This document shows positions 1 to 64,000 of a DNA stretch of 64,000 bases, one piece after another. Where the stretch lies: assembly GCA_019187225.1 (NCBI GenBank), contig JABAQQ010000029.1:22099-86098 (forward strand), read 5' to 3'. The notes under the pieces are model-generated. The model saw only the letters and a list, made by a program, of their open reading frames with translations, was not told the DNA's origin and searched no databases. Each line of letters opens with the position of its first letter. The first letter of the stretch is position 1. The stretch is from Saprospiraceae bacterium. Lineage in GTDB: Bacteria; Bacteroidota; Bacteroidia; Chitinophagales; Saprospiraceae. A program made the translations under genes and the position numbers.

Positions 1-2
1 AG

Positions 3-176
3 AAAGTAGTGTGGGTGTTTACCAAAAGTAAAACCGTGATTTCCGCCACAGCGGATAAACCCTGGCAATTCTACGAGTGGGATAAGGATGTGGAGTTGCT
101 CAACGGTGTGATCATGAACATCGGTGCCTATATCCAATCGGAGGGATTCAATCCCGACCTGAATTCAGGCCGGTGA
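3..176 (+). CDS. C-terminal fragment of an unrecognised protein
   Basis: An open frame enters from the left window edge and ends at TGA 174-176, giving 57 residues that begin KVVWVFTKSK and end DLNSGR. The stop lies 1 bp from the stop of the convergent GLPGLI gene, as expected of a real gene end. The hydrophobic strand followed by a basic turn and an acidic stretch could be the end of a Uma2/PD-(D/E)XK protein, since two such proteins occur later in the window, but this is a weak guess. No start or domain core is visible. Confidence 0.5.
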   Translation, partial: KVVWVFTKSKTVISATADKPWQFYEWDKDVELLNGVIMNIGAYIQSEGFNPDLNSGR

Positions 177-177
177 T

Positions 178-933
178 TCAATACCGGATGCCCCAGAAAT
201 AAGGCTCCTCCGCCTTGCGCTTTTCTTCGAGGAATTTTTTCAGCACGTCCTGATATTCCGCTTCCCTGATCTTTTTGCCTTTGATCTTTTTAGGCAAATC
301 CAATTCTTTGTTCAGTTTTTTCATTTCGATCAGGTCGGCGGTGATAACCATAGCGCCATTGTTCACATCCACTTCGAGGATCAGGCCCGGCAAACCGCAA
401 AAGCGTTCCGGCCCTCCGCTGTGCGGTATATCCTGAGCAAACCAGGCCACAACTTTTTGCTGTTTTACGGTATCTTCCCAATAGGCTTTCATACAAATGT
501 GGCCGGCCACCTCCTTGAGATCGTTGTGGATTTTCCATTCGGGCATATAGAGCGAATCCTCGACGATGTATGTTTTGCCCAGCATTTCAATCACGTCATA
601 CGTTGTATTTTTTTCAAAATTCCGCTTGATGTAATAGGCGTCTTTTCGCCAGGAATAGCCCTGATCGTCCGCTTCGGCTTTTTCTTCCGAGTCTTCGTAT
701 TTGGATTCGGTGGCGGTGAAAAAGAAATTAGCGTACATCTTCCATTCCGAATCATTGCCCCACATGTAGGCGATCCTTTCTCTGCTCTGTTTGCTCAGAT
801 AATCCACCGCCGCCATTTTTTTTGCCCAGTCGTGTACGATGAGATAGCGGACGCGGCCTTCCAGGGGCGCCTGATCCTGTGCGAGGGCGGAAAAAGAAAT
901 AAGTAAGGTAAAGAAAAGCACTATTTTTTGCAT
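178..933 (-). CDS. GLPGLI family secreted protein
   Basis: A 251-residue protein with a clear signal peptide (MQKIVLFFTLLISFSALAQ) and, at about residues 179-185, the segment CGLPGLI that names the family, here followed by LEVDVNNG. The middle is rich in aromatic and charged residues and the C-terminus ends EEPYFWGIRY. The family is specific to Bacteroidota, is exported to the periplasm or surface and has no established function. It is commonly encoded beside TonB-plug outer-membrane barrels. Here it lies downstream of such a gene on the same strand, separated by a heptamer repeat array, so co-transcription is plausible. Length and signal peptide are typical and the gene looks intact. Confidence 0.9.
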   Translation of the reverse strand: MQKIVLFFTLLISFSALAQDQAPLEGRVRYLIVHDWAKKMAAVDYLSKQSRERIAYMWGNDSEWKMYANFFFTATESKYEDSEEKAEADDQGYSWRKDAYYIKRNFEKNTTYDVIEMLGKTYIVEDSLYMPEWKIHNDLKEVAGHICMKAYWEDTVKQQKVVAWFAQDIPHSGGPERFCGLPGLILEVDVNNGAMVITADLIEMKKLNKELDLPKKIKGKKIREAEYQDVLKKFLEEKRKAEEPYFWGIRY

Positions 934-947
934 AACAGATCAATTTA

Positions 948-1060
948 ATTGCGGATTGCGGATTGGGGATTGGGGATTGGGGATTGGGGATTGCGGATTG
1001 CGGATTGGGGATTGATCTGAAGCGGTAAATCCGCAATCCGCAATCCGCAATTCCCAATCA
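948..1060. repeat. Heptamer array GATTGSG with inverted arm
   Basis: Eight or nine tandem 7-bp units (GATTGCG or GATTGGG) run from about 948 to 1014. After a 16-bp spacer, three to four inverted units (CCGCAAT type) follow at 1031-1060. The two arms can pair to form a long hairpin in the gap between the barrel gene and the GLPGLI gene. The array could act as a transcription or mRNA-stability element, but nothing in the sequence proves that. Confidence 0.85.
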
Positions 1061-1062
1061 AA

Positions 1063-3876
1063 TCACCACCAGTTATTTTTGTTCAATTTGTTTTCGTAAC
1101 CGCGCATATTGTAACTGGCGCTTAGCATGAAATAACGCGCCAGTGTGGGGGCTATGTTGCGGACAACGTAATTCTGTGTGCCGTTTTGCGTGATGCTGAT
1201 GCGGCGGTCGAGCAGGTCGAAAACGGCGAGGCGCAGTTCGAGCCGGTTTTCCTTGCCTATCAGCCGGCGCACCGAGGCATTCCAGATCGGCACATCACGG
1301 TCGAATCCGTAGCGGTCGTTGCGGTAAATATTGTAATTGAAATTGCTCTCCAGGAAGAATTTATTCGCGAATTGCCACTTGGTGGAAGCATTCACGCCGT
1401 AGTTCCGGATCTTTTGGTTTTGCTCTTCCTGTATGGAGTAGGTGATGTTGTTGGGATTGATATAAGCCCCTGCTCCAAAAATGAGTTTGTTGCCTGGCGT
1501 AAAATTCAACCCCGCATTGAGCCGGTAGCCTCTGTTGCGGGTTTCGTTTTCTTCACCGTTGACAAAAGCGGGGGTGTTTCCGAAGTTCAGGCTTCCGTTG
1601 AGGTTCATCGTCAGTTTGGTCTTGACAATAGGAAAATTGGACCACAGGTACATGTTGAATTCTTGTCCGCCCGAAACATTTTCAGGTCGGGAAGTCGTGC
1701 GTATTCCCACACTGTCGAGGGCCTCGATCGTTTGACTGTACACGATCTGATTGTCGTACAGGTTCAGATTGGAGCCTATGCCGATGCTGCTCATATTGGC
1801 TGGGTTCCAGCGATTGAGATTGAGTTCGATACTGTGATTGCGCTCGGGGTCGAGGTTTGGATTGCCCTCCGTCCGGAAAAGGGGGTTGTTTTGGTTGGGT
1901 ACCGGCTGAAGGTCGTTGGGTTGGGGTTCGCGAACGTTGTATCCGTAGTTGGTGTGCAGCCAGATATTGTTCTTGAACTCATAACTGAGACCGATGTTCG
2001 GCGTCCAGTTCAGGAAATCGCGGTCAATGGGGTCTGCGATCAGGGGCGCGTTGCGGTCGCGGGAGTATTCGCCGCCCAGACTCAGTTGCTGCGCCGCGAG
2101 GCCGACCGAAACGTTCAGCCCTTCATTGGAATAACGGATGCTGGAGCCGACGCGGTTGTAGAGAATGTCGTAGTGGTAAAAAATACTCAGGCTGTCTATG
2201 CGCTGTCCGTTGTTTTCGGGGTCAGCTACCTGGCGGTCCACTTCGTTGCTGGAAGTACTGAAATTGTAAAACGTTTCCCAGTACCATTTTTTCGACAGCG
2301 GTTCGGTGAACAACAGACTCGATTTCAACTGCATTGCCCGGTTTTCATTGGCATTCAACTGGCGGATCTGCTCGGTAAAAGTATTGGCGTCGAAGAAGCG
2401 GTTGATCGAGAACGTGTTTTCGGAGCCGTCCGTCCGGTTGTGGTTGTAACCGGCGCTGGCAGCGAAGGAGCGGCCTTTTTTCCGGAAGCGGTGGCGGAAA
2501 ATGGCAGCACTGGTCATTCGCCACGAATCGAGGTCGTTGTCCTGCTCCATCTGCAGGCGATTGGTGGTAGCACCGTTCTCCAGGAAGAACAACTGGGATT
2601 GACCGGTGGTCGCGTCATTGTGGCTGAGTCTGCCTTGCGCCTTGATGATGAGGAGGTTGTTGGAGTCGAGGTCTTTTTCGAAGCGGGTATTGAGGCTGTG
2701 GTTCTGCCGGAAATCCGTTTTTTGGGTCGTATCGGAGTTGAAAAACGAAGTCCCTTCGGCGAAAGTCTGGCGGTCGGTGAACTGGTCGAGTTGAAGATCC
2801 GTCTGGTTATAGAAATAACTGACGTTGAACTTGGCTTTTTTGTTGTCGAAATTGTAGTTGGCGCCGCCGCCGTAGTTTTCGGTAAAGCCGCGTCCGTCGA
2901 AGTTGTTGAGCGGCGAATCGTCGCCGCCGAAGACAAAATAGCGCCCGCCGCCGTTGTTGAACCCGAAGTCGCCGTTGTCGAAATCGCTGAATGTGCTCTG
3001 GCCCTTGAACTCGCCGTAATCCTCCCAGTTCACGCCCGTCTGGTTGATGTTGTTGCCGTAGCCGATAAAGGAAAGTTGCTCCTTTTGGTTGAAGCGGTTG
3101 TAGTTGCCGCGCGCCGCCCAGCGGTCTTCGTTGCCCAATGCCCCTGTCAATTTTCCGAACGAACCTTTTTTGTATTCATCTTTCAACTCCAGGTTCATCG
3201 CCTTTTCTTTTTTGCCGTCGTCCACGCCGGTGAGTTTGGCTTGTTCCGATTGTTCGTTGTACACCTGCACTTTGGAAAGCGTTTCGGCGCCGAGGTTTTT
3301 GGTCGCTGCCTTGGGGTCGTCGCCGAAAAAGGTTTTGCCGTCCACATACACGCGTTTCACGTCCTTGCCCTGCGCTTTGATGTTGCCGTCGCCGTCCACC
3401 TCGATGCCGGGAAGTCGCCGCAACAGATCCTCGACGGTGGAGCCGGGCGGCACTTTGAACGATGAGGCGTCGTATTCGATGGTATCGCCCCGGATGCTGA
3501 GCGTGGCCTTGGCAGCTTTGACCACCACTTCGAGCAATTCAGTGGTGATCGGTTTGATCCACAGCGTGCCCAGGTCGTTCACAGCAGTGGCCGACGGCTC
3601 CAGGCGCATTTGAAGAGGCAGGTAACCGACGTACGACACTTTGAGCAAATAGGCCTGATTTTTTACATTTTTCAATTGAAAAAAACCCTTTTCATCACCG
3701 CGCGTGAAATTGACAAGCGTGGAGTCCGATGGATTCAGCAGCATGACCGTCGGGAGCACCACTTCGTCGCCGGAAGTATCGGCGACAATACCTTTGATCG
3801 TGACGCGGGAAGGATTTTGTGCTGAAAGTATGGCGCTGAAAAACAGCAGAGCGGGAAGCAAAAGGCGTTTTTGCAT
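1063..3876 (-). CDS. Outer-membrane beta-barrel protein with carboxypeptidase-like and TonB-plug domains
   Basis: A 937-residue protein starting at the ATG at 3874-3876 (MQKRLLLPALLFF), which gives a clean signal peptide ending LSAQ. An upstream in-frame ATG would only add a non-signal extension. Residues about 25-120 form a CarboxypepD_reg-like fold (VTIKGIVADTSG, YLLKVSYVGYLP). A plug-like region follows (SIRGDTIEYDASSFKV, VEDLLRRLPGIEVDGDG, VYVDGKTFFGDDPKAA), and the remaining ~700 residues are the alternating strands of an outer-membrane barrel of the OMP_b-brl_3 type. No TonB box is obvious. The neighbouring GLPGLI gene is the usual partner. The substrate is unknown. A weak promoter (TATATTTT at 3918-3925 on the minus strand) lies upstream. 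Confidence 0.9.
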   Translation of the reverse strand: MQKRLLLPALLFFSAILSAQNPSRVTIKGIVADTSGDEVVLPTVMLLNPSDSTLVNFTRGDEKGFFQLKNVKNQAYLLKVSYVGYLPLQMRLEPSATAVNDLGTLWIKPITTELLEVVVKAAKATLSIRGDTIEYDASSFKVPPGSTVEDLLRRLPGIEVDGDGNIKAQGKDVKRVYVDGKTFFGDDPKAATKNLGAETLSKVQVYNEQSEQAKLTGVDDGKKEKAMNLELKDEYKKGSFGKLTGALGNEDRWAARGNYNRFNQKEQLSFIGYGNNINQTGVNWEDYGEFKGQSTFSDFDNGDFGFNNGGGRYFVFGGDDSPLNNFDGRGFTENYGGGANYNFDNKKAKFNVSYFYNQTDLQLDQFTDRQTFAEGTSFFNSDTTQKTDFRQNHSLNTRFEKDLDSNNLLIIKAQGRLSHNDATTGQSQLFFLENGATTNRLQMEQDNDLDSWRMTSAAIFRHRFRKKGRSFAASAGYNHNRTDGSENTFSINRFFDANTFTEQIRQLNANENRAMQLKSSLLFTEPLSKKWYWETFYNFSTSSNEVDRQVADPENNGQRIDSLSIFYHYDILYNRVGSSIRYSNEGLNVSVGLAAQQLSLGGEYSRDRNAPLIADPIDRDFLNWTPNIGLSYEFKNNIWLHTNYGYNVREPQPNDLQPVPNQNNPLFRTEGNPNLDPERNHSIELNLNRWNPANMSSIGIGSNLNLYDNQIVYSQTIEALDSVGIRTTSRPENVSGGQEFNMYLWSNFPIVKTKLTMNLNGSLNFGNTPAFVNGEENETRNRGYRLNAGLNFTPGNKLIFGAGAYINPNNITYSIQEEQNQKIRNYGVNASTKWQFANKFFLESNFNYNIYRNDRYGFDRDVPIWNASVRRLIGKENRLELRLAVFDLLDRRISITQNGTQNYVVRNIAPTLARYFMLSASYNMRGYENKLNKNNWW

Positions 3877-4173
3877 GAGAGGTCGTTGAGTAGTTCCAAT
3901 GTTTATTAAGCGGGACGAAAATATATTCGTTAGTACACAAGGTGCGGGCACTTAGACAAAAACGACCGGGCAGACTGCGAATGCTGCCATACAGGTTATA
4001 AAAACCATTGGTCGAGAACGCCGTTACAGAAAAAACCATCTGAATTCTTCCTTCACCCTGGCCTTTTTCTCAGGTGCCAAACCGGCAGCAAATGCTGCTC
4101 CGCGCGCCGTAAATAAAATTGACGGATAATGACTTTATCCAGCGTACGGAGGTTGCATCACCGGTCATATACA

Positions 4174-6981
4174 TCAGGCGGCATCGCGAAACTTTTTTTC
4201 AGAGAAAAACGAAGGGGCCAACCATTGCACCAATACCGCAAGCAGGAACAGCCCGCCAACCGCATAAAACCATACAGAAAGGTTGTTTTTTTCAAACACT
4301 ACCCTGCCATCCACGCCGGTCAGTGTAAAGGCGGCCCAGTGAAACGGCGCTTTGCGGGCGTCGGGCAAAGAGGACGCGAGGTAGCGGAGCTTGGCTTGGC
4401 GGAGCGCCTCGGCCTTGGGCAAACCTGCGTCCAGGCTTTCATAAAAAGCGGAAAAAAGGTCAGCGGTAGAGCGCTCATTCACCTGCCAGTGGCTTGCCAC
4501 AAGGCTCCGCGCGCCCGCGTAGGCGAACGCCCGCGCCAGGCTGAGCACGCCCTCGCCTTCGGCAAAACGCCCGGCGCCCGTCTCGCAGGCGCTGAGCGAC
4601 ACGAGCGAAGCGTGGAGGCGTTGGGCATAAATTTCCGGTAGGGTCAGCCGCCGGTCGTACAATTCGATGCCGGGCACGTCGCGCCCTCCGGCGTCGGCGT
4701 GGGTAGAGAGGTGCAGCGCGTTATAGCGCGGGGCGCTTTTTAAAAATTCGGTCGTGGTCGCTTCCGCTCCGTTCAGTACCGCAGCGCCGGCGGACTCCGG
4801 CGCGTCGCGGAGGCTGTTGGGCAAAACGGCAAGACCGTCGCGGGCGGCATCGGCAAAAGGGGCAATATGAAGCAACCCGTTCTTCGGCGGCTTGCCCGTT
4901 TCGGGCAAGGTCAGCAAGGTGGCCGACCAAACGTATTGCACGGTTTTCGAGCGCAATAGATACGGCGCGGTGCCGTAACTGCCCGTATGCGGCGCGGTCA
5001 GCAGCGCCTCGAAAGGCAGGTAACACAACAACCCGTCGGGGGCGATGACAAGGGACCGGTCGGGGGCCAGGAACGTATCGGGAAACAGTTTTTGAAATAA
5101 AGTGTGGCTTGCCGTAAAGCACGAAGTGGGATCGCTCTGTTGCGCATTTTTATCGGCCAACGTGGTCAGAAAACCGGAAAGCGTCCGCGCCAGCAAGCTA
5201 TCACGCTTGACTTCAAACGCCGTTATGCCATGGCGACGCACCGCCGCGCACAAGTAGCGGTCGCCCGCGTCGTACCAAGAAAACAAAATGGTGGTATCTG
5301 GCAGCGCAGCCTGAATGACCGATAAGTTGGCTGTCAGATCGGCCTGGTTATATTGACGGAACTGGGGGTACTGTTTTTTCAACCCGGTGAGCAAATCATC
5401 ATACGCTTTTTGCTGCCGGAACGCGATGTCTTTCGCGTGTACTATCGCTGTCGAATCGCCGCTTAATTCTTTCTCTTTCAGGTCTATTGCGGCGATGGCA
5501 GCTTCGAGTCGCAGGTTGTTCTCTTTTTCCAGCAGGGAATCGGGGATGCCCGTGAGGGCCAGCGCGCGTTGCTGTTGCAGCGCGTCGCCGAGTGCCTGGG
5601 CTTTCGATTGCTCGATGAAGGCGAAGAGGCGGGCGAGCTGGTTGTTGTCGCCGGTTTCTTTCCAGAGTTGCCAGAGGTTGAGCGCAGCGGCATCATACGC
5701 CGCACGATTGCTGGCGGCAAGGGCGAATTTGTCGGCGTCGTTGCCGTAGGTGCGGCGCAATCTGGCGGCGACGGCGAAGGAGAGATCAAAGCAGTGGGCA
5801 GCGTTGAGGCGCAAATCTGTCATTCCATTGCCGGGAACCCCTGCAACGGCCTTTTTCAACAGCGCCTGCGCCTTCGCCGCAGCGGCGCGCAGGGCCTGCG
5901 ATTCGAGTCCGGCGTCTTCTACCGGCGGATTGTCGCCGGGGTTCAGGCTGTTGAAGTTGGGAAACGCCTGAACGAGGGCTTTTTGATAAAACGCTAACGC
6001 CCTGTCGGTCTGCCGCTGTTGTTCGTAAAAAAGCCCGGTTTCGACGTAGAGTTTTGCCATTTCGCGGCTTTTGCCGGAGTAGAATTTTTTGCCTTCGGCT
6101 TCGGCCTGCCGGAAATAGGATTCGGCCTGGCGGGGGTTATTTTGGAGGGCGGCGATTTCGGCGAGGGCGGCGAACGCACGGATGCGGTTGTCGCCTTTTG
6201 AAGGTATTTCCTGGTAATATTTCAAGGCATCGAGAGTATGAGTCCGGGCTGCCGCCCAATCATTGCGATGTAAGGCAAGGGCAGCGCCCACATCGTTCAG
6301 GGATGCAATGTTCGACGGCGATTTTTGGAATTCGGCGCACCCTAGCTTATAGTATCGTTCGGCAGCCTCAAAACTGTCCAGGAAGATATACGATTTGGCT
6401 AATTGAGCATATACGCCTGCATTTTGAGATCGCGAGGTATCGGCGCGCAAGGCCGCTTCAAAGTAAGGTATAGACTGGCGATCATTGGAATAACGGAGCA
6501 ATATCTGAGCAACATTTTTATAGGCATAAGCCAGACTCTGACCTTTGAATTTATTTTTTTCGTATATCCGTATAGCAGCCTGATAAGCTTGCAACGCATC
6601 GCCATATTCTTGCAGCATACGGGATTGAAATGCTTCCCATCCCAAAATATTTGCCGCTATAATCGTATTGCCCATTCCTCCGTTTTGCAGAGTGACGAAT
6701 GCCTGCCTGAGCCGTTGCCTGGCCTGGGTATGGTCTTGCAATTCTGTGAGCGCGTCCGCAGCAATTATAGTATAGTCCGTAAATTTTTCCCACTCCCCCC
6801 GGTCGGCACTGGCCGATATGGCCGGATCGGCCAGACGGAGCACTTCTCCATATTTTTTCTCCTCCATCAGGCCAGCGACCCGCATTTTAAGTGTATCGGG
6901 ATCTGGTGTGGTTTGGGAAAATATTATAGGAAAAAACAAGAAACATCCCAATATCAGGACGGCAGTCAGCGAGCGTCTCAT
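4174..6981 (-). CDS. TPR and CHAT-domain protein, membrane anchored
   Basis: A 935-residue protein. The ATG at 6979-6981 (MRRSLTAVLILGCF) gives a signal peptide; a TTG 15 bp upstream is less likely. Residues about 30-400 are TPR-like helical repeats (YAYKNVAQILLRYS, AQLAKSYIFLDSFEAAERYY, ALAFYQKALVQAF). A helical linker follows, then a CHAT caspase-like peptidase domain at about 600-890. The expected His/Cys dyad is present: H761 in ALHLSTHADAGG and C799 in SLSACETGAG. A hydrophobic segment near the C-terminus (LSVWFYAVGGLFLLAVLVQW) should anchor it, leaving a short basic tail. The gene follows the PKD protein by 36 bp on the same strand, so the two probably form an operon. CHAT proteins cleave partner proteins in several conflict and death systems; the target here is unknown, and an extracytoplasmic location is unusual. 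Confidence 0.88.
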   Translation of the reverse strand: MRRSLTAVLILGCFLFFPIIFSQTTPDPDTLKMRVAGLMEEKKYGEVLRLADPAISASADRGEWEKFTDYTIIAADALTELQDHTQARQRLRQAFVTLQNGGMGNTIIAANILGWEAFQSRMLQEYGDALQAYQAAIRIYEKNKFKGQSLAYAYKNVAQILLRYSNDRQSIPYFEAALRADTSRSQNAGVYAQLAKSYIFLDSFEAAERYYKLGCAEFQKSPSNIASLNDVGAALALHRNDWAAARTHTLDALKYYQEIPSKGDNRIRAFAALAEIAALQNNPRQAESYFRQAEAEGKKFYSGKSREMAKLYVETGLFYEQQRQTDRALAFYQKALVQAFPNFNSLNPGDNPPVEDAGLESQALRAAAAKAQALLKKAVAGVPGNGMTDLRLNAAHCFDLSFAVAARLRRTYGNDADKFALAASNRAAYDAAALNLWQLWKETGDNNQLARLFAFIEQSKAQALGDALQQQRALALTGIPDSLLEKENNLRLEAAIAAIDLKEKELSGDSTAIVHAKDIAFRQQKAYDDLLTGLKKQYPQFRQYNQADLTANLSVIQAALPDTTILFSWYDAGDRYLCAAVRRHGITAFEVKRDSLLARTLSGFLTTLADKNAQQSDPTSCFTASHTLFQKLFPDTFLAPDRSLVIAPDGLLCYLPFEALLTAPHTGSYGTAPYLLRSKTVQYVWSATLLTLPETGKPPKNGLLHIAPFADAARDGLAVLPNSLRDAPESAGAAVLNGAEATTTEFLKSAPRYNALHLSTHADAGGRDVPGIELYDRRLTLPEIYAQRLHASLVSLSACETGAGRFAEGEGVLSLARAFAYAGARSLVASHWQVNERSTADLFSAFYESLDAGLPKAEALRQAKLRYLASSLPDARKAPFHWAAFTLTGVDGRVVFEKNNLSVWFYAVGGLFLLAVLVQWLAPSFFSEKKFRDAA

Positions 6982-7017
6982 TTTGAAATTTTGCAATTGA
7001 ATGATACGCCCGCAATT

Positions 7018-9132
7018 TTATGGTTTTTTTATAATCTTCCAAACAATAACTGATACGACTGCCAAGGCAAGCGCACCTATCAGGTAACCAATTAAAGATC
7101 TATTGCAGTTGGCTTTTTGAGGATAAAACACCTTAGTACAGCCGTTGGCATCTGTAACTGTCGCTTTTACCGTAGTTTTGTTTCTTAATCCGAGCAATAC
7201 CGGCCCCGATGCGGTTTGGGTTTGCCCCTGCTGATCTTGGTAAATCCAGTTTACAGTATAAGGTGGAGTCCCCCCTGATATAACCAGGTTTGCTTTACAA
7301 TCTGTAGGCGCATCGTCTACTTGCAAAGGCGACGGTTCTTGAATAATAAATTTTTGTTCCAACGTGCATCCGGTGCTAAGGTCTGTCACGCCAAAATGAT
7401 ATTCGGTCTGACCGGATTGATAAGGCATCGAGCAAGTGACCCCTGTGACATTGCACAAGTGCCATTGCAACTGAGAAGGAGTACCTTCATAGCCGCTGAC
7501 AGTCGCTGTCAGTTGGCCGCTACCGCCGCCCGCGCAAAGGCCCCCGGTAATTTGAGGAACAATTTCCATGTCAAGGTTACAAAGATTGAATGCCCCGACG
7601 TGAATGACCATGTACCGGCAAGGATCATCTGAAGATGCCACCAACGTATATTCCCGGTGCTTCAAATCGGTTAGTCCGGGATTCTTTATCGCTGCATTGT
7701 TCAAACCTTCCGACGGATACCAGTGATAACGATCATGATCACCAATCCACAGAGCCAATGCATCCGATAAAATATTATTTCCCAAAATAAACGTGTCGGT
7801 TACCGTCGTATCGGGGGCAACTACAGAACACTCGAGGCAATTAGTGCAATTGATATGGGCTGTGGCAAGGGAAGTATTGATAGGCGGGTTGCAATCAAAG
7901 AACACTTTGGCTCGATTCAAAATTGCATTGCAATATGCCTGACTCGACTCAATCTGACATCTGAAAGTAAAAGTGGCTTTAGTAGCATCTTCGTCGAACA
8001 ATGTGCCATAGCCCGGCTCATTCAAGCCATGCAATTGTAAATTGGGGAAATCGAACACCACCGTCCGCTCGTCCGGGTCAGAACTTTCCCAGGAAACTGA
8101 GGGTTGCTGCGGGGTGTCCCAACTGAGCATAGTCGGGATAGACCGCTCCAAATACTTATCCAGTTCATCCAAGACCTTAACAGAAGAGGTCATGCCCGGC
8201 CCATCGTTCTGGAAAGTCACAGTAAAATCTACATATTGGGCATCTTCGCAAATATGGGATTGAATCGCAAATTTTTTATTAGGGTCATGTGAAAGGGTAA
8301 TTTGCTGAGCAGTGAGTTCGTCCGAGTCCGTAATGGTAGTGATGTCGGAGCATGCACCCACCGAAGTGGTCCATTCAGCGGAAAAGTCTACCTTAGGTTT
8401 TGTCTCCATGATGGTCCCCGATGCAAGGTCATTAGTCCTGAACCGCAGGAATATACTGCGCTGTTCTTGTTGTGCCAATTGCTCAAAACTTACTGTGAGA
8501 GTCCCGGAATTATTAATAGCAGACGTTGTGGCCGAAGGAGGAGTTTCCTTGTTATTGTCAGTGTGAAATAAATCAATACCCTCATAGGTCATGACATCTT
8601 TATCAAAATAAAAATTCAAAGTGCCATCCAGCGCGGCCCGGCAATTCGGTTGATTGTGAGCATAAGTAATGATGTATGTAATAATGTCATTTTTCTTCGG
8701 GTCACGGGTGCTTTGCAGTCGCACGGCGTCGTTGCCCATGATTACCGAAATAGGGGACTGAGTGGACACATTTCCTGAACTAACCGTAACAGTTCTGTAA
8801 AGCGCTTTAGGCGGTTTATCGTTGTCATCATAAGTTGGAGTTATCTCCGCATAAGCTTGGTAAGTACCTGCAGCACTGTAAGTAAAAGTCATGGCATCAA
8901 AATCCGCTTTGCTGCCTTTCCAAAAAGTGCCGTCACCTAAGCTGAGAAAGACCTGCCAGTTGTCATCCCCTTCGCTCCCCTGAGCATCGAGATTTGATCC
9001 GAAATCAAATTGGTAAGTCAGGGAGGTGGGGTTGGAGTACTGTAAATCCGGGTCGTAGAGAAAAAATGAAAAGCATATTGCCGTAATTCCCCATGCCAAT
9101 GAAACAACGAAAAAAGATTTAACCGCCTTCAT
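7018..9132 (-). CDS. Membrane-tethered PKD/conserved-repeat surface protein
   Basis: A 704-residue protein. The ATG at 9130-9132 (MKAVKSFFVVSLAWG) precedes a signal-like segment; longer in-frame starts lack this. Residues about 30-130 look like a PKD domain (VFLSLGDGTFWKGS, YSAAGTYQAYAEI). Two blocks of Bacteroidota conserved repeat follow, including one beginning LSHDPNKKFAIQ and ending in FDCNPPINTS. A cysteine-rich SprB-like repeat region with VTDLSTGCTLEQ and VTDANGCTKVF motifs comes next. The C-terminus is a single transmembrane helix (LIGYLIGALALAVVSVIVW) with a basic tail instead of a T9SS sorting domain, so the protein is probably held in a membrane. The CHAT gene lies 36 bp downstream. 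No enzymatic motif is visible. Confidence 0.8.
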   Translation of the reverse strand: MKAVKSFFVVSLAWGITAICFSFFLYDPDLQYSNPTSLTYQFDFGSNLDAQGSEGDDNWQVFLSLGDGTFWKGSKADFDAMTFTYSAAGTYQAYAEITPTYDDNDKPPKALYRTVTVSSGNVSTQSPISVIMGNDAVRLQSTRDPKKNDIITYIITYAHNQPNCRAALDGTLNFYFDKDVMTYEGIDLFHTDNNKETPPSATTSAINNSGTLTVSFEQLAQQEQRSIFLRFRTNDLASGTIMETKPKVDFSAEWTTSVGACSDITTITDSDELTAQQITLSHDPNKKFAIQSHICEDAQYVDFTVTFQNDGPGMTSSVKVLDELDKYLERSIPTMLSWDTPQQPSVSWESSDPDERTVVFDFPNLQLHGLNEPGYGTLFDEDATKATFTFRCQIESSQAYCNAILNRAKVFFDCNPPINTSLATAHINCTNCLECSVVAPDTTVTDTFILGNNILSDALALWIGDHDRYHWYPSEGLNNAAIKNPGLTDLKHREYTLVASSDDPCRYMVIHVGAFNLCNLDMEIVPQITGGLCAGGGSGQLTATVSGYEGTPSQLQWHLCNVTGVTCSMPYQSGQTEYHFGVTDLSTGCTLEQKFIIQEPSPLQVDDAPTDCKANLVISGGTPPYTVNWIYQDQQGQTQTASGPVLLGLRNKTTVKATVTDANGCTKVFYPQKANCNRSLIGYLIGALALAVVSVIVWKIIKKP

Positions 9133-9343
9133 AGTATCTCTGATTTTTTGAAATAAAAAAATATTACATTGAAAAGCCAAAAGTTGAAAAAACAATTCAT
9201 TCCCGAAAGAAAAAAGTTCCAAACCGGCATTCAGCCGACATTTTTTTCGATAAAATCCACGAAACGGGAAATTTGTTACCCTTAAAAAAGCATTTGCTTC
9301 GATTGAATGCCGGTATTGTGTGGAAGTTCGCCGTTCACAGCCA

Positions 9344-12300
9344 CTATTGCCGGATAATTTTAGCAGTGGCAGTCACTTGCCCGGCTGTTGTCATTTTGAC
9401 CAGATACAAACCGGCAGGCATATCTTCCAGGTCAATATCCCGCTCCTGTGTGCCCCGGGGAATCGTACTTCGGTACAATACGCTGCCCTGCATATCCATC
9501 AGTTCCAGCAATGCGTCCTGCCTTGCGGGGCGTGTCAGCCGCAGCGTGCAGATTCCGGTCGTCGGATTGGGTTGGACAAACAAGACCTGCGGCCCGGCAG
9601 GAATATGGGTAGCCACGGATGCCAGCACGAGTGTTTCGGCGGTATTGGTCGGGACGACCGGGTTGGCGTCGAAATAGATGCCCGCGCGATTCGGAACGAC
9701 CGTACCCGGCGGGAGACCCGGTTGAAGTTGTATCGCGAATTGCACAAAACCCTGGCTCTCAGTGAAATTTGTAGTGCTGTCGGGCAGCGCGATGTCGTCG
9801 AACGTGAATTGAAGCAGGCCGGTCTCGCTGTTGAGCACCACATAATACGGATGACTCGAGCCCAGCGGTCGCAGGGTCGTCCAGTCGAGGTCGGCACTCA
9901 AGATGTCGCGCAGGCGCACGAGAAAGGCCGTGTCGTTGCCGGTGTTTTGAAAACGGATAGTGTAGATGAGTTCATGACCTTCCGGCGAATAATCTTTCGG
10001 CACCGTCGGACGATCCACCATTTTGTCGTTCGGGTCGAAGGAACATCGGATTTCGGTAAGGTAAGCAGTTGCATCTGAGAAAGTATAACTTCCGTCCGGC
10101 TCATCCAGCCAGGTAAATGCCCGCAAGTGGATGGTGTCGCCGGCCGAGCCATTGATTTTGAGTACTAATTTGATTTTCCTCAATGCGAAAGGCTGAATGG
10201 TATCGAAATTCCACCACAGTGTATCGCCGGTGGTCGCTGTCGGTATTGGTTGGGAAGAGATAAAAGAAACCATATCATCCAATACTAAAGCGACGCGACC
10301 GGCCGCTTCATTGCAACTGCGGTTGACAAGTGAAATCCAGAACGGCACTTCACTGTCACAACGCGGATGCCCTCCTGTTACTATCGGTCGCACATAGCGA
10401 TTATCATTGGTAGGTTTAAATCCAAATTGATAACCACTGAGTGTCGTATCGGCATAAGTCAGGTGGTATTCCGCAGAATCCGTGGTGCGTTCCCAGCAGG
10501 AGTTGGCAAGATAGGAAAGGGTATAATCTCCGGAGGAGACGAAAAATTTGAACGCTCCATTAGAGGCAACAAACGTGCGCAAGCTCGCCGGTTGCAGACT
10601 CAGGCTGATGCCCGCAGCAGGCGGTTCGCCAGGATCCCTGATTTTGTTTTCGTTTTTGTCCCAAAAACAGATACCGCTTATAAAAGGCTCGTTACCCAGG
10701 TTGTCCCACCAGCCCACAGCATAGGCAGAATGCCAGGCAAGCTCCAGGTCGCCGTCGCCGTCGAGATCGGTGGCTTGCAGACCCAAACAATCGGCCGCTT
10801 CACCGAAATAATGCGCGGCGGCAAATTCGCCGCCTCCGAGGTTTTCATACCAGGCGAATTGCCCCGGTGCATTGAAAAGAGAGTCCACTTCAGAAGCAGT
10901 GACGATATCGTTGTCGCCATCCTGATCGAAGTCGGCAACCACCGTGCGTACACGTCCTGTCGTATTTGTCGCGATGAGCCTTGGGGAATTGTCGAACAGG
11001 AAGCCGTTGTTTAAATTGACTAACCACTGCATGTTGTTATATTGGTCAACAATAAGTATGTCCAAATCGCCGTCGCTGTCCATATCAGACGGTATGGTCG
11101 TGGGGAAATTGTTTACGCCAATAGTACCGATATATTCCTTACCGGCAATTTCTCCATTGCCGAGGTTGAACTGCAGGTACAGGTAGCCGGTAACCGGATC
11201 GACAGAAACCATATCCTGGTCGCCATCGGCGTCAAAATCTCCAAAACCAAGCATTTGATATTCAAACGGATCCCAAAAAAAGTACGAAAAATTGCCCGTG
11301 CCATCATTAACAAACCATCCTGCCAATTGAGAGAAATGATTCCATCCCACCAGGTCAATGTCCTGATCGCCATCCATATCGAGTAAATACCTTACTTCGA
11401 ACACACTGCTCAATAAAGTTTCCGGGCTGAAATTCCCGGCGCCATCGTTCCAACGTATATACGTGTACCAATCACTATTGACGCGGTGCACGACAAGATC
11501 CTGGTCGCCGTCGTTATCAAGGTCGCCAACAAGGGTTGATTGAAGTGTATCATAGTCGGGTGTCAGAGACTGGAATGCACCGAAGTTCCCGTCGCCGTCG
11601 CCGGCACGCCAGCCCAATATGCCGTCGTAACCGTTTTGGGTGTAAATCACATCCGGTTTGGCATCGCCGTTAAGATCAGTCAATTGAAAACTCTCTACAT
11701 CGGTCAGCGTATGGTGTACCCGACGGCGCGATTCGAAAGTGCCATTTCCGTCACTGCGGAACACATAGATGGAAGAAGCAATCTGAAACGTTGCGTCAGA
11801 GAAGCCATCGGCATCCAGATCAGTTGCCTGAGGCCCAAAGAAAGGTGTTTCAACAGTAGTAATTTCGGATTGGATGAATTCGCCGGAGCCGTTATTCTGA
11901 TTGGTCCAAGCTGTCAGATGACCACTCCAGTAATTTCCCTGATATATCATTGCCAGCCCCAGAATATCCGGCGCATCGTCACCGTTGACATCTGTTATTG
12001 TGATAGGATGCGAAATCCCCGATGATATGGAAGGAATAAAAATCGGGATAAATTCCGGGAAATTACCGGCTCCATCGTTTGGCCACCATAACAATTTCGC
12101 GTAAGACAATTGGGGGTAAGGTATCTGGATTGCGCCTATCACGTCGGTGTCGCCGTCGCCGTCCAGGTCGGCGAGTTGAATATCAATGCCGGACTCGGAA
12201 ATATCGCTCTGAATGCCCACGGCTGCACCAAATACGCCTCCCCCCAGATTAGGGTACCAGCGCAACCAGTTCGGTTCGATCCCAGACACCACGATATCGA

Positions 12301-12937
12301 GTCTTTCGTCACCGTTCAGATCGGCTACGCGCACAAGATAAAGGCAGCAGGCTTGTTGGATGATCGTCTCCGCATCTTGAAAATTGCCTGCCCCGTCGTT
12401 CGCGCTCCATTGCACACTGGTATCGTTATGGCCCACCAGGTCAGGATCGCCATCTTCATCCACATCGCCCACCTTGTCAAGTATAAAGTTGTCGCCAGCA
12501 GGCAAGGCGATCGTCAGTTGGCCAAAATTTCCGCCTCCATTGTTGGGTTGCCAGGCGACGCCGTCTCCGGCATAGACGAGATCTTCCAGCCCATCGCCGT
12601 CAATATCAGTTGAGATTATTTCATACAGACCGTTATGAAAATCGTTTATGGAATTGAGCAATCTCGGCGCTTCATACCCGCCCACGTTGTCATTGCGATG
12701 CCAGTCTACCGCATAATAATAATATCCGGTACCCGGCCTCTTCGTTCGTTTTGCAGTAATCAGGTCTTCATATCCGTCGGCATCGAGGTCGGCGTGGCGG
12801 TAAAAAATTAGTGTCTGTTCGAGGCCGTTCCCGGGCGGCAACAAATGCGGCCCTGCAAATTGAGCGGATGCGATGGTAACGATGCCGGGCAAGCACAGAA
12901 CCGTGCAGGCGATTTTAATCAGGTTGACGTTTTGCAT
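9344..12937 (-). CDS. FG-GAP/VCBS repeat protein with T9SS type A sorting domain
   Basis: A 1197-residue secreted protein; the ATG at 12935-12937 gives a signal peptide (MQNVNLIKIACTVLCLPG). Residues about 35-760 contain at least a dozen FG-GAP units of the form DLDGDGDxDVVxA, each with an Asp-rich calcium-binding loop, predicting one or two seven-bladed propellers. An SdrD B-like segment follows (ICFWDKNENKIRDPGEPPA), then a conserved-repeat domain (CSFDPNDKMVDRP ... AGIYFDANPVV). The last ~75 residues are a T9SS type A domain (VQPNPTTGICTLRL ... MPAGLYLVKMTT). It should be exported across the outer membrane and attached or released at the surface, probably for adhesion. The upstream neighbour is an AATGTCC array, so it is likely a separate transcription unit. 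Confidence 0.93.
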   Translation of the reverse strand: MQNVNLIKIACTVLCLPGIVTIASAQFAGPHLLPPGNGLEQTLIFYRHADLDADGYEDLITAKRTKRPGTGYYYYAVDWHRNDNVGGYEAPRLLNSINDFHNGLYEIISTDIDGDGLEDLVYAGDGVAWQPNNGGGNFGQLTIALPAGDNFILDKVGDVDEDGDPDLVGHNDTSVQWSANDGAGNFQDAETIIQQACCLYLVRVADLNGDERLDIVVSGIEPNWLRWYPNLGGGVFGAAVGIQSDISESGIDIQLADLDGDGDTDVIGAIQIPYPQLSYAKLLWWPNDGAGNFPEFIPIFIPSISSGISHPITITDVNGDDAPDILGLAMIYQGNYWSGHLTAWTNQNNGSGEFIQSEITTVETPFFGPQATDLDADGFSDATFQIASSIYVFRSDGNGTFESRRRVHHTLTDVESFQLTDLNGDAKPDVIYTQNGYDGILGWRAGDGDGNFGAFQSLTPDYDTLQSTLVGDLDNDGDQDLVVHRVNSDWYTYIRWNDGAGNFSPETLLSSVFEVRYLLDMDGDQDIDLVGWNHFSQLAGWFVNDGTGNFSYFFWDPFEYQMLGFGDFDADGDQDMVSVDPVTGYLYLQFNLGNGEIAGKEYIGTIGVNNFPTTIPSDMDSDGDLDILIVDQYNNMQWLVNLNNGFLFDNSPRLIATNTTGRVRTVVADFDQDGDNDIVTASEVDSLFNAPGQFAWYENLGGGEFAAAHYFGEAADCLGLQATDLDGDGDLELAWHSAYAVGWWDNLGNEPFISGICFWDKNENKIRDPGEPPAAGISLSLQPASLRTFVASNGAFKFFVSSGDYTLSYLANSCWERTTDSAEYHLTYADTTLSGYQFGFKPTNDNRYVRPIVTGGHPRCDSEVPFWISLVNRSCNEAAGRVALVLDDMVSFISSQPIPTATTGDTLWWNFDTIQPFALRKIKLVLKINGSAGDTIHLRAFTWLDEPDGSYTFSDATAYLTEIRCSFDPNDKMVDRPTVPKDYSPEGHELIYTIRFQNTGNDTAFLVRLRDILSADLDWTTLRPLGSSHPYYVVLNSETGLLQFTFDDIALPDSTTNFTESQGFVQFAIQLQPGLPPGTVVPNRAGIYFDANPVVPTNTAETLVLASVATHIPAGPQVLFVQPNPTTGICTLRLTRPARQDALLELMDMQGSVLYRSTIPRGTQERDIDLEDMPAGLYLVKMTTAGQVTATAKIIRQ

Positions 12938-13153
12938 GCTGGTATTGTATTCAATAGTGAAAGGCGGGGCAGGTATCCGACCACCCGATGAAAAATGGAG
13001 AATAAAAGAATTGGAAGCAGTGTTTCGGAGTGCGTGTCCGGGCAATGCGATCCGGCGTTTGCGCAATTATGATGTTGTAAAGCAACGTGTTTTCCTGCAG
13101 TTTTTAACAAAACAAAAGTTTTCTTTTCAAATTAGGGTATTTCATTAGTACTT

Positions 13154-13300
13154 GGACATTGGACATTATCAAATTTTATATTTTTATATTAATAATTTTC
13201 AATTTTTAAAGTTTAAAATGTCCAATGTCCAATGTCCAATGTCCAATGTCCAATGTCCAATGTCCAATGTCCAATGTCCAATGTCCAATGTCCAATGTCC
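13154..13300. repeat. Heptamer array: two GGACATT, AT-rich core, twelve AATGTCC
   Basis: Two GGACATT units at 13154-13167 are followed by a ~49-bp AT-rich core and then twelve exact tandem AATGTCC units at 13217-13300, the reverse complement of the first. The arms are inverted around the AT-rich core. This makes up most of the 398-bp gap 12938-13335; the rest shows no gene. The same unit reappears at 46477-46581 in the opposite sense. Confidence 0.95.
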
Positions 13301-13335
13301 AATAAGGCAACCCGGGAACCAACAGCGCCGGGTCA

Positions 13336-15501
13336 TCAATACCGCAGCACCACAAACTCCGTCCGCCGGTTTTCCTGGTGTTGTTTTTCGGAGCATTCCA
13401 CGCCGTCGCGGCAACGGTTGCGGAGTTGGGTTTCGCCGAAGCCTTTGGCGGCGATGCGGCGGCCGGCGATGCCTTTCTGAATGATGTAAATGGCGGCCGA
13501 TTCGGCGCGGCGCTGCGAGAGCGCCTGGTTGTAATCGTCTTTGCCCCGGCTGTCGGTGTGGGAGCGCAGTTCGATTTCTATCGTGGGATTCAGCTTCAGG
13601 ATTTGCACCATTTTGTCCAACTCTTTGGCCGCGTCGGGCCGGATGTTGTGTTTGTCGTAGTCGTACAAAATGGGTTTGAATTGGAAGCCGCTGATCGTCA
13701 GGTTTTCATCTATGACATTCACTTTTTCCAGCTCGATCACGTCGATGGAAAGGTAAAGTTTGACGTACAACGTGGTCGTCCGGTCGAGACCTTTCGTGGT
13801 AGCAGTGCCGACGGTGGTAAAGTAGGCGTCTTTTTCTCCTACCAACTGATAATCCGCTTTTTGCGCAAGCTGAAAAGTAAAATTACCTGTCCCATCCGAA
13901 GTAATAGAATCCACTTGCATGGTTTTCAGGTTGGTGAGCCGCACCAAGACGCCCGCCACGCCGGATTTGGTTTTGCCATCGAGGCACTGCCCGCGCAGGG
14001 TGAAGCGCGGATCGTTGTGTTCGAGTTCGGCAAACATTTTTTCGCCCGGTTTCAGGTCGCCTGCTTCGGCGCGTTGTACACTGGTGGCAATACCGTTTTT
14101 CATGCCGCTGATTTCATAAGCGCGATTCGGATTCACCGGCACGACCGCTTGTCCCTGGGCGTTGGTAAATCCGGTCAGCACATCGCCAGTGTTGAGGTCG
14201 CGCACTTCTATCGCTACGTCGGGCAGGGGAATACGGGTGTGTTTGTCCACCACTTGTATGGTAAGTTCGTTGGCAGGTTTCATCTGTTTGAAAAAATAGA
14301 CATCATCGGTGCCGTTCGCATTGTTGCGGTTGCTGGCAAACCACCCTTCCGTAAGATCGCCCCGGCTGATCAGACTGAAATCGTCGAACGGCGAATTGAT
14401 CGGAAAGCCGAGGTTTTGCGGTTTTTGCCATGTTCCATTCTCGTACCGGGAAAGGAACAGGTCGAGGCCGCCAATACCCGGATGCCCGTCCGATGCAAAA
14501 ATCAGGTGACCTTCGTCGGTCAGAAAAGGCCACAGTTCCATGCCGGGCGTATTGACGACATGGTTCAGGGGTTGCGGTTCCGACCAGGCATCTCCTGTTT
14601 TTTTACACATAAAAAGGTCGAAGGCGCCCGCGGAACCGGGCCGGTCGCTGGCGAAAACGAGCGTTTTACCGTCGCGGCTGAGCGCCGGGTAGCCGCTGCT
14701 GAATTCTTTGGAATTGTATGGAAACGCTCCATCCATCTGCCATTTGCCGTTGGAAAACGCGGCGGCGTACAAACTGAGGTGCAACACGTCGCCGCGTCCT
14801 TTGCCCTTGCTGTTGCGGGTGAAATACATCCGCTGACCGTCGGCGCTGAAACAAGCCGCCGCGTCGTGGTACGTGCCATTTACCTCGCCGCGCAAGGGTT
14901 CGGCTTGCGCGCTGCTTTGTTGTGCGAAGTAAAGTCCTGTAAAAGAACGCCCGGAGGAGGCGTCTTTTTTATCTCCTGCACTCGATCGGTCGGAACTGAA
15001 CACCAAGCCGCCTGCAAACCAGGTCGGCGCGAATTCAGCGGCATCGGACGTGTTGAACGGCGCGGGTTTGACATCGAACCGGCTTTCGTTTTTGTAAAAC
15101 AACTCCATGTCGCGCACCGCTTGCCGGAGCGCCAGTCCGCGGGCGTCGCCCGGTTTGTGTTCCAGGAATAACTGCGCCTGACGGTCGGCCTCTTCGCGTT
15201 GTTCGGAACAAAGCAGCATCTGGGCGTAATACAGCCTGTTTTCAGGGTCGGCGAAAGGCATTTCCAGCAGGCGCGCATACCACTTTTGGGCGTTGTGGTA
15301 TTGTTGCGTCAGGCGGTAGCAGTGCGCCAGTTTTTCAGCGGCTTCCGCGTTGTGGCCCTTTTCCAGCACTGTCAGGTACAGTTCGATGGCGCGGGCATAT
15401 TCGAGATGTTCGTAAGCATCGTTGGCTTTTTCAAGCGCCCGCTGGCCGAACGACAGGAACGGCGCGATGAGAAAGCAGCAGCAGAATAATATCTTTTTCA
15501 T
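13336..15501 (-). CDS. PorE-like TPR, beta-propeller, CRD and OmpA protein (T9SS)
   Basis: A 721-residue protein with a signal peptide (MKKILFCCCFLIAPFLSFG). The domain order is TPR repeats at about 20-130, a PD40/WD40-like propeller at about 150-390 (FSADGQRMYFTRNS, LSRDGKTLVFASDRPGS, ILIFASDGHPG-type blades), two carboxypeptidase-regulatory-like domains at about 395-570, and a C-terminal OmpA peptidoglycan-binding domain (ELRSHTDSRG, LSQRRAESAAIYI, GFGETQLRNRC). This is the architecture described for PorE of the T9SS trans-envelope core. Bacteroidota often encode several copies beside SprF-like proteins, so this may be a dedicated paralogue and not the core PorE. It lies downstream of sprF-like and gliding-CTD genes on the same strand, but a MITE-like element now separates it from them. 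Confidence 0.88.
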   Translation of the reverse strand: MKKILFCCCFLIAPFLSFGQRALEKANDAYEHLEYARAIELYLTVLEKGHNAEAAEKLAHCYRLTQQYHNAQKWYARLLEMPFADPENRLYYAQMLLCSEQREEADRQAQLFLEHKPGDARGLALRQAVRDMELFYKNESRFDVKPAPFNTSDAAEFAPTWFAGGLVFSSDRSSAGDKKDASSGRSFTGLYFAQQSSAQAEPLRGEVNGTYHDAAACFSADGQRMYFTRNSKGKGRGDVLHLSLYAAAFSNGKWQMDGAFPYNSKEFSSGYPALSRDGKTLVFASDRPGSAGAFDLFMCKKTGDAWSEPQPLNHVVNTPGMELWPFLTDEGHLIFASDGHPGIGGLDLFLSRYENGTWQKPQNLGFPINSPFDDFSLISRGDLTEGWFASNRNNANGTDDVYFFKQMKPANELTIQVVDKHTRIPLPDVAIEVRDLNTGDVLTGFTNAQGQAVVPVNPNRAYEISGMKNGIATSVQRAEAGDLKPGEKMFAELEHNDPRFTLRGQCLDGKTKSGVAGVLVRLTNLKTMQVDSITSDGTGNFTFQLAQKADYQLVGEKDAYFTTVGTATTKGLDRTTTLYVKLYLSIDVIELEKVNVIDENLTISGFQFKPILYDYDKHNIRPDAAKELDKMVQILKLNPTIEIELRSHTDSRGKDDYNQALSQRRAESAAIYIIQKGIAGRRIAAKGFGETQLRNRCRDGVECSEKQHQENRRTEFVVLRY

Positions 15502-15624
15502 GTTGACATTGTATTTGGGAGGATTAAGAAGGCAGGAAAGTTGATGGCGTCAATTTCCTTCTTAATACGCTGATAATGAATCACCCGGACGGAAAAGATT
15601 TCCGTCATACTACTTAATCATTCT

Positions 15625-15782
15625 GAGGGTGTCTCATAAGTAAATTTGAAATTTAGAACACCGAATTTTTATGAAACACATAGGCACATAGCGCACATAG
15701 ATTTTATTATATGTCCTATATGTCTATGTGTTGAAATTAAATTCTGTCACGTTTTTCAAAATCTGACTTATGAGACAGCCTC
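15625..15782. mobile_element. MITE-like element with 18-bp terminal inverted repeats
   Basis: The left end (15625-15642, GAGGGTGTCTCATAAGTA) and right end (15766-15782, ending TTATGAGACAGCCTC) are inverted copies differing at one position over 17 bp. The 158-bp element is AT-rich and has a second internal inverted repeat around AACACATAG/CTATGTGTT. It encodes nothing. Its right end lies 2 bp from the stop codon of the SprF-like gene. The ends resemble those of IS transposons, so it is probably a non-autonomous derivative. No clear target duplication is visible. Confidence 0.75.
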
Positions 15783-15784
15783 TA

Positions 15785-16726
15785 CTAAAACCGCATTGTT
15801 TTGGGCCGGCGCGGGCCGGTCACTTTCAAATCGTCGCGGAAATTGTATCCCAGCATCACTTCATGCGTTCCCGACGATACATTGCGCAGCGGCGTGATGG
15901 TATAATCGAAGGCATAACCGACGGAAAACTTTTTGCCGATAGGAATTTCCACCATTGCGGAAACGGCGTCGTTGGTGCGGTAAGAAACGCCGCAGGAAAA
16001 GACGTCGCTGAACCATACGTTCAGGTTGATGTCGGCTTCGAGCGGCGCGGCAGGCTGGTATTTCAGAAGGATAGATGGCTTGAGGTCAATTTTATCGTCC
16101 AGGTGAAATACATACCCGCCGTAGCCATAATAGTGACGCCGCAAAATGCCGCTTCGGTCGAGGTTCACATTAAAATCCGTGCGTTTGTCGAGGGCGATCA
16201 GGGTAGGCACGGACAAACCTGCGAATGCCTGTTCGGTGAACCAGTAAATTCCCAACCCGGCGCGCGGGACGAGTCCCTCTATGTCGCCGGAATACACCGG
16301 GTCGCCGCTGTCCCATACTATTGCGTCGTCCAGCAAAGATTTGTAAACAAAAGCACCCGCTTTGATGCCGAGCGCGAGAGTATGCTCGTCGTTCAGCCGG
16401 ATATGATAGGCATAATTGGCGGAGAGGTCCGTCACCCGCTCCAGGCCGATTTTGTCGTGGAAAAGAGCGAAACCCAACCCGGCGTTTTGCCGCCGCCCGA
16501 CCATACCTTCTCCGCCGAGGTAAAGGGTCTGAGGTGCGCCTTCGAGCCCGGCCCATTGGATGCGGTAAAGCGCATTGGTGGTCCAATATCCGTGCGAACC
16601 GGAGTAAGCGGGGTTGTTGAACAGGTACATGGTGTTGAACATATACCGCGTAAACATGGCGTCCTGCTGTGCCGCTAGGCTGATTACGCTTAAATAAAAT
16701 GCGATGATAATGAGTATGTTGCGCAT
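15785..16726 (-). CDS. PorP/SprF family type IX secretion membrane protein
   Basis: A 313-residue protein with signal peptide MRNILIIIAFYLSVISLAAQQ, then the family hallmark near the N-terminus (DAMFTRYMFNTMYLFNNPAYSG). The rest alternates strands of a 14-stranded outer-membrane barrel (LGFALFHDKIGLE, YAYHIRLNDEHTLALGIKAG, VSYRTNDAVSAMVEIPIG, FSVGYAFDYTITPL). SprF-like proteins handle export or anchoring of T9SS cargo with type B (gliding-motility) C-terminal domains. The gene directly upstream on the same strand encodes exactly such a cargo, so a dedicated pair is a good inference. The start is the only plausible one; the stop abuts a MITE-like insertion. Confidence 0.95.
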   Translation of the reverse strand: MRNILIIIAFYLSVISLAAQQDAMFTRYMFNTMYLFNNPAYSGSHGYWTTNALYRIQWAGLEGAPQTLYLGGEGMVGRRQNAGLGFALFHDKIGLERVTDLSANYAYHIRLNDEHTLALGIKAGAFVYKSLLDDAIVWDSGDPVYSGDIEGLVPRAGLGIYWFTEQAFAGLSVPTLIALDKRTDFNVNLDRSGILRRHYYGYGGYVFHLDDKIDLKPSILLKYQPAAPLEADINLNVWFSDVFSCGVSYRTNDAVSAMVEIPIGKKFSVGYAFDYTITPLRNVSSGTHEVMLGYNFRDDLKVTGPRRPKTMRF

Positions 16727-16753
16727 GGTTTATTTCATTTTTTGGTGAAAATA

Positions 16754-16784
16754 CCGGGCGGGCTTTTCTTTTTCACCCGCCCGG
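16754..16784 (-). terminator. Hairpin between cargo and sprF-like genes
   Basis: A perfect 9-bp GC stem CCGGGCGGG/CCCGCCCGG at 16754-16762 and 16776-16784 with a 13-bp A/T-rich loop. On the minus strand it follows the stop of the gliding-CTD gene and is trailed by TATTTT. It could be a weak terminator or attenuator that lowers sprF-like expression relative to the cargo gene. Confidence 0.6.
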
Positions 16785-16807
16785 AAAAGCATAACAATCC
16801 TCCCTTT

Positions 16808-19804
16808 TTATAATCGTCTCAAATCCACGAACCCCGACATGGAAACACCGCTGTCGTGCAGTTTCAGGAGAAAATAATAAGTCCCTTGCGGCAAATCTTC
16901 GCCGCTCTTATTGACGCCGTTCCAGGAGTTGTCGTAGTGATCTTTTTCGTACACGACGTTGCCCCAGCGGTTATAAACCGTCAGCGTTGTTTGCTGACAC
17001 CTTTCGATGCCTTTGATGACGAACAGGTCGTTCATACCGTCGTTGTTGGGCGAAAGGCCCGTAGGCAGACTGATGTTTGCCGGGTAGCAACAGCACTTGG
17101 GCGGGCAAATCGTGTCGGGGAAACAATCCGGTACCCGGATGGTGTCTTGTATGCCTTCATAGCAGCAGGTATCGCCCATGAGATAGCGCAGCCGGTAGCG
17201 GAATATCAGGAACGAATCGTTCAGGGGAAACGAATCTGCTCTAAAACAAACGCTCAGGCGGATGGTGTCGCCGGGATTGAGCGGCGGCAAAGGGAAAGTG
17301 CCGCCTCCGCCGGTGAATTCGATGTCCGCGCCGGTCATTTCAAACAGGTCGAGGTTCGTGGCGCCGAAGGGTATGTCGGAAGTATTCTCCACCGTGAACG
17401 AATAACAATACAGACTGTCGTCGGGAAAACATTCGAGCAACTGGTTGGTCACTTCCAGGCATTCGTAATCAATCACAGGTTCGCAGGGCAAAGTCAATGT
17501 GTCGGTACAGGCGAGGCTGTCTTTCCCAAAGCGATCTTTCGTAAACCATTTAATGGCAATCAGTTGCGGCGATTCCGACGCATGGTCAATGCCGTCGAGA
17601 CAGAACTGGATGATGTCCATCGTGGTACCCGAAGGGATGTAGTTCGGGCCGTTCATGACCCAGATCAGGCTCGTCGGTGTGGAGCCACCCATATTCCAGT
17701 CGGAAGCATCGGGGCCGCCGAGGGAGTGATATCCGAACTGGATGCCCGGCGTGATGATCTCCGTTTCGACCTTCGTGAAAAACTTGTACGCGCAGTTGTT
17801 CACGATGTCTAAGCTCCAGCAGCATTGTTCGCTGCTGCCGGGCACGACCAGGGGACTTTCCTGAACGCTGATATCGGAACAAGGATCGCAGCAGGGCTTC
17901 AGGCTGAGGCTGACGGGGACTTCGCGGTGGCAACAGTCGAAGGGGCTGTACAGGCCGGGGAAAAAGGTGACGGTGGTAGCGGTCAGCACCGGGTTAAGGC
18001 TCGTTATTTTGACGCACAAGGGCGGCGAAGTGTTTCCCGGAGGCAATGGCGACGGCAGCGGAATGGCGATAGACGACAGGTGATCGCTCGCCGTACAGGC
18101 GCTGAATCCGAATTGCACAGGGTCGGAAATGTTGTCCAGCGAAACATGGGTCGCCGTGAAGCCGCTGTTGTTGGTGACCGTAAAGGTGACAAAATACTCG
18201 TAAGGGTTTTGCGGGTGGCAATCCACCACACCGTCGAAGGTCACGCAGGGGTCGTTGATGTCCGGCTTGCAATCTCTGATGATGGTATCCTTACAAACCG
18301 GCCGGTAACCTTGCCCGCCCGGTATAGGAGTGTACCAGGTAAACACCACTACCTGCGGTTGTGTGGTGCCCGACACTACCGGTTCGAGACAATAATACAG
18401 AGCGTTGTTGAAAAAACCGGGCGGAATGGCCGTTCCGCCGGCGGGCGATGTAATCGTTATTGGCAACGAAGTGGCGCCCGGCGGGCTGAACCAGGAGAAA
18501 CCGGAGCCCAGTGTCGCGCCGGCCGAAAACATCCAGTCGGTAGAGATCAGCGTCGCTTCGACGTAAGCGATGGGGGCGGATTGGGCGTTGAGCAGGTCAA
18601 TGGAATAACAACAACGGTCGTCGGTCACGAGTGTCGCCGACACCAGCAGCGAATCGCAGTTGACCGGGCCGTTTTGGCAAATAAAATCGTAGTCGTTGTT
18701 TTGTCCCAGCACTACACCGTCGGGCGCATCGCCGATTTTTTTATCGGGCAACACCATTGTTCCGCCCATGTTGTCGGGGATGGTAAAATGGCCGGTCACG
18801 CTGAAGTCGAAGCCGCCGAGGCCGTTGTTCAGCGCAGAAAGGTTGGAAGTGTTCAGAGGAAAACAATACTGGCTGCCGAAGGTTAAAACCGGGCTGCTGA
18901 ACAGCACCAGGGGAACGCCGTTTTGGTATATCGTCAGATCTAATTGGCAATCACCGGTGACAGCGCCGGAATTCGGTAAGGTGTAATTGATGCAAATTTC
19001 ACCCGGCAAGCCGCAGGTATCGGATTGGGCGGAAGCGAGTTCGAGACTGCCGGATGCGCCACCCGAGCAACTACCGCAGATATTGTCAATATAAGTATAA
19101 CCAAAGTGGGCTAAACCGAAACAATCCCGGTTATAAAACTCAACCGTGATCATCTGATTCACCAGCGTGTCGAGGTTTATTTCTCTGCAGTCCCAGGAAG
19201 TGTAATACACTTGGGAATTATATTCGTGAAAGAGCGAACTCGATGGGTCAAAAGGCAGAAAGTGTTCACCGTTTCCCAAATCAACCAGAAAACTAAAATC
19301 ATTACCGAATTGGTCAAAAATATTCACGCCGAATCCGGGTCTTAACGCGCCGTCGCCAGCCGTGCAATCGTGCCCTGATCCGGGATTTTCCATAACGGAA
19401 GCAAACCAGAACCGCAATGTGGTTTGGCCGGGTTGAACCAGAAACCGCTTTATCAATTTTTCGTCCCCCCTCTCAGTCCACGTATTGCCCAGTCGCACCG
19501 AGTATAAATTACTGCCCGGAAATGGCGGCACAGTCATCAGAGCCCCGCTAGTGGTCGGATCAGGACCGTCACTTTCAATGGTGTGATGGGCTGTTTGTGC
19601 GCCCAATGGACCGGGCACAATACCCGTGTTGAATGGCAATACATCCACACAGTTCCAGGCAGGGTTCATATCGCGATATTGTCCAGTCCACTCCGCCGGA
19701 TCAATCGCGCCGCTCTCGAAATCGCCGTTCCCGCACATCGTATTCACCTGGGCGAAAAGCCCGGCGCCGGAAAAAAAGAGTAACAGAATGAGAAGTTGTT
19801 TCAT
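16808..19804 (-). CDS. Large secreted protein with gliding-motility-associated C-terminal domain
   Basis: A 998-residue protein with signal peptide MKQLLILLLFFSGAGLFAQ. Residues about 20-240 resemble a carbohydrate-binding or jelly-roll module (GNGDFESGAIDPAEWTG). The middle is cysteine-rich with four or so repeats bearing CCYSIDLLNAQ, CCWSLDIVNNC and LECFPDDSLYCYSFTVEN type motifs. The last ~85 residues are a type B T9SS domain (ISLPTGLSPNNDGMNDLFVIKG ... VYNRWGNVVYEKDHYDNSWNG ... LPQGTYYFLLKL). It is probably a surface adhesin exported by T9SS with help from the SprF-like protein encoded 81 bp downstream. No catalytic motif is visible. Confidence 0.9.
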   Translation of the reverse strand: MKQLLILLLFFSGAGLFAQVNTMCGNGDFESGAIDPAEWTGQYRDMNPAWNCVDVLPFNTGIVPGPLGAQTAHHTIESDGPDPTTSGALMTVPPFPGSNLYSVRLGNTWTERGDEKLIKRFLVQPGQTTLRFWFASVMENPGSGHDCTAGDGALRPGFGVNIFDQFGNDFSFLVDLGNGEHFLPFDPSSSLFHEYNSQVYYTSWDCREINLDTLVNQMITVEFYNRDCFGLAHFGYTYIDNICGSCSGGASGSLELASAQSDTCGLPGEICINYTLPNSGAVTGDCQLDLTIYQNGVPLVLFSSPVLTFGSQYCFPLNTSNLSALNNGLGGFDFSVTGHFTIPDNMGGTMVLPDKKIGDAPDGVVLGQNNDYDFICQNGPVNCDSLLVSATLVTDDRCCYSIDLLNAQSAPIAYVEATLISTDWMFSAGATLGSGFSWFSPPGATSLPITITSPAGGTAIPPGFFNNALYYCLEPVVSGTTQPQVVVFTWYTPIPGGQGYRPVCKDTIIRDCKPDINDPCVTFDGVVDCHPQNPYEYFVTFTVTNNSGFTATHVSLDNISDPVQFGFSACTASDHLSSIAIPLPSPLPPGNTSPPLCVKITSLNPVLTATTVTFFPGLYSPFDCCHREVPVSLSLKPCCDPCSDISVQESPLVVPGSSEQCCWSLDIVNNCAYKFFTKVETEIITPGIQFGYHSLGGPDASDWNMGGSTPTSLIWVMNGPNYIPSGTTMDIIQFCLDGIDHASESPQLIAIKWFTKDRFGKDSLACTDTLTLPCEPVIDYECLEVTNQLLECFPDDSLYCYSFTVENTSDIPFGATNLDLFEMTGADIEFTGGGGTFPLPPLNPGDTIRLSVCFRADSFPLNDSFLIFRYRLRYLMGDTCCYEGIQDTIRVPDCFPDTICPPKCCCYPANISLPTGLSPNNDGMNDLFVIKGIERCQQTTLTVYNRWGNVVYEKDHYDNSWNGVNKSGEDLPQGTYYFLLKLHDSGVSMSGFVDLRRL

Positions 19805-19823
19805 AGTATGTTGATTTTAAAGG

Positions 19824-19886
19824 AAAAAAGCCTCCGCCCGAGTGGCACGGCACTCGGAAACTGCACACTGCCTGCGGATGGAGGCT
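19824..19886 (-). terminator. Rho-independent terminator after the DUF6252 gene
   Basis: Read on the minus strand, AGCCTCC pairs with GGAGGCT, an inner CGAGTG/CACTCG stem lies between, and a run of six T follows (plus-strand A at 19824-19829). It lies between the DUF6252 gene stop at 19919 and the next minus-strand gene start at 19804, so it insulates the two. Confidence 0.75.
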
Positions 19887-19918
19887 AAGGGAAAGGGGAA
19901 AGTTCTTTGGGGAACGAC

Positions 19919-20365
19919 TTACTGGTAAGCGACGTTGAACTCGCCGTCTTTGAAAGAGGCGGTACCGCCGTTAAAAGCGTCTTCACCCTCGAACTCGAAC
20001 GTGCCTTTGATGCGTTTGCCCGCCGTGTCGTGCTCCGTCACCACCACTTTGCCCGACTTGGGCGTGTAAAGCGAAGTGCTGCCGCCGGTGTAAGAAACCT
20101 GTACATCACCGAACGCTTCGATGGTGTAGGTGCCCGCCGCTACGTTGGCCGGAAGTACCAGCATCAGGGTTTTGAACGTTGCCGCATCAGCGCCGGTAAG
20201 CGAAATGTTGTCGCCCAAAGCAGCCCCGGCAGTCGTGGGCGCTACCCATTCCGATCCGTTGATCGAAACGCGAATGCCTTCAAAGTCATTGTCGGAGTCT
20301 TTTTTGCAGTTGGCAAAAACGAGGGCCACAAGGCCAAGGAGGATGAAAGAACGAAAGGTCTTCAT
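19919..20365 (-). CDS. DUF6252-like lipoprotein
   Basis: A 148-residue protein with a lipoprotein signal (MKTFRSFILLGLVALVFANC; cysteine 20 should be lipidated), followed by KKDSDND. The mature part is a small all-beta domain opening FEGIRVSINGSEWVAP and closing with KGTFEFEGEDAFNGGTAS, the pattern seen in DUF6252 lipoproteins of Bacteroidota, whose role is unknown. It is probably periplasmic or surface-anchored. It is monocistronic: a terminator lies downstream and the divergent sigma-factor gene lies 230 bp upstream. Confidence 0.75.
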   Translation of the reverse strand: MKTFRSFILLGLVALVFANCKKDSDNDFEGIRVSINGSEWVAPTTAGAALGDNISLTGADAATFKTLMLVLPANVAAGTYTIEAFGDVQVSYTGGSTSLYTPKSGKVVVTEHDTAGKRIKGTFEFEGEDAFNGGTASFKDGEFNVAYQ

Positions 20366-20595
20366 GACGTTAAAAAAAGTTTTGGTTAAATGATGTGATT
20401 ATGTTGCCCCTACTCTGTTAGCGGCTTTTCGGGTTCCGCCGTTGATTGTACCTGTTTCGTACACGCCCATATCCGCGTCTCTTTTCTTTTGTTACCTCAT
20501 CCGCAATTTTTTTTCAAAAAAATATTTTAAGCCCCCACCTTTACCTTCGCCTTCGGATAATTTGTATTCCGACCACGCCGCTCCGCAACAAAACC

Positions 20596-21168
20596 ATGCA
20601 CACCGATACCCGTTATATTCATGCGCTACTGCACAATGACCGTCAGCTCATTGAAGAGATTTACACCCGCTACTCCGCCCGTATCGCACGTTTCGTACAG
20701 GCCAACAACGGTTCGGCGGACGACGCCCGCGATGTGTTTCAGGAAGCCCTCATCTCCATTTCGAGGCAGGCACTCCGGCCGGGTTTCGTACTAACCTGCC
20801 CTTTCGAAGCGTATCTCTATTGTGTATGCCGGGGCAAATGGCTCAACGAACTCAAACGCCGCCAGAGAGAAATCGTAACAATCAGCGAAACCGGCGGATA
20901 TGCCGGAACAGAAATAGCCGACGCACTCGCCGATGCCACCATGCTGGAGGAAGAGCGCGACCGTCTGTTCCGCCTTTTTTTTGAAAAATTATCTGCCGGC
21001 TGCCGCCAGTTGCTCCGCCTGGCATGGTCGGGCATTTCGATGGAAGAGGTAAGCGCGCAATTGGGTATGAGTTACGGATACGCCCGCAAAAAGAAACATG
21101 AGTGTGTGAACCAATTGATGACACAAATCCGCAATTCGCCTCAATTTACGCTCATCAAAAACCCATAA
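20596..21168 (+). CDS. ECF-type RNA polymerase sigma factor
   Basis: A 190-residue protein starting at ATG 20596 (MHTDTRYIHALLHNDRQLIEEIY). Region 2 is at about 10-80 (YSARIARFVQANNGSADDARDVFQEALISI), with the DxFQE core-binding motif. Region 4 is at about 120-175 (LFFEKLSAGCRQLLRLAWSGISMEEVSAQLGMSYGYARKKKHECVNQL), a helix-turn-helix for -35 recognition. An upstream in-frame ATG adds an implausible 50-residue extension. A near-consensus -7 (TAATTTG) lies about 25 bp before the start. The anti-sigma-like gene follows 9 bp downstream, so the pair should be co-transcribed and probably controls itself. The regulon is unknown. Confidence 0.88.
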   Translation: MHTDTRYIHALLHNDRQLIEEIYTRYSARIARFVQANNGSADDARDVFQEALISISRQALRPGFVLTCPFEAYLYCVCRGKWLNELKRRQREIVTISETGGYAGTEIADALADATMLEEERDRLFRLFFEKLSAGCRQLLRLAWSGISMEEVSAQLGMSYGYARKKKHECVNQLMTQIRNSPQFTLIKNP

Positions 21169-21177
21169 CCGATCCGC

Positions 21178-21912
21178 ATGGAAGAACTATACGCCCGCAT
21201 CGAGGATTATCTGGACGGCGCCCTGACTGCCGCCGAGCGCGTGGCTTTCGAAGCAGAATTGCAGGCCGACCCGGCATTAGCAGAGGCGCTGCAGCAGGTA
21301 CGCGAAACCCGGGAACGGCTCGCCATGCAATGGACTCAGGAAAGCAAAGAGGCCGGATTGCGAAAGACGCTCAAAGAATTGGGTAAACAACATTTCAGCG
21401 GCGGCGGCTCAGCGAACGAGGTGGCGCGCCGCATCCCATTGGTGCGGTGGTGGATGGCAGCGGCAGTATTGACAGCGATCGCTATCTGGATTTTTTGGCC
21501 GGCAGGAGAAAACGCCTTGTACGACCGCTACCGCCAATTCCCTGAAGCGGCATTCACGGAGAAAAGTGGCGGCGCACCAACCCTCAGTGAAGCCGGGCAA
21601 TTGTTCAATGACGAGAACTACGCTGCCGCATTGACCATTTTAACCGCCCACCTCGAACAACAGCCCGCCGATCTTGAAGCGCGGTTTTTCGCGGGACTTT
21701 GCCAATTGGAAACCGGCCGGTTGACCGCCGCAGAATCTGCTTTCCGCCAAATCCTTTCCAACGAAAATGCATGGTCGCAGGAAGCGCGCTGGTACCTGGC
21801 ACTTACCTTTCTGAAAGGCAAAAAGACACCGGAATGTAAAGAGACTCTGAACCGAATACAGCCCGGCGAAGCATACTACGAGGAGGCACAGCAATTGTTG
21901 AAAAAACTGTGA
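21178..21912 (+). CDS. Membrane-anchored anti-sigma-like protein with TPR
   Basis: A 244-residue protein. Residues 1-60 resemble the cytoplasmic anti-sigma helix bundle (YARIEDYLDGALTAAERVAFEAEL), without a zinc-binding HxxxCxxC motif. One transmembrane helix is at about 84-103 (WWMAAAVLTAIAIWIFW). The outer part is a TPR-like superhelix (AGQLFNDENYAAALTIL, LEARFFAGLCQLETGRLTAAESAF, ARWYLALTFLKGKK). This topology, with sigma binding inside and protein binding outside, fits an anti-sigma factor that senses envelope proteins. The start is 9 bp after the sigma-factor stop. Confidence 0.8.
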   Translation: MEELYARIEDYLDGALTAAERVAFEAELQADPALAEALQQVRETRERLAMQWTQESKEAGLRKTLKELGKQHFSGGGSANEVARRIPLVRWWMAAAVLTAIAIWIFWPAGENALYDRYRQFPEAAFTEKSGGAPTLSEAGQLFNDENYAAALTILTAHLEQQPADLEARFFAGLCQLETGRLTAAESAFRQILSNENAWSQEARWYLALTFLKGKKTPECKETLNRIQPGEAYYEEAQQLLKKL

Positions 21913-22328
21913 GTGGACGATGGGCTGTTGGACGTTGGACAGTTGGACGTTGGACTGTTGGACTGTTCGATGCTGATCTTCTGACAACCAGTGGGAGCGT
22001 TCAAAATAGTATGCTATTCCGCATTACCCCAACACTGCATGACCGACCGCGAAGCGGTCAAATTTGATTAGCCCATGTGTAACGCGGGGCTGATGGACAG
22101 AAGAAGTTTTGCAACTGCGGAGCAGTTGAATCGCATTCCAAGCAATTGATATTCAACCGCTTCGCGGTTGGCATTACGGGGTGAGGCTCCCCCCGTGTTG
22201 CACACGGGGTTAATCAAATTTGATCGCTTCGCGGTCGGATTTACGGCAGTTAAAAAACAAAATGACACGCTTTTTTAAACACTCCCCAACCAGTCGTTGA
22301 GTCTAATGTCCAACAGTCCAACGTCCAC
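21913..22328. repeat. Nested palindromic repeat region between convergent genes
   Basis: This 416-bp gap holds no convincing gene. GTTGGAC-like units (about 21928-21963) are mirrored by GTCCAAC-like units (about 22301-22327). Inside them, 22043-22073 and 22206-22238 form a ~31-bp inverted repeat (core GACCGCGAAGCGGTC). Between those arms lie further hairpins: AACTGCGGAGCAGTT, AACCGCTTCGCGGTT, GGGGTGAGGCTCCCC and CCCGTGTTGCACACGGG. The block looks like a dispersed palindromic repeat and could terminate transcription from both sides. Confidence 0.8.
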
Positions 22329-22916
22329 TCACTCATCTGCCTTGCACGACAACACCCCCACCAGGCGTTCCGTCGCTTTCGCCCGGTGGCTGATCGCATT
22401 TTTAACACTTTCGCCCAGTTCGGCAAATGTCTGTTCGTGGCCTTCGGGAATAAACACAGGGTCGTAGCCCCAACCGCCGGCGCCGCGTTTCCCGGTCGCG
22501 ATACGGCCTTCGCATACGCCTTCGAGCAAAGTTTCCTTTCCATTAAAAATCAAGGCGATAACCGTCCGGAAGCGGGCGCGTCGCGTCGTTTTACCTTCCA
22601 GTTTTTTTAAGAGCAGGGCGATGTTCGCATCGGGATCTTTATCTTCGCCCGCATAACGGGCCGTATTGACGCCGGGCGCTCCACCGAGGGCTTCCACTTC
22701 GAGGCCGGTGTCTTCGGAAAAGCAGTCGTAACCGTATTTCTCCTTCACATAACGGGCTTTGAGCAGGGCATTGCCTTCGAGCGTGGGTTCGGTTTCTTCG
22801 ATTTCCTCGAGGCAACCGATGTCGCGCAGGGTCTTTACCTGAAAATTGCCGCCGAGGATTTGTTCCACTTCGCGGGCTTTGTGGTGGTTGTTGGTAGCAA
22901 AAACGAGTGTGTGCAT
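22329..22916 (-). CDS. rdgB: RdgB/HAM1 family non-canonical purine NTP pyrophosphatase
   Basis: A 195-residue cytosolic enzyme that hydrolyses dITP, ITP and XTP to the monophosphate and pyrophosphate, cleaning the nucleotide pool. Family motifs are all present: the N-terminal LVFATNNHHKAREVEQIL, the substrate-binding FSEDTGLEVEALGGAPGVNTARYAG, and GAGGWGYDPVFIPEG ... FAELGESVKNAISHRAKA near the end. Length is typical. The ATG at 22914-22916 gives MHTLVFATNN, the standard start. The gene stands alone between a palindromic repeat and a divergent operon. Confidence 0.97.
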   Translation of the reverse strand: MHTLVFATNNHHKAREVEQILGGNFQVKTLRDIGCLEEIEETEPTLEGNALLKARYVKEKYGYDCFSEDTGLEVEALGGAPGVNTARYAGEDKDPDANIALLLKKLEGKTTRRARFRTVIALIFNGKETLLEGVCEGRIATGKRGAGGWGYDPVFIPEGHEQTFAELGESVKNAISHRAKATERLVGVLSCKADE

Positions 22917-23115
22917 TTATTTTTTAACAAAAAAACAACGGATAAAAGAGTGTTATTACCTTTCCTGCCAGTTTTCCTGCCGCGTGCTGACCGGGGTTTA
23001 TAATTGCCCCGCAAACATCAAGACTACGTTCCATATTTTATCTGAAAAATTCCGTCTGGCCGATGATAGACGGATTGCGCTGTGCGTCTAACATGCCAGA
23101 CCAAACGTCATCTTC

Positions 23116-24216
23116 ATGAAAACGTTGGAACAACCTATTCTCTCAACATCGCCGGAACCCGGCCATGCCCTTACCAATGTGCTTACCTTCGGGCGCTTCG
23201 TCGAATTGCTGAGAGAAGAGGAAGACTACTGGCCCGGAGAGCAACACAACACGAAACTGACGATCACCCGGCTGCGCAAGATATTTTACGACCAATGGGG
23301 GTGGAACAGCGAACTGATCAGAGGCGCAGCAAAAGTCGAGGGACGTTACTTAGTCACTATCGTGGACGACCCCGTCACCGAAGTCGTCAATGGCGCTACC
23401 GTTTGCCATAGCAAACCGCTGAGACGCTACGAAGACAACGAGTATCAGCCCAAACACCGCACCATCACCTACCGCCCCGACGACCGGGTGTTCGGCAATT
23501 CGCGGGTAGGGAAAACGCCGTTCATTTATCAGGACGACCACCAGGAAGTGCGCCTGCCGGAAGGTTTTTATTGCGACATCGCGCACATCCTGGCGGGTTT
23601 GGACGCATTCAACCACCCGCAGATCGTCACGCCATTGCCCCCGTTTTTGACTTTTGCCGCCCGGCTTTTCCCACACGTGGATTCCAACATGGACATCGTC
23701 ACCTGGCTTGGCGATATTGCCAGTTCGTCGGGCGATTTTTTCTTCGATTACCTCAAACACAACAAAAAGCCGCTGACCACAGAACAGGAACAACAATACA
23801 TCAACCAGGATGCTCCAGGCTCCGACATGCTGGGCGACATAGACCCTTATGTCATCAAGGCACACTATGATGTAGCTTCCGAAAAAGGCCGGCGCTTTAC
23901 CGACATCCTGCTCGATTACTACAGTCCCGACAATCCGCACCGCCGCCGCCGTACCTCCATTTATTGCGAGCAAATCGGGCTGAAAGGCTGGAATGGGGAA
24001 AGATTTTCCAACGAAAAAGCGTGGCTCGCTTTTTACGAAAGACATCTGCGTTTCAACACCTGCTTCCAGGTGTTTAGTCTGACGAACGAAAAGTTGCGCA
24101 GCGTTTGGCTGCCCGCTGTCGTGTGGTTCGGGTGGTATAAAGACGTATTGAAATTTGAACTGCTGCTGGAAATCTTCCTCAAGGCGCTGAAAGAAAACAT
24201 CAAAAGAGAATCATAA
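23116..24216 (+). CDS. Unrecognised soluble protein, first gene of a three-gene operon
   Basis: A 366-residue protein I do not recognise. No signal peptide or transmembrane helix is visible. It is rich in aromatic, Asp and His residues, with notable segments YCDIAHILAGLDAFNHP (about 154-170), FPHVDSNMDIVTWLGDIASSSGDFF (about 188-212) and DAPGSDMLGDIDPYVI (about 231-246). These clustered Asp/His motifs could be a metal site, but that is only an impression. The next gene, a polytopic membrane protein, starts 4 bp after the stop, and a sensor kinase follows at once, so a joint function at the membrane is likely. The ATG at 23116 gives MKTLEQPILS. Confidence 0.75.
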   Translation: MKTLEQPILSTSPEPGHALTNVLTFGRFVELLREEEDYWPGEQHNTKLTITRLRKIFYDQWGWNSELIRGAAKVEGRYLVTIVDDPVTEVVNGATVCHSKPLRRYEDNEYQPKHRTITYRPDDRVFGNSRVGKTPFIYQDDHQEVRLPEGFYCDIAHILAGLDAFNHPQIVTPLPPFLTFAARLFPHVDSNMDIVTWLGDIASSSGDFFFDYLKHNKKPLTTEQEQQYINQDAPGSDMLGDIDPYVIKAHYDVASEKGRRFTDILLDYYSPDNPHRRRRTSIYCEQIGLKGWNGERFSNEKAWLAFYERHLRFNTCFQVFSLTNEKLRSVWLPAVVWFGWYKDVLKFELLLEIFLKALKENIKRES

Positions 24217-24220
24217 CGAA

Positions 24221-25405
24221 ATGAAAGAACTGACCAGGATCTGCTACCTGTTGGCCGCCTTTGCCGCCATCGCATTCCTGCCGTACATCGGCGCGTGGAT
24301 TCGTTTCGACGGCGTTTTCCCAAATGACTATTTCAATTTCCCCACGTTGGTTGCCCCGGAAAAAGCCCCTTTCAACCCGCTGATTTTCGGGATGGTGGCT
24401 GTTTTTGTAGCGGCGGTAGCCGTGCTGTACATTTTCCCGCAGGTTTTCGGTTTTAAAAAAACAGTCGTTGCACGAAGGATCGTGCCGCTCAAAACAAGGT
24501 TGCCTGTCTGGTTTTGGGTGGGGCTCGCAGCCTGGGGCGCCACACTTTTCGTGCTCTGGGGTAAGTTTTCGGAACCGAAATGGCTCATCAACTGGGCTGA
24601 CCTGCCTCTGTTCTGGGGTTTCGCGTTGATGCTCGACGGGTGGGTCTATGTGCGCACCGGCGGCAGGTCCATCATTGCGACGGCGCCCCGCGATATGATC
24701 GGCATGGGCATCGCATCCATTTTCGGATGGATGATCTTCGAATGGCTCAACTTTTTCGTGAACGACAACTGGGTTTATTCAAAAGGCAACCTCATTCCCG
24801 ATGACGAGTTTGTCGTGTACGCTTTTTTGGGCTCTTCCGGTTTGATGCCGCTCACCTTCCAGTGGTACAGCCTGCTGCACTCATTCGACAACCTGCGCAA
24901 CCGCTACACCAGCGGCCCAAGGATCAGCCTGCCGCATTGGACATCCATAACCATTTTAGCGGCAGTGTGCATTGGATTATTCTTCATTTCCGAATTCCCG
25001 AACGCGCTGTTCGGCGTACTGTGGGTGGCGCCGATGCTGGTGCTGGCAGTTACGATGCGTCTGATCGGTATCCGTACACCCTTCACCCTTGTCAAAGAAG
25101 GCAACTGGACGCCGCTGCTGCTGCTCGGGCTGACCTATCTGATCCAGGGTTTTTTACTCGAAGGCCAGAATTTTTTCAGCGGGTACTACGAAAACGGCCA
25201 GCTCGTCACCCACAACCCGGGTTACTGGCAGTACAGCATCCCGTATGTGGACAAGTTTCACATTTTTGAAATGCCGGCGCTGGGCTTCGCGGGTTATATT
25301 CCGTTCGGGGTTTATTTCGCCATCGGGTGGATCGCTTTTGCCTGGCTGCTCGATATTCCCGCCCGGTTCATCGAGGAAGAAGGGGTGGATCCGTTCAAAA
25401 AATAA
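24221..25405 (+). CDS. Polytopic membrane protein of unknown function
   Basis: A 394-residue protein with about nine hydrophobic segments (for example LAAFAAIAFLPYIGAW, PLIFGMVAVFVAAVAVLYIF, FWVGLAAWGATLFVLW, ITILAAVCIGLFFISEF). Two related conserved-looking elements stand out: FGWMIFEWLNFFVNDNWVYS near 165-185, and the pair GYWQYSIPYVDKFHIFEMP / ALGFAGYIPFGVYFAIGW near 330-370. The Glu and Trp residues inside membrane segments suggest a ligand or pigment site, though I cannot assign a family. It sits 4 bp after the upstream gene and 3 bp before the kinase gene, so all three should be translated from one mRNA. Confidence 0.78.
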   Translation: MKELTRICYLLAAFAAIAFLPYIGAWIRFDGVFPNDYFNFPTLVAPEKAPFNPLIFGMVAVFVAAVAVLYIFPQVFGFKKTVVARRIVPLKTRLPVWFWVGLAAWGATLFVLWGKFSEPKWLINWADLPLFWGFALMLDGWVYVRTGGRSIIATAPRDMIGMGIASIFGWMIFEWLNFFVNDNWVYSKGNLIPDDEFVVYAFLGSSGLMPLTFQWYSLLHSFDNLRNRYTSGPRISLPHWTSITILAAVCIGLFFISEFPNALFGVLWVAPMLVLAVTMRLIGIRTPFTLVKEGNWTPLLLLGLTYLIQGFLLEGQNFFSGYYENGQLVTHNPGYWQYSIPYVDKFHIFEMPALGFAGYIPFGVYFAIGWIAFAWLLDIPARFIEEEGVDPFKK

Positions 25406-25408
25406 AAC

Positions 25409-27529
25409 ATGAAAAACGCACTGACCCTTTGTATGCTTGTGGGGTGGCTTTCCGGCGCGGCGCAATCCGTCGTTTGGGACGGCACGGAGCGGTCGCTGAC
25501 TTTTTCGCGGGGTGTCGAAGTGTTTGAAGACAAGGGAAAAAATCTGAGCGTCGGGCAGGTCGCCGATCCGGGTTTTGCCCGGAATTTTATCCGCAACGAG
25601 AAGAACGTGCTGGATTTCAAATTCACCGACGCGGTTTTTTGGGTCAAATTTTCTGTTGAGAACAAAACGAAAGAACCGCTTGTGCTGGAAGTTGCACAAG
25701 CTTTGATCCCAACGGCGGATTTGTATTTCAGGGACAGCACAGGACACTGGCAGGTACTGCGTTCGGGTTATAAAGTCCATCTTTACGACAAGCCCATCGC
25801 GCACAGCCTGCATGCTTTTCCGCTTCCCCATCATGTAGAAGCATTATTTCTCCGCTACCAGTCAACCGAACAACCTGTTCCGCTGAAGATCTGGACAAAA
25901 GCGGCTTATGAAAACAAACGGGCCCATCAGGTCATTACCTATGGCGTGTACATGGGCATCATGTTGTTTGTCATAGTGCTCAATTTGTTCCTGCTCGTTT
26001 TGATGCGGCGCTTCACCTACCTGCATTATTCTGTGCTGGTATTGATGTACGCGTTATTTTCGGCCATCTTCGACGGATACCTTTCCTATCTTTTCCCGGA
26101 AGCCGATCTGATGACGTGGTTCATCCTGAACCCCATTATCAATCAATTCATTGGCGTGTCATTTTGCCTGCTTTTTCTGGAAGTAAAAAAATATTCGCCG
26201 GGGTTGTACAAGTGGGGCCTTGTAGTACTGGCCTATACTTTGATTTACATATTTGCGCATTCGTTCCTTCCACTTCAGATCGTTATTCCGCTAAGCCAGT
26301 TCAATGCGTTGCTGGTGATGATCTTTGAAGTTACATGCGGTTTTGTGACGGGCCGGAAAGGCAACAGGATCGGTTATTTGTTTGCTGCGGGCTATCTCGT
26401 TTTCTTTATCCTGTGTGCGGTGGAAGTAGTTTACCTCCAGACGGGCAGCCCGGGTTATTTATTTGAAATGACCCATGTTTCCATTGGCATTTTCTTCGAG
26501 GCCCTTTTCCTCGCTTTTCTGTTGGTACAGCATTTTCAATGGGAACGCGCCGACATGCTTGCCGCGAACGAACAGGCACAAAGACAATTGCTGGACAAAA
26601 CCCTCGAGAACGAGCGCATCGTCCGGGAACAAAACGTTGTGCTGGAAGAGACTGTCGCCCGCCGCACCGCCCAGATAGAGGAGCAAAAAGCGGCATTAGA
26701 AAAATCGCTGGCCGAACTCAAACTCGCCCAAAGCAAACTCGTGGAAAGCGAAAAAATGGCCTCGCTCGGCCAACTCACCGCGGGTGTCGCCCACGAGATC
26801 AACAACCCCATCAACTTCGTCTCCGTCGGTGTGAAAAACCTGACACGCAATTTTGAGGAAGCCAAGGAAATCTTTGAAAGTTACCTGAATCCCGACACCA
26901 ACGCCGAAGAAGCAGCGCTTCAACTCGCGGATCAAAAACACCGGGAACAAATCCTCGAAATCTTCGACGAAGCAGAAACCCTTTTCAAAAGCATCCAGAA
27001 CGGTGTGGACCGCACCATCAGCATCGTCAAAAGCCTGCGCAATTTCAGCCGCCTCGACGAGGGTGAATTCAAATTGGTGGATTTGCACGAGGGCCTGGAC
27101 TCCACGCTGGAGATTTTACAAAGCCAGATCAGAAAAAAAGCGGAACTGGTCAAAAAGTACGGCCAACTTCCCCTCGTGAAGTGCGCTCCGGGAAAAATCA
27201 ACCAGGTATTTCTCAACATCATCAACAACGCCCTGCAGGCCATGGACGCGCCTGGCTTGCTGACGCTGGAAACCCAATACCTGAAGGAAAAGAACGAAGT
27301 GGCGGTCATTATTTCCGATACCGGCAAAGGCATGAACGAAGAAGTAAAACGCCGCCTCTTCGAGCCCTTCTTTACCACCAAACCCATCGGTGAAGGTACC
27401 GGCCTGGGGCTCAGCATCAGTTACGGCATCATCGAGGAACACAAAGGCCGCATCGAAGTGGAAAGTGCCGAAGGGAAAGGATCCACATTTGTTATTTACC
27501 TCCCTGTGCGTCCATCGGAAGAGGGGTGA
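25409..27529 (+). CDS. 7TMR-DISM sensor histidine kinase
   Basis: A 706-residue membrane kinase. The order is signal peptide (MKNALTLCMLVGWLSGAAQS), an extracellular DISM ligand-binding beta domain at about 25-160 (DAVFWVKFSVENKTKEPLVLEV), seven transmembrane helices at about 175-385, a coiled coil at about 390-450, and a HisKA domain with phospho-accepting His near 462 (LTAGVAHEINNPINF). A HATPase domain ends the protein (INQVFLNIINNALQAM, ISDTGKGMNEE, GEGTGLGLSISYGII). No receiver domain is fused and no response regulator lies next to it, so its partner must be elsewhere. It begins 3 bp after the upstream stop and ends 15 bp from a convergent gene. Confidence 0.92.
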   Translation: MKNALTLCMLVGWLSGAAQSVVWDGTERSLTFSRGVEVFEDKGKNLSVGQVADPGFARNFIRNEKNVLDFKFTDAVFWVKFSVENKTKEPLVLEVAQALIPTADLYFRDSTGHWQVLRSGYKVHLYDKPIAHSLHAFPLPHHVEALFLRYQSTEQPVPLKIWTKAAYENKRAHQVITYGVYMGIMLFVIVLNLFLLVLMRRFTYLHYSVLVLMYALFSAIFDGYLSYLFPEADLMTWFILNPIINQFIGVSFCLLFLEVKKYSPGLYKWGLVVLAYTLIYIFAHSFLPLQIVIPLSQFNALLVMIFEVTCGFVTGRKGNRIGYLFAAGYLVFFILCAVEVVYLQTGSPGYLFEMTHVSIGIFFEALFLAFLLVQHFQWERADMLAANEQAQRQLLDKTLENERIVREQNVVLEETVARRTAQIEEQKAALEKSLAELKLAQSKLVESEKMASLGQLTAGVAHEINNPINFVSVGVKNLTRNFEEAKEIFESYLNPDTNAEEAALQLADQKHREQILEIFDEAETLFKSIQNGVDRTISIVKSLRNFSRLDEGEFKLVDLHEGLDSTLEILQSQIRKKAELVKKYGQLPLVKCAPGKINQVFLNIINNALQAMDAPGLLTLETQYLKEKNEVAVIISDTGKGMNEEVKRRLFEPFFTTKPIGEGTGLGLSISYGIIEEHKGRIEVESAEGKGSTFVIYLPVRPSEEG

Positions 27530-27544
27530 TAAAAAAGACGCTAA

Positions 27545-27943
27545 TCAGCGCATCTCCGTTAAAGCCCGCACCAGGAACGCAGCCAGAATGATACCGATCA
27601 AAATAGCCAGGGCAATGAGCACACTCCGCCCGCTCGCAACGCCGTTGGGCGCGACGGTCTCGATGGCTGCCTGGTTGAGTATCTCCCGCGCCCGGGCCGA
27701 ATCCACCGGGCGCACATGCAGGCGGATAATTGTTTGTAAATGAGGTAATACCGTCTGCGACATGGTATTGGCAAGAAAACAATGGATGCCTTCCGCGCGC
27801 AGCCGCGCAGCCGCCACCTCGGCTTCCATCAGCGAAAAAAACTTGGCCACCACCTCCCCTTCTTCCGCGAAGCCGGGCCGGACATTCTCATCAAAATCAA
27901 AGTCGTCGAGTATATCAGTCGAGTGCATATCGCTGCCAAACAT
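27545..27943 (-). CDS. DUF2007-type small membrane protein
   Basis: A 132-residue protein. The core at about 30-95 (VVAKFFSLMEAEVAAARLRAEGI ... LHTIIRLHV-type strand, ... ARAREILNQ) matches the ferredoxin-like DUF2007 fold, described as a putative signal-transducing domain. A C-terminal transmembrane helix (VLIALAILIGIILAAFLV) anchors it with the domain probably in the cytoplasm. Either ATG (codon 1 or 6) could be the start. It is convergent with the upstream kinase gene and lies 15 bp away; no partner gene is evident. Confidence 0.75.
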   Translation of the reverse strand: MFGSDMHSTDILDDFDFDENVRPGFAEEGEVVAKFFSLMEAEVAAARLRAEGIHCFLANTMSQTVLPHLQTIIRLHVRPVDSARAREILNQAAIETVAPNGVASGRSVLIALAILIGIILAAFLVRALTEMR

Positions 27944-28083
27944 CGAACTTTTCTGCGAGTTCGCAAAATCTCCTTATTTATGCCGCTTAATCTGGATTCA
28001 CAGAATTTAAGAACTGGCAGAATCGAAGGTATTTTACAAGATTCGCAGCATTCACGGCATTGACAAAATTGACAGGATTTACC

Positions 28084-31000
28084 ATGACTTTCAAACGCTT
28101 TCACCTCCCTTTTCCCTTTCTCCTTTTCTCCTTCTTCTTCTTCTTTCCTTCTTTCCTCTTTTCCCAGGAAAAACCCAAATGGGATGTGTCGAATCCCACC
28201 GGCGGCGTGCCGCATAAAGACGTGGAGTTCACCACCTCCGAAGGTACCTGGATGTGCCTCGACGTGTCACCCGACGGCAAAACAATTGTGTTCGATATGC
28301 TCGGCGACATCTATTCGATGCCGATAACAGGCGGCACGGCGACCCCGCTGCGGCAAGGTCTGGCCTGGGATGTGCAGCCGCGTTTTTCACCCGACGGGAA
28401 AAAGATTTCCTTCACCAGCGACGCAGGCGGCGGCGATAATATCTGGGTCATGGACGCCGACGGCAAAAACGTCAAGCAAGTCACGAAGGAAAGTTTCCGG
28501 CTGCTCAACAACGCCGTTTGGGTTGACAATGAGTACATTGTAGCGCGCAAACACTTTACCTCCACCCGCTCGCTCGGCGCGGGCGAACTCTGGATGTACC
28601 ACCTCAGCGGCGGCGAAGGGCTACAACTTACCAAGCGAAAGAATGACCAACAGGACGTGAACGAGCCGAGCGTCAGCCCCGACGGACGCTACATCTATTT
28701 CAGCGAGGACATGTACCCCGGCGGTTTTTTCCAGTACAACAAAAACCCGAACCAGCAGATTTTCGCCATCCGCCGCTACGACCGCGAGGAGGGAAAAATC
28801 GAGGAAGTGACCGGCGGCTCCGGCGGGGCCTGCCGCCCGCAGGTTTCCCGCGATGGTCAGTGGCTCGCTTTCGTGCGGCGCGATTACACCAAAACGGTAT
28901 TGTGTATCAGAAACTTAGCAACGGGCGAAGAATACCCGGTTTACGATGGCCTCGACAAAGACCAGCAGGAGGCTTGGACGACATTCGGGTGTTATCCGGG
29001 GTTTGCATGGCTGCCGGGAGACCGGGGGATCATAATTTGGGCAAGAGGAAAAATCAACTTGTTGGACTTCAAAGTCATCCCTGACCCGGAAACAGCCGAC
29101 GGTAAAATTCGCCATGTACGCTCCAGCATTTCCTTCACTTGCAACGTAAAAACCAAAGTCGCCGAGACCTTGAAGTTTGAAAACAAGGTTTTTGAAAATG
29201 AATTTACGGCGAAAGCCATTCGGCAAGCGGTGACAAGTCCCGATGGCAAAATCCTGATTTTCAACGCGGCAGGATTTCTTTATCGGAAAAATTTAGAAAC
29301 TGGCAAGGTCGAACCAATCACTGGCGACGACAAAAATCTGGCCTTTGAGCCATCTTTTTCACCCGATGGGAAATCGCTTTTGTTCGTCACCTGGAACGAC
29401 GAAACCAAAGGCTCCATCGTGAAACTCAACCTTGCAACCCTGAAACCCGAAACCCTGAAACCTTTTCAAGCCATCTACCGCACCCCTTCCTTCTCTCCAG
29501 ACGGCAAACAAATCGTCTTCCGCATCCAATCGGGCGACGACGAACTCGGTCCCGGCCTGACCGACAAGCCGGGTATTTATGCCATGGATGCCGATGGAAA
29601 AAATATCCGCTTCGTCACCGAGGGCGGCGAAAACCCGCGTTTTTCTCCGGATGGCAAACGAATTTACTTCAGCACAGGCGGCGCTTTGTTCGGCGCATTG
29701 GACAAATCTTTCAAATCCTGCAACCTCGACGGCAAGGACGAAAAAGTACACGTCAAATCGAAATACGGCCACTCGTTCACGCTTTCACCCGACGGCAAGT
29801 GGCTGGCTTTCATCGAATTGCACAAAACCTATATCTGCACCTTCCCGCAAACGGGAAAAACCGTAGACCTCAGCGCCGACACCAAAGCCATCCCCGTCAC
29901 ACAGGTCAGCCGCGACGCGGGCTACAACCTGCACTGGAGCGCCGACTCGAAAAAACTCCACTACACACTCGGCGACGAGTATTTCACGATTGATCTGAAC
30001 GAGCGCTTCGCGTTTTTACCCGGCGCACCGGATACTTTGCCGAAACTGGATTCCTCCGGCTTGAAAATCGGTTTGACCCTGAAAACCGACGTGCCGGAGG
30101 GCGCCCTCGTATTTGAAAATGGCCGCGTTATCACCATGGAAAACGACCAGGTCATCGAAAACGGCGTGGTGGTCGTGGAGCGCAACAAGATCACTTTCGT
30201 CGGCTCTCAGACCGACTACCAGGCCATCAAATTCAGGGTCAACAACCCAAAGATCATTGATTGCGCGGGCAAAACCATCATGCCCGGCATGATTGACGTA
30301 CACGCGCACCCCGGCAACTTCCGCTTCGGCCTCAACCCGCAAAAACAGTGGGAATATTACGCCCAACTCGCTTACGGCGTGACGACCCAGCACGACCCCT
30401 CGGTGAATTCTGAAATGGCTTTTTCCAACGCCGAAATGATCAAGGCGGGTCGGATGGTCGGGCCGCGCCTCTACTCCACCGGCACGATTCTCTACGGCGC
30501 CGACGGCGATTTCAAAGCGCCCATTAACTCGCTCGACGACGCGCGCTCGACCCTGCGACGGACGAAGGCCTGGGGTGCCTTTTCCGTAAAAAGTTACAAC
30601 CAGCCGCGCCGCGAACAGCGCCAGCAGGTCATCGCCGCCGCCCGCGAACTGGGCATGCTCGTGGTACCTGAAGGCGGGTCGTTTTTCCACCACAACCTCA
30701 CGCATGTCGTGGACGGTCACACCGGTGTGGAACACAACCTGCCCGTCGCACCGCTTTACAACGACGTGATTTCGCTGTGGAGCAAAACCAACGCGCACAA
30801 CACACCCACCCTCATCGTCAACTACGGCGGCCTCTACGGGGAGTATCAATGGTATCAAAATTCGGAAGTCTGGAAAAAGAAACCGCTCCTGAATTTCACG
30901 CCCAAACACATCCTCGACGAGCGTAGCCGCCACCGCACGATGGTACCGGAAGAAGAGTACCGAAACGGCCATATCCTCGTGTCGCAATCCTGCAAAAAAC

Positions 31001-31419
31001 TCCAGGACGCGGGCGTCAACATCAACCTCGGCGCGCACGGGCAACTCAACGGTCTCGGCGCGCATTGGGAACTCTGGATGCTCCAGCAAGGCGGCATGAG
31101 CAACCTGCAAGCCCTCAAATGCGCGACCATCAACGGCGCGAAATACCTCGGCATGGACAAGGAGATCGGCACGCTCGCGCCCGGCAAACTCGCCGACCTG
31201 ATCGTGCTGGACAAAAACCCGCTGGACGACATCCGCAATTCAGAATCTATCCGTTATGTCATGGTCAATGGCCGTTTGTACGCGTCGGAAACTTTGAACG
31301 AAATCGGGAATTACGACCGCAAACGCTCAAAATTCTGGTTCGAGCAGCCTGGGAGCCAGACGAGCGGGGCGGGCATGACGCATACCTGTCAGGAACAGAA
31401 GTGTGTATGCGGGCATTAA
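28084..31419 (+). CDS. TolB-like propeller fused to an amidohydrolase
   Basis: A 1111-residue secreted enzyme. The ATG at 28084 opens a signal peptide (MTFKRFHLPFPFLLFSF); an in-frame ATG 24 bp upstream would weaken it. Residues about 40-660 form PD40/TolB-like blades (VSPDGKTIVFDMLGD, FSPDGKKISFTSDAGG, FSPDGKRIYFSTGG). Residues about 690-1090 are an amidohydrolase: metal-binding HxH in MIDVHAHPG, a possible carboxylated Lys in AFSVKSYNQ, the later His residues (EGGSFFHHN, HTGVEHN) and the closing LAPGKLADLIVLDKNPL. Where most relatives have an Asp near the last strand, this one reads NLGAHGQLNG, as in the propeller-fused subfamily. The C-terminus is unusual: THTCQEQKCVCGH. The substrate is unknown. 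Degenerate TTGACAGGATT-like repeats precede the start. Confidence 0.88.
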   Translation: MTFKRFHLPFPFLLFSFFFFFPSFLFSQEKPKWDVSNPTGGVPHKDVEFTTSEGTWMCLDVSPDGKTIVFDMLGDIYSMPITGGTATPLRQGLAWDVQPRFSPDGKKISFTSDAGGGDNIWVMDADGKNVKQVTKESFRLLNNAVWVDNEYIVARKHFTSTRSLGAGELWMYHLSGGEGLQLTKRKNDQQDVNEPSVSPDGRYIYFSEDMYPGGFFQYNKNPNQQIFAIRRYDREEGKIEEVTGGSGGACRPQVSRDGQWLAFVRRDYTKTVLCIRNLATGEEYPVYDGLDKDQQEAWTTFGCYPGFAWLPGDRGIIIWARGKINLLDFKVIPDPETADGKIRHVRSSISFTCNVKTKVAETLKFENKVFENEFTAKAIRQAVTSPDGKILIFNAAGFLYRKNLETGKVEPITGDDKNLAFEPSFSPDGKSLLFVTWNDETKGSIVKLNLATLKPETLKPFQAIYRTPSFSPDGKQIVFRIQSGDDELGPGLTDKPGIYAMDADGKNIRFVTEGGENPRFSPDGKRIYFSTGGALFGALDKSFKSCNLDGKDEKVHVKSKYGHSFTLSPDGKWLAFIELHKTYICTFPQTGKTVDLSADTKAIPVTQVSRDAGYNLHWSADSKKLHYTLGDEYFTIDLNERFAFLPGAPDTLPKLDSSGLKIGLTLKTDVPEGALVFENGRVITMENDQVIENGVVVVERNKITFVGSQTDYQAIKFRVNNPKIIDCAGKTIMPGMIDVHAHPGNFRFGLNPQKQWEYYAQLAYGVTTQHDPSVNSEMAFSNAEMIKAGRMVGPRLYSTGTILYGADGDFKAPINSLDDARSTLRRTKAWGAFSVKSYNQPRREQRQQVIAAARELGMLVVPEGGSFFHHNLTHVVDGHTGVEHNLPVAPLYNDVISLWSKTNAHNTPTLIVNYGGLYGEYQWYQNSEVWKKKPLLNFTPKHILDERSRHRTMVPEEEYRNGHILVSQSCKKLQDAGVNINLGAHGQLNGLGAHWELWMLQQGGMSNLQALKCATINGAKYLGMDKEIGTLAPGKLADLIVLDKNPLDDIRNSESIRYVMVNGRLYASETLNEIGNYDRKRSKFWFEQPGSQTSGAGMTHTCQEQKCVCGH

Positions 31420-31449
31420 AACCAACCAAATTAAATTTCTGAATTTTGG

Positions 31450-31478
31450 TTGAGTTAGCCTGACTTTCCCTACATTTG
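31450..31478 (+). promoter_or_regulatory. Bacteroidota promoter, TTG-N18-TACATTTG
   Basis: TTG at 31450-31452 and TACATTTG at 31471-31478 match the Bacteroidota -33/-7 consensus with 18-bp spacing. The start codon of the barrel-like gene lies 26 bp downstream of the -7 box. Confidence 0.6.
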
Positions 31479-31503
31479 ACAACATTAAAATCCTTCCAAC
31501 CTT

Positions 31504-32283
31504 ATGGCAAAAACGATCTTTCTCTGCTGCCTGCTTGCAGCGTTCGTTGCCCCGCTTTCCGCCCAGCAAGCCGACACCACCGACCTCGATTATGAATTTT
31601 TCAAACGAAGCCGGGGCAGTTGGGACTTCGCCGCCGGCGGACGGGTCAATTTTTACAATTTCGACGACATGAACCATATTCTGAACCAGGCGGGTTTGGC
31701 CGACCTGGAGCCAGAGGCGACGGGTCTGTTTGTCGCTTCGCGCGCATCGTCGAAAAACAGCCGCTGGTCGGGTGAAAGCAGTTTCGATGCCGTATGGACC
31801 TACGCCAACGGCGGTCGCGTCCTCAACGGCGGCGGGGTGCTTTACCGCGACTATGCCCTGAACTTTCGCCTGTTGTACGATGTGTCGCATCGCGCCCGGT
31901 TAACCAAACTATTTCCATTCATCGGATTGGGAATGGGATACCAGGTATTGCGCACCTACCAGAACCTGCCGGGCAACGGCAATTTCGTCATGACCCTCTC
32001 ACAAAACGTAAAAAAGAACAGATTCGACTGTTTTTCGCTTCCCTTGGAAGCAGGTTTAAGCCTCGAACAGGGCTTCAAAACCCGGATTTACGACATTTTC
32101 CTCGGCATCCGCGGCGGATATACGTACCGCGCTTTGCGATCCGATTGGGCGCTGGATGGCGACATCAACGTTGATCTGCCGCAGCCGGATGCAGGAGCGC
32201 CGTTTCTGGCGTTCAGCGTGCGGTTCAAGACTGACCCGGCGCGGGCATGGGAGGCGTTTAAGAAAAGGAGGAAGAGCCATTGA
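31504..32283 (+). CDS. Secreted barrel-like protein, paralogue of 41685-42446
   Basis: A 259-residue protein with signal peptide MAKTIFLCCLLAAFVAPLSAQQ. The mature part alternates amphipathic strands, suggesting a small outer-membrane barrel. It shares a run of motifs with the protein at 41685-42446: WDFAAGGRVNF/WDFGAGARFSF, LFPFIGLGMGYQVLRTY/IFPFAGLGVSYQVLKTY, LEAGLSLEQG/FETGLSLEQG, and DWALDGDINVDLPQP/DWSLDEGYTVDLPKP. The two are therefore paralogues. The family is not one I recognise. A good promoter lies just upstream, so it is probably monocistronic. Confidence 0.82.
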   Translation: MAKTIFLCCLLAAFVAPLSAQQADTTDLDYEFFKRSRGSWDFAAGGRVNFYNFDDMNHILNQAGLADLEPEATGLFVASRASSKNSRWSGESSFDAVWTYANGGRVLNGGGVLYRDYALNFRLLYDVSHRARLTKLFPFIGLGMGYQVLRTYQNLPGNGNFVMTLSQNVKKNRFDCFSLPLEAGLSLEQGFKTRIYDIFLGIRGGYTYRALRSDWALDGDINVDLPQPDAGAPFLAFSVRFKTDPARAWEAFKKRRKSH

Positions 32284-32457
32284 GGTCGCCACAACCGCCG
32301 GATACCCCAACTAAGCAACGCCAAAATTACCCCCACCAGATAGCTTCGCTATCGGGCGCCTGCCCTTTGCAAACCTTCGCCACCTCCACCCTTCATGCCC
32401 GCATTCCGCCGGTAAACGCGCTTTCCAGTACGCGCTCTATGGCATCCGGATCGGGGC

Positions 32458-32524
32458 ATGTCGGGAATTTTCTCACCGGGCCTGAAAAGAACCGTTTTTA
32501 GCCCGGTGAAAAAATACCCGACAT
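32458..32524. terminator. Long imperfect hairpin downstream of the barrel-like gene
   Basis: Arms 32458-32481 and 32501-32524 pair at about 21 of 24 positions, with CACCGGGC/GCCCGGTG at the loop. It fills the middle of the 330-bp gap 32284-32613. It could terminate the upstream transcript, though there is no clean T-run. The rest of the gap shows no gene; repeated TAGTTTTA boxes near 32562-32585 may belong to the promoter of the next gene. Confidence 0.5.
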
Positions 32525-32613
32525 ACTCTTAAACGCTCGCGTCAAACTATTTTTTAAAATCATAGTTTTATAAATGATAGTTTTACTTTCAAAACCTGAT
32601 AAACAGAAAAGAC

Positions 32614-33339
32614 ATGTGTATCCGAATATTCTTCTTCACTGCGTTTTTAGCAGTCGGTTTGAATCCGGCGACGGCGCACCCCGGCGATAGCCCCGAAACC
32701 CTCGAATGGGTAAAACGCACTGCCGACAAAATTGAATTGAGCCTGAGCAGCGCTACCAAAAGTATGGATTGGGCCGACCTTTTAATAAAACTCATGCAAT
32801 CGCACGATGAATTCGAGGCCGTCGCACTTGCCGGACTTTATTGCCATGAAGTGCGCAAGGCAGCTGAACTCGGCAGGTCTTATTGCAATTGGCTCCATAA
32901 CGCCACGTTGGACAAAGACCTGAATACCTGTATTATACGCGCTACCGAAGCGCGACTGCAAGCCATCAGGATGCGGGAAGCAGCCGAAATCTGCCTGTTG
33001 GAAGCGCGGCAAAATCCTCCTGACACCACCTTCATCCTTTCCGACCTTTTGCTTGCCAATGCCGAAATCATCGAACACGATATTGCCGACGGACTGGCCA
33101 GCGAGGACTTTCACATTCTTTCGCAAAAACTGGAATACGCGGAACGCATCTTTTACAATACCGAGGTGCTCGCGGCTACTATGTTCGATTGCAGCGAAGT
33201 GACGCTTGCTGCAAAAGAGGGAATTCGTGCCTGCATGGATGCCTTGCTGAGTAAAGAATGGGCAAATGCGATCCGGCACGTCCAAAATGTCGCGACTGAA
33301 GCGGGAAAAATCAAATCCCGTGCAGGCAAATGCAGGTAA
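32614..33339 (+). CDS. Secreted alpha-helical protein of unknown function
   Basis: A 241-residue protein I do not recognise. An N-terminal signal (MCIRIFFFTAFLAVGLNPATA) precedes an all-helical body with regularly spaced Cys residues (LYCHEVRKA, SYCNWLHNA, NTCIIRATE, EICLLEARQ, FDCSEVTLA, RACMDALLS), which suggests disulphide-linked helical hairpins in the periplasm. The repeated A-E-x-x motifs give it a helical-repeat look. It ends 3 bp before the convergent TonB receptor gene. Its upstream DNA carries two copies of ATAGTTTTA, perhaps a binding site. Confidence 0.72.
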   Translation: MCIRIFFFTAFLAVGLNPATAHPGDSPETLEWVKRTADKIELSLSSATKSMDWADLLIKLMQSHDEFEAVALAGLYCHEVRKAAELGRSYCNWLHNATLDKDLNTCIIRATEARLQAIRMREAAEICLLEARQNPPDTTFILSDLLLANAEIIEHDIADGLASEDFHILSQKLEYAERIFYNTEVLAATMFDCSEVTLAAKEGIRACMDALLSKEWANAIRHVQNVATEAGKIKSRAGKCR

Positions 33340-33342
33340 AGA

Positions 33343-35517
33343 TCAAATTTTCAATCCTACCGTCAGCACCACGCTGCGTCCGTCCGACGGCCAGATGCCG
33401 GGGCCGGGATAAAAACTGGGGCGTTTAGTGAAATACTGCACGTCGGTCAGGTTGTTGATGCTGAGTCGGAAGATCAGGTTGCCGTACCGGTAGGAAGCGT
33501 TCACATCCAGCAAATTGTACGCGGGTACGAGACCAACCGCGCCGGTTGCCGAAGGTTCCACCGTATTCAGCGGGTCGGCGAAGGAATTATCCGTGTAACT
33601 GTACTGGAAGGTAACGCTCAGGTCTTTGTATTTGAGATTCAGGCCGTTGCGGCTGATCCATTCCGGCACGCTTTCCACACGGTTGCCATCAATATCGCGA
33701 TTTTCGTTGCCGACGCGGAATTGGGCATCTTCGTATTTGGCATCAAAGTAAGCCGTAGAGGTAAACACGCTTGCACGAAGGTGTTCCGTCAGGTGAAAGT
33801 TATATTCGCCGAAAATTTCCACCCCGTTCGTCATTGAGTTGCCTATGTTGGTACGCAACACATAAAATGTGCCGTTCTCGTCCACCGACGCGCTGCCGAG
33901 GCGGTTGTTGTATTGAAGGCGGAAGGCACTCAGGTCCCATTTGAAGCCGCCCGCTGCGCCGCGCCAGCCAAGTTCCAGATTGTAGCCGTAGGCATTTTCA
34001 AGGTCTTTATTAATCAACTCGAAAGTGTTGCCCGGAATGATGTCTTTAAAAATGACAGGACGGTAGGCCTGCGACCAGCCTGCATACAGATTTTGCCTGT
34101 CGCTGAGTATGTATTCGGCGCTTATCCCAAACAAGGGAAAATTGTGCTCGATGGTAGTAGGCAAATCTTCCGGATCGTAATAGGCAAGTGTGCCTGACAT
34201 TTCAGAGTCGCCCATTTCGTAACGCAAACCGGGTGTAACCGAAAACCGGGAGCTGATCTGGAATTTGTTTTCTACAAAAAATGCAACATTCTGCGTTTTA
34301 AAATGCAAATCGCGCAGCCAGCCTTTGGCGGGGTCAACAGATACATCGTAATCCGGGCCGGTAGTACCGCCATTGGGCGTAAATCGCCGGTGCAGATCAT
34401 TGTTAAAATATTGAACACCGGCAACCAGGACCGACTTTTGTCCCCAAAGACTGTAGTCTTGCAACAACCGGAGTTCAGTGGTGCGACTGTTAAACCTGTC
34501 TATGTCCACAGCGCGTGCGTTGTAAGTCAAAGTTGCTGTGTTGATCGTGTCCGGCACAGTAGCCGGATTGTCGTTGCGCACACTGCCGCGTTCGCCAAAC
34601 ACACCGGAAACCGTCCACTGCAAACGGGTATGCGGACTGATGAGCCAGTCCGCCGTCAATGACGGAATATAGATTTCCGGGTTGAAATAGTTGCGCGCAC
34701 GAGTGCTTTGGCGCGGGTCGGCTTTAAACATCGCGTCAGTGAGCGGACCGGGAATCTGGTAGAGATAGTTGGAACGCAGAAGTTCGGCTTTTACGGAGAA
34801 TTTCGCCGAAGGTGTATATTTCAACACTATGCCCTGGCCGTCGTAGTCCGATTCGCTGTTTTCCCGGTAGCCATTGCTGACACGCTTGCTGTAATAGGCG
34901 TAATACTGCACTTTGCCCACTTTGCCGCCGAGGGCATTATAGGTACTTAGTAAGCCGTAAGAGCCAATGGAATTGAGGGATTCGAAGCCGACAGCTTTCG
35001 TCGTGTCGGGCTGTTTCAATTTGTAATTGAGCATCCCGCCGAATTGAGCGCCATATTGCAGTGCTCCTGTGCCGCGCACGAGTTCGATGCGTCCGACGGC
35101 TTCGAACGGCAGGCTGAAATGGCTGGCCGGATAGCCGTACATGTCTGAATTGGTGATAATGCCGTCGGTGCGAATGTTATACTCCCAACCCCGGTGCGGA
35201 TCGAGTCCGCGTGTGCTGATGTTGGTTTGGTTGCCTGTGCCATCCATGTCGTACACGAACACACCTGGAACTTTAGCGAACACCTGGCGCGGCGTTTTCT
35301 CGGCAATGTTGGCGTCCAGATTCTGCAGCGAGATCACTTCATTCTTTTTACCAGACCAGAGATATGTTCCCTCGATTTGCCGCAGGCGCTGGATGTTTTC
35401 TATTCGCGCACTGACGCGCACTTCGCGTAATTGCTGAGTTCGGAGGCTATCTGGTTCTCGTTGGGCAAAAACCGCCGTTGTCGCCAGGAGGGCAACCGCA
35501 ATAGGGATATAACGCAT
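33343..35517 (-). CDS. TonB-dependent receptor, FecA-like
   Basis: A 724-residue outer-membrane receptor. The ATG at 35515-35517 gives the signal MRYIPIAVALLATTAVFAQ; the longer reading lacks one. A possible TonB box region (RTQQLREVRVSAR) is followed by a plug domain at about 60-170 (VFAKVPGVFVYDMDGTG, ISTRGLDPHRGW, RIELVRGTGALQYGAQFGG). A ~22-strand barrel follows and ends in SDGRSVVLTVGLKI with a final hydrophobic residue. Plug motifs are closest to the Fe(III)-dicitrate/siderophore class, so iron uptake is likely. No iron-related gene adjoins it. It is divergent from nothing and convergent with the gene upstream in coordinates. Confidence 0.9.
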   Translation of the reverse strand: MRYIPIAVALLATTAVFAQREPDSLRTQQLREVRVSARIENIQRLRQIEGTYLWSGKKNEVISLQNLDANIAEKTPRQVFAKVPGVFVYDMDGTGNQTNISTRGLDPHRGWEYNIRTDGIITNSDMYGYPASHFSLPFEAVGRIELVRGTGALQYGAQFGGMLNYKLKQPDTTKAVGFESLNSIGSYGLLSTYNALGGKVGKVQYYAYYSKRVSNGYRENSESDYDGQGIVLKYTPSAKFSVKAELLRSNYLYQIPGPLTDAMFKADPRQSTRARNYFNPEIYIPSLTADWLISPHTRLQWTVSGVFGERGSVRNDNPATVPDTINTATLTYNARAVDIDRFNSRTTELRLLQDYSLWGQKSVLVAGVQYFNNDLHRRFTPNGGTTGPDYDVSVDPAKGWLRDLHFKTQNVAFFVENKFQISSRFSVTPGLRYEMGDSEMSGTLAYYDPEDLPTTIEHNFPLFGISAEYILSDRQNLYAGWSQAYRPVIFKDIIPGNTFELINKDLENAYGYNLELGWRGAAGGFKWDLSAFRLQYNNRLGSASVDENGTFYVLRTNIGNSMTNGVEIFGEYNFHLTEHLRASVFTSTAYFDAKYEDAQFRVGNENRDIDGNRVESVPEWISRNGLNLKYKDLSVTFQYSYTDNSFADPLNTVEPSATGAVGLVPAYNLLDVNASYRYGNLIFRLSINNLTDVQYFTKRPSFYPGPGIWPSDGRSVVLTVGLKI

Positions 35518-35663
35518 GTCTGTCGTGGAATTAAAAATGTGCAGCAAAGAAAAAGCGCAAGCGTCGGACATCCCCTGTCAACCGCATTAGAAAACCATTA
35601 AAAACATCGCATATTCAAGGGCTTTTAAATAAAGTCGCCGTTTACCCAACGGCCCCGACGCCA

Positions 35664-36149
35664 TCAACGCAACTGCAGGCTATCCTGACCGACACGGCGC
35701 CCTTTCACTTCTATGAGCGTGTCGTGGGCATAGCGTGATTCGAAGACCAACTGGCCGGAAGGCGACCACTTGCGTAGATAGCCGTGTTTCGTGTTGTTGT
35801 CGAACATAACAGTGAATTGGGCCCGGCCGGTTTCGTACCATATCGTATCTCCGCCGTGTTGTTGGCCTTGTCGGTAATATTGTACTTCTTTGACCTGACC
35901 ACCAGGGTAATAAATGACCGTCCGGCCGTCTTGAACGCCGTTGTTGAACCAACGCTCGGCCATGAGTTTGCCATCGGGATAGAAGTCGGTCATTTTCCCC
36001 TCTTTTTTACCGTTCACGATTTGTACGCGCCGCGAAACAGCGCCTGTCTCGAATCGCTCCACACGCTCGTAGTTTTGGGGCCCGGACGATTCGCAGGCAA
36101 CAGCGAACAGGAGAAGAAATATACTCGTAAAAAACAGGACACGCATCAT
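35664..36149 (-). CDS. MORN-variant (YwqK-like) lipoprotein
   Basis: A 161-residue protein. The ATG pair at 36144-36149 opens a lipoprotein signal (MMRVLFFTSIFLLLFAVAC). The rest is a row of MORN_2 repeats (GKKEGKMTDFYPDGKLMAE, GVQDGRTVIYYPGGQVKEV, GQQHGGDTIWYETG, KHGYLRKWSPSGQLV). Such repeats are called YwqK-family antitoxins in some databases, but there is no toxin neighbour and the lipoprotein signal argues for an envelope role. A strong terminator separates it from the upstream PAP2 gene. Confidence 0.85.
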   Translation of the reverse strand: MMRVLFFTSIFLLLFAVACESSGPQNYERVERFETGAVSRRVQIVNGKKEGKMTDFYPDGKLMAERWFNNGVQDGRTVIYYPGGQVKEVQYYRQGQQHGGDTIWYETGRAQFTVMFDNNTKHGYLRKWSPSGQLVFESRYAHDTLIEVKGRRVGQDSLQLR

Positions 36150-36175
36150 AACTTTGTCTAATATCAGGTTGAAAA

Positions 36176-36205
36176 AGAGAGGCCGCCCGTCCCGGCGGCC
36201 TCTCT
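36176..36205 (-). terminator. Rho-independent terminator after the PAP2 gene
   Basis: A perfect 12-bp stem, AGAGAGGCCGCC at 36176-36187 with GGCGGCCTCTCT at 36194-36205 and a 6-bp loop. On the minus strand it is followed by TTTT. It closes the transcript of the haloperoxidase-like gene ending at 36307. Confidence 0.9.
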
Positions 36206-36306
36206 TGAAAAATCGGTTTCTGGTTCTTTGGTTACACAATCTTGCAGCGATTGTCCGGATATAGTATTTTCTCAATGGCAAAATTCAGGTCAATCGCCAA
36301 CTTCAA

Positions 36307-37683
36307 TTATTTCTTCCAAGGCAAAGCGTTAACGTAGCGGCCAATCTCTGTGCCATACCGTACGCCTTCTTCCGCGTCCATGCGGAAGTGTACGCCCAAC
36401 GGCACACGCGACCACGCATTTTCCTGAGCCATTTCCAGGAAACTGCCAAATGTGCGCGGCGTACCCTCAAACTCCGAGCGATTTTCGTGGCAGCGGTCAG
36501 TCAGAGAGTAGTCGTAACCAAAAACACTGGCCAAGGCTTCCGCACCTGCCGAAGCGAATGTGGCGTGCCCCGATGGATATGCGGGAAAAGAGGGTGTGAT
36601 GCCTTCTTCACCAGTCAGTGGGTTGAAGAGCGAGGGTTTCCAGTCCTGGTCAATCAGACGATTAATATACGTCTGCGGACGCTCCACGTTGTAATGATAT
36701 TTGGAGTTCCAGCATCCCACGCCAGCGTCATTTATGGCCATGCTTACTTTGACATTGGCATACAGCGCCGTTTCAAGATCGGTATTTTCAAGCGCGTATA
36801 CCTGATTGGCAACAGCGATCCAGCGGGCAGGAGGACTGAAGGTAAGATCTACCAAGTCGTCGCTCCAGAACTCAGCCACCCATTCGTCCTCATAGGAAAG
36901 GCTCGGCGTATTCTGCGCATATACTTCCAGTGCCTGCGCATAGAGTTTGGAGTTGGGATCCTGGCTGAACGGCAGCGGCGGACGCGAAAGCTTGGCTGTT
37001 TCCGGAAGAGCGAAAGTACGCACCTGTCCCCAATCGGGAAACATGCCTTTGCCGGGGCCGGGCGTAGTGGCAACCCAATCGCCGATACCATCGTAATGCG
37101 CTTGCCAATCGTAGGTACCAAATGGGTCGAGGTAATGATCGTGGCCAATCGCGTCCGTTTTCGACCATTCCCAAACAGCCTTCGCTACCGCTTTGCCGTA
37201 ATCTCTTGAACGGTCGGCTATCTCCTGCCCCACTTCAGCCACCGCCTGATCGTAGTACTGATTTTCCAGGGTAGTCATCTTTTGTTTGTAAACGTCGGAA
37301 GCGGAGACAAAGAAAAGCGGCATCATATATCCCCACGAAGCATTGACAACTTCAGGCCAATAATAACTGCTGCCATCAGGCTCAGGGATGTTGAGGCCAG
37401 AATACAATTGGGCTACTGAATTGAATTCCGGCATTCCGCTTACCGCAGCTTCGTAAGAGGAAAGGCTTAAATAAGCCAAAGCGCGGGGGGCCGGGCCGGG
37501 CCGGTAGCCATCGGAATGACGTTCTACGTCGAGGAACAACCCATTCCAATCTGACACAACTTTATGGTCATGATTCTTAACAAGATTGGCTTGTTCGTCG
37601 TCGAAATCTTTGCAAGCGGGAATAAGCAATCCCATTGCCAGCAATGCCAGCGCACTGTAGATGAAATGTCGAAAAAGTCGCAT
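36307..37683 (-). CDS. Vanadium haloperoxidase/PAP2-like lipoprotein (paralogue 1)
   Basis: A 458-residue protein. The ATG at 37681-37683 gives a lipoprotein signal (MRLFRHFIYSALALLAMGLLIPAC). The C-terminal half carries the three PAP2/vanadate-binding motifs: KYHYNVERPQ, FPAYPSGHATF and SRVPLGVHFRMD, with the catalytic His residues in the second and third. Bacteroidota relatives are labelled vanadium-dependent haloperoxidases or acid phosphatases; the two activities cannot be told apart by eye. A clear paralogue lies at 40080-41567 on the other side of a two-component system, and shared segments such as VVxxWNxLxLDxERHxxGYRP show recent common descent. It should be anchored in the periplasm or at the surface. 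Confidence 0.9.
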   Translation of the reverse strand: MRLFRHFIYSALALLAMGLLIPACKDFDDEQANLVKNHDHKVVSDWNGLFLDVERHSDGYRPGPAPRALAYLSLSSYEAAVSGMPEFNSVAQLYSGLNIPEPDGSSYYWPEVVNASWGYMMPLFFVSASDVYKQKMTTLENQYYDQAVAEVGQEIADRSRDYGKAVAKAVWEWSKTDAIGHDHYLDPFGTYDWQAHYDGIGDWVATTPGPGKGMFPDWGQVRTFALPETAKLSRPPLPFSQDPNSKLYAQALEVYAQNTPSLSYEDEWVAEFWSDDLVDLTFSPPARWIAVANQVYALENTDLETALYANVKVSMAINDAGVGCWNSKYHYNVERPQTYINRLIDQDWKPSLFNPLTGEEGITPSFPAYPSGHATFASAGAEALASVFGYDYSLTDRCHENRSEFEGTPRTFGSFLEMAQENAWSRVPLGVHFRMDAEEGVRYGTEIGRYVNALPWKK

Positions 37684-37835
37684 GATTTCTTTTTTTTTGT
37701 TAAACATTTAATTCTGCTTGGAGGGCAATTGCAAAGTACCGGCCATTCTATCGCTCATGGCCCGAATTTTGATTAAAAACTGCTTAAAAAATGAGAAAAT
37801 TCATTGTACATGACATTTCTCAATAAGTTAAGCAG

Positions 37836-37843
37836 TATTTTTG
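37836..37843 (+). promoter_or_regulatory. -7 box TATTTTTG before the response regulator
   Basis: An exact TAnnTTTG match 16 bp before the start codon of the response regulator. The -33 region (around 37814) is only a weak match, which would fit an activated or autoregulated promoter. It lies in the 176-bp gap shared with the divergent PAP2 gene. Confidence 0.4.
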
Positions 37844-37859
37844 AAAGTCTTTTGTTGAT

Positions 37860-38543
37860 ATGAGAGTACTTTTAATCGAAGACGAGCCCAAAATGGTGCG
37901 CTCCCTGAAAAAAGGACTGGAGGAACACCTCATTGAAGTGGACGCCGCCTCCGATGGCGCTGCGGGAAGCAAATTGGCCGAATCCAACGATTACTCGGTC
38001 ATTATTTCCGATGTAATGATGCCAGAAATGAACGGCCTCGATCTCCTTCGCTATTTGCGCCAACAAGGTAATAACACTCCGGTTATCCTGCTCACTGCAC
38101 TTGGTCAGACAGACGACAAAGTGACGGGTTTTGAGGCAGGCGCCGATGATTATCTGACCAAACCCTTCGAATTCCGCGAGTTGCTCATGCGGGTGCGGGC
38201 ATTGGCGCGGCGTCCGGTGGATACCTACCAGCCTTCCCCGGTGTTGCGATTCGCCGACGTGGAGATGAACCTCGATACCAAGGAGTTCCTGCGCGGCGGC
38301 CAACGGATCCAGCTCACACCGCGTGAGTTCGCGCTTATGGAATATTTTCTCCGCCATCCGGGCAGGGTAATTTCCAAAACAGAAATTACGGAACGCGTTT
38401 GGAATCTTAATTTCGATACCGGTACCAACGTGATCGAGGTTTACGTTAATTTTTTGAGAAAAAAAGTGGATAAAGGCTTTTCTAAAAAATTGATACACAC
38501 ACAATTCAAGACCGGTTATGTATTGCGGGAGGAAGAGGGTTGA
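37860..38543 (+). CDS. OmpR-family response regulator
   Basis: A 227-residue regulator. The receiver domain (1-120) has the acidic pocket (LIEDEPKM), the phospho-accepting Asp 51 in ISDVMMPEMNG, the Thr in VILLTALG and the Lys in YLTKPFEFREL. The winged-helix DNA-binding domain (130-225) reads IQLTPREFALMEYFLRHPGRVISKTEI and ends TQFKTGYVLREE. All key residues are intact. Its kinase lies 155 bp downstream on the same strand. The pair sits between two haloperoxidase-like paralogues, which are the obvious candidate targets. Confidence 0.96.
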   Translation: MRVLLIEDEPKMVRSLKKGLEEHLIEVDAASDGAAGSKLAESNDYSVIISDVMMPEMNGLDLLRYLRQQGNNTPVILLTALGQTDDKVTGFEAGADDYLTKPFEFRELLMRVRALARRPVDTYQPSPVLRFADVEMNLDTKEFLRGGQRIQLTPREFALMEYFLRHPGRVISKTEITERVWNLNFDTGTNVIEVYVNFLRKKVDKGFSKKLIHTQFKTGYVLREEEG

Positions 38544-38574
38544 CGGTTTACCCGCCGAAGCCCCGCGCAAAGGC

Positions 38575-38697
38575 GGGTGGACGGTGGACGGTGGAAAATA
38601 ATGAAAGAATAATCAAAAAATTCCAATCCCTGAAACTAACCATTCTGAAACATTGTAACCCTGAAACCTTTCAACCAGAAACCCTGAAACCTTAAAT
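38575..38697. repeat. Short repeats between regulator and kinase genes
   Basis: Three tandem GGTGGAC-type heptamers lie at 38575-38595, right after an ACCCGCC/GGCGGGT hairpin (38549-38577). Degenerate CCCTGAAACC decamers follow from about 38627 to 38692, ending just before the kinase start codon. The spacer may weaken or uncouple kinase expression. Confidence 0.6.
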
Positions 38698-38698
38698 T

Positions 38699-40060
38699 AT
38701 GCAAATCCGCACCAAACTCACATTACAATTTATCGTGCTGGTGGCAGGCATCCTCCTGTTATCGCTGTGTATCATTTATGTCAAATTCCGGCAGATGACA
38801 GTGGATGAATTTTACAACGGCCTGCGCTCGAAAGCACTGATGACCGCCGAGATGGTGCTGTACGATGAGGGCAAGGTAAAGCCGCTGGACGACCGCAAGG
38901 GGGATTCGGTATTGCCTTTTCGCGAAAACGTAGCGATCTACAACTCCGACCTGAAAAGGGTCTTTGCTTTCGACAGATCGGCAGAACCGCTCCCGGAGAA
39001 AACCTTGCTGAACCTGAAATCAGGCAATGAAACCCGCTTCCAGCAGGGCGAATTGCTCGCACTCGGATTGCGCTACACCAGCAAAAGCAGGAAGGAATAT
39101 CTTATTGTGTCAGAATCGGTTTTTGACTCTGAGGAATTGAGCAACCTGCGCAACATCCTCATTATCAGCTTCTTTTTATGCATCGGTATCGTGGCAGCAG
39201 GTGGTTGGTTCTATGCCGGACAAGCCATGTCGCCTGTAGCGCGTATCGTCAATCAGGTGGACAACATTCTCCCTTCCGATCTCAGTGCCCGCCTCAACGC
39301 GCCCAACAACCACGACGAAATTTCACGACTCGTCCTCACGTTCAACCGCCTGCTCGACCGCATCCAGTTTGCTTTCCGGATGCAAAAGAGTTTCATATCC
39401 AACGTATCGCACGAACTGAAAAACCCTCTTTCGGTCATCATTGCCCAATTGGAAGTAGCGCTCGACAAAGACCGCCAGCGCGACGAATACCGCAGTACCC
39501 TGAGTTCTGTGCTCGAAGACACCCGGGAGTTGAACGAAGTGACCGAAAAACTCCTGCAGCTCGCCCGCGTTCATTCGGAAGGCGCCAATATTGCCTTCGA
39601 ACAGGTGCGACTCGATGAGATCATGCTCCAAACCCGCGATACTTTGCTCCGTATGCACCCGGATTATCACATCGCCTTCGATATCGAAGGCATTCCTGAC
39701 GATGAAGAACAGCTTTGCGTCCTGGGCAACGAACCCTTGCTGCGGTCGGCATTCCAAAACCTGATGGACAATGGCTGTAAATTTTCGCCCGACAAAAAAG
39801 TCGAAGTGAAGATATGGTTCGACCCGTCGGGCCGGCACCGTGTGGAAATCGCCGACCGGGGTCCGGGTATTCCGGCAAAGGACCTGCAGCTGATCTTCCA
39901 GCCTTTCTATCGCAGTTCGCAAAGCATCCATGTGCGCGGTTCCGGCATCGGGCTTTCGCTGGTGGACAGCATCATGCGCCTGCACCGCGTAGCACTCGAC
40001 GTTTCTTCCATTCACGGAAAAGGGACGACGTTCAAAATGAATTTTCCGGCTGTACAGTAG
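38699..40060 (+). CDS. Two-transmembrane sensor histidine kinase
   Basis: A 453-residue kinase. Transmembrane helices at about 8-28 (FIVLVAGILLLSLCIIYV) and 150-172 (ILIISFFLCIGIVAAGGWF) enclose a ~120-residue periplasmic sensor domain. A HAMP-like segment follows, then HisKA with phospho-accepting His 238 (NVSHELKNPLSVI), and a HATPase domain with N box (FQNLMDNGCKF), G1 (IADRGPGIP) and G2 (GSGIGLSLVDSIM). It pairs with the OmpR-type regulator upstream. The haloperoxidase-like paralogue starts 20 bp after its stop, so co-transcription with that gene is likely. Confidence 0.95.
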   Translation: MQIRTKLTLQFIVLVAGILLLSLCIIYVKFRQMTVDEFYNGLRSKALMTAEMVLYDEGKVKPLDDRKGDSVLPFRENVAIYNSDLKRVFAFDRSAEPLPEKTLLNLKSGNETRFQQGELLALGLRYTSKSRKEYLIVSESVFDSEELSNLRNILIISFFLCIGIVAAGGWFYAGQAMSPVARIVNQVDNILPSDLSARLNAPNNHDEISRLVLTFNRLLDRIQFAFRMQKSFISNVSHELKNPLSVIIAQLEVALDKDRQRDEYRSTLSSVLEDTRELNEVTEKLLQLARVHSEGANIAFEQVRLDEIMLQTRDTLLRMHPDYHIAFDIEGIPDDEEQLCVLGNEPLLRSAFQNLMDNGCKFSPDKKVEVKIWFDPSGRHRVEIADRGPGIPAKDLQLIFQPFYRSSQSIHVRGSGIGLSLVDSIMRLHRVALDVSSIHGKGTTFKMNFPAVQ

Positions 40061-40079
40061 TTTCTTTGAAAGCCCGAAT

Positions 40080-41567
40080 ATGAGAAAACATAATTTGAAT
40101 TATTTTTCATCCTGGAAACGGCCAAATATTGGCCGGATATGGTTGGGCCCGGCTTTCTTTTGCTGTACAGTAAGCGTTTTGCAAGGGGAAAAAATACGAA
40201 CGGCAGAAAGATGGAAATGCTGGATCATCGGTGGGGGAATATTGTGGCTTTTGATGCTGACGGCTTGTTCTCCTCAGATCGCCGATGAACCTGTTGACCA
40301 ACGCACTGCAACCGAAGTAGTACTCGAATGGAACCGCCTGCTGCTCGATCTCGAGCGTCATACGGCGGGTTACCGCCCTCCTGTAAGCGCCAGGGCATTC
40401 GCTTACGTAGAAATGGCTGCTTACGAAGCAGCATTGCCAGCTATGAACGGCTATGTTTCCCTGGAAAGTTATTGTCCCGGCTATCAAAGCCCGTCTGCTT
40501 CCCTGAATGACGATCAATATTACCTGCCTGCTGCCCTGAACGCTGTATATGCCCGGATACTTCACCGTTTTTTCCCGAACGCGCCGAAAAAATGGCTTGA
40601 CAAAATTGACCAACTCGAAACAGAATATACTCTTAAATTACAAAAACAAATTGACGGTCAAAGCCTTAACTATTCTGTGGCTTTCGGACAAAAAGTTGCC
40701 GAAGCCGTTTGGCTGTGGTCGGTAACAGACAGGGAAGGCCACAATGCTTTTTTATCCAACCACGACGAAAATTACGAACCGCCCGCCTGCAGGGGATGCT
40801 GGCAACCCGACAACAGGCATCCCATGCCAGCCCTGTTGCCCTATTGGAGAAAGGTACGCGGTTTTGTCGTACAAGCCGAAGACCTGAGATTGATTCCACC
40901 TGTGCCGTTCGATGAAACGCCCGGCTCGGCGTTTTTTACCGAAGCCATGGAGGTATTTTCCGTATCGCAACCCCTGAGTCGTGAGAACATCTGGATCGCT
41001 GAGCTGTGGAGCGACGACCTGCCGGGACTCACCGTAACGCCTGCAGGCCGCTGGATCTCCATTGCGAACCAGGCGATCGAACAAGCCCGTCCGCCGTTTT
41101 CCATCGTTGTGGAAACCTACTTAAAAACGGCAATGGCGCTCTGCGACGCGAGCATTGTCGTTTGGCACAGCAAATATCTGTATAACGTGGAGCGTCCCGA
41201 ATCCTACATCGGGCGGAACATCAAATCCGGATGGGAGGCATTGCATGAAAATCCATCTTTCCCCTCTTATCCCTCAGGGCATTCCGCCTTCGGTGCAGCA
41301 GCGGCAGAAGTCCTGAGCGCCCAATTAGGAGAACATTTTCAATTGACCGACCGCACCCATGAGCACAGGCAGGAGTTTGTAGGCAAGCCGCGCACTTACC
41401 AATCCTTTGAAGAAATGGCCAAAGAAAACGCCGCCTCCCGCGTCTTGATCGGCGTTCATTATCGCATGGATTGTGAAGAAGGGCTGCGCTTAGGGAAAAT
41501 AGTCGGCAGGAAAGTGGCGAATCTGCCGCTCCGTCACAAAGAAGAGGCTGGCATACAAGCGCGATGA
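40080..41567 (+). CDS. Vanadium haloperoxidase/PAP2-like lipoprotein (paralogue 2)
   Basis: A 495-residue protein in the family of 36307-37683. The three active-site motifs are present: KYLYNVERPESYI, FPSYPSGHSAF and SRVLIGVHYRMD. A lipoprotein signal (WIIGGGILWLLMLTAC) ends near residue 63. That is unusually deep for an N-terminus starting at ATG 40080, so the true start may be a non-ATG codon 20-40 residues in; no better ATG exists in frame. The gene follows the kinase by 20 bp. Divergence from paralogue 1 is substantial, with conserved spacing of motifs, which points to an old duplication. Confidence 0.87.
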   Translation: MRKHNLNYFSSWKRPNIGRIWLGPAFFCCTVSVLQGEKIRTAERWKCWIIGGGILWLLMLTACSPQIADEPVDQRTATEVVLEWNRLLLDLERHTAGYRPPVSARAFAYVEMAAYEAALPAMNGYVSLESYCPGYQSPSASLNDDQYYLPAALNAVYARILHRFFPNAPKKWLDKIDQLETEYTLKLQKQIDGQSLNYSVAFGQKVAEAVWLWSVTDREGHNAFLSNHDENYEPPACRGCWQPDNRHPMPALLPYWRKVRGFVVQAEDLRLIPPVPFDETPGSAFFTEAMEVFSVSQPLSRENIWIAELWSDDLPGLTVTPAGRWISIANQAIEQARPPFSIVVETYLKTAMALCDASIVVWHSKYLYNVERPESYIGRNIKSGWEALHENPSFPSYPSGHSAFGAAAAEVLSAQLGEHFQLTDRTHEHRQEFVGKPRTYQSFEEMAKENAASRVLIGVHYRMDCEEGLRLGKIVGRKVANLPLRHKEEAGIQAR

Positions 41568-41684
41568 AAATGTGGCACGACAGTTGGCAAGCCTATCTTT
41601 GATTTCGTTAAAAAAATCTGCGTCGCAATTTTTATTTCTATATTTCGCACATCAAAAATCGCAGCGTTCAATAATCAGTAGGCT

Positions 41685-42446
41685 ATGCTGGCAAAAGCCA
41701 TTGTTTTTTTTATCCTCCATATTTTCTTCATCCCCCTGGTGCACGCTCAGCAAGATACGCTTCACCCGGTGTGTAAGTTGCTCAATCTCAGCAACAATTG
41801 GGATTTTGGCGCAGGGGCCCGGTTTAGTTTTCTCGACTTCGAAGAGATCAACCGCTCGCTGGAAGCAGCCGGATTACCGGGACTGGAGTCTCCGCTTTCG
41901 TGCCTCGACATGTCGGTGCGAACGACTTGTTCCTGGAAACATCTGGCGATGGAAACGGGAGTACGATACTCTTTCGGGGCTTCGAAAAAGAACAATTTCG
42001 AAAATCGCCAATCTGTGACATTTCGGGACTATACGCTGCAATCCCGCCTGATGTTCGACGTGTTCCGATCCAACAAAATGAGTAAAATATTCCCCTTCGC
42101 CGGATTGGGGGTCAGCTACCAGGTTTTAAAGACTTATCCGGCAGCATCTGATTTCGGCAATTCCAGCGCGAGCGCCACCGTCAATCGGAACCGGCGCTTC
42201 AACTACATCCCTGTCTCATTTGAAACCGGACTGAGCCTGGAACAAGGGATGAAACTATTTGGCAAACATATTTTTTTCGGAATACGGTCCGGCTACGCTT
42301 TCCGCTTTTTTCAAACCGACTGGTCGCTCGACGAAGGCTATACGGTAGATTTGCCCAAACCCGCTGCCAGTTCGCCCTTCGTGGCAATGACCCTGCGGGT
42401 AAAAACGCCGCCCAAACAAGTTTGCATTCCGTATTCCCCGCGTTAA
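41685..42446 (+). CDS. Secreted barrel-like protein, paralogue of 31504-32283
   Basis: A 253-residue protein with signal peptide MLAKAIVFFILHIFFIPLVHAQQ. The strand pattern and motifs (WDFGAGARFSF, FAGLGVSYQVLKTY, LSLEQGMKLFGKH, DWSLDEGYTVDLPKP) match the protein at 31504-32283 throughout, so the two arose by duplication. This copy has extra cysteines (CLDMSVRTTCSW) and ends in a Pro/Arg tail. It lies 117 bp after the haloperoxidase-like gene, with a near-consensus -7 (TATATTTC) in between. Function is unknown; an outer-membrane location is likely. Confidence 0.82.
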   Translation: MLAKAIVFFILHIFFIPLVHAQQDTLHPVCKLLNLSNNWDFGAGARFSFLDFEEINRSLEAAGLPGLESPLSCLDMSVRTTCSWKHLAMETGVRYSFGASKKNNFENRQSVTFRDYTLQSRLMFDVFRSNKMSKIFPFAGLGVSYQVLKTYPAASDFGNSSASATVNRNRRFNYIPVSFETGLSLEQGMKLFGKHIFFGIRSGYAFRFFQTDWSLDEGYTVDLPKPAASSPFVAMTLRVKTPPKQVCIPYSPR

Positions 42447-42579
42447 AGAAACGCGTCTTCTGGTAATATACAGTTCCCGCAGACAACCTGCTGCCCCTTT
42501 CTGAAAAGAAAGGAACATCCCGACATGGTATGTGCAGCCAGGGTTATCCGCGGGAATCGATCGTAATTGCACATCCTGC

Positions 42580-43584
42580 TTATAAATTCAGCAGAAATCC
42601 GATCGTGAAGTTCGCATCCCAGTCGAACACGAACTGTTTGCAACCGGTGGCATCGGCAACGGCCTGGTAAATATTCAGACCCGATTTTTGCTTGGCTCCG
42701 TCGGGAGTATAATCGCCCGGAGCTTTCAGTACCGTGTACCGTTCCTTGCCGTTCCGGATTTGTTTGGCCAGTTCGTACGGTACGCCGCCTATGATAAAAC
42801 AGGTGCCGCGCAAATTAGCGGGGATTTGGCTCGCTTTGGTCTTAGCATCCTGATAAACAGTGGCGTCTGGCGTGTTGTCCTGGTAGTATTTGGCGCCGTA
42901 AGATTCGAGTGCGCCATTGGGCAACCACGAAATTTTGGTATTGCCCGAACCGATATCCACAACGAAGGCTTTGTTCCGGTAGGCATCAGGCAAGGCCGCG
43001 CGTAACGCGAGCCGGGCTTCCTGCTGCGGCGTCACTTCGTTCACAAAGTAACCCATGCCTTTCAACTGGGCGCTGATCTTTTCGGTGATCGCTTCTTTTT
43101 TGGCGCCTGAACTGATGACGAAATGAATGTCGCGGGCGCCCACGCCATACCCCACCATATCGGCGATGAATCGCTTCAGACCGCTTTTAATGTCCTCGTC
43201 TGTCGCCAGGTTTTCTTTTACAAGGCTCACGCCGAACTCGGCTTTTTCCAATTTCCAGTTCTTTTGGTTGTCCACTTTGATGATGAACGAGTTAAAACCT
43301 GTTGCACCCAATTCGACCACTCCTTTTAATTTACCGCCGGCAGGCGCCGGGGCGGTGAAATTGAACGGAGTAGGGGTGAACGAAGTGCCGGATTTTCCCC
43401 ACGACTCGCTCGTGCCGCCAGTTTGCTCACTGCCGGCAGTTGCGGGTTGTTCGGTAGCCGCCGGGCCGCCGACGTCGCCGCCGCTTTTGCCAAGGTCCGG
43501 GAAAAAATAACGCACGCCAAAAAAGATGGCGGCAACAATCGCAAGGGTGATCAGCAACCGGGAAAAAGTGGTTAATCGTGCCAT
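42580..43584 (-). CDS. Membrane-anchored actin-fold (Ppx/GppA-like) protein
   Basis: A 334-residue protein. The ATG at 43582-43584 gives MARLTTFSRLLITLAIVAA; upstream in-frame ATGs would bury the anchor. One transmembrane helix (9-28) is followed by a Gly/Pro/Thr-rich linker (about 35-80). The rest resembles an actin-like ATPase or exopolyphosphatase fold: a phosphate-1-like strand (VELGATGFNSFIIKVD), a phosphate-2-like strand (FVVDIGSGNTKISWL) and a GTCFIIGGVPYELA adenosine-like segment. Positive-inside topology would place this domain outside the cytoplasm, where ATP is absent, so it may bind another ligand or be inverted. The first phosphate loop lacks the usual Asp. Family assignment is tentative. 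Confidence 0.7.
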   Translation of the reverse strand: MARLTTFSRLLITLAIVAAIFFGVRYFFPDLGKSGGDVGGPAATEQPATAGSEQTGGTSESWGKSGTSFTPTPFNFTAPAPAGGKLKGVVELGATGFNSFIIKVDNQKNWKLEKAEFGVSLVKENLATDEDIKSGLKRFIADMVGYGVGARDIHFVISSGAKKEAITEKISAQLKGMGYFVNEVTPQQEARLALRAALPDAYRNKAFVVDIGSGNTKISWLPNGALESYGAKYYQDNTPDATVYQDAKTKASQIPANLRGTCFIIGGVPYELAKQIRNGKERYTVLKAPGDYTPDGAKQKSGLNIYQAVADATGCKQFVFDWDANFTIGFLLNL

Positions 43585-43752
43585 GGTATGTTTTTCTCTT
43601 GTTTTTGTGAAATGAATGTTTCGATTTGTATTGCCTTCATAATAGGCGGTACAAAATTGAAACAATTCGGGTAAACGGCGGAGGGTAATTTACAGGAATC
43701 GGACATCCTGCCGAAAACAAACTACCAATCTTAGTTCCCAATCGATTTTACC

Positions 43753-43760
43753 TACTTTTG
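43753..43760 (+). promoter_or_regulatory. -7 box TACTTTTG before the aminotransferase
   Basis: An exact TAnnTTTG match with a weak -33 (TTAG near 43731). The leader that follows contains ATCCTGTCA-type short repeats (about 43807-43840) right up to the start codon. Confidence 0.4.
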
Positions 43761-43846
43761 CCTCCGGCAGATCAAGTAAAAAAACTTTTACCTGCTCCCG
43801 CCCCAAATCCTGTCATTCTTATCAATCCTGTCAATCCTGTCTGTAA

Positions 43847-45058
43847 ATGACTGCTACAACGCAACAAAACATCCTGTCGCAACGTGTCCTCCACCTCGCC
43901 GAATCCGAAACCCTCAAAATGGCGCGTATGGCGCGCGAACTGCGCGCACTCGGCCACGACGTCATCAGCCTGAGCCTCGGCGAACCGGATTTCCAGACGC
44001 CCGATCACATCATAGACGCCGCATACCAGGCGATGAAAGACGGCTACACCAAATATACGCCTGTAGCCGGCCTGCCCGAACTGACGAAGGCCGTCAGTGA
44101 AAAATTCAAACGCGACAACAATCTGGATTACCGCCCGGAACAGATCGTAGTGAGCAACGGCGCCAAACAATCGGTCTATAACCTGTGCCAGGCGCTGCTC
44201 GACCCCGGCGACGAGGTAGTGATCTTTGCGCCCTATTGGGTATCTTATTGGGAAATCGTAAAACTCTCAGGCGGCGTGCCCGTACCCGTATATGCTGGTG
44301 TCGAACGCGATTTCAAACCCTCTCCTGCTCAAGTCGCAGCGGCTATCACCGAGCGCACCAAATTCATTATTTTTTCGTCTCCCTGCAACCCGACCGGCAC
44401 AGTCTTCACCCGTGAAGAATTGCAGGCTTATGCTGATGTGATCGCTCCTTTCGGGCACGTATTCATCGTGAGCGACGAGATCTATGAGTACATCAACTTC
44501 ACCCACGAACACGTCAGTATCGGCTCTTTTTCCAACGTAAAAGACCGCACCATCACCGTCAACGGTTTTGCCAAAGGATTTGCCATGACCGGCTGGCGGC
44601 TCGGCTACATGGGCGCGCCGAAATTCATCGCCGATGCCTGTACCAAGATCCAGGGACAAGTGACCAGCGGCGCTTCAGCCTTCGGTCAGAAAGCAGGAGC
44701 AATAGCGCTCATGAGCGACCTCGGCCCCACAGAAGCCATGCGCGAAGCCTTCCGGGAACGCCGCGACATTGTGCTTTCCATGCTCGAAGAGATACCCGGC
44801 ATAAAAGCCAACCACCCGGATGGGGCCTTTTACGTTTTCCCCGACGTCACTTCCTTTTTCGGAAAAACGGACGGTCACACAACGATTCGTAACGCCGACG
44901 ATTTTTGCGACTACATCATGTCCAATGCCTACGTCGGCCTCGTATCCGGCTCGGCTTTCGGCGACCCGAATTGTTTCCGCCTGAGTTATGCCGCATCGGA
45001 AGAACAACTGCGCGAAGCCCTCCGGCGGATGAAGGATGTGTTGGGAAGGCTGCGCTGA
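43847..45058 (+). CDS. PLP-dependent class I aminotransferase (aspartate type)
   Basis: A 403-residue cytosolic enzyme of fold type I that moves an amino group between an amino acid and a 2-oxoacid, most likely aspartate/2-oxoglutarate. The Schiff-base lysine is about K243 in NGFAKGFAMTGWRLGYMG. Other family motifs are the N-terminal ISLSLGEPDFQTPDHI, the cofactor-binding SNGAKQSVYNL, the substrate-proximal SSPCNPTGTVF with its Asn and the VSDEIYEYI Asp/Tyr pair, and the C-terminal Arg in CFRLSYAAS. Length is typical. It appears to be a single-gene transcript with a promoter about 90 bp upstream. Confidence 0.96.
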   Translation: MTATTQQNILSQRVLHLAESETLKMARMARELRALGHDVISLSLGEPDFQTPDHIIDAAYQAMKDGYTKYTPVAGLPELTKAVSEKFKRDNNLDYRPEQIVVSNGAKQSVYNLCQALLDPGDEVVIFAPYWVSYWEIVKLSGGVPVPVYAGVERDFKPSPAQVAAAITERTKFIIFSSPCNPTGTVFTREELQAYADVIAPFGHVFIVSDEIYEYINFTHEHVSIGSFSNVKDRTITVNGFAKGFAMTGWRLGYMGAPKFIADACTKIQGQVTSGASAFGQKAGAIALMSDLGPTEAMREAFRERRDIVLSMLEEIPGIKANHPDGAFYVFPDVTSFFGKTDGHTTIRNADDFCDYIMSNAYVGLVSGSAFGDPNCFRLSYAASEEQLREALRRMKDVLGRLR

Positions 45059-45289
45059 TAATGGCTTATCATTCGCGCATTTGACCGGTCGGGAAAGCAG
45101 GGAAAAAAATAAAGAAGGTCTTTACTGCAGTTCGCCGGAAACAAGGTCAGGTTTTGTTCATTATTTGTTCATTTCTTAGCTGCGGCTTGAGTATCTTAAC
45201 GGAGTCGCTTCCACTCCGGCCATTTGTTCCTATGACAACTCTGACGACATCGAACTATTCAAACCCGGTTAAACAATATCACCTCGATC

Positions 45290-46471
45290 ATGAAATTCCG
45301 GATCGCCTGCCTGCTCGTATGCTCTCCCCTGCTGCTTTTTTCCCATTGTAAAAAACATCAGGGAATGCCCGACATCAACCCACCCGGCACTGATACGACC
45401 GCTGCAGCGTTTTACTTCGGCGCCGACCTGTCTTATGTCAATGAAATGGAGGATTGCGGCGTGGTGTACAAGGAAAACGCCGCCGCAAAAGACCCCTACC
45501 GCATTTTTGCCGACAACAATTGCAAACTCGTCCGACTGCGGCTCTGGCACACGCCGGCATGGTACGATACGCTGAATTCCGGCAAACGGTATTCCGATTT
45601 CCGGGATGTAAAAAAAAGCATCCAACGGGCAAAAGCGGCCGGCATGTCCGTTCTGCTGGATTTTCATTTGTCCGACTTCTGGGCCGACCCCAGCCGGCAG
45701 TGGATACCTAAGGCCTGGGAACCGGTGGCGGACAACCTGCCCGTTTTAAAAGATTCCGTTTACAACTACATCGCTCAGACGCTCAGCAGTTTGAATGCTG
45801 AAGGTCTGTTGCCCGAAATGGTGCAGATCGGCAACGAAACCAACCGGGGCATCCTGCTTTCCCAGCAGGTGAACGACGCCGGCTGGGTGCTCGACTGGAA
45901 CCGCAACGGCCAATTGTTCAATTCGGCCATCCGCGCCGTGCGTGATTTGGAAAAAGCCACTGGAAAAAAAGTAAAAGTCGCCCTGCACATCGCCGGCCCC
46001 GCCGACGCCAAATGGCTCATGGAAGGCTTCAGGGACGCCGGTGTGACCGATTTCGACATGATCGGATTGTCGTACTATTGGGCCTGGCATAAACCCACGA
46101 CCATCAGCGATTGTGGGAATGTCATTACAGAATTGCGGCAAAAATATCCCGGAAAAGAGGTGATGATCTTCGAGACGGGTTATATCTGGACCACGCAATC
46201 GAACGATCAGGCGGGCAATATCATCAGCGAAGTGCATCCGGCATTTGCTCCCGCCAGTCCTGAAAACCAGCAAAAATGGCTCGTTGACCTCACCAAAGAG
46301 GTGATGAAACGCGGTGGCACGGGCGTCATTTACTGGGAACCGGCTTGGGTTTCATCGCCCTGCCGGACGCCCTGGGGACAAGGCTCACACCAGGAACACG
46401 CAACATTTTTCGACTTTCAAAACAATGTGCTGCCGAACGGAGGGATGTACTGGATGTCCCATAAGTATTGA
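45290..46471 (+). CDS. GH53 arabinogalactan endo-beta-1,4-galactanase, lipoprotein
   Basis: A 393-residue glycoside hydrolase. A lipoprotein signal (MKFRIACLLVCSPLLLFSHC) places it on a membrane, probably facing outward. The family 53 signature starts with FYFGADLSYVNEMEDCG and continues with CKLVRLRLWHTPAW and SVLLDFHLSDFWADP. The acid/base Glu is about E183 (MVQIGNETNRG) and the nucleophile about E295 (MIFETGYIW). Expected activity is endo-cleavage of beta-1,4-galactan. No SusC/SusD pair or other glycan-degrading gene adjoins it, so it is not part of a visible polysaccharide utilisation locus. Confidence 0.93.
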   Translation: MKFRIACLLVCSPLLLFSHCKKHQGMPDINPPGTDTTAAAFYFGADLSYVNEMEDCGVVYKENAAAKDPYRIFADNNCKLVRLRLWHTPAWYDTLNSGKRYSDFRDVKKSIQRAKAAGMSVLLDFHLSDFWADPSRQWIPKAWEPVADNLPVLKDSVYNYIAQTLSSLNAEGLLPEMVQIGNETNRGILLSQQVNDAGWVLDWNRNGQLFNSAIRAVRDLEKATGKKVKVALHIAGPADAKWLMEGFRDAGVTDFDMIGLSYYWAWHKPTTISDCGNVITELRQKYPGKEVMIFETGYIWTTQSNDQAGNIISEVHPAFAPASPENQQKWLVDLTKEVMKRGGTGVIYWEPAWVSSPCRTPWGQGSHQEHATFFDFQNNVLPNGGMYWMSHKY

Positions 46472-46476
46472 CCATT

Positions 46477-46620
46477 GGACATTGGACATTGGACATTGGA
46501 CATTGGACATTGGACATTGGACATTGGACATTGGACATTGGACATTGGACATTGGACATTGGACATTGGACATTGGACATTATAAATTAAAATTTATATT
46601 TATGTAATTTCCAATGACCA
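46477..46620. repeat. Fifteen GGACATT heptamers with degenerate inverted arm
   Basis: Fifteen exact tandem GGACATT units occupy 46477-46581. A ~28-bp AT-rich core follows, then a degenerate inverted arm (CCAATGACCAATGACCAATT) to about 46629. This is the same unit and layout as at 13154-13300, in mirror orientation, 33 kb away. It lies between the convergent GH53 and RNA-ligase-like genes, starting 6 bp after the GH53 stop. Confidence 0.95.
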
Positions 46621-46630
46621 ATGACCAATT

Positions 46631-47191
46631 TTAATGTTCAATTCCGGGGGCGAACGGAAACTGTTCTTCCACTTCCCATTTTCCCCGCACATTGCGCAGA
46701 AGGGTAAGTGCATCGGCTTGAAACTGCCGCTCATATTTTTTTTCGCGGAAACTGGCCCATACATCGGGGAAATCGCGTTCGTCCAAATCGCGGTGGGCAA
46801 TGGTCATGTGCGGGTGATAAGGCCGCTTGTTGCGGGGATCGGAAAATCCGAGTTCGCGTTCGAGGCAGGTAACGAGGTGATGAAAAAGTTGATTTAATAA
46901 CTTGTTTTTCACGAGTTTTATAAAAACGACACGGGGTGGAAATGCGCCGAAGCCGTCGAGTTCGACGGCAAAGAGAAATTGCCGTGCTGCAAAGCGGGAG
47001 AGGCATTTTTTCAGCGCATCGAGGTCGTGCTCCGGCCACCCGAACGGCGGTTGGAGCGTGAGGTGCGGCGGGCTGTTCAGGGCGTGTTGCGAGCCCCACT
47101 TTTCGGCAATGTGGCGTTTGAATGCCGCAACTTCCCTCTGCAACTCATCCGGAGGCAATAATGCGATGAAGAAAAGCGGATTTTTTTTCAC
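46631..47191 (-). CDS. 2'-5' RNA ligase/cyclic phosphodiesterase family protein
   Basis: A 186-residue protein with the two HxT motifs that define the 2H phosphoesterase fold: HLTLQPPFGW near residue 43 and HMTIAHRDL near residue 128. The start is a GTG at 47189-47191 (read as MKKNPLFFIALLPP); no ATG gives a complete N-terminal strand. Family members cleave 2',3'-cyclic phosphates or ligate RNA in vitro; the natural substrate here cannot be inferred. It follows the Uma2 gene by 3 bp on the same strand, so the two are likely co-transcribed. Confidence 0.88.
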   Translation of the reverse strand: MKKNPLFFIALLPPDELQREVAAFKRHIAEKWGSQHALNSPPHLTLQPPFGWPEHDLDALKKCLSRFAARQFLFAVELDGFGAFPPRVVFIKLVKNKLLNQLFHHLVTCLERELGFSDPRNKRPYHPHMTIAHRDLDERDFPDVWASFREKKYERQFQADALTLLRNVRGKWEVEEQFPFAPGIEH

Positions 47192-47194
47192 AGG

Positions 47195-47836
47195 TCACTC
47201 TTCGACTTGATCGAAGACGATCTTCTTATATATTTCTTTGAGTGTAACTTCCTGGCCGCCAATTTTAATACTTGCCTCCACCTTATCATAAACTGTATCG
47301 CTCCACAAGCCGGAGGATTCGTCTTTACTAAAAACTGTTATCTTTGGGAGGGTTGATTCAACCAGCAGGATCATTTTCATACTGGGAATGGTTTTGTAGG
47401 CAGGTAATTTATCGTTAATGTCGTGTTCACGAGTATTCTTAGACAGCACTTCAACAATGATGACGGGAGTCATTTCTGCATTCATGCCCGGACGGTATTG
47501 GTAGAATTGTACAGGCTCTGAAACAACTAAGGCATCCGGATTGTAAATTGCTCCAGTGGCCTCGACATAAACGGGGCGATTGCTGTTATGAGGAATGAAT
47601 TTTTCCGAATCCCAAAAAATATTTGCCAAAATACGAATAAAAGAAGTTGATATGCGGCTATGAGGATTAGTATCGTAACTCATGGCAATGATTTCATTGT
47701 TTTGGAATTCGGCATAGTATTCTGACGCCTCAATCAGCTCCCAATATTCTGCCTCGGTACCTGGGAAATGATGTATTCCCGGCCCTAAATCGGCGAGTTC
47801 ATATATAGTAATAGGAAATTTCGCAGCGGCCCCCAT
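47195..47836 (-). CDS. Uma2 family protein (PD-(D/E)XK fold)
   Basis: A 213-residue protein of the Uma2/DUF820 family, putative restriction-endonuclease-fold proteins common in Cyanobacteria and Bacteroidota. The N-terminal helix-rich part (TEAEYWELIEASEYYAEF) precedes the core: a Asp in the strand IYNPDALVVSEPV and the Glu in PVIIVEVLSKNTREHD, followed by YKTIPSMKMILLVES. The usual ExK lysine is replaced (EVL), as in many members. Function is unproven. A promoter (TATCTTTG) lies 16 bp upstream; the RNA-ligase-like gene follows at 3 bp. Confidence 0.88.
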   Translation of the reverse strand: MGAAAKFPITIYELADLGPGIHHFPGTEAEYWELIEASEYYAEFQNNEIIAMSYDTNPHSRISTSFIRILANIFWDSEKFIPHNSNRPVYVEATGAIYNPDALVVSEPVQFYQYRPGMNAEMTPVIIVEVLSKNTREHDINDKLPAYKTIPSMKMILLVESTLPKITVFSKDESSGLWSDTVYDKVEASIKIGGQEVTLKEIYKKIVFDQVEE

Positions 47837-47851
47837 GCACTAAATTTTCTC

Positions 47852-47859
47852 CAAAGATA
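47852..47859 (-). promoter_or_regulatory. -7 box TATCTTTG before the Uma2 gene
   Basis: An exact TAnnTTTG match on the minus strand, 16 bp before the Uma2 start codon. The -33 element is not obvious. It would drive the Uma2 plus RNA-ligase-like pair. Confidence 0.4.
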
Positions 47860-47895
47860 ATATCAGATAAGCTGAAAAAGCAAATAATATGCTTT

Positions 47896-49455
47896 TTAAG
47901 GCAATTGTCGCGGCGGCATATGCAACAACAAGGTATTTTCCCCGAAGTATTCCTTGAACGCAAGCGAGAAAGTGCCGGGGTTGGTGAAACCCACCAATTC
48001 GGAAATGGCTTGCGGCGTGCCGGCGCGTTTTTCAAGCAGGACCTTGGCTTTTTCCAATCGCATTTCACGGATGAGTTGCACGGGTTCCTTACCCGTCAGC
48101 ACTTTTAACTTCTTGGCATAGTGCGTTTTGGTCAGCTGCAACTTGCGGGCAATGTCGTCGGCCATAAAATCCGGTTCGGCGAGATGTTGTTCGATCATTT
48201 GGACCGAACGCTGGAGGAAAGGGTCATCCAGCGGGATACGGTTGTCAGTGAAATAGAGTTGCAGGAAACGGTTGAACTGCTCGTGTTTCACTTTGCGGGT
48301 ATCGAGCAGGCGCTGCACCGAAGCGTCGAATTCGTCGTCTATAACGGGGCGGGTAAACCAGGCATCGGCGCCTGCGCGCAAAGCGTCGAGTTTGCCGTCG
48401 TTGCCGAATTTGTCGGTCAGCAACACCACAGGAATGTGGTTGGTACGCTCGGACAATTTGATCTGACGGGCAATTTCGATGCCCGTGCGGCCATTGAGCA
48501 CCGCGTCGCACACCACGAGGTCGGGCAACAAATCGTTGGCCATTTGCAAGCCTTCGCTGGGCGAAGCTGCCGTCTCGATCTGAAAACGGTCGGATAACAG
48601 GGATTTCATATACAACACCACCTGGCGGTTGGGTTCGATGAGCAGGGCAATTTGTTCGGGTTTCGGACCGTGGTACAACAGGTAAGGATCAGGAGGCGCG
48701 GCGGTTACCGCCGTTTGTGCCGCTTCCACCGCCTCCACTGCTTGCGCGATGGCGTGTTCTTCGGCTTCCCGGCGCAGGTTGGTGCGCATCATATCCCATT
48801 CCAACTCCTTCTTTTCCAGCAACCTGCGCCATTGGTCGGCGTTTTTATAATAAGCGAACAGCAAAGCGATAAAAGCCAGTGCAACCACCCCACCCCACAC
48901 CATCGCCTTGTCGCGTTCGATGTGGAAATATCGGGATTGCTCGGCCACTTCTTTTTTCCGCAAGGTGACTATGGAATCGAGTTTGGTCTGCAGGCCAAGG
49001 GTTTCGGTGCGGCGCTGACGCGCTGCGATGGAATCCTGCGCGGCAGAGAGCAGTTGCTGGCAGGTGAGCGCCTGATCGGGCAATTCCCAGTTGCGGCATT
49101 CTTTGACCAAGACGGCAAACAAAGCAGCTTTTGTCTCCGGATTGGGATCCTTGCGGGCGTCGAGTTCGGCATCGGAAAGCAGGCGGGTGGCGCTGCGATC
49201 GTCGGAATTGGCCTTGTATATCCCCGAAATAAGCGTCAATATTTTCGGCGTAATGGGCAGGTGGTGACGCTTCAAAAACTCCCGGAGTCCCTCGGCCTCT
49301 ACCTGAGCCTGCTCATAACTGCCCGATTGCGAAAGTTGCGTCAGCAAAGTCACCCGGGCATTGAGCGTGTCTTTCACTGCTTTATCCTGACCGGCCATTG
49401 GCACGACCGCGCAAAGCAGCATCATGGAGAAAAGATATGTGGTCAACCGGCGCAT
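47896..49455 (-). CDS. Membrane-anchored AraC-type regulator with degenerate receiver domain
   Basis: A 519-residue protein. It has a signal peptide (MRRLTTYLFSMMLLCAVVPMAG), a helical TPR-like extracytoplasmic part (about 25-185), a transmembrane helix (about 195-213, VWGGVVALAFIALLFAYY) and a coiled linker. A receiver-like domain follows at about 270-390 and an AraC helix-turn-helix at about 415-519 (MADDIARKLQLTKTHYAKKLKVLTG, AISELVGFTNPGTFSLAFKEYFG). In the receiver the acidic pair reads EP (ALLIEPNRQ) and the conserved Lys is Arg (WFTRPV); only the Asp in LVVCDAVLNG remains. It resembles a hybrid two-component protein that has lost its kinase. DNA binding from the membrane is implied. 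Confidence 0.88.
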   Translation of the reverse strand: MRRLTTYLFSMMLLCAVVPMAGQDKAVKDTLNARVTLLTQLSQSGSYEQAQVEAEGLREFLKRHHLPITPKILTLISGIYKANSDDRSATRLLSDAELDARKDPNPETKAALFAVLVKECRNWELPDQALTCQQLLSAAQDSIAARQRRTETLGLQTKLDSIVTLRKKEVAEQSRYFHIERDKAMVWGGVVALAFIALLFAYYKNADQWRRLLEKKELEWDMMRTNLRREAEEHAIAQAVEAVEAAQTAVTAAPPDPYLLYHGPKPEQIALLIEPNRQVVLYMKSLLSDRFQIETAASPSEGLQMANDLLPDLVVCDAVLNGRTGIEIARQIKLSERTNHIPVVLLTDKFGNDGKLDALRAGADAWFTRPVIDDEFDASVQRLLDTRKVKHEQFNRFLQLYFTDNRIPLDDPFLQRSVQMIEQHLAEPDFMADDIARKLQLTKTHYAKKLKVLTGKEPVQLIREMRLEKAKVLLEKRAGTPQAISELVGFTNPGTFSLAFKEYFGENTLLLHMPPRQLP

Positions 49456-49694
49456 GGGACAATGCGTTTGTTATTCGTCATTTTGATATGAAGTCAAATG
49501 GGGGCATTGGAGTCATTAAAGCAGTTAAAAGGTAATTTTTGAGGGTCAACGACACCGCGTCACTACCAAAATTACAGTATCAAAAACAATGCTATTTTGG
49601 GGCCAAATCCGTTGAAACAGGCAAATTAAGGCAAACTTACACAAAAACCGGTTTTTTTGCAAAAAGAATGTTGAATCGCAAAAGGCTGTCTTGT

Positions 49695-49820
49695 AAGGTT
49701 GATGAAAGTTGATAAGGGTTGATGAAAGTTGATATTTTGCCCAAACGGTGTCAGATATTGCACTTATTTGCATCGAAAACCGACCCTCATCAACTTTAAT
49801 CAACCCTTATCAACCTTTTG
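49695..49820. repeat. Decamer GTTGATRARR array with inverted arm
   Basis: Four GTTGATRARR-type units at about 49698-49734 are mirrored at 49786-49817 by CATCAACTTT/AATCAACCCT/TATCAACC units, with a ~50-bp unique core. This is the main content of the 454-bp gap 49456-49909. The remainder has no convincing gene; a near-consensus -7 (TACATTTA, 49860-49867) may serve the ABC permease. Confidence 0.85.
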
Positions 49821-49909
49821 AGACACCCAATTATGACGTCCATTGACAAAAATGACGTGTACATTTACCACGGTTTTAAGAAGAAAATAACGCTCCGCCC
49901 AATCCAATC

Positions 49910-51004
49910 ATGTTCAATCTTAGAGGACAACTCACTCCAACGCAAAGCATTATCCTGGGCGTCGCAGGTGCGGCACTGATCATCGGTCTTTGGTGGCTGC
50001 TTGCCGAAATGCTCGCCGTGCCGGCCCTCGACTACCGCGCGCCCAACCTCGACGATCCGGCGCTGCAAAACCTCAACCGCGATTCGCTGCTCCGCGCCGA
50101 CAGCATCCAATTCGCCAACGCCAGGGAGGTGGGGAAAATTTATAAGATCCTGCCGACGCCGCTCCATGTCGTGCAAGCTTTTCCGAAACTCGCCGACGAA
50201 GACAAACTCGCCTCACATACTTTTCATTCCGTCTGGCTGAACCTCAAAGGTTATTTCTGGGCGGTCGTACTGTCGCTGCTGGTCGGCGGATTCATCGGAT
50301 TCATTCCCTTCTTCAATGGCCTCTTTGCCAAACCGGTGGATGCCCTGCGCTACCTGCCCATTTCGGCGCTCACAGGTTTATTCATGCTGTGGTTCGGTCT
50401 CGGCGACGGGATGAAAGTCGCTTTCCTCGCGTTCGGCATCCTCGTTTACATGATCCCCGTCATCGTGCAGCGCATCCGCGAAGTGGACGACGTGCACCTG
50501 CATACCACCCACACGCTCGGCGCCACCAACTGGCAGACCATGCGCGCGGTGTATCTGCCTTCGGTGTTCTCCAAATTCGTGGAAGACCTGCGCGTGCTGA
50601 CGGCCATTTCCTGGACCTACATCATCATCGCTGAAATACTCAACAACACGGGCGGCCTCGGTTCGCTTATTTACTGGCTGGCGCGGCGCGACAAGACCGA
50701 CAAAGTGTTCGCCGTGCTGCTGCTCATCATCGTCATCGGTATCCTGCAGGACCGGCTGTTCGTCTACCTCGACAAGCGGCTTTTCCCCTATAAATATTAC
50801 AAAACCAAAGCCGACGGGCTCCGGGAAGTGCAGACAGGCATTTATATCGTGCTCGGCGTGTTCGCGCTGGCGGTGTTGTTGCCGTTGTTTGTCAACATCC
50901 CCGCCGGTTTGCTGCTGCAGGGCGCGGGTCTGGTGATCCTGGCCGCCATAGGATTGATGGTAATGGGAGAGTTAAAGTTGTGGAAAGGGTTGCAGACGGC
51001 ATGA
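49910..51004 (+). CDS. ABC transporter permease (NitT/TauT type), orphan
   Basis: A 364-residue inner-membrane permease. The BPD_transp_1 core is at about 100-290, with transmembrane segments such as YFWAVVLSLLVGGFIGFIPFF and the cytoplasmic EAA-like loop (TTHTLGATNWQTMRAVYLPSVF). Closest in pattern to SsuC/TauC/NrtB permeases for nitrate, sulphonates or similar anions. Unusual features are a ~60-residue extracytoplasmic insert after the first helix (EMLAVPALDYRAPNLDD...) and two extra C-terminal helices (VLGVFALAVLLPLFVNI, AGLVILAAIGLMVMGEL). No ATPase or binding protein is adjacent, so its partners must lie elsewhere. Confidence 0.88.
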   Translation: MFNLRGQLTPTQSIILGVAGAALIIGLWWLLAEMLAVPALDYRAPNLDDPALQNLNRDSLLRADSIQFANAREVGKIYKILPTPLHVVQAFPKLADEDKLASHTFHSVWLNLKGYFWAVVLSLLVGGFIGFIPFFNGLFAKPVDALRYLPISALTGLFMLWFGLGDGMKVAFLAFGILVYMIPVIVQRIREVDDVHLHTTHTLGATNWQTMRAVYLPSVFSKFVEDLRVLTAISWTYIIIAEILNNTGGLGSLIYWLARRDKTDKVFAVLLLIIVIGILQDRLFVYLDKRLFPYKYYKTKADGLREVQTGIYIVLGVFALAVLLPLFVNIPAGLLLQGAGLVILAAIGLMVMGELKLWKGLQTA

Positions 51005-51024
51005 CCTTTCCTGCGCATTTTTTG

Positions 51025-51032
51025 TAATTTTG
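51025..51032 (+). promoter_or_regulatory. -7 box TAATTTTG before the second Uma2 gene
   Basis: An exact TAnnTTTG match 23 bp before the ATG at 51056, with TTTC near 51007 as a possible -33. It supports an independent transcript for the Uma2 gene and favours the ATG over the upstream TTG at 51044 as the start. Confidence 0.4.
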
Positions 51033-51055
51033 TCCAATAAAACTTGAGCCAAACT

Positions 51056-51691
51056 ATGGTTGACACGGTTTCAGACTTTTACACCGACATCACGCTGAGA
51101 TACAGCCGCCTCAGCCGCCAGAATCCGCTCACATTGGACGGCAGGGGTATGAGCGACGAAGAGTTCTACGCATTGTGCCTGGAAAATCCCGAACTCCGCA
51201 TCGAACGAAACGCCAAAGGAAAAATCATCATCATGCCTCCCACCACTTCAGAAACAGGCCGATATAACTCTGAAATCCATATCGAGATTGGCATTTGGAA
51301 TCGAAAGCACAAACTCGGCATCACCTTCGATTCTTCCACGGGCTTCAAAATGCCCAACGGCGCCGACCGTTCGCCTGACTCAGCCTGGATTGCCAACGAG
51401 CGCTGGAACGCCCTGCCCGCCGAACAAAAAAAGAAATTTGCTCCCATCGTGCCCGACTTCGTACTCGAACTGCGCTCCGACGACCAGAACCTGACCGAAC
51501 TCCGCGAAAAGATGGACGAGTACATGGACTGCGGCTGCCGCCTCGGCTGGCTCGTGGACCCGCAGAACCGCCGAACCTATGTCTATTCCGCTAACGGAGA
51601 CATCCAGACGGTGAAGTTCGATGAGGTGCTGACAGGTGGGGATGTGATGCCGGGATTGGAGGTGTGGATGGGAAATATTCTTGCCGGATAA
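51056..51691 (+). CDS. Uma2 family protein (PD-(D/E)XK fold)
   Basis: A 211-residue protein; the start is ATG 51056 (MVDTVSDFYTDITL). The N-terminus has the DEEFYALCLENPELRIERN segment that binds a strand reading KGKIIIMPPTTSETGRYN. The catalytic-type residues are Asp in GADRSPDSAWI and Glu in PDFVLELRSDDQNLTE, where the usual lysine is Arg (ELR). The C-terminal LGWLVDPQNRRTYVYS and LPGLE-like ending (DVMPGLEVWMG) are typical of the family. It is only distantly similar to the Uma2 protein at 47195-47836. Function is unproven. Confidence 0.9.
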   Translation: MVDTVSDFYTDITLRYSRLSRQNPLTLDGRGMSDEEFYALCLENPELRIERNAKGKIIIMPPTTSETGRYNSEIHIEIGIWNRKHKLGITFDSSTGFKMPNGADRSPDSAWIANERWNALPAEQKKKFAPIVPDFVLELRSDDQNLTELREKMDEYMDCGCRLGWLVDPQNRRTYVYSANGDIQTVKFDEVLTGGDVMPGLEVWMGNILAG

Positions 51692-51784
51692 ATATTCAAT
51701 AAATTCTCTCCAAATAAACACACCAATAAGTAAGTACAACTAATTCTATCGTTCGTAAGCAAATTTTAAGATTAAAATGTTGTC

Positions 51785-52216
51785 ATGAATTTTTCACAAG
51801 ATTTTTTTAATTGGCTAGAAAAAAAAGGAGTTCCATCAGATAGCTGGAAAGCAAATCTAATAATGAGAGTTTTAATTGCGAGAAATTTGGACTGGGAAAC
51901 ATCAGAAGGAGTAGAAATAATTGAAAATATCATTAAAAATATTGTAGATCCAAACCAAAATGTCGACGCTGCTTTTAAATTTGTCTCTGAGCAGATCAAA
52001 GAAGTATCTGAGGTTAAGGCACACGAGCAATTGGGAAGAACGAAGAATACCTTTCCGACTCTAACTATAAACATCATTATAGGAACTTCACCACGAGAAG
52101 AAGTGTCTGACCTCTTATCTGATATTTCTATTCTCTATCGTAAAATGGGAGGAAGTGGTATAAATTTTACACCAGAAGGTACAATCATCTTAAGTCCAAT
52201 ACCCCATGAAGTATAA
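51785..52216 (+). CDS. Unrecognised small protein, first gene of an AT-rich pair
   Basis: A 143-residue protein I do not recognise. The first ~90 residues are helical (NFSQDFFNWLEKKGVPSDSW, IIENIIKNIVDP, AFKFVSEQIKEVSEV). The C-terminal ~55 form an alpha/beta unit (LTINIIIGTSPREEVSDLLSDISILYRKMGGSGINF). The LYRxxGGSGI signature resembles small adaptor-like domains that accompany bacterial conflict proteins, but I cannot name a family. It overlaps the next gene by 11 bp, a sign of translational coupling. The pair is clearly more AT-rich than its neighbours, suggesting transfer. Confidence 0.75.
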   Translation: MNFSQDFFNWLEKKGVPSDSWKANLIMRVLIARNLDWETSEGVEIIENIIKNIVDPNQNVDAAFKFVSEQIKEVSEVKAHEQLGRTKNTFPTLTINIIIGTSPREEVSDLLSDISILYRKMGGSGINFTPEGTIILSPIPHEV

Positions 52217-52625
52217 CTTAGATAATGATTGCATTCAACAATACCTTGGAATTCCGAATATTGTAAACGCGGAAGAAGCAACCCTATTTGCTGGATTTGT
52301 AGCCCTTATTAACAGTACCTTATCTCATCCGCAAGATGGAGACATAAGTAAATCTCTATCGGAATTAATTATATCCGAGGCTAAATTGAGAAAGGCACGA
52401 GCTGATAAAGAGAGCGCCACAGCAGATCTTATAAGAACGCAAGTACAAAAAATGATGCAAGATATTGCTGAAGATGCTGCAAGAATGGAAAGAGAAAAAC
52501 TATCTCTTTCTCCAATTACTGGCACATCAGCAAATCTGGTGAATGATTTTAATGACCTCCAGGAAAAAATAAAAAAAATGGAAATAATTTATGGATTGAA
52601 ACTCTCCGTAAATCTTACTGATTGA
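52206..52625 (+). CDS. Unrecognised small coiled-coil protein, second gene of an AT-rich pair
   Basis: A 139-residue protein with no family I recognise. Its N-terminus (YNLDNDCIQQYLGIPNIVNAEEATLFAGFVALI) is a compact helical domain; residues about 60-100 are a charged helix rich in Lys, Ala and Glu that should form a coiled coil (AKLRKARADKESATADLI). A second short coil closes the protein (NDFNDLQEKIKKMEIIYGL). The ATG lies inside the upstream gene (ATGAAG at 52206), so the two are translated together. No signal or membrane segment is present. Confidence 0.72.
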   Translation: MKYNLDNDCIQQYLGIPNIVNAEEATLFAGFVALINSTLSHPQDGDISKSLSELIISEAKLRKARADKESATADLIRTQVQKMMQDIAEDAARMEREKLSLSPITGTSANLVNDFNDLQEKIKKMEIIYGLKLSVNLTD

Positions 52626-52664
52626 AAAGAAGTCAGGATTTCAGAGAAAACCAATCCTATCCTT

Positions 52665-53207
52665 TTATAAACTCCAATTCCCCAAATACTTCAAAAACAA
52701 CTTCGTCAGGTTTTCCGCATCCGAAATGCCGCGGTGGTGCTGACCCGTGAATGGGATGCCTTCCTTCTCCACCGCTTTGCGCAGGCCGATGCTGTGGCGC
52801 ATGCGTTTCATGATCTTGTATTGCTCTTTGAGGTTGGCGTGGTGCTCCGTCCAGTCGTGATCGAGACGGTGCAGTCGGCAATCGTGGGCGAACATTTTGC
52901 GATCGAAACTGCCCCAGGAGCACAACACATAGTCTTCTTCTTCGATGCGCGCCCAATCCATAAACTCGCGGATGACTTCGGGAAAAGGCCGCGCGCGATT
53001 CACATCAATCTGGTCAATACCGGTGAGCTGGCGGCAGAAGGGCGATAACACGGGATGCACAGCCGGCCGGATGAAACGGTTGAATTTGCCGCGCACCTCG
53101 CCATAATGATTGACGCGGAATGCGCCTATCTCGATGGTTTCCTGTACATAGCCGGGCGGTTGATTTTCCCAGCAGGTGGCTTCGAGGTCATATACGATGT
53201 AGTTCAT
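52665..53207 (-). CDS. DEDDh 3'-5' exonuclease (ERI1/KapD-like)
   Basis: A 180-residue nuclease. The ATG at 53205-53207 (MNYIVYDLEATCWEN) is chosen because the DEDDh motif I begins at once. An upstream in-frame ATG would run through a perfect hairpin. The catalytic residues are D7 and E9 (DLEATC), D102 (WGSFDRKMF), H158 and D163 (HRGISDAENL). The relatives remove nucleotides from RNA or DNA 3' ends (ERI1-like group, given the ATCW motif). A 35-bp perfect inverted repeat lies 10 bp upstream of the start codon and could affect its expression. Confidence 0.92.
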   Translation of the reverse strand: MNYIVYDLEATCWENQPPGYVQETIEIGAFRVNHYGEVRGKFNRFIRPAVHPVLSPFCRQLTGIDQIDVNRARPFPEVIREFMDWARIEEEDYVLCSWGSFDRKMFAHDCRLHRLDHDWTEHHANLKEQYKIMKRMRHSIGLRKAVEKEGIPFTGQHHRGISDAENLTKLFLKYLGNWSL

Positions 53208-53216
53208 TTTCGCGGG

Positions 53217-53289
53217 AATGGATTTTTGCGGGCGGAGGGTTGAAAATTTTTCAGAAAAATTTTCAACCCTCCGCCCGCAAAAATCCATT
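53217..53289. repeat. Perfect 35-bp inverted repeat with 3-nt loop
   Basis: Arm 53217-53251 and arm 53255-53289 are exact reverse complements (35 of 35), separated by CAG. The centre reads TTGAAAATTTTT-CAG-AAAAATTTTCAA, the outer part GCGGGCGGAGGG/CCCTCCGCCCGC. It sits just upstream of the exonuclease start. On either strand it could form a terminator-like hairpin with a T-run inside the stem, but no gene ends immediately before it on the minus strand. Confidence 0.95.
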
Positions 53290-53352
53290 TACAATTTTAA
53301 TCGTGACGAATAATGGCTTTCATTATTCCAATTACCTTCCATTACCTTTTGT

Positions 53353-54264
53353 TCATCTCCAACCAAGCAGATGAAGCATATACCACAGCCACAGCCGGAA
53401 CCTGTTTTTTTGCGACAGGTAAAAAAACTGCCGTTCGAGGGCAGGGTCGGGTTGCCGGCTTTTTGGATGAACGAGCGGAAACGAAATTGGTTGCGCGCGC
53501 AACCGCGCTTTTTTATTGAGGACAGTGGTATTGGTCGCTCCTTCCGCCCCTACGCCGACGTTTTGCACGAGATTGACCTTCGGAACAATGCACAATCCTT
53601 CGTTTTTCAAAATGCTGTAAAACCAGGCGTACGCCCATGAATTGTTTTCCCGGCGTTGCGTGACGCGGAACTTGTCGAGCATGTACGCCTGCGCTTTGGG
53701 GTCGTCGAGAAAATCGCGGATAGCTCCGGACTGTTCGAATTCATCCAGCCCCTCCAGATCCAGCGACATCTTTCGCCAGGCACGCCGCCAGCCGGCCCAA
53801 CCCCACACAAAGGAAAAACGGGAAAAGACATAACTCGCCTCCAGCCCTGCCGTATGATCTTCCGCCAGATTGGAGCAGCCGATGTGCATCATTTGTTCGT
53901 CGTCTTTGTATCGTTCGAGTATCTCCTCGCAAAACCGGAAAAAGGTCAGATCAGGCACACAATCGTCTTCCAGCACGATGCCGTAGGGTTCGGCGTCGAA
54001 AAACCAGTTCAGAGCGCTGTATACGCCCTGTCTAAGTCCCTGATTCTCCTCGCGAAACAGCGTTTTCATTTCGCAATCCCAGTCAACGCCTTTTAGAACC
54101 AACTCCCGGACTTCAGCCACTTTTTCCGCTTCTCCCGCCACATGCGGACGCGCGCCGTCGCAGTGGACGTACAGCCGCGGGGGGCGCGCAAGCCGGATGC
54201 CTGCCAGCGATTCGCGGGTGTGCTGCGGGCGGTTGAAAGTGAGGAAAAGGACAGGGGCCTGCAT
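53353..54264 (-). CDS. GT-A fold glycosyltransferase family 2-like
   Basis: A 303-residue cytosolic or membrane-associated sugar transferase. The N-terminus (MQAPVLFLTFNRPQHTRESL) is the nucleotide-sugar-binding strand-loop. The DxD-type metal motif is in YGIVLEDDCVPD near residue 97-108. Later segments (SYVFSRFSFVWGWAGWRRAWRK) are typical of hemolysin-like nucleotide-diphospho-sugar transferases in Bacteroidota surface glycan loci. It is divergent from the FkbM methyltransferase gene with only 42 bp between the starts, so the two share a promoter region and are probably co-regulated. Confidence 0.9.
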   Translation of the reverse strand: MQAPVLFLTFNRPQHTRESLAGIRLARPPRLYVHCDGARPHVAGEAEKVAEVRELVLKGVDWDCEMKTLFREENQGLRQGVYSALNWFFDAEPYGIVLEDDCVPDLTFFRFCEEILERYKDDEQMMHIGCSNLAEDHTAGLEASYVFSRFSFVWGWAGWRRAWRKMSLDLEGLDEFEQSGAIRDFLDDPKAQAYMLDKFRVTQRRENNSWAYAWFYSILKNEGLCIVPKVNLVQNVGVGAEGATNTTVLNKKARLRAQPISFPLVHPKSRQPDPALERQFFYLSQKNRFRLWLWYMLHLLGWR

Positions 54265-54306
54265 GAATTTTCAGTTACATTTGCGGCAAATAACGACAAT
54301 TTCTAC

Positions 54307-55119
54307 ATGCAAATGATGCTCCGCCAGTTGCGCCGCCGTATTTTGAAGTGGACAGAACGAAAGTTGAACATTCCCGTAGAGCCTTTGGTACCGGTCGAGC
54401 GCATCGGCACGCCTTACGGCGGCTGGATCATCCCCCAAAACCGGCTGAAACCGGACTCGGTTTGTTATCTCGTTGGCGCCGGTGAAGACGTTTCGTTCGA
54501 CCTCGGTGTAGCAGCGCAATACGGTTGTACGGTACATATTTTTGACCCGACTCCACGCGCTGTGGCTCATTTTGAAGGACTTGTGCAAAATATAAAAAAT
54601 GGACTGCCTGCAAAATGCGCCACCAGCCCCACCGGTTTTTACCCGGAGTATCCAGCCGACCTGGCCGAACGCCTGCATTTTCATCCGGTCGGCATCTGGA
54701 ATGCTGACACGACTCTGCGCTTTTTTGCTCCGAAAAACGAAACATTCGTATCCCACTCTTTGGTGAACCTCCAGCAGTCCGATCGCTTCATCGAAGTGCC
54801 GGTGCGCCGTTTGTCCGGATTGATGCAGGAACTCGGCCACTCCAAAATTGACCTGCTGAAACTCGACATCGAAGGCGCAGAATACCAGGTGATACAATCT
54901 CTTTTAGAAGACAAAGTCGAAGTTGGAATTCTCTGCATCGAATTCGACGAATCGGCAGCGAACCACCTGGATACCAAGTATTTGCAACGCATTAAAGAAA
55001 CTCTGATGGCTTTGTTGGCCGCCGGATACCGGGTGATCGCCAAAGAGCCTGATTGTCATAATTATACGTTGGCGCGCGATGCGAAACATATGTTTCCCAC
55101 CGATAAACCGGTGGGCTGA
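54307..55119 (+). CDS. FkbM family methyltransferase
   Basis: A 270-residue SAM-dependent O-methyltransferase. The start at ATG 54307 (MQMMLRQLRRR) is preferred, since a longer reading overlaps the divergent glycosyltransferase gene. The core is of the FkbM type: VCYLVGAGEDVSFDLGVAAQYG (SAM-binding glycine loop), VHIFDPTPRAVAHF, and KIDLLKLDIEGAEYQVIQSL, the hallmark motif. It probably methylates a sugar on surface glycan made by the neighbouring glycosyltransferases. The last codons (TDKPVG) lie inside a CCCACCG/CGGTGGG hairpin. Confidence 0.92.
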   Translation: MQMMLRQLRRRILKWTERKLNIPVEPLVPVERIGTPYGGWIIPQNRLKPDSVCYLVGAGEDVSFDLGVAAQYGCTVHIFDPTPRAVAHFEGLVQNIKNGLPAKCATSPTGFYPEYPADLAERLHFHPVGIWNADTTLRFFAPKNETFVSHSLVNLQQSDRFIEVPVRRLSGLMQELGHSKIDLLKLDIEGAEYQVIQSLLEDKVEVGILCIEFDESAANHLDTKYLQRIKETLMALLAAGYRVIAKEPDCHNYTLARDAKHMFPTDKPVG

Positions 55120-55205
55120 ATGACCAAATCCTCCGGATTTTTTGCCTCAACCCACCGATTTTTCGGTGGGGATGCGACATAGTTTCCCACCGATCCATCG
55201 GCGGG
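55078..55205. repeat. Three CCCACCG/CGGTGGG hairpins, two with a shared leader
   Basis: Hairpins lie at about 55095-55115, 55149-55171 and 55184-55205. The first and third follow nearly the same leader, GATGCGAAACATATGTTT at 55078 and GATGCGACATAGTTT at 55171, so a ~35-bp unit is repeated directly. The first copy covers the end of the FkbM gene; the third ends 13 bp before the GT4 start. They may act as terminators or be a dispersed repeat. Confidence 0.75.
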
Positions 55206-55218
55206 GCGCAATAAAAAC

Positions 55219-56457
55219 ATGAACGTTCTCCTCCTCAACACCTACCCGCACGGCGGCGCCGGCGTGGCCTGCCGAAGACTGCAAACAGCACTCCAGGCCT
55301 CGGGCGTCAAGGCTAATTTACTGACGGCCAACGATACAGGCGTTCGCTGGCCTTTTTACGCCGAGCGCCTGTCGTTCTTGCCGTATGAACGCGACAAGTC
55401 GGTGCGCTTTTCGTTTTCACTGGCCAATTTCGGGAAAAATCTCGCGCAGCACCCGCTCGTGCGCGAAGCCGATGTGCTGCATTTGCACTGGGTCAATCAG
55501 GGTTTTTTGTCCCTGAAAAACATCCGCCAACTGGCCGAAACCGGCAAATCCATCGTGTGGACACTGCACGACATGTGGGCATTCACGGGCGGGTGCCATT
55601 ACAGCCGGGGCTGTGATCACTTTTTGAACGAATGCGGCGATTGCCCTTTTTTGAAACATCCCGCGCCAGGCGATCTGTCGAACAGCGTGTGGCGGCGCAA
55701 GCGGGAACTGTTTCCTCAAAATATACAATTCGTCACCTGCAGCGAATGGCTGGCAGGCGTGGCGCGGTCGAGTGGGCTGCTGAAAAACTATCCCGTAGCG
55801 GCGATCCCGAATCCAATTGATACGGTGGTTTTCAAGCCTTTGACGGCGGCGGAGCGACAGGCATTCCGTTCTGAAAAAGGCATTGCGACCGGCGCCCATG
55901 TCTTGCTTTTCGCCGCGATGAAAGTGGGTGAAACCCGCAAAGGATTTCAGTTTTTACTGGAAGCTCTGCAAATATTGAGGGCACAAAAGCCTGACTTCCC
56001 ATTAGAAATACTTGTCCTGGGCAAAGCCGAACCGGAAGCCCTGGCGGCGCTCCCCTACCCCGTTCACGCGTTGGGTCTGGTACAGGAACTGCCGGCTTTG
56101 GTGCAGGCCTACGGCGCAGCGGATGTCTTTGTCATTCCTTCGCTGGAGGACAATTTGCCCAATACGGTGATGGAGTCGCTCGCCTGCGGCACTCCCGTGG
56201 CGGGTTTCGCTACCGGCGGCATACCGGAAATGGTCGGTCACCTGCAGGAGGGCTATATCGCGCCGCAGGGCGACAGCGGGGCCCTTGCGGAAGGCATCTA
56301 TGAAATTTTAAAAGGGGGAAAAAGTCTGGATGTTTACCGGGAAGCGGCGCGGGTAAAGGCGGTAAAAAACTACTCGAACGCAGAAGTAGCGAAGCGGTAT
56401 CTGGAGATTTACCTCACCCCGCCTCAAACACCATCGCTTCCTGCCACAATTTCCTGA
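55219..56457 (+). CDS. GT4 family glycosyltransferase (GT-B fold)
   Basis: A 412-residue retaining glycosyltransferase. The N-terminal domain opens MNVLLLNTYPHGGAGVACRRL; the acceptor side includes WTLHDMWAFTGGCHYSRGCDHF with paired cysteines, as in colanic/teichoic type GT4 proteins. The C-terminal domain has the donor motif VFVIPSLEDNLPNTVMESLACGTPVAGFATGG, containing the E-x7-E pattern. Likely role is surface glycan synthesis with the neighbouring GT-A and FkbM genes. The last ~14 residues (after YLEIY) are read from a diverged copy of the 3' end of smc, so the native C-terminus may have been altered when the downstream island arrived. Confidence 0.92.
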   Translation: MNVLLLNTYPHGGAGVACRRLQTALQASGVKANLLTANDTGVRWPFYAERLSFLPYERDKSVRFSFSLANFGKNLAQHPLVREADVLHLHWVNQGFLSLKNIRQLAETGKSIVWTLHDMWAFTGGCHYSRGCDHFLNECGDCPFLKHPAPGDLSNSVWRRKRELFPQNIQFVTCSEWLAGVARSSGLLKNYPVAAIPNPIDTVVFKPLTAAERQAFRSEKGIATGAHVLLFAAMKVGETRKGFQFLLEALQILRAQKPDFPLEILVLGKAEPEALAALPYPVHALGLVQELPALVQAYGAADVFVIPSLEDNLPNTVMESLACGTPVAGFATGGIPEMVGHLQEGYIAPQGDSGALAEGIYEILKGGKSLDVYREAARVKAVKNYSNAEVAKRYLEIYLTPPQTPSLPATIS

Positions 56458-56542
56458 AATCAATCAAGCACAACTTGCAGGCTACTTCCTGCAAGATGAA
56501 CAGGCCGGATTTTGAATCGGCCGTGATGGAGAGACTTGCCAT
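56414..56542 (-). pseudogene. Small chimeric frame: antitoxin-like start joined to an smc tail
   Basis: A 42-codon frame starting at ATG 56540-56542, 11 bp after the RES stop. It begins MASLSITADSKSGLFILQ and ends LIDFRKLWQEAMVFEAG. The last 15 residues match the SMC C-terminus encoded at 60160 (DFRKLGHEAMVFEAG), including the stop position. The first half matches frames in the two other 59-bp repeats (ESLVITADSKSDLE and ESLVVTPNSKSKLEILQ), a pattern reminiscent of small antitoxins. It may be expressed behind the RES gene, but a recombination scar is more likely. It runs antiparallel to the end of the GT4 gene. Confidence 0.55.
56416..56461 (-). other. Diverged second copy of the smc 3' end (att-like)
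   Basis: These 46 bp match 60162-60207 at 42 positions with no gaps, and the smc reading frame and stop are kept (TGA here, TAG there). With the intact copy they bracket the RES/Xre, DUF5615/DUF433 and GHKL genes, as attL and attR do for elements that integrate at a gene's 3' end. Confidence 0.75.
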
Positions 56543-56565
56543 TGCGTGTGGCTTTACCGGTCAAA
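56507..56565 (-). repeat. 59-bp island repeat, copy A
   Basis: One of three gap-free copies (with 57498-57556 and 58242-58300). It begins GGATTTTGAATCGGCCGTG on the plus strand and covers the stop of the RES gene. It matches copy B at about 47 of 59 positions; similarity to copy C extends further, to the GCAAGAT at about 56491. Confidence 0.8.
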
Positions 56566-57015
56566 AAGTCTTTTATCGAACTCAAAAGGTTCACTGCCGG
56601 CGACTTTTATACGTTGAAAATCAGGATGTCGGGGATTGAGCAAAAAGTTGAACTCGTCCTGAACAACTGCGGAAGGCACTCGCAAGACGGCGTATTTATT
56701 CTCAGTAATAAAAGCATCGCCAAATTTTTTGGTATCCTCGGAATGGGGGAAAGCCTTCCAATGCGCTGGTAAAATGGCTTCTTCGAGCACTTCTACAACC
56801 AAGTCGTCAGGAATCTCAATGCTCACCAGCCAATAATCAACAGGAATAATGCGCAGCGGCAAGTGAACAGCCACCTCTACGGTACAAAGCGCGCGACTGG
56901 CGGCACTGTAAACCATTGGGATACCCACACTGTTCCAGCGCCCGCCGACGAGTTCAGCGCCTTTGCCGGAAAGGTCATTTTTGAATTGTCCCTTGGAAAG
57001 CCGGAAAACTGTCAT
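56554..57015 (-). CDS. RES-domain NAD+-degrading toxin
   Basis: A 153-residue toxin of the RES family, which depletes NAD+ by phosphorolysis or hydrolysis. The active-site residues are where expected: R5 (TVFRLSK), R26 (ELVGGRWNSVG), Y36 (MVYSAAS), E47 (CTVEVAVH), and the C-terminal NFLLNPRHPDF loop. Length is typical. Its ATG overlaps the stop of the Xre/MbcA-type antitoxin gene by 4 bp (coordinates 57012-57015), the standard antitoxin-first layout. Its stop lies inside repeat copy A. It is the rightmost module of the island at the smc end. Confidence 0.95.
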   Translation of the reverse strand: MTVFRLSKGQFKNDLSGKGAELVGGRWNSVGIPMVYSAASRALCTVEVAVHLPLRIIPVDYWLVSIEIPDDLVVEVLEEAILPAHWKAFPHSEDTKKFGDAFITENKYAVLRVPSAVVQDEFNFLLNPRHPDFQRIKVAGSEPFEFDKRLFDR

Positions 57016-57437
57016 GCGAGGATACCGTGTTCGATGCGGGTGAGTTCGTCCTTGATAATTTCTATTCCGAACGTGCTGTCCAGCAACGACTTGGGTTTAA
57101 CGTCTCCCAGGGCGATATTTTCTGCATCCAGCCATACTTTGAAATTTTCCAGGTTCCCGAATACGGACTCGCCTTGTTTCAAGACCTGCGCAATTCCCAA
57201 TACACGCTCCGAATAAATGGGGTCGAGCGGCGTTTTTTCCTGCCGGTAGCGCTGCAGGGTGCGCTCATTAAGTTGCACAAAGGCCGACCATTCCTTCAAG
57301 GTGAACGGACTTTGAGCAATGACCAGGTTGAAAAGGTCGAAATCCAAACCCTTTCTGGCGATGTTCATCAGCAGGTAAGGGTTCGACAGTACCTGTTGCA
57401 GGTTGGTGAAATTGCTCTCGGCGATAGGTTCGGACAT
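57012..57437 (-). CDS. Xre/MbcA/ParS-type antitoxin (DUF2384)
   Basis: A 141-residue antitoxin. The N-terminal helix-turn-helix (LKEWSAFVQLNERTLQRYRQEKTPLDP) should bind the operator; the C-terminal toxin-binding domain has ERVLGIAQVLKQGESVFGNLENFKVWLDAENIALGDVKPKSLLDS, with the NIALG motif that neutralises RES toxins. It precedes the RES gene with a 4-bp overlap. A hairpin-like GTCGTAATTTTACCGAC just upstream of the start is a plausible autorepression site. Probable mRNA start lies between it and repeat copy B. Confidence 0.95.
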   Translation of the reverse strand: MSEPIAESNFTNLQQVLSNPYLLMNIARKGLDFDLFNLVIAQSPFTLKEWSAFVQLNERTLQRYRQEKTPLDPIYSERVLGIAQVLKQGESVFGNLENFKVWLDAENIALGDVKPKSLLDSTFGIEIIKDELTRIEHGILA

Positions 57438-57497
57438 GGCAGGCGAAATTTGTCGGTAAAATTACGACAATTTTCAGGAAAAGGATTTTTCCAAGTC

Positions 57498-57556
57498 GGA
57501 TTTTGAATCGGCCGTGATGACGAGACTTTCCTTAGGGCGTGATGTTAAGGGTCAAA
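57498..57556 (-). repeat. 59-bp island repeat, copy B
   Basis: A gap-free match to copies A and C, about 47 of 59 identical to each by hand count. It covers the stop codon of the DUF5615 gene. The minus-strand frame reads ESLVITADSKSDLE and then stops within a few codons, with no ATG, so it looks like a remnant. Confidence 0.8.
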
Positions 57557-57905
57557 TTTTTGCTCTGATTCGCAGCCTTCGCCCATCCAACACGGCAAAA
57601 TTATTGGGCAAATCCGCGAGATTCTCTCGGATGGCGCGGAGAACCAATTTGATTCTAACATCTATTTGGAAACCGCCAAGCCGGATGAGCAAAATCCCGC
57701 GATGCGGCAATCGGAGGCGAACGACCAATTCGCCGAAGTCTTTGTCCTCTGTCAAGAGTAGCGCATTTTGGTCAAAAGCGATGCTCAAAACTTGCTTGTC
57801 TGTGATGCTGAGGTCTTCCTCCACAACCGCCCAAACATCGTATCCCTCGCCGCGCAAGGCCGCTACGATTCTGAAATCAACGCTTTCATCGGCGACAATA
57901 TTCAT
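57552..57905 (-). CDS. DUF5615 PIN-like toxin
   Basis: A 117-residue protein of the PIN-like DUF5615 (Mut7-C type) family, putative ribonuclease toxins. The acidic residues that would bind metal are D6 (IVADESVDF) and the D54/D56 pair in LLLTEDKDFGEL; the C-terminus RAIRENLADLPNNFAVLDGRRLRIR is typical. It follows the DUF433 gene by 25 bp on the same strand, the usual antitoxin-toxin order. RNA cleavage is inferred from the fold. Confidence 0.92.
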   Translation of the reverse strand: MNIVADESVDFRIVAALRGEGYDVWAVVEEDLSITDKQVLSIAFDQNALLLTEDKDFGELVVRLRLPHRGILLIRLGGFQIDVRIKLVLRAIRENLADLPNNFAVLDGRRLRIRAKI

Positions 57906-57930
57906 AGAGAGAAAAAAGTAAGGAGAGGAT

Positions 57931-58173
57931 TTAGGCGGCCATCACAAATTTAATTATTTCATTCTTAACCGTTTCGGCAGCGAAAATGAGGCAGGCGTGG
58001 ATGGCTTGCTCTGAAACGCGCGGGTAGGCGAGCAGCAATTCCGGGATGGTTTCGCCCTTGCCCAATTTCTCCAAAATAAGATGCACCGGAACGCGCGTGC
58101 CTTTGATGACAGGCTTGCCGAACAGAATTTCCGGGTCGGAGGTGATGTAGTCTTGCCAGTGGATGTCAGTCAT
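57931..58173 (-). CDS. DUF433 antitoxin
   Basis: An 80-residue protein starting at ATG 58171-58173 (MTDIHWQDYITSDPEIL); a longer reading would need a TTG and crosses the promoter. It has the whole DUF433 pattern: GKPVIKGTRVPVHLILEKLGKGETIPELLLAYPRVSEQAIHACLIFAAE, a winged helix-turn-helix. DUF433 proteins pair with PIN-like toxins, as here. The native promoter (TATATTTG) and a GCCCGA/TCGGGC palindrome lie just upstream. Confidence 0.93.
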   Translation of the reverse strand: MTDIHWQDYITSDPEILFGKPVIKGTRVPVHLILEKLGKGETIPELLLAYPRVSEQAIHACLIFAAETVKNEIIKFVMAA

Positions 58174-58187
58174 GGTTGGAAATTTTT

Positions 58188-58216
58188 TGCCCGACAAATA
58201 TAGGCGTTTTTTCGGG
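58188..58216 (-). promoter_or_regulatory. TATATTTG promoter inside a GCCCGA/TCGGGC palindrome
   Basis: TATATTTG on the minus strand (58195-58202) is an exact -7 match 21 bp before the DUF433 start. It lies within an inverted repeat with arms GCCCGA/TCGGGC at about 58189-58216, a plausible operator for DUF433 autorepression. Confidence 0.5.
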
Positions 58217-58241
58217 CGACTGCTTGCAAGATTTCCAACTT

Positions 58242-58300
58242 GGATTTTGAATTGGGGGTGACGACGAGACTTTCCGTAGGGGGTGATTTTGAAGGGCAGT
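58242..58300 (-). repeat. 59-bp island repeat, copy C
   Basis: Third gap-free copy, touching the stop of the GHKL gene. The minus-strand frame reads ESLVVTPNSKSKLEILQ and continues as far as a stop that overlaps the DUF433 ATG (ATGA), with no ATG of its own. Confidence 0.8.
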
Positions 58301-60063
58301 TAGAAAGGTTTTGCCAGCTCTTGTATGAGCCAGTTGAGTTGAGTCCTCGCTACACTAACGATTTCGGAATAGCTCAGGAGTTTAACATCTGGGCGTTCGT
58401 TATGGGATGAAATGTTCGAGTCAACTTTCCCTCCAACTACGAATATTTGAATTTTTTTGTTGTGAATCACCGAATTCAGGTCGTCTCGATACTCCAAAGC
58501 CTGCCGCTCCGCTTCTCTTCCAACTGAAATCGAAGGCTTTTTAAATTCGATTAGAAGATATTGCCGAAGGATACTCTCCCCAAGAAGCAAGTCGGGACGT
58601 TTGCTAGCTCTATTGCCAGAAAATGATTTATCTAACATTTCTTCAATGGCCTTTTTCAAAGTCTTATTTGAGAAACACAGAGAATATTCACTTCCAAATA
58701 CCCAAAGGTTTCGTTCCAATGCTTGATGCATATTGGCTTCCAAAGTCTTAGGGTTTGCAATCAAGGCATCCAACTCATCTAAAAATTGCAATCTATTTTT
58801 TGCTTGACTAGAAATCATAGCCATTTCTAAAAAACCAAACTCTGACAAGACTTCGGAGAACTTTTCAATGTCGCCATCGCGAGATTCTTCCATTTTTTGA
58901 ACCACATTCCAGTAATAATCTTTTTCTAGAGCATCAACCATCACAGAGATTATTATGCCCACCTTCTCATCAGATTCACTGTAAAATTTCTCTAACACTT
59001 TATTCAATTCTTTTTCCGCGAACGACCTTTTAAATTCTGGAAGTTTGGCCAACTCTCTGTCTATTCTCAATTTATGCCTCGCTTTTGCAAGGTTCATTTC
59101 GGAATGGAAAACTGAACTCAAACTAGCCTTCATCTCTACAGAAGCAACTTCTTTTATTTCATTATAGATTTTGCTATTTTCAACGAAGCCTCCCCAATCC
59201 GCTGTAACATCATTTTCAGCAAGGGAACCACTACTGATTTCCCCAACTAATCGTTTTTTTAAACTATCTGGCACGAGTTCATCTTGCTTCAGAAAGTTTT
59301 CGGGTCTGCCGATTACCTTGTCCCCGACGCGGAAAATTACGCCGGGAGTTTTGACAGGTTTTTCTGAAATAGTGTAATTAAATATTGCAGTTTCGCCATT
59401 CGATAATATGATTTCCTTTGAAAACGTTTCACCTTTAATGTCCTGAATACCAACTCTTTCATCGTTTACTTTGATGACGAAATCATGCGCCCGGCCATAT
59501 TCCCAAACTAGAATCTGTTTCAATTTTTCGGGATTAGGGAAAGTAAAGTTTTGATTTAACCCCCGAAGCGTAATAATTGTACCATGCTCAGATTTGTCGC
59601 AGTCTTTAACATCAATGGGTAATTTGACTTTTTCCAAGTCATACTTCGCTTTCGCCAGTGCCTCTTTACTAATAGTCAGTGTAGTTTCTTTTCCTCCTGC
59701 CCGAGTTTTTATTTCCATAATTTCAGCTACCATCAAGCCTGCGAATTTACCAATTCCTTTTCTTCCTTTGACCAGCCTACCTTTTCCGAAGGTTCTCTCT
59801 CCTTTACGAGAAAAACGGCTATTGGCAATTTTAAGATACTCATGTCTCACTTCCTGCTCTTTCATGCCTGTCCCATCATCAATAATGACTATTTCAGGAT
59901 TTTCGGAGAAATCCGGTTGAGGTAATATCACATACACTTCGTCAGCATCAGCATCATAAGAATTATCTACCAATTCTTTAATGGCATCTTCGGTTGACTT
60001 GTAGGTCTCACCAAGAAGTTCAGCAAGTTTAGGGTCAACTTGAAAGTTTGCAGAGTTTTTCAT
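58300..60063 (-). CDS. GHKL ATPase fused to a Shedu-like PD-(D/E)XK nuclease
   Basis: A 587-residue cytosolic protein. The N-terminal ~250 residues are a GHKL (Hsp90/MORC-like) ATPase: N box with E30 and N34 (EDAIKELVDNSYDADADE), G1 at 62-67 (DDGTGM) and a glycine lid at about 100-109 (GRKGIGKFAG). A helical middle follows (about 300-460). The C-terminal ~130 residues read as a nuclease: RPDLLLGES with D491, then LLIEFKKPS with E506 and K508, and an ERQALEYRDD helix, as in Shedu (DUF4263) proteins. Coding DNA is more AT-rich than its neighbours. Likely anti-phage or DNA-conflict effector driven by ATP-dependent clamp closure; this is inference. It has its own promoter. Confidence 0.87.
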   Translation of the reverse strand: MKNSANFQVDPKLAELLGETYKSTEDAIKELVDNSYDADADEVYVILPQPDFSENPEIVIIDDGTGMKEQEVRHEYLKIANSRFSRKGERTFGKGRLVKGRKGIGKFAGLMVAEIMEIKTRAGGKETTLTISKEALAKAKYDLEKVKLPIDVKDCDKSEHGTIITLRGLNQNFTFPNPEKLKQILVWEYGRAHDFVIKVNDERVGIQDIKGETFSKEIILSNGETAIFNYTISEKPVKTPGVIFRVGDKVIGRPENFLKQDELVPDSLKKRLVGEISSGSLAENDVTADWGGFVENSKIYNEIKEVASVEMKASLSSVFHSEMNLAKARHKLRIDRELAKLPEFKRSFAEKELNKVLEKFYSESDEKVGIIISVMVDALEKDYYWNVVQKMEESRDGDIEKFSEVLSEFGFLEMAMISSQAKNRLQFLDELDALIANPKTLEANMHQALERNLWVFGSEYSLCFSNKTLKKAIEEMLDKSFSGNRASKRPDLLLGESILRQYLLIEFKKPSISVGREAERQALEYRDDLNSVIHNKKIQIFVVGGKVDSNISSHNERPDVKLLSYSEIVSVARTQLNWLIQELAKPF

Positions 60064-60101
60064 GTTTTGACGGAGTAGGAATTTTAGAAATCAAATTCAT
60101 A

Positions 60102-60109
60102 CAAAGGTA
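60102..60109 (-). promoter_or_regulatory. -7 box TACCTTTG before the GHKL gene
   Basis: An exact TAnnTTTG match on the minus strand, 38 bp before the GHKL start codon. A TTG lies 20 bp further upstream. The island's largest gene therefore has an independent promoter. Confidence 0.5.
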
Positions 60110-60159
60110 AACGCCACATCAAAAATCTACAATCAACAATCTTAAATCGCCAATCAATC

Positions 60160-63100
60160 CTACCCCGCCTCAAACACCATCGCCTCATGCCCCAACTTCC
60201 TGAAATCCACCGGCGTGACAGCTGACACCCCCTGTTCCGGCATATACACCCCGTAAATCGTATCCACTGCCGCCATCGTCGCCTTGTTGTGCGTGACGAC
60301 GATGAACTGCGAGTCTTTCGAGAACTGGCGGATGATGCGGTTGAACTTTTCGATGTTGGCGTCGTCGAGCGGGGCGTCCACCTCGTCGAAGATGCAAAAA
60401 GGCGCGGGTTTGAGCAGGTAAAGGGCGAAAAGCAGGGCGGTGGCGGTGAGTGTCTTTTCGCCGCCGGAGAGTTGGGCGATGGTCTGGGGCCGCTTCCCTT
60501 TCGGCTTGGCGATGATGTTGATGTCCGATTCGAGCGGCGCGTCGGGATTGGTGAGCACGAGATCGGCGGAGTCGTCTTCGGTGAAGAGCGTGCGGAACAC
60601 GCTGATGAAGTTTTCGCGCACCTGGGCGAAGGATTCGAGGAAGCGGGCGGTGGCGGTTTCCTCGATCTCTTTCATCGTCTGGATGAGGTTGTCTTTGGCA
60701 GCGAGGATGTCGTTGCGTTGTCCGGCAATGGTGTCGTAGCGTTCCTTGATCTCGTTGTAGGCTTCGATGGCCATCGGGTTGACTTCGCCGTAGGTGTCGA
60801 GTCTGCGTTTGAGGTTGTTGACCTCGCGCTCGAGGGAATCGCGCTGGTAAGCCGGGTCGGGCTCGTTGTTGATGACGTCGTTCACGCCGATGCCGAATTC
60901 CGCCCGGAGCCGCTCGCCGATGGCCGTGATCTCAAATTTGACGTCGCCGAATTTTTCTTTCAGGCGGTTCACCAAACCCTGTAAGTCCTGCTGCTGGCGG
61001 AAATTCTCGCGCTGTTTGTTTTCCAGTTCGTGGATTTCGTTGCGGGCTTTGAAATAGGTCTGCTCCACGGCGCTGAGTGCGGCTTCTTTTTCTTTTTTCT
61101 CTAAGTATGCTGCCTGTAGGTCTGTGATAATTTGTTGAATTTCAGCCTCGATCAGTTGCACTTCGTCGGCGTTGCGGGCCAGGTTCGTTTGTGCGGAGGC
61201 GAGGTTCTGGCGGAGTTCCTCGCGGCGTTTTTCGCGGTAGCTCAGTTCCTGCCGGAAAGCGTTGACCTTGTTTTGCTGCCGGATGAACTCGATGTTTTTC
61301 TGGTTAAAGGCGGCGCTGGTCTGGCTCAGGTGTTCGGCTACATCCCGGAAGGAGCCGTCGGCGTTGGCAAGGCGCTCGCGGACGGCAGTTGCGGCGCGGT
61401 TTTTTCCTGTCAATTGTATTTCTATCGCGGCATTGCTCTCCGAAAGTGATGCGATACGCTCATTGGCATCGCCCGCCTGGGCGTCGAAATTGGCGACGAA
61501 CGCAGCGATGTTGTCCAGCTTGGCCTGCATGCCCGCTTTTTCCTGGCTCAGGCGGTGCAGGTTTTCGCGTTCGCGCTGGAGCAGGACGCCCTGGTCGGCG
61601 TTTTTCAGGCTTTGCAGGTGGGTGCGTAAAGTGGCGAGTTGGTTATTGAGTTGGTTTTCAGTGTTTTCTAATTTCCTGATTTCATTTTCCAGGATTTCCA
61701 GATTCTTTTTCCGGCCAATTTTTTTGCCTTCGAACAGACCGACAGAGCCGCCGGAAATACTGAATTTCCGGCGCACGAAGGTGCCGGATTTGGATAATAT
61801 GGTCAGTTCCGGACTGGGGATTTGGGAGGGAGGCGCCGGATCGTCGGAAATGACGACATTCTCCAGCAGGAACTCCACCAGAGGCCGGTATTGCAGCTCC
61901 ACCTCCACCAATTCGACGGCCCGAATGCCGCCGGGCAGCAGCGCGAGCGGCGCCGTGTAGTCGCGGAAAGCGTCGAGCAGGAAGAAATTGGCGCGGCCTT
62001 TCTGGCTCTGACCGAGCAGAGCGATGGCTTTGGCGGCCTCGTCCACATTGGGCACCACGTAGTAGTTAAGGTATTGTTCTAAGTAGTTTTCGATGACGAC
62101 GCGGTACTCCTCGCGGACGTAGATCAGGTCGGACAGCAACGGGCAGTTTTTTGCCCAGTCTTTTTGCTGGCTCAAAAACTTGATGCTCTCCGGAAAGCCT
62201 TCGAGCGACTCGACCATACTCTTGGTGAGTTTGTACTCGTTGCGGCGGGCGTCGAGTTGGCGGTTGTGGGTGGCGATCTTTTTCAGCAACTCGTCCTGCT
62301 GCTGTTCGGCTGCGGCGATGTCGGCTTTGCGTTTGGTTTCGGCGGCTTCCAGGCCCTTGATTTTCTGCAATTCTGCCGCTTCCAGTTTGTCCTGTCCGGC
62401 AATGTTTTGTTCCAAAACCTTCATCTCTTCACGGCGGGCGGCGATGTCGCCGAGGGTGCGTTCCACGTCGCGGCGGAGGTTTTCGACCTGGCTTGTCTGA
62501 ATGGCTTTTGTTTTTTCCAGTTCGACGATCTCGCGCTCCAGTCCCTGCTGTTCTTTTACGAATTCATCCAGATTGCCTTTCAGCAGGTTGTGGTCGGCAC
62601 GGACTTTTTCCAGCAATTTTTGCGCTTCGGAAAGGGCATTCTCGAATTCAGCTTCCACATTGCGCTCGTAGTTCAAATCGGTCTGGTAGCCTTCGATCTC
62701 GGAATCGAGCGTGCGCAACTGATTGGTATTGTTGGCGATCTGGTCATTCAGGCGCTGCACGTCGTTGGCGACGAAGGAGCGTTTTTGTTCCAGCATCGCC
62801 TTTTCGTTTTCCTTGCCGCGGATGCGCCCGGTGAGGCGGTTGACCTCCTGCTGTTGTTCGCTGAGCGAGGTTTCCTTGTCGGTGTGGCTTTTTCGTTTGG
62901 CTTCGATATCGGCGTCGAGGAGCCGCGCCATCGCCTCGGTGGAGCGGTAGTTGTCCTCCTCGCGGGCGATCTGGCTTTCGAGGTCTTTGAAGGTTTTTTT
63001 GTGGCGGGCGAGGTTGTGGACGGCCAGTTCGATGCTGAGTTTTTTGTACTCGTCCTTGAGTTCGTAGTATTTACGGGCGCGCTCGGCTTGTTTTTCGAGT

Positions 63101-63711
63101 TTTTTGAGTTGGTCTTCTATTTCAAACAACAAATCCTCCACGCGGTCGAGATCGGCGGCGGTGGCTTCGAGTTTTTGCTGGGTTTCGTGTTTGCGGGCTT
63201 TGTATTTGCTCACGCCCGCGGCCTGCTCGAACATGCGGCGGCGCGCCTGCTCGCGGTCGCTGAGCAGGTCTTCCACCATGTTGAGCGCGATGATGGCGTA
63301 ACTGTCGGCGCCGATGCCCGTGTCGAGGAACAGCGAAGTGATGTCTTTGAGGCGGCAGGTGACGCCGTTGAGGCGGTATTCGCTCTCGCCGGATCGGTAG
63401 AGGATGCGGCTGATGCTGACCGTGCCGTAGTCGGTCGGCAGCACGTTTTTCGTGTTGTCGAAGGTCAGCGTGACCTGCGCCATCTGGCCTTCCTTGCGTT
63501 TTTTGGTGCCGTTGAAAATGACCGACGACATTTTGTCGAGGCGCAGTTCGCGGCTTTTTTGCTCGCCCAGCACCCAGCGGATGGCGTCCACCACATTGCT
63601 TTTGCCCGAGCCGTTGGGACCCACCACGCCGGTCACGTCGGCATTGAAGTGGAGCACGGTTTCGTTGGCAAACGACTTAAAGCCTTTGATTTCGAGAGAT
63701 TTTAAACGCAT
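60160..63711 (-). CDS. smc: Chromosome segregation ATPase SMC
   Basis: A complete 1183-residue SMC. The ATP-binding head is split: Walker A GPNGSGKSN at about 32-40 and, at the C-terminus, the signature LSGGEKTL (about 1078) and Walker B FCIFDEVDAPLDD (about 1107) with the D-loop. Between them are two long coiled coils (about 165-505 and 680-1020) around a hinge with the conserved glycines (about 510-650). SMC dimers with ScpA/ScpB compact and segregate the chromosome. No scp gene adjoins it. The start MRLKSLEIKGFKSFA is canonical. The last 46 bp are duplicated at 56416-56461. Confidence 0.98.
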   Translation of the reverse strand: MRLKSLEIKGFKSFANETVLHFNADVTGVVGPNGSGKSNVVDAIRWVLGEQKSRELRLDKMSSVIFNGTKKRKEGQMAQVTLTFDNTKNVLPTDYGTVSISRILYRSGESEYRLNGVTCRLKDITSLFLDTGIGADSYAIIALNMVEDLLSDREQARRRMFEQAAGVSKYKARKHETQQKLEATAADLDRVEDLLFEIEDQLKKLEKQAERARKYYELKDEYKKLSIELAVHNLARHKKTFKDLESQIAREEDNYRSTEAMARLLDADIEAKRKSHTDKETSLSEQQQEVNRLTGRIRGKENEKAMLEQKRSFVANDVQRLNDQIANNTNQLRTLDSEIEGYQTDLNYERNVEAEFENALSEAQKLLEKVRADHNLLKGNLDEFVKEQQGLEREIVELEKTKAIQTSQVENLRRDVERTLGDIAARREEMKVLEQNIAGQDKLEAAELQKIKGLEAAETKRKADIAAAEQQQDELLKKIATHNRQLDARRNEYKLTKSMVESLEGFPESIKFLSQQKDWAKNCPLLSDLIYVREEYRVVIENYLEQYLNYYVVPNVDEAAKAIALLGQSQKGRANFFLLDAFRDYTAPLALLPGGIRAVELVEVELQYRPLVEFLLENVVISDDPAPPSQIPSPELTILSKSGTFVRRKFSISGGSVGLFEGKKIGRKKNLEILENEIRKLENTENQLNNQLATLRTHLQSLKNADQGVLLQRERENLHRLSQEKAGMQAKLDNIAAFVANFDAQAGDANERIASLSESNAAIEIQLTGKNRAATAVRERLANADGSFRDVAEHLSQTSAAFNQKNIEFIRQQNKVNAFRQELSYREKRREELRQNLASAQTNLARNADEVQLIEAEIQQIITDLQAAYLEKKEKEAALSAVEQTYFKARNEIHELENKQRENFRQQQDLQGLVNRLKEKFGDVKFEITAIGERLRAEFGIGVNDVINNEPDPAYQRDSLEREVNNLKRRLDTYGEVNPMAIEAYNEIKERYDTIAGQRNDILAAKDNLIQTMKEIEETATARFLESFAQVRENFISVFRTLFTEDDSADLVLTNPDAPLESDINIIAKPKGKRPQTIAQLSGGEKTLTATALLFALYLLKPAPFCIFDEVDAPLDDANIEKFNRIIRQFSKDSQFIVVTHNKATMAAVDTIYGVYMPEQGVSAVTPVDFRKLGHEAMVFEAG
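60162..60207 (-). other. Intact smc 3' end, partner of the copy at 56416-56461
   Basis: The end of the functional smc gene, coding DFRKLGHEAMVFEAG and stop. It is the left boundary of the inferred island; beyond it toward lower coordinates begins a short AATCNNC-rich spacer and the GHKL gene. Confidence 0.75.
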
Positions 63712-63783
63712 TATTTTGTGCAGACCGTTGACTTGTTGCTATCGATAAACTTTGGTAGTTATTGACTCAGATCAAAATGCAGG

Positions 63784-63812
63784 CAAAGGTAACGACAGAA
63801 AAATAATAGCAA
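63784..63812 (-). promoter_or_regulatory. Consensus promoter for smc, TTG-N18-TACCTTTG
   Basis: On the minus strand, TTG (63810-63812) and TACCTTTG (63784-63791) are separated by exactly 18 bp. The start codon of smc lies 72 bp downstream of the -7, leaving a leader of about 65 nt. Confidence 0.65.
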
Positions 63813-63909
63813 GAAAGGATTGTCGAAGTGTTTAATTGATATTAAACTTTTTTATCATGGCATAATAATTGGCGCAGCGATTCTCGGTTTGTAAAAACGG
63901 TCAATATGT

Positions 63910-63999
63910 CTACTCCAAAAGCGGGAAGTCAAGTTGTTTATTTTTAGCAATAAAACGATAGATAGCGTTCATTGACAAGGCTGGTAAGAGATCAAATAC
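63910..63999 (-). CDS. C-terminal fragment, possibly DCC-family oxidoreductase (DUF393)
   Basis: An open minus-strand frame enters from the right window edge and ends at TAG 63910-63912. It gives 29 residues, with FDLLPALSMNAIYRFIAKN, resembling the C-terminal helix of DCC-family thiol-disulphide oxidoreductases (pattern LP-x-L-x-N-A-x-Y-x-F-I-A-x-N-R). The gene would lie upstream of smc on the same strand. Only the tail is visible and the last residues differ from the family, so the call is tentative. Confidence 0.35.
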   Translation of the reverse strand, partial: VFDLLPALSMNAIYRFIAKNKQLDFPLLE

Positions 64000-64000
64000 T

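Follow-up and report, generated by a model that had tools for sequence, protein, structure and literature searches.

In integrons and in integron cassettes without an integrase (CALIN), the units are arrayed in one orientation, a repeat marks the 3′ end of each, and the variable unit lies at one end of the array. Some genomic islands integrate at the end of a gene, which then becomes repeated; islands in the 5′ end of dusA are an example (PMC4482086). In addition, homologous recombination has been reported at the core genes flanking integrase-less hotspots (2017, PMC5635113), while T6SS effector-immunity modules undergo sequential displacement by homology-facilitated illegitimate recombination, with their old 3′ ends being pushed back (Kirchberger et al. 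2017, PMC5361080). Among the matches listed, as judged by titles and abstract openings, no paper named smc as an integration site.

The locus described here lies beside the core gene smc of a Saprospiraceae bacterium (G000, the genome under study), and all positions refer to the window, the whole 64,000-nt stretch of DNA that was analysed. With the integrase-less hotspots of PMC5635113 it has in common a core gene beside accessory genes that appear to turn over fast, the lack of an integrase, and an excess of recombination in the core gene. It differs from them in being bounded by a core gene, smc, on one side only, the other side being formed by D1, a repeat found after every unit, and in being drawn from three genomes rather than a population. 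With the T6SS displacement of PMC5361080 it would share a constant homologous arm upstream, the insertion of a new module, and the outward movement of old 3′ ends or modules, whereas the arm would here be a complete housekeeping gene, the cargo consists of defence and toxin-antitoxin (TA) units, and the displaced 3′ end would be 46 bp of smc.

A defence array at the 3′ side of smc

The block is a small defence/TA array, and all of its genes are on the minus strand, as is smc (60160..63711; SMC_N 1.1e-71), a mosaic gene and the presumed homologous arm. The outermost unit encodes a RES-domain protein (56554..57015; PF08808 5.5e-26), which we take to be a toxin by family, and an Xre/MbcA/ParS-type antitoxin (57012..57437; PF09722 1.2e-11, PF20432 5e-9). 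It is followed by a DUF5615 protein (57552..57905; PF18480 9e-20) and a DUF433 protein (57931..58170; PF04255 1.6e-21), presumably a toxin and the antitoxin paired with it. The smc-proximal unit is a GHKL ATPase (58300..60063; PF13589 4e-29) with a Shedu-like (SduA_C) C-terminal region, although the Pfam match to SduA_C, at 25.7 bits (1.4e-5), falls short of the cut-off of 27; PADLOC returned REase_II (1e-14) over the ATPase part and SduA (3.5e-5). Pfam thus confirmed all five island gene identities (RES, Xre, DUF5615, DUF433 and GHKL) proposed in an earlier reading made from the sequence only, and the lack of an integrase that it had reported was borne out among the ORFs and Pfam matches between the repeats at 56416 and 60207. 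Rfam yielded one hammerhead match, far below threshold (E 0.51).

Each unit ends in D1, a second repeat family of 67 nt that the sequence-only reading had missed. Its three copies in G000, all on the minus strand, lie at the 3′ ends of the Xre-RES unit (copy a, 56497..56563), the DUF433-DUF5615 unit (copy b, 57488..57554) and the GHKL unit (copy c, 58232..58298). Different defence cargo stands beside smc in the close relatives G007 and G009, where D1 likewise follows each unit, for a total of six copies in the three genomes; the second G007 copy is a partial match (E 0.0016), and copy c is identical to the G009 copy at 55 of 57 nt. The cargo adjoining smc is GHKL-Shedu-like in G000, a type II restriction-modification system in G007, and PDC-S26 in G009, where the PDC-S26 gene is separated from D1 by a transposase ORF. 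The DUF433/DUF5615 unit and both of its D1 copies are common to G000 and G007 (782 bp at 82%), and part of the array may therefore predate the rearrangement of GT4 described below.

The repeated smc tail

The last 46 bp of smc (60162..60207, minus strand), its functional tail, recur as a direct repeat at 56416..56461, also on the minus strand, with 42 of 46 positions identical and a start-to-start spacing of 3746. When the last 181 nt of smc were used to query the 7.18-Mb G000 genome, this copy matched at E 1.5e-11 and the next best match at 0.32, such that the tail rises above noise at two places only, smc itself and the 56416 copy. In the smc frame the copy reads DFRKLWQEAMVFEAG and then a TGA stop, while smc ends in DFRKLGHEAMVFEAG and then TAG, in agreement with the claim that the tail recurs in frame with a stop. 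A His of the smc tail that is invariant in all 31 relatives read is replaced by Gln in the copy, and a Gly position that varies among these relatives, without ever being Trp, is occupied by Trp. Given these two replacements, the copy is a decayed, spare smc tail.

As had also been noticed, the GT4 glycosyltransferase gene (55219..56457, plus strand; Pfam Glyco_trans_1_4 3.4e-24) has its last codons and stop inside the tail copy. The GT4 orthologues of G007 and G009 end differently, with eight residues beyond a shared ‘IY’ and then a 3′-5′ exonuclease gene, presumably rnd. Between the tail copy and the first D1 lies a hairpin with perfect 8-bp arms, CTTGCAGG and CCTGCAAG (56474..56495).

Mosaicism of smc

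G007 and G009 carry unlike cargo between the same flanks, smc and a hydrolase, and the interval in which they differ begins about 380 bp upstream of smc and extends to D1. Across this interval the smc block is 91.1% identical and the units are unrelated, as compared with 95–97% identity in the flanks. When 50 kb of alignment between the two genomes was scanned in 381 overlapping control windows of 3.5 kb, the minimum was 94.9%, and some 200-bp bins of the flanks also drop to 90.5–92.5%; this background is limited to roughly 50 kb plus the flanks because just one of the ten G007 control regions fetched could be aligned.

At four-fold sites, smc divergence between G000 and G007 is 30.0%, as opposed to 42.6–70.2% in 14 control genes, and between G007 and G009 it is 18.2%, as opposed to 6.2–15.4% in control genes (Fisher tests against rpoB, 2e-5 and 1e-3, respectively). 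The share of informative sites that group G007 with G009 is 53% in smc, 83% in rpoB and 86% in secA, and such sites are clustered along smc, with none of 5000 permutations being as extreme. With smc outside the range of the 14 control genes and its site patterns mosaic, this core gene shows an excess of recombination, and its divergence and site patterns bear the imprint of homologous recombination. In the pair G034–G027, which differs by a PDC-M29 unit after smc, no fall in smc identity was seen, nor was there one in the partial pair G016–G006, so a change at the site need not take smc with it. No donor genomes were found.

A probable exchange of smc together with its units

Homologous exchange was one of three options offered by the sequence-only reading, and the recombination marks in smc support it. 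On balance, we favour an explanation in which related Saprospiraceae exchange smc and the neighbouring defence units by homologous recombination without an integrase, with the spare tail representing an illegitimate joint. The mosaicism of smc, the different cargo in the smc-to-D1 interval of sister genomes, the presence of D1 after every unit, the lack of an integrase in the interval, and the degenerate tail are all observed. The strongest evidence comes from smc: since it is 91% identical between G007 and G009 inside flanks of 95–97%, is less diverged between G000 and G007 than the control genes are, and is mosaic, it and its units have probably been exchanged together.

In such an exchange, incoming DNA would bring smc plus the units behind it, and smc with the region immediately upstream would provide a long arm of homology. 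At the opposite end, the D1 that closes a unit may provide a second, short arm; alternatively, the joining may be illegitimate. New units would enter next to smc and displace older material outward. In G000, one joint, presumably the right-hand and illegitimate one, would have fallen about 46 bp inside the recipient smc. The recipient's old 3′ end, which a previous rearrangement would already have placed next to GT4, would have stayed behind as a spare tail and begun to decay. As no strain with an empty smc-GT4 site was found, this joint is an inference, and the spare tail most likely marks it. It is also conceivable, though we hold this only tentatively, that smc and the D1-tailed units amount to an integrase-free cassette platform, with units entering next to smc and with smc as left arm and D1 as right arm, in which smc, a gene of chromosome segregation, is continually replaced between species as a carrier of defence genes.

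Alternative origins of the spare tail

The strongest competitor, which we nevertheless consider unlikely, is that the tail copy is a by-product of the GT4-smc rearrangement, through a tandem duplication of the tail with a subsequent deletion, and is unrelated to the arrival of the defence units. Since GT4 lies 633 kb from smc in G007, its position beside smc in G000 is a rearrangement; in G009 it sits on another contig. None of the fetched smc flanks of relatives had a GT4 match, and the predicted strain in which GT4 runs straight into smc was thus not encountered. Moreover, gene order in the genus is scrambled on both sides of smc: within 5 kb, an ORF is shared upstream by 10 of 153 genome pairs and downstream by 8 of 153. 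An unrelated, local duplication also affects the smc tail of G009. Against this, the duplication model leaves it to chance that the copy borders the D1 array on its outer side. A simple reciprocal exchange between GT4|exonuclease and hydrolase|smc was not supported, as both genes have other neighbours in G000.

That the 3′ side of smc is exceptionally variable across the genus is not shown by the counts of pairs sharing an ORF upstream versus downstream: 9 versus 3 of 153 within 3 kb and 6 versus 8 of 105 within 8 kb, in addition to those above. The first gene beside smc had a PADLOC match in 5 of 29 cases downstream and 2 of 20 upstream, both of the latter being only MotB-type ZorB.

Less probable still is an integrative element for which the 3′ end of smc served as attachment site and which rebuilt the gene, its integrase having since been lost or acting in trans. 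A direct repeat with restored frame and stop, cargo between the copies and decay of the outer copy would fit such an event; the repeated gene end around cargo is shared with the gene-end islands exemplified by dusA (PMC4482086). Tyrosine recombinases related to IntI, below the IntI cut-off, occur elsewhere in the G000 genome. The locus departs from these islands, however, in that the interval holds no recombinase, the repeats differ at 4 of 46 bases, and relatives with cargo lack the repeat: G007 and G009 have different cargo on this side of smc and no 46-bp frame around it. Furthermore, an integrase would not cause the mosaicism of smc.

Second tails were sought in the smc flanks of 30 relatives (0.2–15 kb each; 31 were fetched, the last of which, at 44 bp, was too short) and found in none. 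A search of 42 whole genomes gave some match to the smc tail in 17 and a second long copy in G000 only, so that the 46-bp scar is seen in one lineage and the anticipated other cargo between the same repeats did not turn up. Short tail-like fragments in G021 (31 nt, E 6e-4) and in G007 and G009 (24 nt, E 0.007) were judged to be chance, a 14-nt inverted match in G005 was noise, and a 24/25-nt repeat in G009 was a tandem duplication of local extent bearing a dispersed palindrome. Of the original proposal that the layout was left by an integrating element, the topology stands, with a new tail and cargo before the old tail, while the element with a 46-bp smc attachment site is not supported, given the relatives' cargo without a second tail.

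An origin as integron cassettes without an integrase, with D1 as attC, is rejected despite the same-orientation units, the related repeat after each and the variable unit at one end, because D1 copies b and c of G000 show no attC-like fold on the unit strand (z −0.57 and +0.88) and none of the 42 genus genomes has an IntI match over the cut-off, and it is further opposed by the restriction of D1 to the smc locus. Copy a does fold (z −2.7), within a 116-nt stretch whose fold includes the neighbouring 8-bp-arm hairpin. Elsewhere in G000, D1 gave three 21-nt matches at E 0.42 and nothing more. Of the 42 genus genomes, G007 and G009 had it at the smc locus, and G008 gave a single 20-nt match across the border between D1 and DUF5615; in genome_contigs it was on one contig, that of G009, and in viral_contigs on none. 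A role for D1 as a dispersed mobile repeat is unsupported, as these searches found it only at the smc locus.

Significance for defence-gene turnover

The favoured exchange of smc with its units makes this locus a compact, three-genome case in which the defence genes next to a core gene turn over although no mobile element is to be seen, and it ties that turnover to recombination scars in smc itself. It also serves as a warning that a duplicated gene end around cargo does not prove the action of an integrase. If the D1-tailed arrangement proves true in more strains, it would represent a simple means of shuffling defence units by housekeeping recombination alone.

The repeated smc end

The sequence-only reading, which likened the layout to that of an element integrating at the 3′ end of smc, was right that this end is repeated in the 7.18-Mb draft genome G000, of which the window is contig C29, 22099–86098: window positions 56416–56461 and 60162–60207 form direct 46-bp copies that agree at 42 of 46 positions. 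A query of the final 181 nt of smc recovered the tail copy from this genome at an E value of 1.5e-11, and the next match stood at 0.32; no third copy was found. Of the four mismatches, two are silent and two alter the smc end, LGHEAMVFEAG reading LWQEAMVFEAG in the outer copy. Since the His of this end is conserved in all 31 relatives read, the outer copy (56416–56461) is the non-functional one. GT4, a glycosyltransferase gene (55219–56457), does run into the outer copy and terminate inside it, as had been claimed. Its orthologues in the close relatives G007 and G009 have different terminal codons and are followed by a 3′–5′ exonuclease gene, which in G000 lies on another contig. GT4 adjoins smc in G000 because of a chromosome rearrangement; in G007, 633 kb separate the two genes. 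At 55096–55206, between the FkbM methyltransferase gene and GT4, lie three small palindromes, CCCACCGAT...CGGTGGG.

Cargo and the D1 repeat

Going outward from smc, the units between the two tails are a GHKL ATPase that matches Shedu SduA_C below threshold, a DUF433–DUF5615 pair and an Xre–RES pair, all on the minus strand; we presume RES, DUF5615 and DUF433 to be toxin/antitoxin components. The motif TAnnTTTG, which we take to be the Bacteroidota −7 box, lies 25–47 nt before the GHKL, DUF433 and DUF5615 starts (57552–60160) and before the assumed starts of DUF433 and a methyltransferase in G007 (stretch L045, 10796–13459), and was not seen before the Xre or RES starts.

Each unit is closed by D1, a 67-nt repeat (starts 56497, 57488 and 58232). 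D1 was found at the smc flank in three of 42 genus genomes: G000 has three copies, G007 has two (one partial, E 0.0016) and G009 has one. G008 has a 20-nt match. A pattern search of genome_contigs returned one match, JAHBTU010000005.1 (Saprospiraceae bacterium ACE_BAC3), taken as the G009 locus, and a search of viral_contigs returned none. The G000 copy starting at 58232 and the G009 copy are identical at 55 of 57 nt, and this conservation is high for non-coding DNA, control genes of the two lineages diverging at 44–73% of four-fold sites. Among the G000 copies, which were the ones folded, those starting at 57488 and 58232 gave no fold. An integron integrase above the family cut-off was found in none of the 42 genomes. 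A below-cut-off IntI-like tyrosine recombinase match (135 bits; G000 contig C28, 94598–95410) lies in a 587-aa frame and is split in two, with profile positions 183–237 unmatched; other genus members have similarly split matches.

What follows smc in relatives

The 3′ flanks of smc were fetched for 32 of 36 same-genus genomes; one (L075, from G023) lacked the smc end, leaving 31 relatives whose flanks ranged from 44 bp to 15 kb. A search for a second smc tail covered 30 of these and found no such 46-bp frame. The proposed empty site, GT4 running straight into smc, was not found, there being no GT4 match in any of the 31 flanks. Other cargo within the same 46-bp frame was also expected, and both G007 and G009 lack a second 46-bp smc tail.

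In G007, smc is followed by a type II methyltransferase, a CfrBI-type endonuclease, D1, an intact DUF433 with a broken DUF5615 (L045 10434–10787, two in-frame stops), a second D1 and an alpha/beta hydrolase. In G009, it is followed by a PDC-S26 nuclease, its end overlapped by a DDE transposase ORF, then D1 and the same hydrolase flank (97% identity). These sister genomes therefore hold different defence units within the same borders, smc and D1. The next gene after the hydrolase in G000 is a sigma-factor gene.

G009 does have a repeat of its own, 24 of 25 nt of the smc tail recurring 63 bp beyond the stop. This is a different thing from the 46-bp tail, being a tandem duplication that, at L048 1473–1614, goes together with a palindrome, TAACGCCAACT...AGTTGGCGTTA, whose family has 45 matches in G009, 10 in G007, one in G063 and none in G000 (E 0.001, both strands). 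An intergenic 31-nt stretch resembling the smc tail in G021 (L164 4390–4420), distant from that genome's smc, is probably due to chance.

Homologous PDC-M29-like AAA units directly follow smc in G034 (L046 12582–14241) and G016 (L049 6601–8261); G027 and G006 share the order beyond, yet there smc directly meets the flanking FMN reductase, an apparent case of two gains or losses. A PDC-M63A/DUF6932 gene in G022 (L056 1750–2543) and a PIN-domain gene pair in G033 (L065 8371–9965) also lie near the smc 3′ side.

Across the genus, gene order is poorly conserved on both sides of smc. Genome pairs with a common ORF upstream versus downstream numbered 9 and 3 of 153 within 3 kb, 10 and 8 of 153 within 5 kb, and 6 and 8 of 105 within 8 kb (18, 18 and 15 usable genomes of 20). 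The first gene after smc matched PADLOC at 1e-10 in five of the 29 relatives whose flank reached 0.7 kb or more, versus two of 20 for the first gene before it, no clear excess.

Mosaicism of smc

The G007 and G009 flanks are 95–97% identical, some 200-bp bins falling to 90.5–92.5%. A 3.9-kb block, from ~380 bp before smc to the start of the unrelated units, has 91.1% identity, which returns to 96–97% past D1. In another 50 kb that aligned, the lowest 3.5-kb window is 94.9%; of ten G007 control regions fetched, only one aligned. Four-fold sites of smc differ at 30.0% (144/480) between G000 and G007 versus 42.6–70.2% in 14 control genes, and at 18.2% (90/495) between G007 and G009 versus 6.2–15.4%; these 14 genes are the only gauge of mosaicism elsewhere. 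A 1065-codon ORF adjoining rpoB is taken to be rpoC. Codon constraint cannot account both for the unduly low divergence of smc in the first pair and for the unduly high one in the second. Of the informative sites, those uniting G007 with G009 make up 53% in smc, compared with 83% in rpoB and 86% in secA; within smc they are clustered, none of 5000 permutations being as extreme. From these divergence anomalies and site patterns, we infer that smc was exchanged between lineages. At least in G007 and G009, the alignments indicate exchange along with the downstream content. No identity dip in smc was seen in the pair G034–G027, which differs by the PDC-M29 unit, and no donor genomes were found.

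A proposed recombinational account

Our best account is homologous recombination that would anchor in smc, the units riding behind. Where the far end meets no homology, it could be joined illegitimately, so that the old end of the recipient stays outside, and the 46-bp tail at GT4 is most likely the remnant of one such joint. This account corresponds to the scheme of a homologous arm and an illegitimate far joint proposed for T6SS effector modules in PMC5361080, and agrees with the recombining core flanks of many integrase-less hotspots described in PMC5635113.
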